From Rhodoferax sp. (lineage in GTDB: Bacteria; Pseudomonadota; Gammaproteobacteria; Burkholderiales; Burkholderiaceae_C): DNA of 10,541 nucleotides. Both the position numbers and the translations under genes were made by a program. The notes below the pieces were generated by a model that searched no databases, was not told the DNA's origin, and saw only the letters and a program-made list of their open reading frames with translations. Each line of letters starts with the position of its first letter. Positions within the stretch are counted from its first letter, which is position 1. Positions 1-10,541 of this stretch are shown in pieces. Where the stretch lies: NCBI GenBank assembly GCA_021731215.1, contig JAKFXU010000267.1, positions 1 to 10,541 on the forward strand, written 5' to 3'.

Positions 1-791
1 GTCGCGGGCCTGTGGCGCCACGGCTGGTGTTCAACTCCTGGCAGGACATCCCCTTCAACGAAAACCACATCAAACAACTGCACCAGACCCTGCTGCGCCA
101 CAGCGAGAAGGACACCCGTCATCGCGGCCAGTACAAGACCAACTCCAACAGCGTGGCCGCCTTTGATGAAAACGGGGTGCAGATCGGCATCGTGTTTGAG
201 ACGGCCTCGCCCTTTGATACGCCGCGCCTGATGGCGGAATTGGTGGGCTGGGTCGCCCAGGAGCGAGGCAAGGCGCATCTGCACCCGCTGCTGATCCTCG
301 CGATCTTCGTGGTGGTGTTTCTGGAAATCCACCCCTTCCAGGATGGCAACGGGCGCCTCAGCCGCGTACTGACCACCTTGCTGCTGATCCAGGCAGGCTA
401 TGCCTACGTGCCCTACAGCTCACTGGAAAGCGTGATCGAAGCGAACAAGGAAGCCTACTACCTGGCTCTGCGGCAAACACAGGGAACGATCCGAACCGAG
501 GCCCCCAACTGGCAGCCCTGGCTGGTGTTTTTTCTACGCTCATTGGCCGAGCAGGTTCGTAGGCTGGAGAAAAAGGTCGAGCGCGAAAAGATCGTATTGG
601 CCGCCCTGCCAGAACTGTCGCTGCAAATCGTCGAGTTCGCCCGTGAGCACGGGCGCGTCACCATTGGGGACGCCATCAAGCTGACCGGGGTCAGCCGCAA
701 CACCTTGAAGCAGCACTTGCGCAGCTTGGTGGAGCGCGGTCATCTAAACCAGCAGGGCAGCGGGCGTGGCGTCTGGTATGAATTGCGGTGA
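1..791 (+). CDS. Fic family protein, C-terminal part (5' truncated by window)
   Basis: Fic proteins transfer AMP (or another phosphate-linked group) from a nucleotide to a target protein hydroxyl, in the cytoplasm. The signature HPFxDGNGRxxR is complete as HPFQDGNGRLSR at 330-365, so the catalytic His and the anion-binding loop are intact. The C-terminal ~45 residues (VTIGDAIKLTGVSRNTLKQHL and what follows) form a winged-helix DNA-binding domain, as in many Fic proteins with a fused HTH that may autoregulate. The frame is open to the left edge. The GTG at 12 lies inside the gene, since the preceding codons read RGP in frame, so the real start is outside the window. The [S/T]xxxE[G/N] inhibitory helix expected in the N-terminal part cannot be seen. 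The gene ends 21 bp before the IS50-like element. The family is certain; target and toxin or regulatory role are unknown. Confidence 0.93.
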   Translation, partial: RGPVAPRLVFNSWQDIPFNENHIKQLHQTLLRHSEKDTRHRGQYKTNSNSVAAFDENGVQIGIVFETASPFDTPRLMAELVGWVAQERGKAHLHPLLILAIFVVVFLEIHPFQDGNGRLSRVLTTLLLIQAGYAYVPYSSLESVIEANKEAYYLALRQTQGTIRTEAPNWQPWLVFFLRSLAEQVRRLEKKVEREKIVLAALPELSLQIVEFAREHGRVTIGDAIKLTGVSRNTLKQHLRSLVERGHLNQQGSGRGVWYELR

Positions 792-812
792 ATTCAGACC
801 ACATTGAGAGAG

Positions 813-831
813 CATGTCGTTATACACAAGT
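813..831 (+). repeat. Left terminal inverted repeat of IS50-like element
   Basis: CATGTCGTTATACACAAGT, matching the reverse complement of 1289-1307 at 18 of 19 positions. The stop codon of the remnant transposase (TAA on the minus strand, 820-822) lies within this repeat, so the 3' end of the gene reaches into the terminus. Confidence 0.85.
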
Positions 832-1240
832 CCCCTGCGCATGAAGCTCGCGGGAGAACCGGATGCCAGCGGCGAAGTCAAGAATGCGCTGCATGCCAAG
901 CCAGATGGTCTTGACTCCGGGCTCACCATCACCCGTTCGCGCAAGAAAACCGCCAAGCCTGGCGACCAGGCGCACCACCTCATTGAGCGTGGGCGGTTTA
1001 TCCGGCAACTTCTGCTTGTTCAGGATGTAGGCAGCCTTCCACTCGTCAGGCTCGAACATCAGTTGCGCATTCAGGTCTGGCAACCTCGTGCGCCGCCATG
1101 GTGTCGGCCCAGTCGCCGCAGGCCTGGGGAATGCTGGCCGTGGGCTTGGCGCTCAAGCGCTCGATCAAGCGGATCGCGCGCCGATTGCGCCTGGGGTCTT
1201 CCAGATCAATACTCTCAAATTCCGTTGCAGCCCAGCTCAT
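820..1240 (-). pseudogene. IS4-family (Tn5-like) transposase remnant, internal deletion plus frameshift
   Basis: Reading on the minus strand from the ATG at 1240, about 50 residues (MSWAATEFESIDLEDPRRNR, then RLIERLSAKPTASIPQACGDWAD) match the N-terminal DNA-binding region of Tn5-like transposases. Around 1085-1095 the frame shifts. The next ~85 residues, in another frame (LNAQLMFEPDEWKAAYILNK, then PPTLNEVVRLVARLGGF and GDGEPGVKTIWLGMQRILDF), match the C-terminal domain. An intact family member is about 450-480 residues, so some 300 residues, including most of the DDE catalytic core, are gone. No functional transposase can be made. The two ends meet directly, so one deletion is the simplest cause. 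The family call is from recognised motifs. Confidence 0.88.
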
Positions 1241-1288
1241 TTCGGTCCAACGCTATGAAATCAGTAGCTTACATCATGACCAGTGCGG

Positions 1289-1307
1289 ACTTGTGTATAA
1301 CGAAATG
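1289..1307 (-). repeat. Right terminal inverted repeat of IS50-like element
   Basis: ACTTGTGTATAACGAAATG on the plus strand, inverted partner of 813-831 with a single mismatch. It lies just upstream of the small ORF at 1323 and the torD-like gene, so any outward promoter activity of this end would affect them. Confidence 0.85.
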
Positions 1308-1322
1308 CGCTAAGGTAGCGCC

Positions 1323-1418
1323 ATGAACATTTCTTTTTGGCGCCTGAAAATGTGCGCGGACTGCCGGGTGATCGATATCTACTCGGGCCCCAACGAAACC
1401 AAAATCACGGATCTCTGA
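1323..1418 (+). CDS. Possible small ORF (31 aa) just upstream of the TorD-like gene
   Basis: The ATG at 1323 is preceded by AAGG (1312-1315) at seven bases' spacing, a fair ribosome binding site, and opens a 31-codon frame containing CADCRVIDIYSG. It stops at 1416-1418, two bases before the ATG of the chaperone gene, so translational coupling is possible. It starts 16 bp beyond the right end of the IS50-like element and a TAA lies in frame at 1311-1313. It could therefore be the surviving 3' tail of a gene cut by the insertion, a real leader peptide, or chance. I do not recognise the peptide. The CxxC pair is the only visible motif. Confidence 0.3.
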   Translation: MNISFWRLKMCADCRVIDIYSGPNETKITDL

Positions 1419-1420
1419 AC

Positions 1421-2044
1421 ATGACGTCAACGCCCCACCTGGTGCCGAGCAGCGCGCTCGACGAGGAAACCGCCCGCGCCGAACTCTATGGCCTGCTGGC
1501 CCTTTTGTACTACGCCCCGCCGGCGGCTGAACTGATGGCCCAACTGCGCGCCGCCGCCACCGATGCCCCAGCCGCCGGCGCCTTTCTGGAAGAGCCGTGG
1601 CGCGCCCTGGTGGGCGTGGCTCGGGCCATGAGCGAGCAGGACATAGAGGACGAGTACAACACCTTGTTTGGCGGTATCGGAAAGCCCGAGATTTACCTCT
1701 ATGGCTCCCACTTTCTGAGCGGTTTTCTCAACGAAAAGCCGCTGGCGCGGCTGCGCACCGAGCTGGTCCAACTGGGCCTGGCGCGCGATGAGAACATGTC
1801 CGAGACCGAAGACCACCTGGCCTATCTGTGCGAGGTGATGCGCTACCTGATTGCCGGCGACGATGTGGCGGTGGCCAACCTGACGCGCCAGCGCGACTTC
1901 TTTGCGGCCCACATCCAACCGTGGGTGATGACGCTGTGCGATGAACTGCAGCAGCACCCCAGGGCTCAGTTTTATGCCGCTCTGGCTGGGCTCACCCGCG
2001 CCTTCATGGGCGTGGAGGCGCAGGGCTTTGACATGCTGGCCTGA
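1421..2044 (+). CDS. TorD/DmsD-family molecular chaperone, probably for formate dehydrogenase
   Basis: This 207-residue protein is a cytoplasmic, all-helical chaperone of the TorD/DmsD family. These bind the Tat signal or apo-form of molybdoenzyme catalytic subunits, guard cofactor insertion and prevent early export. Family marks are the EYNTLFGG block (residues 78-85), the GSHFLSGFLNEKPLA stretch after it, and the ETEDHL motif (128-133), which corresponds to the conserved E-x-D-H. Length is typical (about 200). I chose the ATG at 1421, with a weak CGGA at 1408-1411, because homology starts there; the longer frame to a TTG at 1337 adds only unconserved residues. Chaperones of this type sit in Comamonadaceae fdh clusters, and the only molybdoenzyme in view is fdhA at 9263, so that is the likely client. 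It lies 7 kb from fdhA, separated by mobile DNA. Confidence 0.88.
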   Translation: MTSTPHLVPSSALDEETARAELYGLLALLYYAPPAAELMAQLRAAATDAPAAGAFLEEPWRALVGVARAMSEQDIEDEYNTLFGGIGKPEIYLYGSHFLSGFLNEKPLARLRTELVQLGLARDENMSETEDHLAYLCEVMRYLIAGDDVAVANLTRQRDFFAAHIQPWVMTLCDELQQHPRAQFYAALAGLTRAFMGVEAQGFDMLA

Positions 2045-2143
2045 TCCGGCCCAGTGGCAGTGTTTTTCCGGTTGAGGGGTGAGCCAAACCGTCGGCTCAG
2101 GCAAAGCCAGCCATGGCGCGATGGCTGCGGGTTTATGGTTGAC

Positions 2144-2160
2144 CCTAGAAACCGCAGTTG
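2144..2160 (+). repeat. Left arm of 17-bp inverted repeat pair
   Basis: CCTAGAAACCGCAGTTG; its exact reverse complement is at 2360-2376. The pair bounds 233 bp in total. TTGAC follows or overlaps the core on both sides here (2139-2143 and 2158-2162). The nature of the bounded segment is unknown. Confidence 0.75.
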
Positions 2161-2359
2161 ACCGCTCATTTCCGCTTGCAAGGCCGCATGAACACTCACT
2201 TCTGTACCCACGCACGAGTTCACCTTTTGGGTGACAGCGCTACGTGCCCGATTGAGCCGCCCTGGCGCGCTCTGGCGGCGTTGCTCCTCCTTGCGGGCAG
2301 TACCCGCCGCGTTGTCACGCCTTGCCAGAACACCCCATGACGACCCACTCGGGCACGTC

Positions 2360-2376
2360 CAACTGCGGTTTCTAGG
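2360..2376 (-). repeat. Right arm of 17-bp inverted repeat pair
   Basis: CAACTGCGGTTTCTAGG, the exact inverse of 2144-2160. The arm with its flank is itself a short dyad (CAAC at one end, GTTG at the other). It could be an element terminus or one copy of a dispersed repeat. Confidence 0.75.
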
Positions 2377-2425
2377 TTGACTGCAAGATTGTCAGCCGAC
2401 TTGAAAATTTTCAGATAGCAGATGC

Positions 2426-2590
2426 TCAACGTGAAAATAATCGCACCGCAGGCTGCGTGTTGATTTTCACTTTTCGGCTATGGGCAAGACAGTCGCGCAG
2501 GTACAAGTTAATGAGACTCTGATACGGAACGCGATGCGCGTTGTCGAGAACGATCAGGGGACGAAGCCAGATGGCGTCAATGCGGATCAT
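2426..2590 (-). pseudogene. Chimeric ORF: IS66 tnpB start fused to CopG-like antitoxin tail
   Basis: The ATG at 2590 overlaps the tnpA stop (ATGA), the usual IS66 arrangement. The first nine residues, MIRIDAIWL, are the standard opening of IS66 TnpB, a protein of about 115 residues. After that the TnpB sequence stops, near base 2564. The remaining frame contains VPYQSLINLYLRDCLAHSRK, which resembles the C-terminal helix region of CopG/ribbon-helix-helix antitoxins (PYQSLIN-LYLRD). The frame runs 54 residues to a TGA at 2426-2428. My reading is that a deletion joined the left part of an IS66 element to the 3' end of an antitoxin gene, removing tnpC, most of tnpB, the antitoxin N-terminus and any partner toxin. 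The TnpB part is fairly sure. The antitoxin part rests on one motif. Confidence 0.6.
2431..2470. repeat. Hairpin at 3' end of the chimeric ORF
   Basis: Eight-base arms GTGAAAAT (2431-2438) and ATTTTCAC (2463-2470) enclose 24 bases that include a smaller CGCA/TGCG dyad. The plus-strand copy is followed by a short T-run (TTTT, 2471-2474), so it may act as a terminator for leftward-lying plus-strand transcripts such as torD; on the minus strand it overlaps the end of the fused ORF. Confidence 0.4.
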
Positions 2591-2991
2591 GCCAGGTACG
2601 CTTTGAGCCATTGCGCGCATTGCAGCGGGGCGCCGCTGGGCCAGTGCAGCACGACACTGCGCGGTCCTTGACTGCAGTCGATGCGCACGCTGGACGGGCA
2701 ATCGGTTTGGGCCGCGAGGCCCGCATTGGTCGCTGGCGTTTGTCCATCGTCTACATTGACCAGGACAAAACCAGTCCCTTTGCCGGACCTGCGTCGTGCC
2801 GGGGCAATGTAGGCCGGGTCTGCCAGTTGCGAGCGCCAGCGCGGTCCATGCGACAGCCAGCCTCTGAGTTGGCCGTAGCTCAGCCCTTGTGATTGCGCAA
2901 AATCTTGGGTGCTCAGCCCGCTGTGTGCCAACTCGTCGAGCACATCCAGACAGCGCCGCATTTGCTCGCGATTGAATTTCTTGCTTGCCAT
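2587..2991 (-). CDS. tnpA: IS66-family accessory protein TnpA
   Basis: A 134-residue protein with an N-terminal helix-turn-helix (about residues 5-50, including LSTQDFAQSQGLSYGQLRGW, the 'recognise short peptide then W' pattern of IS66 OrfA). A variable middle follows, then a C-terminal beta-hairpin and helix (VRIDCSQGPRSVVLHWPSGA, then LKAYLA) as in that family. In IS66 elements TnpA is a small accessory protein needed with TnpB for efficient transposition by TnpC. The ATG at 2991 has AAGGAG at 3003-3008 upstream. Its stop overlaps the tnpB start (ATGA), which strongly supports the family call. Alone it cannot transpose the element; whether it is still expressed is unknown. Confidence 0.78.
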   Translation of the reverse strand: MASKKFNREQMRRCLDVLDELAHSGLSTQDFAQSQGLSYGQLRGWLSHGPRWRSQLADPAYIAPARRRSGKGTGFVLVNVDDGQTPATNAGLAAQTDCPSSVRIDCSQGPRSVVLHWPSGAPLQCAQWLKAYLA

Positions 2992-3049
2992 AACTCTCGG
3001 TCTCCTTGGAAAACCTCAAGATTGCCGGCTTATCGATCAGGTTTCAAGG

Positions 3050-3069
3050 TGGGTTGGCGGAACGCTTAC
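3050..3069 (-). repeat. Terminal inverted repeat (tnpA-side end) of the IS66 remnant
   Basis: Minus strand from 3069: GTAAGCGTTCCGCCAACCCA. The GTAAGCG opening is characteristic of IS66 ends. It also marks the exact point where the small ORF beginning at 3124 loses its coding sequence. Confidence 0.65.
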
Positions 3070-3124
3070 CTTCGATACGTTTGATCTGGCGTGCATCCAA
3101 CACCTGATACGGCGACTCATTCAC
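3070..3124 (-). pseudogene. 5' stub of a gene coupled to hipA, cut by IS66
   Basis: A GTG at 3124-3122 overlaps the end of hipA (stop at 3119-3117) and opens VNESPYQVLDARQIKRIE, 18 codons, before the IS66 terminus at 3069. The overlap of start and stop is a strong sign of a translationally coupled third gene in the hipBA operon. The rest of the gene is not in this window. I cannot assign a family from 18 residues. The peptide does not look like a continuation of HipA, which ends normally. Confidence 0.55.
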
Positions 3125-4376
3125 CAGGGGGGCTTTCAAAGAAGAAGCACTCGGGCAGGATGGCCGGTTCGATGTAGTCCAGGTCCTGGGCCGACACACC
3201 GCACGCGAAGAAGCTCTCGCGCCATTGCCGCGCCACCGCGACGATCTGATCAATTTCCTTGCGGGCATCTTCGGCCGACAGCCCGAAGCGGCCAGCCTGC
3301 GACAACAGGTTGTAGAGGCTGGCCGTGCGACCGTAGTTGCCCACGGTCAGTGCCAAGTCGCGTCGCTCCAGGCTAACCACAGGGGTGGGCACCAGGTCAT
3401 AGGCGGGCGATAGACGCCATCCCTTGGGCCGGCGCAGCAGCGCGTGATTGCGTGGGTGATCGTCGTTGTTGGTCACGGCGGCATTGAAGACCATGCGCCG
3501 AAATAGTTCAGCGCAATCGGCTTCGGGCTTGTCGGACCAGCGACGCAGGTTGTCGGCCAGCAGTGGATAGGCCCAGCGTTCACGGTTCAGATAGCTGTCG
3601 TCGCAGTCGAGCACCGTCAGCCCACTGACCAGCCCAAAGCGCAGATAGCCCTTGTCCGTGTGTTCACGATCGAAGCGCTGCAGCATCAGCACATCGCTGT
3701 CGCCGACCGCCTGCAGGCGTGCCTGCGTGACGTTCAGGCCGCAGCGGCGTGCGAGGTCGAGAGTGGCGTACTCGATGCGCTGCAGGTTGCAGCGATCGTT
3801 CTTGGCGGGAAACTTGCCCAGCCATAGGCAGTTCGCATCCTCGATGGTGGCCTTGGGACGGGCACCGCCCATGCTGGTGCCGGGATCGAGTTGTTCCAGC
3901 AGGTGCGGCACCGGCTTGCCGTCTTCGATGGCCTGGGCTGCGGCAATCAACTCGGCGAGTTGGTGAGTGCGGTTGTACTGGCGCTTGGGGGCGGGTGGTT
4001 CGGCCTTGAGGCCAAAGCTCAGGTAGCCGGCACCATCCTGCGGGCCATGCAGCAGATAGTCGATTTCATGCAGATCGCCGGCGGCGCGTTCGAGCTTGTG
4101 CTCGATGACCCGCCGCCCCCAGGCGTCCGGGCTCGCATCGCGCAGCGCACCGGGAATGCCCTTGAGTTGGGTGAACTCGTGGACGGTTTTGTCCAGCGGC
4201 AGGCGGTATGGGTCGAGCGCCACCGCTTCGGCACGCTGGAGATAGCGGTCGCCATAGCGAAAGCGGCCGATCTGCGTGCCGTCGGGCAGGGTCTGCACTT
4301 TCAGCAGCGCCGCCGGCACCGTGTCCAGGGTGCCAGGAAGCTGGATGTAGACGTAGGCTTCGCGTTCAGAAGTCAT
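3117..4376 (-). CDS. hipA: HipA-family serine/threonine kinase toxin
   Basis: HipA is a cytoplasmic protein kinase; the E. coli protein phosphorylates glutamyl-tRNA synthetase, halting translation and causing persistence. This one has 419 residues (E. coli 440). An N-terminal HipA_N region (about 1-100, ending KGIPGALRDASPDAWGRRVI) leads to the kinase core. The glycine-rich loop TSMGGARPKA is at 167-176, with Ser168 placed like the autophosphorylated Ser150 of E. coli. The catalytic segment NNDDHPRN carries Asp305/Asp306, and the metal-binding AYDLVP has Asp327. All key residues are present, so it is probably active. I start at ATG 4376, which overlaps the end of hipB by 11 bases and opens MTSEREAYVYIQ; the longer upstream frame merely shadows hipB. 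Its substrate may differ from E. coli's. Confidence 0.92.
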   Translation of the reverse strand: MTSEREAYVYIQLPGTLDTVPAALLKVQTLPDGTQIGRFRYGDRYLQRAEAVALDPYRLPLDKTVHEFTQLKGIPGALRDASPDAWGRRVIEHKLERAAGDLHEIDYLLHGPQDGAGYLSFGLKAEPPAPKRQYNRTHQLAELIAAAQAIEDGKPVPHLLEQLDPGTSMGGARPKATIEDANCLWLGKFPAKNDRCNLQRIEYATLDLARRCGLNVTQARLQAVGDSDVLMLQRFDREHTDKGYLRFGLVSGLTVLDCDDSYLNRERWAYPLLADNLRRWSDKPEADCAELFRRMVFNAAVTNNDDHPRNHALLRRPKGWRLSPAYDLVPTPVVSLERRDLALTVGNYGRTASLYNLLSQAGRFGLSAEDARKEIDQIVAVARQWRESFFACGVSAQDLDYIEPAILPECFFFESPPGE

Positions 4377-4698
4377 AGTCGTTGCCGGTCTTGCGCGGCT
4401 TGCCCGCACGGGTGGGACGACGCGAGGCTTCGAGCGCCTTGCCGTGAGCATCGGTGTCCGGATCGGCCACCGCGTCCAGAGACTTTTCCAGGCCGAGCGC
4501 CCACAGCACGGTGAAGCACACGCCAATGGCCGTGCCGGGCTTGCCGAGTTCCAGGGCCGTTAGGGTGTTGCGGTTGACCCCTGCCTTGCTGGCGAGGTCC
4601 ACCACCGACCAGCCGCGACGAATCCGCGCGACACGGATGCGCTGACCGAGCTGGACGACCCGCTCGGAGACATGCAGCGGAATGGCGAAGTTGCTCAT
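4366..4698 (-). CDS. hipB: HipB-like antitoxin, XRE/Cro family HTH regulator
   Basis: The 110-residue protein has an HTH_3 domain at about residues 16-70 (QRIRVARIRRGWSVVDLASK, then AGVNRNTLTALELGKPG). A basic, probably disordered C-terminal tail ends NDYDF, comparable in place to the HipB tail that contacts HipA. HipB proteins bind operator dyads as dimers, repress their own operon and hold HipA inactive. The ATG at 4698 lacks a clear Shine-Dalgarno sequence (TAAGCCTAAAATC precedes it), so translation may start from a short leader or be weak. A perfect palindrome 26 bp upstream is the likely operator. hipB and hipA overlap, giving coupled synthesis. I see no truncation or damage. Confidence 0.88.
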   Translation of the reverse strand: MSNFAIPLHVSERVVQLGQRIRVARIRRGWSVVDLASKAGVNRNTLTALELGKPGTAIGVCFTVLWALGLEKSLDAVADPDTDAHGKALEASRRPTRAGKPRKTGNDYDF

Positions 4699-4723
4699 GA
4701 TTTTAGGCTTATCTAAACTTAAC

Positions 4724-4739
4724 GCCTATTATAATAGGC
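4724..4739. promoter_or_regulatory. Perfect 16-bp palindrome, likely HipB operator
   Basis: GCCTATTATAATAGGC is its own reverse complement and contains the -10 region of the predicted hipBA promoter, so a bound dimer would block RNA polymerase. The half-site word TAGGC recurs on the plus strand at 4704-4708, 4735-4739, 4789-4793 and 4820-4824. The steps are 31, 54 and 31 bases, which may allow further HipB binding. It differs from the E. coli HipB box (TATCC-N8-GGATA) but has the same design. Confidence 0.7.
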
Positions 4740-4759
4740 AAGTTATGATTTTTTCGCAA
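4731..4759 (-). promoter_or_regulatory. Predicted sigma-70 promoter of hipBA
   Basis: On the minus strand, TTGCGA (4759-4754), a 17-base spacer and TATTAT (4736-4731) form a good vegetative promoter reading toward hipB; a perfect TATAAT also sits three bases further down at 4733-4728. The -10 is inside the palindromic operator. The expected transcript start is near 4724, about 25 bases before the hipB ATG. Confidence 0.6.
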
Positions 4760-5060
4760 GTTACAAAAATGGTAATTGATGAAAATAATAGGCACAAAAC
4801 AGATCAATGGCTAGCTAAGTAGGCAAACTATGCTTCCACGCATCCTGATGCGCTGGCTGGCGACCTCGGCTTTGCGAATGTCGCCCCGCAATGACAAACT
4901 GTGGCATTTGGTACTTTTGTAACTTCCATCTCCCTAAGCACCGCAACCTCGAGCTGCTGTTCCCCAACCGCCAGGGCGGTACAGCCAGCCCGTTGGATGC
5001 CCTCAGCAGCCTGGTGTGATGAGCGTCGGCTTGCAGCACAGCCGTCACTCAACACCCGGC
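4741..5060. other. Gene-free stretch between hipBA and the kinase gene
   Basis: Bases 4741-4830 are strikingly AT-rich against the GC-rich surroundings and hold hipBA promoter sequence plus two more TAGGC half-sites. From 4830 to 5060 the composition returns to GC-rich. I see no protein family in any frame. ACCGCC-AG-GGCGGT at 4967-4980 is a compact dyad downstream of the kinase gene, but there is no T-run to call it a terminator. This stretch probably marks the joint between the accessory zone and the ancestral fdh locus. Confidence 0.5.
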
Positions 5061-7166
5061 TCAAGCCGACGGGCTGATCGCCGTCAAGCCGAGGTCGGGG
5101 GCGTTCGGCTCGCTCAACAGCCAGACGCTGAACACCGCGCCGGTGGCCTCTTCGCCGCGCTCGCGCCGGTTGGCGCCGCTGATGCTGCCGCCGTAACGCT
5201 CGACCAGCCCGACGCTGATCCACAGGCCCAGCCCGTTGCCGTCGTTCTTGGTGGTGAAAAAAGGGCGGAACAGCTTGTCACGCACGGGCGCGCTCAGTCC
5301 GGCGCCGCTGTCGCAGATTTCAATCACCACACCGGCGCGGCCCTGCTCATTGCGCCGGTCTTGTGTGCGCAGCAGCAGGGTGCCGCCTGCGGGCATGGCC
5401 TGGATGGCATTGATCAGCAGATTGATGACGACCTGCTGCAGCTCCTGGCGGTTGATGCCGATGGGTGTGCTGGCCTGCAGCCGGCGCACCACCTCGATGC
5501 GGGTGTGGGCTAGCAGATGCGCCACCAGCACCAGTGAGTCGTTCAGCGTGCGGTTGACATCGACCGGTTCCACGTAGCCGGCGTAATCCGTGGGGCGCGC
5601 GTACTGCAGCAACTGGGTGACGATCAGGCGCATGCGATCCACCTGCTGGTCCATCAGCTTCAGCTCGGCCGCCACCGGCAGCGCATGGTCAGCGAGGGTT
5701 TCGCGCATCAGGTCCAGGTTGCCCTGCATGACGGCAATCGGGTTGTTGATTTCATGCGCCACACTGGCGGTCAACTGGCCGATGGCCGCCAGTTTTTCCG
5801 ACTTGACGAGTTGCTGCTGCGCCTGCTGCAGTGCGGTGTTGCTCTGGGCCAGTTCCTGCGTGCGCGCGACCACTTTGGCATCGAGTTCGTCGGCCCAGTG
5901 CTGCAGGGCGCGGGTCTTGTCGTCGATCACATTGAGCAACTGGTCCAGATGGGTGGCCAGCGCACCGATCTCGTCGCGCGCCTGCACGGCGCCGACCCGT
6001 GCGCCGCTGTCGCCTTCTTGCACCCGCTGCATGGTGTGGTTCATCTGCTCCACGGGTTTGAAAATGCTGCGCGCCCAGCGCACCGAGAACAGCGCCGCCA
6101 GCACCATCACCAGCAGGAAGATGGCGGCGATCAGCGCCAGCATGCCGTACTTGACCCAGCGAAACGGCTGCTCCAGGTAGCCCACATACAGCATGCCCAC
6201 GCGCTGGCCGACGGCATCGAGCAGCGGCTCGTAGGCCGACACATACCAGTCGTTCACCACAAAGGCGCGGTCCAGCCAGGTGTCGCCGCGGGTCAGCACG
6301 GCCTCGCGCACCGCTTGCGAGACGCGGGTTCCGATGGCGCGCCGGTCCTGGAACAGGCGCACATTGGTGGTGATGCGCACGTCATCCAGGAACAGCGTGG
6401 CGGTGCCGTGGCTGCCCAGGGGCAGCGAGTCCGCGGGGTAGACGATGCGGTTGATGTGGTCGATCAGGGCCAGGTTTTGGTTGAGCAGCAGGCCGCCGCG
6501 CAACAGGGCCAGTGTTTCGCCCCGCGCGCCCAGCACCGGCGTGTTGGAGAGCATGACCAGCGCCCGGTCCTCGATGCTGCGCTCGCTCGGCGCGGCGCCA
6601 CGCGTGGCCAGCAGCGGAATGCGAATGCGCTCGGCCAGATGCGGCGCCAGTGCCAGCAGCTCGGCGGCACTGAGCCGGGCCAGGCTGGCGCCGGCCTGCG
6701 CCCCTGCGCTCGGGGTCAGGGTCGGGGTCGGGTCGGGCGGCACCAGCGGCGCGGGTGGCGTGGCGCTCGCCCAGTCGGCCGTCAGCAGCGCGCCTTGCGG
6801 GTGGTAGAGGTTGATGAAGTCAAAACCAAGCCGGAGTCGCTCCTTGGCCAGCAGGGCTTGCAGGCCCGCCAAATCAGCTTGCGCCAGCGCCAGGTGCAGC
6901 GTGTGCGAGGCGGCCACCGCGTGCGTGCCGGACCCCACTTCACCCAGCACCTGAGCGAAGTAGCCGTGGGCCACCGCCAGGTCGCTGCGCACCTTGGTGA
7001 TCAGCAGGCGGTCGTAGGCGGCATTGCCCCAGATCACCAGCGCGCCCAGCAGCAGCGGCAGCACCACCGCCAGGGGCAGCAGGGCCATCGCCAGCAGTTT
7101 GTTGCGGATGGAGTGGGTGAGCCAGCGCGGTGTCAGCCGGGCCAGCAGCGCCAAAGCCTTTGGCAT
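5061..7166 (-). CDS. Membrane sensor histidine kinase with Cache-like periplasmic domain
   Basis: This 701-residue inner-membrane kinase should sense a periplasmic signal and phosphorylate the regulator encoded just upstream. Order: transmembrane helix 1 (about 24-46); a ~290-residue periplasmic domain whose second half (GTATLFLDDVRITTNVR, then VVNDWYVSAYEPLLD and GMLYVGYLE) reads like a Cache-type domain; transmembrane helix 2 (about 340-362); HAMP; a Gln-rich coiled coil; HisKA with VAHEINNP, phospho-acceptor His471; and HATPase_c with N box NLLINAIQAMPAGG, G1 DSGAGLS and FFTTKNDGNGLGLWIS. A Pro-rich insert occupies about 135-157. The start is ATG 7166, overlapping the regulator stop by one base (TGATG); ATG 7181 is a near alternative. 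No PAS domain was seen. Divergence from fdh suggests formate, or a related electron-donor cue, as signal, but the ligand is unknown. Confidence 0.93.
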   Translation of the reverse strand: MPKALALLARLTPRWLTHSIRNKLLAMALLPLAVVLPLLLGALVIWGNAAYDRLLITKVRSDLAVAHGYFAQVLGEVGSGTHAVAASHTLHLALAQADLAGLQALLAKERLRLGFDFINLYHPQGALLTADWASATPPAPLVPPDPTPTLTPSAGAQAGASLARLSAAELLALAPHLAERIRIPLLATRGAAPSERSIEDRALVMLSNTPVLGARGETLALLRGGLLLNQNLALIDHINRIVYPADSLPLGSHGTATLFLDDVRITTNVRLFQDRRAIGTRVSQAVREAVLTRGDTWLDRAFVVNDWYVSAYEPLLDAVGQRVGMLYVGYLEQPFRWVKYGMLALIAAIFLLVMVLAALFSVRWARSIFKPVEQMNHTMQRVQEGDSGARVGAVQARDEIGALATHLDQLLNVIDDKTRALQHWADELDAKVVARTQELAQSNTALQQAQQQLVKSEKLAAIGQLTASVAHEINNPIAVMQGNLDLMRETLADHALPVAAELKLMDQQVDRMRLIVTQLLQYARPTDYAGYVEPVDVNRTLNDSLVLVAHLLAHTRIEVVRRLQASTPIGINRQELQQVVINLLINAIQAMPAGGTLLLRTQDRRNEQGRAGVVIEICDSGAGLSAPVRDKLFRPFFTTKNDGNGLGLWISVGLVERYGGSISGANRRERGEEATGAVFSVWLLSEPNAPDLGLTAISPSA

Positions 7167-8563
7167 CACGGCAAGGCCCATTCGGCGCAGCGCCGCTCCA
7201 GCGTACGGCGCGAAATACCGAGCAATTGGGCGGCCCGGCTCTTGTCGCCCTGCACCGAGTCCAATACCGCCCGGATATGCTGTTTCTCCAGCGTCTGCAG
7301 GTCGGTGGCGCCATGGCTCTGGCTGGCGGTGGACTGGGGCGGTGCAGTGCGCTGGCCCAGCGAATACAGGGCCGACACATTGAGGCTGCCCAGAATCAGG
7401 GAGCGCTCGATCAGGTTGCGCAGCTCGCGCGCATTGCCGGGCCATTCGTACTGCATCAGGTAGTCCATCTCGGCGGGCGTGATCTCCAGCGGCGCCACGC
7501 CCAGTACGGGGGCCAGTCGGGCCATGAAATGGGGCACCAGATCGGCAATGTCTTCCTTGTGCTCGCGCAGCGGTGGCAGCGTGATTTCCACCACCTGCAG
7601 CCGGTAGTAGAGGTCTTTGCGGAAACGCCCGGCCGCCACTTCTTCCCTGAGGGACCGGTTGGTGGCGGCAATGATGCGCACGTTCACCGGCAGCAGCTTC
7701 TCGCTGCCCACCGGGCGGATCTTGAGGTCTTCCAGCGCGCGCAGCAGCGTGGCCTGCAGGGGCAGGGGCAGATCGGCCACTTCGTCCAGGAACAGTGTGC
7801 CGCCCTGGGCGTAGTAAAACAGGCCGTCGCGCGCCTTGGTGGCGCCGGTAAAGGCGCCCTTGGCGTGGCCGAACAATTCGCTCTCGATCAATTCGGGCGA
7901 CATGGAGGCGCAATTGACCGGCACAAACGGCCCCTGCGCGCGCGGACTCAAGTCGTGCAAGGCGCGCGCCACCAGTTCCTTGCCGGTCCCTGATTCGCCC
8001 TGCAGCAGTACCGTGCTGTTGACGCCGGCGATCCGGCCCAGCGAGCGGGACAGCTCGGTCATGACCCGGGAATGCCCCACCAGTCCGTTGCTGGCATCCT
8101 GGCGCGCCGACAAGGTGTGTTTGAGCACATAGTTCTCGCGCGCCAGCCGGGAGTTCTCATGGCAGTGCTTGATGGCATTGAGAATTTGCGGCACCCGAAA
8201 GGGTTTGAGAATGAAGTCCGAGGCGCCCGCGCGCAGCGCCTCGATCGCGGTGTCGAGGTCGGCAAAGGCGGTGATCAAGATGACCTGCCCCGAAAAGCCC
8301 TGTTCGCGCAGCGCCTTGAGCCAGCTCACGCCATTGCGGCCGGGCAAGGAGATGTCCAGGATGATCAGATCGACATGTTGCGCGTGCAGAATTTCGGCGC
8401 CTTCTTCCGCGCTACCGGCGCTCATCACCGAGTGGCAGCGCGGCACCAGGGTCTTGACCAGGAAGTTGCGCATGCCGGGTTCGTCATCGACGATCAGGAT
8501 CGACCACAACGGCCAGCCTTCCGGGGTCTTGTCGTTCGGTGGAAATGAAGGTGTTTGAGTCAC
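7166..8563 (-). CDS. Sigma-54-dependent response regulator (NtrC class)
   Basis: This 465-residue activator has a receiver (about 20-135) with the acidic pair Asp26/Asp27, phospho-acceptor Asp70 in ILDISLPG, Thr98 and Lys120. The AAA+ domain follows (about 160-390) with Walker A GESGTGKE at 189-196, the sigma-54-contacting GAFTGA loop at 236-241 and Walker B GGTLFLDE at 254-261. A Fis-type HTH closes the protein (about 425-463, GDKSRAAQLLGISRRTLERR). The family activates promoters bound by sigma-54 from distant enhancers, using ATP hydrolysis. All motifs are intact. GTG 8563 is the only plausible start, since a TAA lies in frame four codons earlier. It is transcribed with the kinase and away from fdh; the gap carries the expected enhancer and sigma-54 sites. 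Targets are probably the fdh operon, by inference. Confidence 0.95.
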   Translation of the reverse strand: MTQTPSFPPNDKTPEGWPLWSILIVDDEPGMRNFLVKTLVPRCHSVMSAGSAEEGAEILHAQHVDLIILDISLPGRNGVSWLKALREQGFSGQVILITAFADLDTAIEALRAGASDFILKPFRVPQILNAIKHCHENSRLARENYVLKHTLSARQDASNGLVGHSRVMTELSRSLGRIAGVNSTVLLQGESGTGKELVARALHDLSPRAQGPFVPVNCASMSPELIESELFGHAKGAFTGATKARDGLFYYAQGGTLFLDEVADLPLPLQATLLRALEDLKIRPVGSEKLLPVNVRIIAATNRSLREEVAAGRFRKDLYYRLQVVEITLPPLREHKEDIADLVPHFMARLAPVLGVAPLEITPAEMDYLMQYEWPGNARELRNLIERSLILGSLNVSALYSLGQRTAPPQSTASQSHGATDLQTLEKQHIRAVLDSVQGDKSRAAQLLGISRRTLERRCAEWALP

Positions 8564-8693
8564 GGTAGGCGATTAATGTGAGTGGAAATTCTAGTTGCAA
8601 AGCCGACAGATTTACTCGGGTAAGCGATTTTTCAGACGCATTCGGCCGCGTCCGGCGAGTGGGCCGCGTTGGAAGCAGCAGATGGGGTGAATT

Positions 8694-8720
8694 TTGTTTG
8701 CGACAAGTTGTCGCAAACAA
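8694..8720. promoter_or_regulatory. 27-bp perfect dyad, probable enhancer (UAS) for the NtrC-type regulator
   Basis: Arms TTGTTTGCGACAA (8694-8706) and TTGTCGCAAACAA (8708-8720) flank a single G at 8707 and pair perfectly. The centre lies about 131 bp upstream of the predicted fdh transcript start, a usual distance for NtrC-family enhancers. A Fis-type HTH dimer is expected to bind such a dyad. The assignment to the adjacent regulator is inference from position. Confidence 0.72.
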
Positions 8721-8727
8721 TATGCCA
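8712..8727 (-). promoter_or_regulatory. Sigma-54-like promoter facing the regulator-kinase operon
   Basis: Minus strand reads TGGCATATTGTTTGCG against the consensus TGGCAYRNNNNTTGCW: all fixed positions match except the last. The predicted start is near 8701, giving a 138-base leader to the GTG at 8563. Its -12 half is part of the dyad, so either the match is partly a by-product of the dyad or regulator binding there would block this promoter. Confidence 0.45.
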
Positions 8728-8769
8728 AGTTGGCGGCAATCGATGTCGGGCGGCTGGGCGGCAAGGACG

Positions 8770-8782
8770 CAGATCGTTGATT
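8770..8782 (-). promoter_or_regulatory. IHF-like site between enhancer and sigma-54 promoter
   Basis: Minus strand AATCAACGATCTG fits the IHF consensus WATCAANNNNTTR with one mismatch. It sits about 62 bp upstream of the predicted fdh start, between dyad and promoter, where IHF bends DNA in many sigma-54 systems. The motif is degenerate, so the position is the main support. Confidence 0.4.
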
Positions 8783-8811
8783 TATAGGGCACATGGCGTT
8801 GCTGTGATGAC

Positions 8812-8827
8812 TGGCATGGTTTCTGCT
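8812..8827 (+). promoter_or_regulatory. Sigma-54 promoter of the fdh operon
   Basis: TGGCATGGTTTCTGCT matches TGGCAYRNNNNTTGCW at every fixed position but one (C for the first T of TTGC); the invariant GG and GC are exactly ten bases apart. The transcript would begin near 8838, leaving about 172 bases before the first ATG at 9010. The adjacent NtrC-class regulator carrying GAFTGA supports sigma-54 use here. Confidence 0.72.
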
Positions 8828-9009
8828 ATTTTGCCTGGCGTGCGTGTGCCCTTGTTGCGCTCAGCGGGGGGTGAATCACAAGGCCCATTGCACCGGGGTC
8901 TGTAAAGGGTTTGTACCTACTGGCCCAAACCTATAGACGTGCCTATATTCGCCTTGAGAATTTCGATCGGCAGTTCAGTTCCTATGCGGAACTCTTCAGG
9001 AGACACAGC

Positions 9010-9219
9010 ATGAGTCAAGCGACGACAAAGTTGTCACGGCGAACCCTGTTTGCGGGAGCCAGTACCGTTGGGGCCATTGCTGCCGCAGCCAGTTTGCTGC
9101 CCTCCATCCAGGGTCTGGCGACGCCCACCGCGCAGCAGCCCAAAGCGGCGCCTGCAGCGGGCGGGGGCTACACCTTGAGCGAACACGTCAAGCAGTACTA
9201 CAAGACCACGCTGGTCTGA
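9010..9219 (+). CDS. Formate dehydrogenase-region small Tat-signal protein
   Basis: This 69-residue protein carries a twin-arginine signal ([20 protein letters not shown]) near its N-terminus and a short tail ending [13 protein letters not shown]. It matches the small 'formate dehydrogenase region TAT target' family, found just upstream of fdhA in many proteobacteria. The function is not known; the family is thought to travel through Tat and perhaps to sit with the enzyme. The ATG at 9010 has AGGAGA at 8998-9003 and is well placed. A longer in-frame start at 8911 (TTG) would add residues before the Tat motif and lacks support. It is the first gene of the operon, 43 bases before fdhA, so both probably share the sigma-54 promoter. 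Confidence 0.88.
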
Positions 9220-9262
9220 TTTCCCTCTATCACGCCGATCCCCGCCGCCATTGGAGAGCCCC

Positions 9263-10541
9263 ATGCTGTTGACCAAAAAAACCGGTGCATCCGACACCGC
9301 CGCCCGTTCCCCGTTCGTGCACAGCCTGCGCCGCGGCCTGGCGCAGGCGCTGCCCACCATGGACCGGCGCGCTTTTCTGCGCCGCTCCGGACTGGGCGTC
9401 GGCGTCGGACTGGCGGCCTCGCAGTTGACGCTGGTAAAAAAAGCCAGTGCGGCGCCTGGAGGGGCGGCGGTTGGTGAGGGCAAGATCGAAATCAAGCGCA
9501 CCATCTGTACTCATTGCTCGGTTGGCTGCGCGGTCGATGCGGTGGTCGAGAACGGCGTCTGGGTGCGCCAGGAGCCGGTGTTCGACTCCCCGATCAACCT
9601 CGGCGCCCATTGCGCCAAGGGCGCCGCCCTGCGTGAGCACGGCCACGGCGAGTTCCGGCTGCGCTACCCGATGAAACTGGTCAACGGCAAGTACCAGCGC
9701 ATCAGTTGGGACACGGCGTTGAGCGAGATCAGCGCCAAGCTGCAGGATTTGCGCAAGGCCAGCGGGCCCGATTCCATTTACTGGGTGGGCTCTTCCAAGC
9801 ACAACAACGAGCAGGCCTACCTGCTGCGCAAGTTCGTCAGCTTCTGGGGCTCCAACAACTGCGACCACCAGGCCCGCATCTGCCACTCCACCACGGTGGC
9901 CGGTGTCGCCAACACCTGGGGTTATGGCGCCATGACCAATTCGTACAACGACATGCAAAACAGCAAGGTCGCCCTGTACATCGGCTCCAACGCGGCCGAA
10001 GCGCATCCGGTCAGCATGCTGCACATGCTGCACGCCAAGGAAAACGGCTGCAAGATGATCGTGGTCGATCCGCGCTTCACCCGCACCGCGGCCAAGGCGG
10101 ACGAATACGTGCGCATCCGCTCGGGCTCCGACATCCCGTTTTTGTTCGGCCTGCTGCATCACATTTTCAAAAACGGCTGGGAAGACAAAAAGTACATCAA
10201 CGACCGCGTCTTTGGCATGGAGAAGGTGAAAGAAGAGGTGCTGGCCAAGTGGACGCCGGACAAGGTGGAGGAGGCCTGCGGCGTCAAGGAGGCGCAGATG
10301 ATCAAGGTCGCGACCTGGCTCCATGAAAACCGTCCCGGCACCATCGTCTGGTGCATGGGGCAGACCCAGCACAGCATTGGCAACGCCATGGTGCGCGCCT
10401 CGTGCATTCTGCAACTGGCGCTGGGCAATGTCGGCAAGTCGGGTGGCGGCACCAATATTTTCCGCGGCCACGACAACGTGCAGGGCGCCACCGACGTCGG
10501 CCCGAACCCCGACTCGCTGCCCGGCTACTACGGCATCGTCG
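9263..10541 (+). CDS. fdhA: Formate dehydrogenase alpha (catalytic) subunit, 3' truncated by window
   Basis: Periplasmic FDH-N/O-type enzymes oxidise formate to CO2 at a Mo or W bis-pterin guanine dinucleotide centre and pass electrons through an iron-sulfur subunit to a membrane cytochrome. Here 426 codons are present of a gene usually about 950-1020. A Tat signal ([15 protein letters not shown], about residues 34-48) marks export. Cys82, Cys85, Cys89 and Cys117 form the 4Fe-4S site (CTHCSVGC plus HCAKG). The active-site segment [11 protein letters not shown] has Cys207 followed by His208, so this is a Cys enzyme, not the selenocysteine form of E. coli FdnG/FdoG. GGAG at 9253-9256 precedes the ATG at 9263. 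The beta and gamma subunits should follow beyond the window. Confidence 0.96.

What the first reader, a model, noticed from the sequence alone, without database searches (positions are those of the whole stretch)
8694..8838. Complete-looking enhancer-dependent sigma-54 control unit for formate dehydrogenase
A near-consensus -24/-12 element (8812-8827) faces fdh, with a perfect 27-bp dyad centred about 131 bp upstream of its start. The regulator encoded divergently has GAFTGA and a Fis-type HTH. The common view of respiratory FDH-N control (Nar/Fnr in E. coli) does not include such a local two-component switch; FhlA/sigma-54 in E. coli serves formate-hydrogenlyase genes, without a membrane kinase. 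A dedicated kinase-regulator pair for periplasmic FDH would be a distinct regulatory design.
Basis: partly seen in the sequence, partly recalled or inferred. Interest (0 to 1): 0.72.

Follow-up and report, generated by a model that had tools for sequence, protein, structure and literature searches.

The report
Formate-sensing switch for formate dehydrogenase
A bacterial gene control unit in which a membrane sensor that probably detects formate tells a partner protein to switch on the enzyme that burns formate; it is conserved in many related bacteria, and in several of them the partner has lost the contact loop thought essential for this kind of switch.

Summary
In detail: a perfect 13+1+13 dyad (8694-8720) and a near-consensus sigma-54 -24/-12 (8812-8827) lie between a divergent NtrC-type regulator-kinase pair and a formate dehydrogenase (FDH) operon. 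Spacing is not fixed but moves in steps of about 11.5 bp, as expected if the regulator must face the polymerase across a DNA loop. The operator was single-copy in 24 of 29 genomes searched. New here: the kinase's sensor matches two solved formate-bound Cache domains, and their Arg/Thr/Thr triad is kept in 62 of 64 aligned kinases, so the likely signal is periplasmic formate. Of 20 more distant loci, 12 face tungstate-transport or molybdopterin genes. Unexpected: the sigma-54-contact loop GAFTGA, intact here, is eroded in 30 of 73 rows; 20 of those keep the -24/-12, and two eroded clades carry a second operator near the start of an FDH-accessory operon. Formate binding, activation and the loop's dispensability are inferred, not measured.

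The parts
8694..8720 (.). main operator (upstream activator site), perfect 27-bp dyad, core TGCGACAA-N-TTGTCGCA at 8699-8715
   Evidence: core conserved in relatives; one copy in the genome at up to 2 mismatches
8721..8737 (.). second, weaker operator (10/16 to the core), 22 bp downstream of the first (two helical turns)
   Evidence: at +22/+23 a score of 9 or more in 62 of 73 rows against 1.5% of shuffles
8770..8782 (+). IHF-like site CAGATCGTTGATT (8 of 9 to YAANNNNTTGATW; consensus recalled)
   Evidence: 8/9 or 9/9 matches at +60 to +80 from the operator in 15 of 73 rows, all on the Rhodoferax/Curvibacter side of the tree; no shuffle control made
8812..8827 (+). sigma-54 -24/-12 promoter element TGGCATGGTTTCTGCT, facing fdh
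   Evidence: counterpart in 58 of 73 rows
8838..8838 (+). predicted transcript start (about 12 bp after the -12 GC)
   Evidence: inference only; not mapped
7166..8563 (-). response regulator, 465 aa: receiver, sigma-54 AAA+, Fis-type HTH
   Evidence: Pfam; orthologues and tree
7841..7858 (-). codons of the GAFTGA loop (residues 236-241), intact in the window
7178..7228 (-). codons of the DNA-recognition HTH (residues 446-462)
5061..7166 (-). membrane sensor histidine kinase, 701 aa; its ATG overlaps the regulator's stop (TGATG)
   Evidence: sCache_3_3 (residues 231-338 of the 704-residue read used), HAMP, HisKA, HATPase_c
6327..6377 (-). codons 264-280 of the kinase holding the predicted formate triad R264, T267, T280
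   Evidence: alignment to 8py0/8py1; RTT in 62 of 64 aligned kinases
9010..9219 (+). small Tat-signal protein, first gene of the fdh operon (TIGR02811-like, below cut-off)
9251..10541 (+). FDH catalytic subunit with twin-arginine signal; Cys in the sequence QARICHS; runs off the window

Best explanation
This is a formate-responsive two-component switch dedicated to a periplasmic formate dehydrogenase. The kinase senses formate outside the cytoplasm with a Cache domain (inferred from fold and triad), phosphorylates the regulator (inferred), which binds the tandem operator at 8694-8737 (inferred from conservation), and the DNA loops, helped in this lineage by IHF (inferred), so that the regulator's AAA+ ring remodels sigma-54 RNA polymerase waiting at 8812-8827 and turns on the fdh operon (inferred). 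The wider family of this pair probably supplies molybdenum/tungsten enzymes with metal and cofactor as well as the enzyme itself.
Confidence: 0.8

Rival explanations
1. Same sigma-54 switch, but the kinase senses something other than formate, for example another small carboxylate, tungstate/molybdate supply or a redox signal.
For: Cache domains bind many ligands; other Cache receptors match the model nearly as well (LuxQ 15.9, DctB 14.2, PctA 13.3 by Z). In distant relatives the pair faces Tup-like, MobA, MobB and MoeA genes, which would also fit a metal signal.
Against: Only the two formate-bound domains match the C-terminal module by sequence, and the triad is near-invariant. One activator of both an enzyme and its metal uptake fits 'substrate present' better than 'metal scarce' (inference).
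Confidence: 0.2
2. The dyad is mainly an autoregulatory or repressing site, and fdh is driven from another promoter.
For: The site lies between two divergent genes. In one clade the operator stays while the -24/-12 is gone, so the operator has a use without it.
Against: Spacing to the -24/-12 is phased, which autoregulation would not require; on the regulator side of the main operator the best -24/-12-like scores are 6 to 14.8, against 14.7 to 18 on the fdh side in the rows that have one.
Confidence: 0.07
3. For the orthologues with eroded loops (not the window): the regulator no longer activates through sigma-54; the -24/-12 serves another enhancer-binding protein or is a relic.
For: GAFTGA mutants mostly fail to activate (PMC7175178 passage); Thr-to-Pro inactivated a NifA (PMC4641369 passage). 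NtrC proteins without GAFTGA in Caulobacter and R. capsulatus act at sigma-70 promoters (PMC10274813 passages). Two eroded clades carry an operator close to the start of a second operon, a position unlike a sigma-54 enhancer.
Against: 20 of 30 eroded rows keep the -24/-12, 19 of them within about 2 bp of the main spacing clusters (L080, at 103, is the exception); no second close regulator was seen in 26 genomes (next best at most 42% identity among scored candidates); Walker A, Walker B, arginine-finger, sensor-II, phospho-site and HTH residues stay conserved in the 10 most eroded, though sensor I varies. A Desulfovibrio protein with GVATGV was predicted still to act on sigma-54 promoters (PMC4641369 passage).
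Confidence: 0.5

Closest known systems
NtrC-type two-component enhancer-binding systems (AtoSC, ZraSR, DctBD, NtrBC)
   Same: Kinase plus REC-AAA+-Fis regulator, upstream operator, -24/-12, looping (architecture recalled); best NCBIfam hits are NtrC and AtoC for the regulator and AtoS for the kinase
   Different: The hits are far below the equivalog cut-offs (e.g. AtoC 392 of 714 bits); target is an FDH operon, sensor is a formate-type Cache
FhlA (E. coli formate hydrogenlyase activator)
   Same: Formate-linked, sigma-54 dependent, activates a formate dehydrogenase system (recalled)
   Different: FhlA senses formate itself in the cytoplasm and has no kinase (recalled); only its AAA+/HTH part matches here (residues 138-461 against 358-683 of the model, 263.5 of 830 bits)
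Geobacter sulfurreducens fdnG sigma-54 promoter
   Same: Sigma-54-dependent membrane FDH operon, mapped by primer extension (PMC2725144 passages)
   Different: No cognate kinase-regulator pair or operator was named in the passages read; whether one exists was not tested
Formate chemoreceptors with Cache domains (8py0, 8py1; PacF)
   Same: Fold, and the Arg/+3 Thr/+16 Thr triad
   Different: Those are chemotaxis receptors; here the domain drives a histidine kinase, and it has two modules with the triad in the membrane-proximal one
GAFTGA-less or GAFTGA-variant enhancer-binding proteins (Caulobacter and R. capsulatus NtrC, VspR, Desulfovibrio DVUA0100; HupR recalled)
   Same: Loss or change of the sigma-54 contact loop within an enhancer-binding protein (PMC10274813 passages; PMC4641369 passages)
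   Different: In the two NtrCs the loop is deleted and the promoters are sigma-70; here loop length is kept, the sequence is replaced repeatedly within one syntenic orthologue, and 20 of 30 eroded rows still face a -24/-12. The window's own loop is intact

Membership tests
NtrC-type sigma-54 enhancer-binding response regulator | Receiver domain with phospho-acceptor Asp, AAA+ with Walker A/B, Fis-type HTH | tested here: met
   Pfam; motifs
NtrC-type sigma-54 enhancer-binding response regulator | GAFTGA loop | tested here: met
   intact in the window; GAFTGA or GAFSGA in 43 of 73 rows
NtrC-type sigma-54 enhancer-binding response regulator | Acts on a -24/-12 promoter from an upstream site | tested here: inconclusive
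   sequence elements and phasing present; activation not measured
FhlA | Own N-terminal formate-sensing region in place of a receiver; full-length model match | tested here: not met
   receiver domain present; 263.5 of 830 bits, AAA+ and HTH part only
AtoSC / ZraSR / NtrBC equivalogs | NCBIfam equivalog cut-off | tested here: not met
   regulator NtrC 394.1 of 558.6, AtoC 392.2 of 714, ZraR 340.7 of 760; kinase AtoS 179.4 of 646
Formate-binding Cache sensor family | Cache fold like 8py0/8py1 | tested here: met
Formate-binding Cache sensor family | Arg and two Thr of the formate site | tested here: met
   R264, T267, T280; RTT in 62 of 64; residue roles in PacF from the PMC12501870 passage
Formate-binding Cache sensor family | Binds formate | not testable with these tools
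   needs calorimetry
FDH-N (respiratory formate dehydrogenase) | TIGR01553 cut-off for the alpha subunit | tested here: not met
   full-length relative L003 fdhA 371.7 of 814.2 bits; TIGR01591 466.9 of 666.25; the window's copy is truncated
FDH-N (respiratory formate dehydrogenase) | Membrane cytochrome b gamma subunit in the operon | tested here: met
   in relative L003 only, TIGR01583 163.1 bits, cut-off 115.85; the window ends before it

The most novel reading that the evidence does not exclude
Within one orthologous, syntenic regulator the GAFTGA loop, held to be invariant and essential for sigma-54 activators, has been lost repeatedly while the ATPase, the operator and a helically phased -24/-12 were kept, so these regulators drive sigma-54 promoters by another contact; and in two lineages they have also gained promoter-proximal operators at a second formate-dehydrogenase-accessory operon, catching a sigma-54 to sigma-70 switch in progress.
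Probability: 0.3. Interest if true: 0.85.

Novelty: new variant of a known kind. Interest (0 to 1): 0.7.

Why it matters
It would give FDH a dedicated outside-formate sensor, unlike the cytoplasmic FhlA route (recalled), and a candidate formate-inducible promoter. The family also seems to tie formate sensing to tungstate uptake and molybdopterin synthesis. The natural series of eroded GAFTGA loops facing intact-looking sigma-54 promoters makes a central assumption about sigma-54 activation directly testable; a 2025 genome survey kept only proteins with that motif, calling it invariant (PMC12316311 passages).

Tried and rejected
A link between loop erosion and loss of the -24/-12 was tested and not supported: 8 changes of the loop state and 2 of the promoter on the tree, and the tree-independent pairs (8 for the loop, 1-2 for the promoter) show no association, though they are too few to reach significance. 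Loss of sigma-54 from the genomes as the cause was not supported: the rpoN family was found in 45 of 47 genomes, one of these being the window's own by a 26-bit fragment only; none in the genomes of L024 and L033. A close paralogue standing in for eroded regulators was not seen in 26 genomes. A fixed operator-promoter distance was rejected for a periodic one; 10.5 bp fits worse than 11.5 (R 0.28 against 0.71). A first -24/-12 pattern had a wrong spacing and found nothing; corrected.

Choices made by hand: the candidate -24/-12 in L014 (15.7, 151 bp from the operator) was set aside because its sister loci lack it; in L035 the site at 155 bp replaced the top score at 60 bp; the main operator of L006 was set by hand. 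The score threshold 14.7 for 'present' was mine (shuffle 95th percentile 13.7, 99th 15.24), and the score favours GG and GC, so full conservation of those letters is partly by construction. Sites were measured from the first base of the operator core to the base before TGG.

Distant loci against the reading: L108 and L109 gave no regulator; L112, L114, L117, L119, L124, L127, L128 and L129 showed no -24/-12 above 13 and at best weak operator matches, and L130, L133 and L137, with little or no upstream sequence, showed none either.

No description of a formate-sensing kinase controlling FDH was seen in the listings of searches or in the passages read; the library holds open PMC papers only. The PNAS paper I recall for 8py0/8py1 is not held, so their formate complexes are cited from the PDB titles.

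Full report
The observation. Between 8564 and 9009 the window holds one strong inverted repeat; its core, 8694-8720, is 13+1+13 bases and perfect. It is the longest perfect repeat of its kind in the window, and 40 shuffled windows reach arms of 10 at most. The -24/-12 element TGGCATGGTTTCTGCT is at 8812-8827; such a match is expected 0.11 times in the window, so it needs other evidence. Leftward lie a response regulator (8563-7166) and, with overlapping stop and start, a membrane kinase (7166-5061); rightward a small Tat protein and an FDH catalytic subunit.

Conservation. A scan of named genomes with the kinase found 172 relatives and kept the best 80, 79 distinct loci, from Rhodoferax, Curvibacter, Hylemonella, Hydrogenophaga, Polaromonas, Tepidicella and other bins or isolates. 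A regulator match lies in 77 of the 79 (not L042, L073). In 72 the regulator start, the intergenic region and the small Tat gene could be read; L018, L019, L042, L056, L071, L073 and L075 were dropped because a part was missing or cut. With the window this gives 73 rows. The core TGCGACAA-N-TTGTCGCA scores 14 to 16 of 16 in 65 of 73 rows, 13 in 6 and 12 in 2; a -24/-12 at or above my threshold is present in 58 of 73. A second, weaker copy of the operator sits 22 or 23 bp downstream: 9 or more of 16 in 62 of 73 rows, against 1.5% of shuffles. On the Rhodoferax/Curvibacter side an IHF-like site lies about 70 bp from the operator in 15 of 73 rows, the window's at 8770-8782 (consensus recalled, no shuffle control).

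Geometry. The distance from operator to -24 varies from 89 to 193 bp but in steps: clusters at 111, 121, 132, 144, 156, 167.5 and 180 bp, with single rows at 89, 103 and 193; the best period is 11.5 bp (R 0.71 for 58 rows; 0.62 for the 28 distinct values; none of 2000 null sets reached either). Because relatives share distances by descent, 15 pairs on disjoint paths of the tree were also tested: mean cosine 0.64, p 0.003. I read this as selection to keep the regulator on one face of the helix relative to the polymerase, which is what a looping activator needs.

Dedication. In the window's genome the operator occurs once and nothing else lies within 2 mismatches; at 3 mismatches there are 12 other sites, and the reversed control pattern gives 32. 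In 29 genomes picked from the set, at up to 1 mismatch, 24 have one copy, 4 have two, 1 has none; the reversed control has one hit in 15 of the 29, so such palindromes are not silent by chance or by other use. The sigma-54 family was found in 45 of 47 genomes, the window's own by a weak fragment; a second search found the first 49 residues of RpoN at 98% identity on a contig edge of the window's genome.

The wider family. In 300 genomes of the order, 18 hold the kinase at E up to 1e-80, the window's included; in 369 of the class, 22 hold the regulator at E up to 1e-125, the window's included, the others at 48% identity or more. Of the 16 order-level stretches fetched, L104 and L105 carry the same fdh (86 and 81%); L106, L110, L111, L115, L116 and L118 face another FDH (31 to 35% to the window's), which in L106, L110 and L111 is split as by a selenocysteine codon; L107, L112, L113, L114, L117 and L119 showed no FDH match; L108 and L109 had no regulator. 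Of the 20 class-level loci L122-L141, by my reading of the divergent open frames 12 face a TupA-like tungstate-binding protein (L122, L123, L125, L126, L131, L135, L141), transporter parts (L136, L138) or MobA (L134, L139, L140; L136 too); L124, L127, L128 and L129 face other genes, and L130, L132, L133 and L137 have too little sequence. Families were tested for a few: TupA-like 247.5 of 400 bits (L123), MobA above cut-off (L134), TupB 167.5 of 320 (L138), TupC 121.7 of 400 and not the best hit (L136); in L144, the longer stretch around L131, the operon reads TupA-like, ABC permease, ABC ATPase, MobA, MobB, MoeA, the last three above cut-off. Where operators are visible they read TGGGACA-N3-TGTCCCA-like. 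A formate signal that raises both the enzyme and its metal-cofactor supply is the simplest common theme; this is inference.

The surprise. The window's GAFTGA is intact, but across the 73 rows it is GAFTGA in 39, GAFSGA in 4 and eroded in 30: GAFAGA 17, GAFPGA 4, and nine with loops such as SAVKGA, ASPRSA, PGSHGS or GVIQGV. On a tree built without these columns 8 changes of state are needed. The loop keeps its length, and the ten most eroded proteins (L071 included) keep Walker A and B, arginine-finger, sensor-II, phospho-site and HTH residues, while sensor I varies. Twenty of the 30 still face a -24/-12, on the main spacing clusters except L080 at 103 bp. The other ten are one Curvibacter/Hylemonella group whose promoter lost the element while keeping the operator; its four GAFTGA sister loci lost it too, so most simply the promoter went first. 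Isolates, not only metagenome bins, show erosion (Tepidicella xavieri, T. baoligensis, Hydrogenophaga intermedia MER 62, H. borbori, Curvibacter sp. PAE-UM; titles). A further relative, L105, has GAAEGR and no -24/-12 scoring above 13 downstream of its operator; in the other distant loci with a readable regulator the loop was GAFTGA, GAYTGA, GAFSGA, GAYSGA or GAFTGS.

A second operator. Upstream of a nearby operon encoding DUF3305, DUF3306, a 4Fe-4S protein and a TorD-like chaperone (Pfam for the first three; the TorD-like gene by likeness to the window's) an operator of 14 to 16 of 16 lies about 62 to 80 bp before the start codon in 13 of 59 readable rows: nine of the ten rows of the Curvibacter/Hylemonella GAFAGA group (the tenth, L020, is too short to read) and four of the Tepidicella-type clade. 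It is absent (score 11 or less) in all 31 intact and 11 other eroded rows that could be read, and in 4 rows without a full entry, two of which score 12 and one of which, L071, is eroded. In 21 rows, the window among them, the place could not be read. Two independent gains, both in eroded lineages, at a promoter-proximal place, suggest regulators acting without sigma-54 there. Two events are too few for a test.

What is known. Sigma-54 control of a membrane FDH is known in Geobacter (PMC2725144, passages). GAFTGA variants and losses are known (PMC4641369, PMC10274813, PMC7175178, passages only); one Desulfovibrio protein with GVATGV is predicted there still to act on sigma-54 promoters. What I have not seen in them is a repeated erosion within one syntenic orthologue with the promoter kept. 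I saw no description of a formate-sensing kinase controlling FDH in the open papers searched. I rate the unit a new variant of a known kind.

Noticed in passing
L013:16009, L009:15964, L067:16114 and 10 further loci (list): A second copy of the operator lies about 62-80 bp before the DUF3305 start in two GAFTGA-eroded clades and in none of the other 46 readable rows.
   Followed up: partly
L144:8325-13004: The wider regulator family faces an operon of a TupA-like protein, ABC permease and ATPase, MobA, MobB and MoeA, linking it to tungstate/molybdenum cofactor supply.
   Followed up: partly
window 1341-1415: Only the last 25 codons of the 703-aa 4Fe-4S accessory gene remain next to the TorD-like gene; a 44-bp stretch at 1303-1346 matches elsewhere in L079, so this looks like a rearrangement or assembly junction.
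   Followed up: partly
window 2587-4698: A HipA/HipB-like toxin-antitoxin pair and an IS66-accessory-like fragment sit between the kinase and the TorD-like gene; L003 and L079 have no matching DNA there.
   Followed up: no
window 12-791: A Fic/DOC-family protein with a C-terminal winged-helix region.
   Followed up: no
L013:16120-19197: A second FDH alpha subunit (TIGR01591 above cut-off, with a 2Fe-2S domain as in NAD-linked types) lies beside the accessory operon, so the switch sits between two FDH clusters there.
   Followed up: no
intergenic regions of L007, L009, L010, L012, L013, L015, L017, L020, L021, L074: The GAFAGA group without a -24/-12 shares a TATATCAGTGA-like motif (variable in L007 and L021) downstream of the operator, a possible sigma-70 -10 element.
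   Followed up: no
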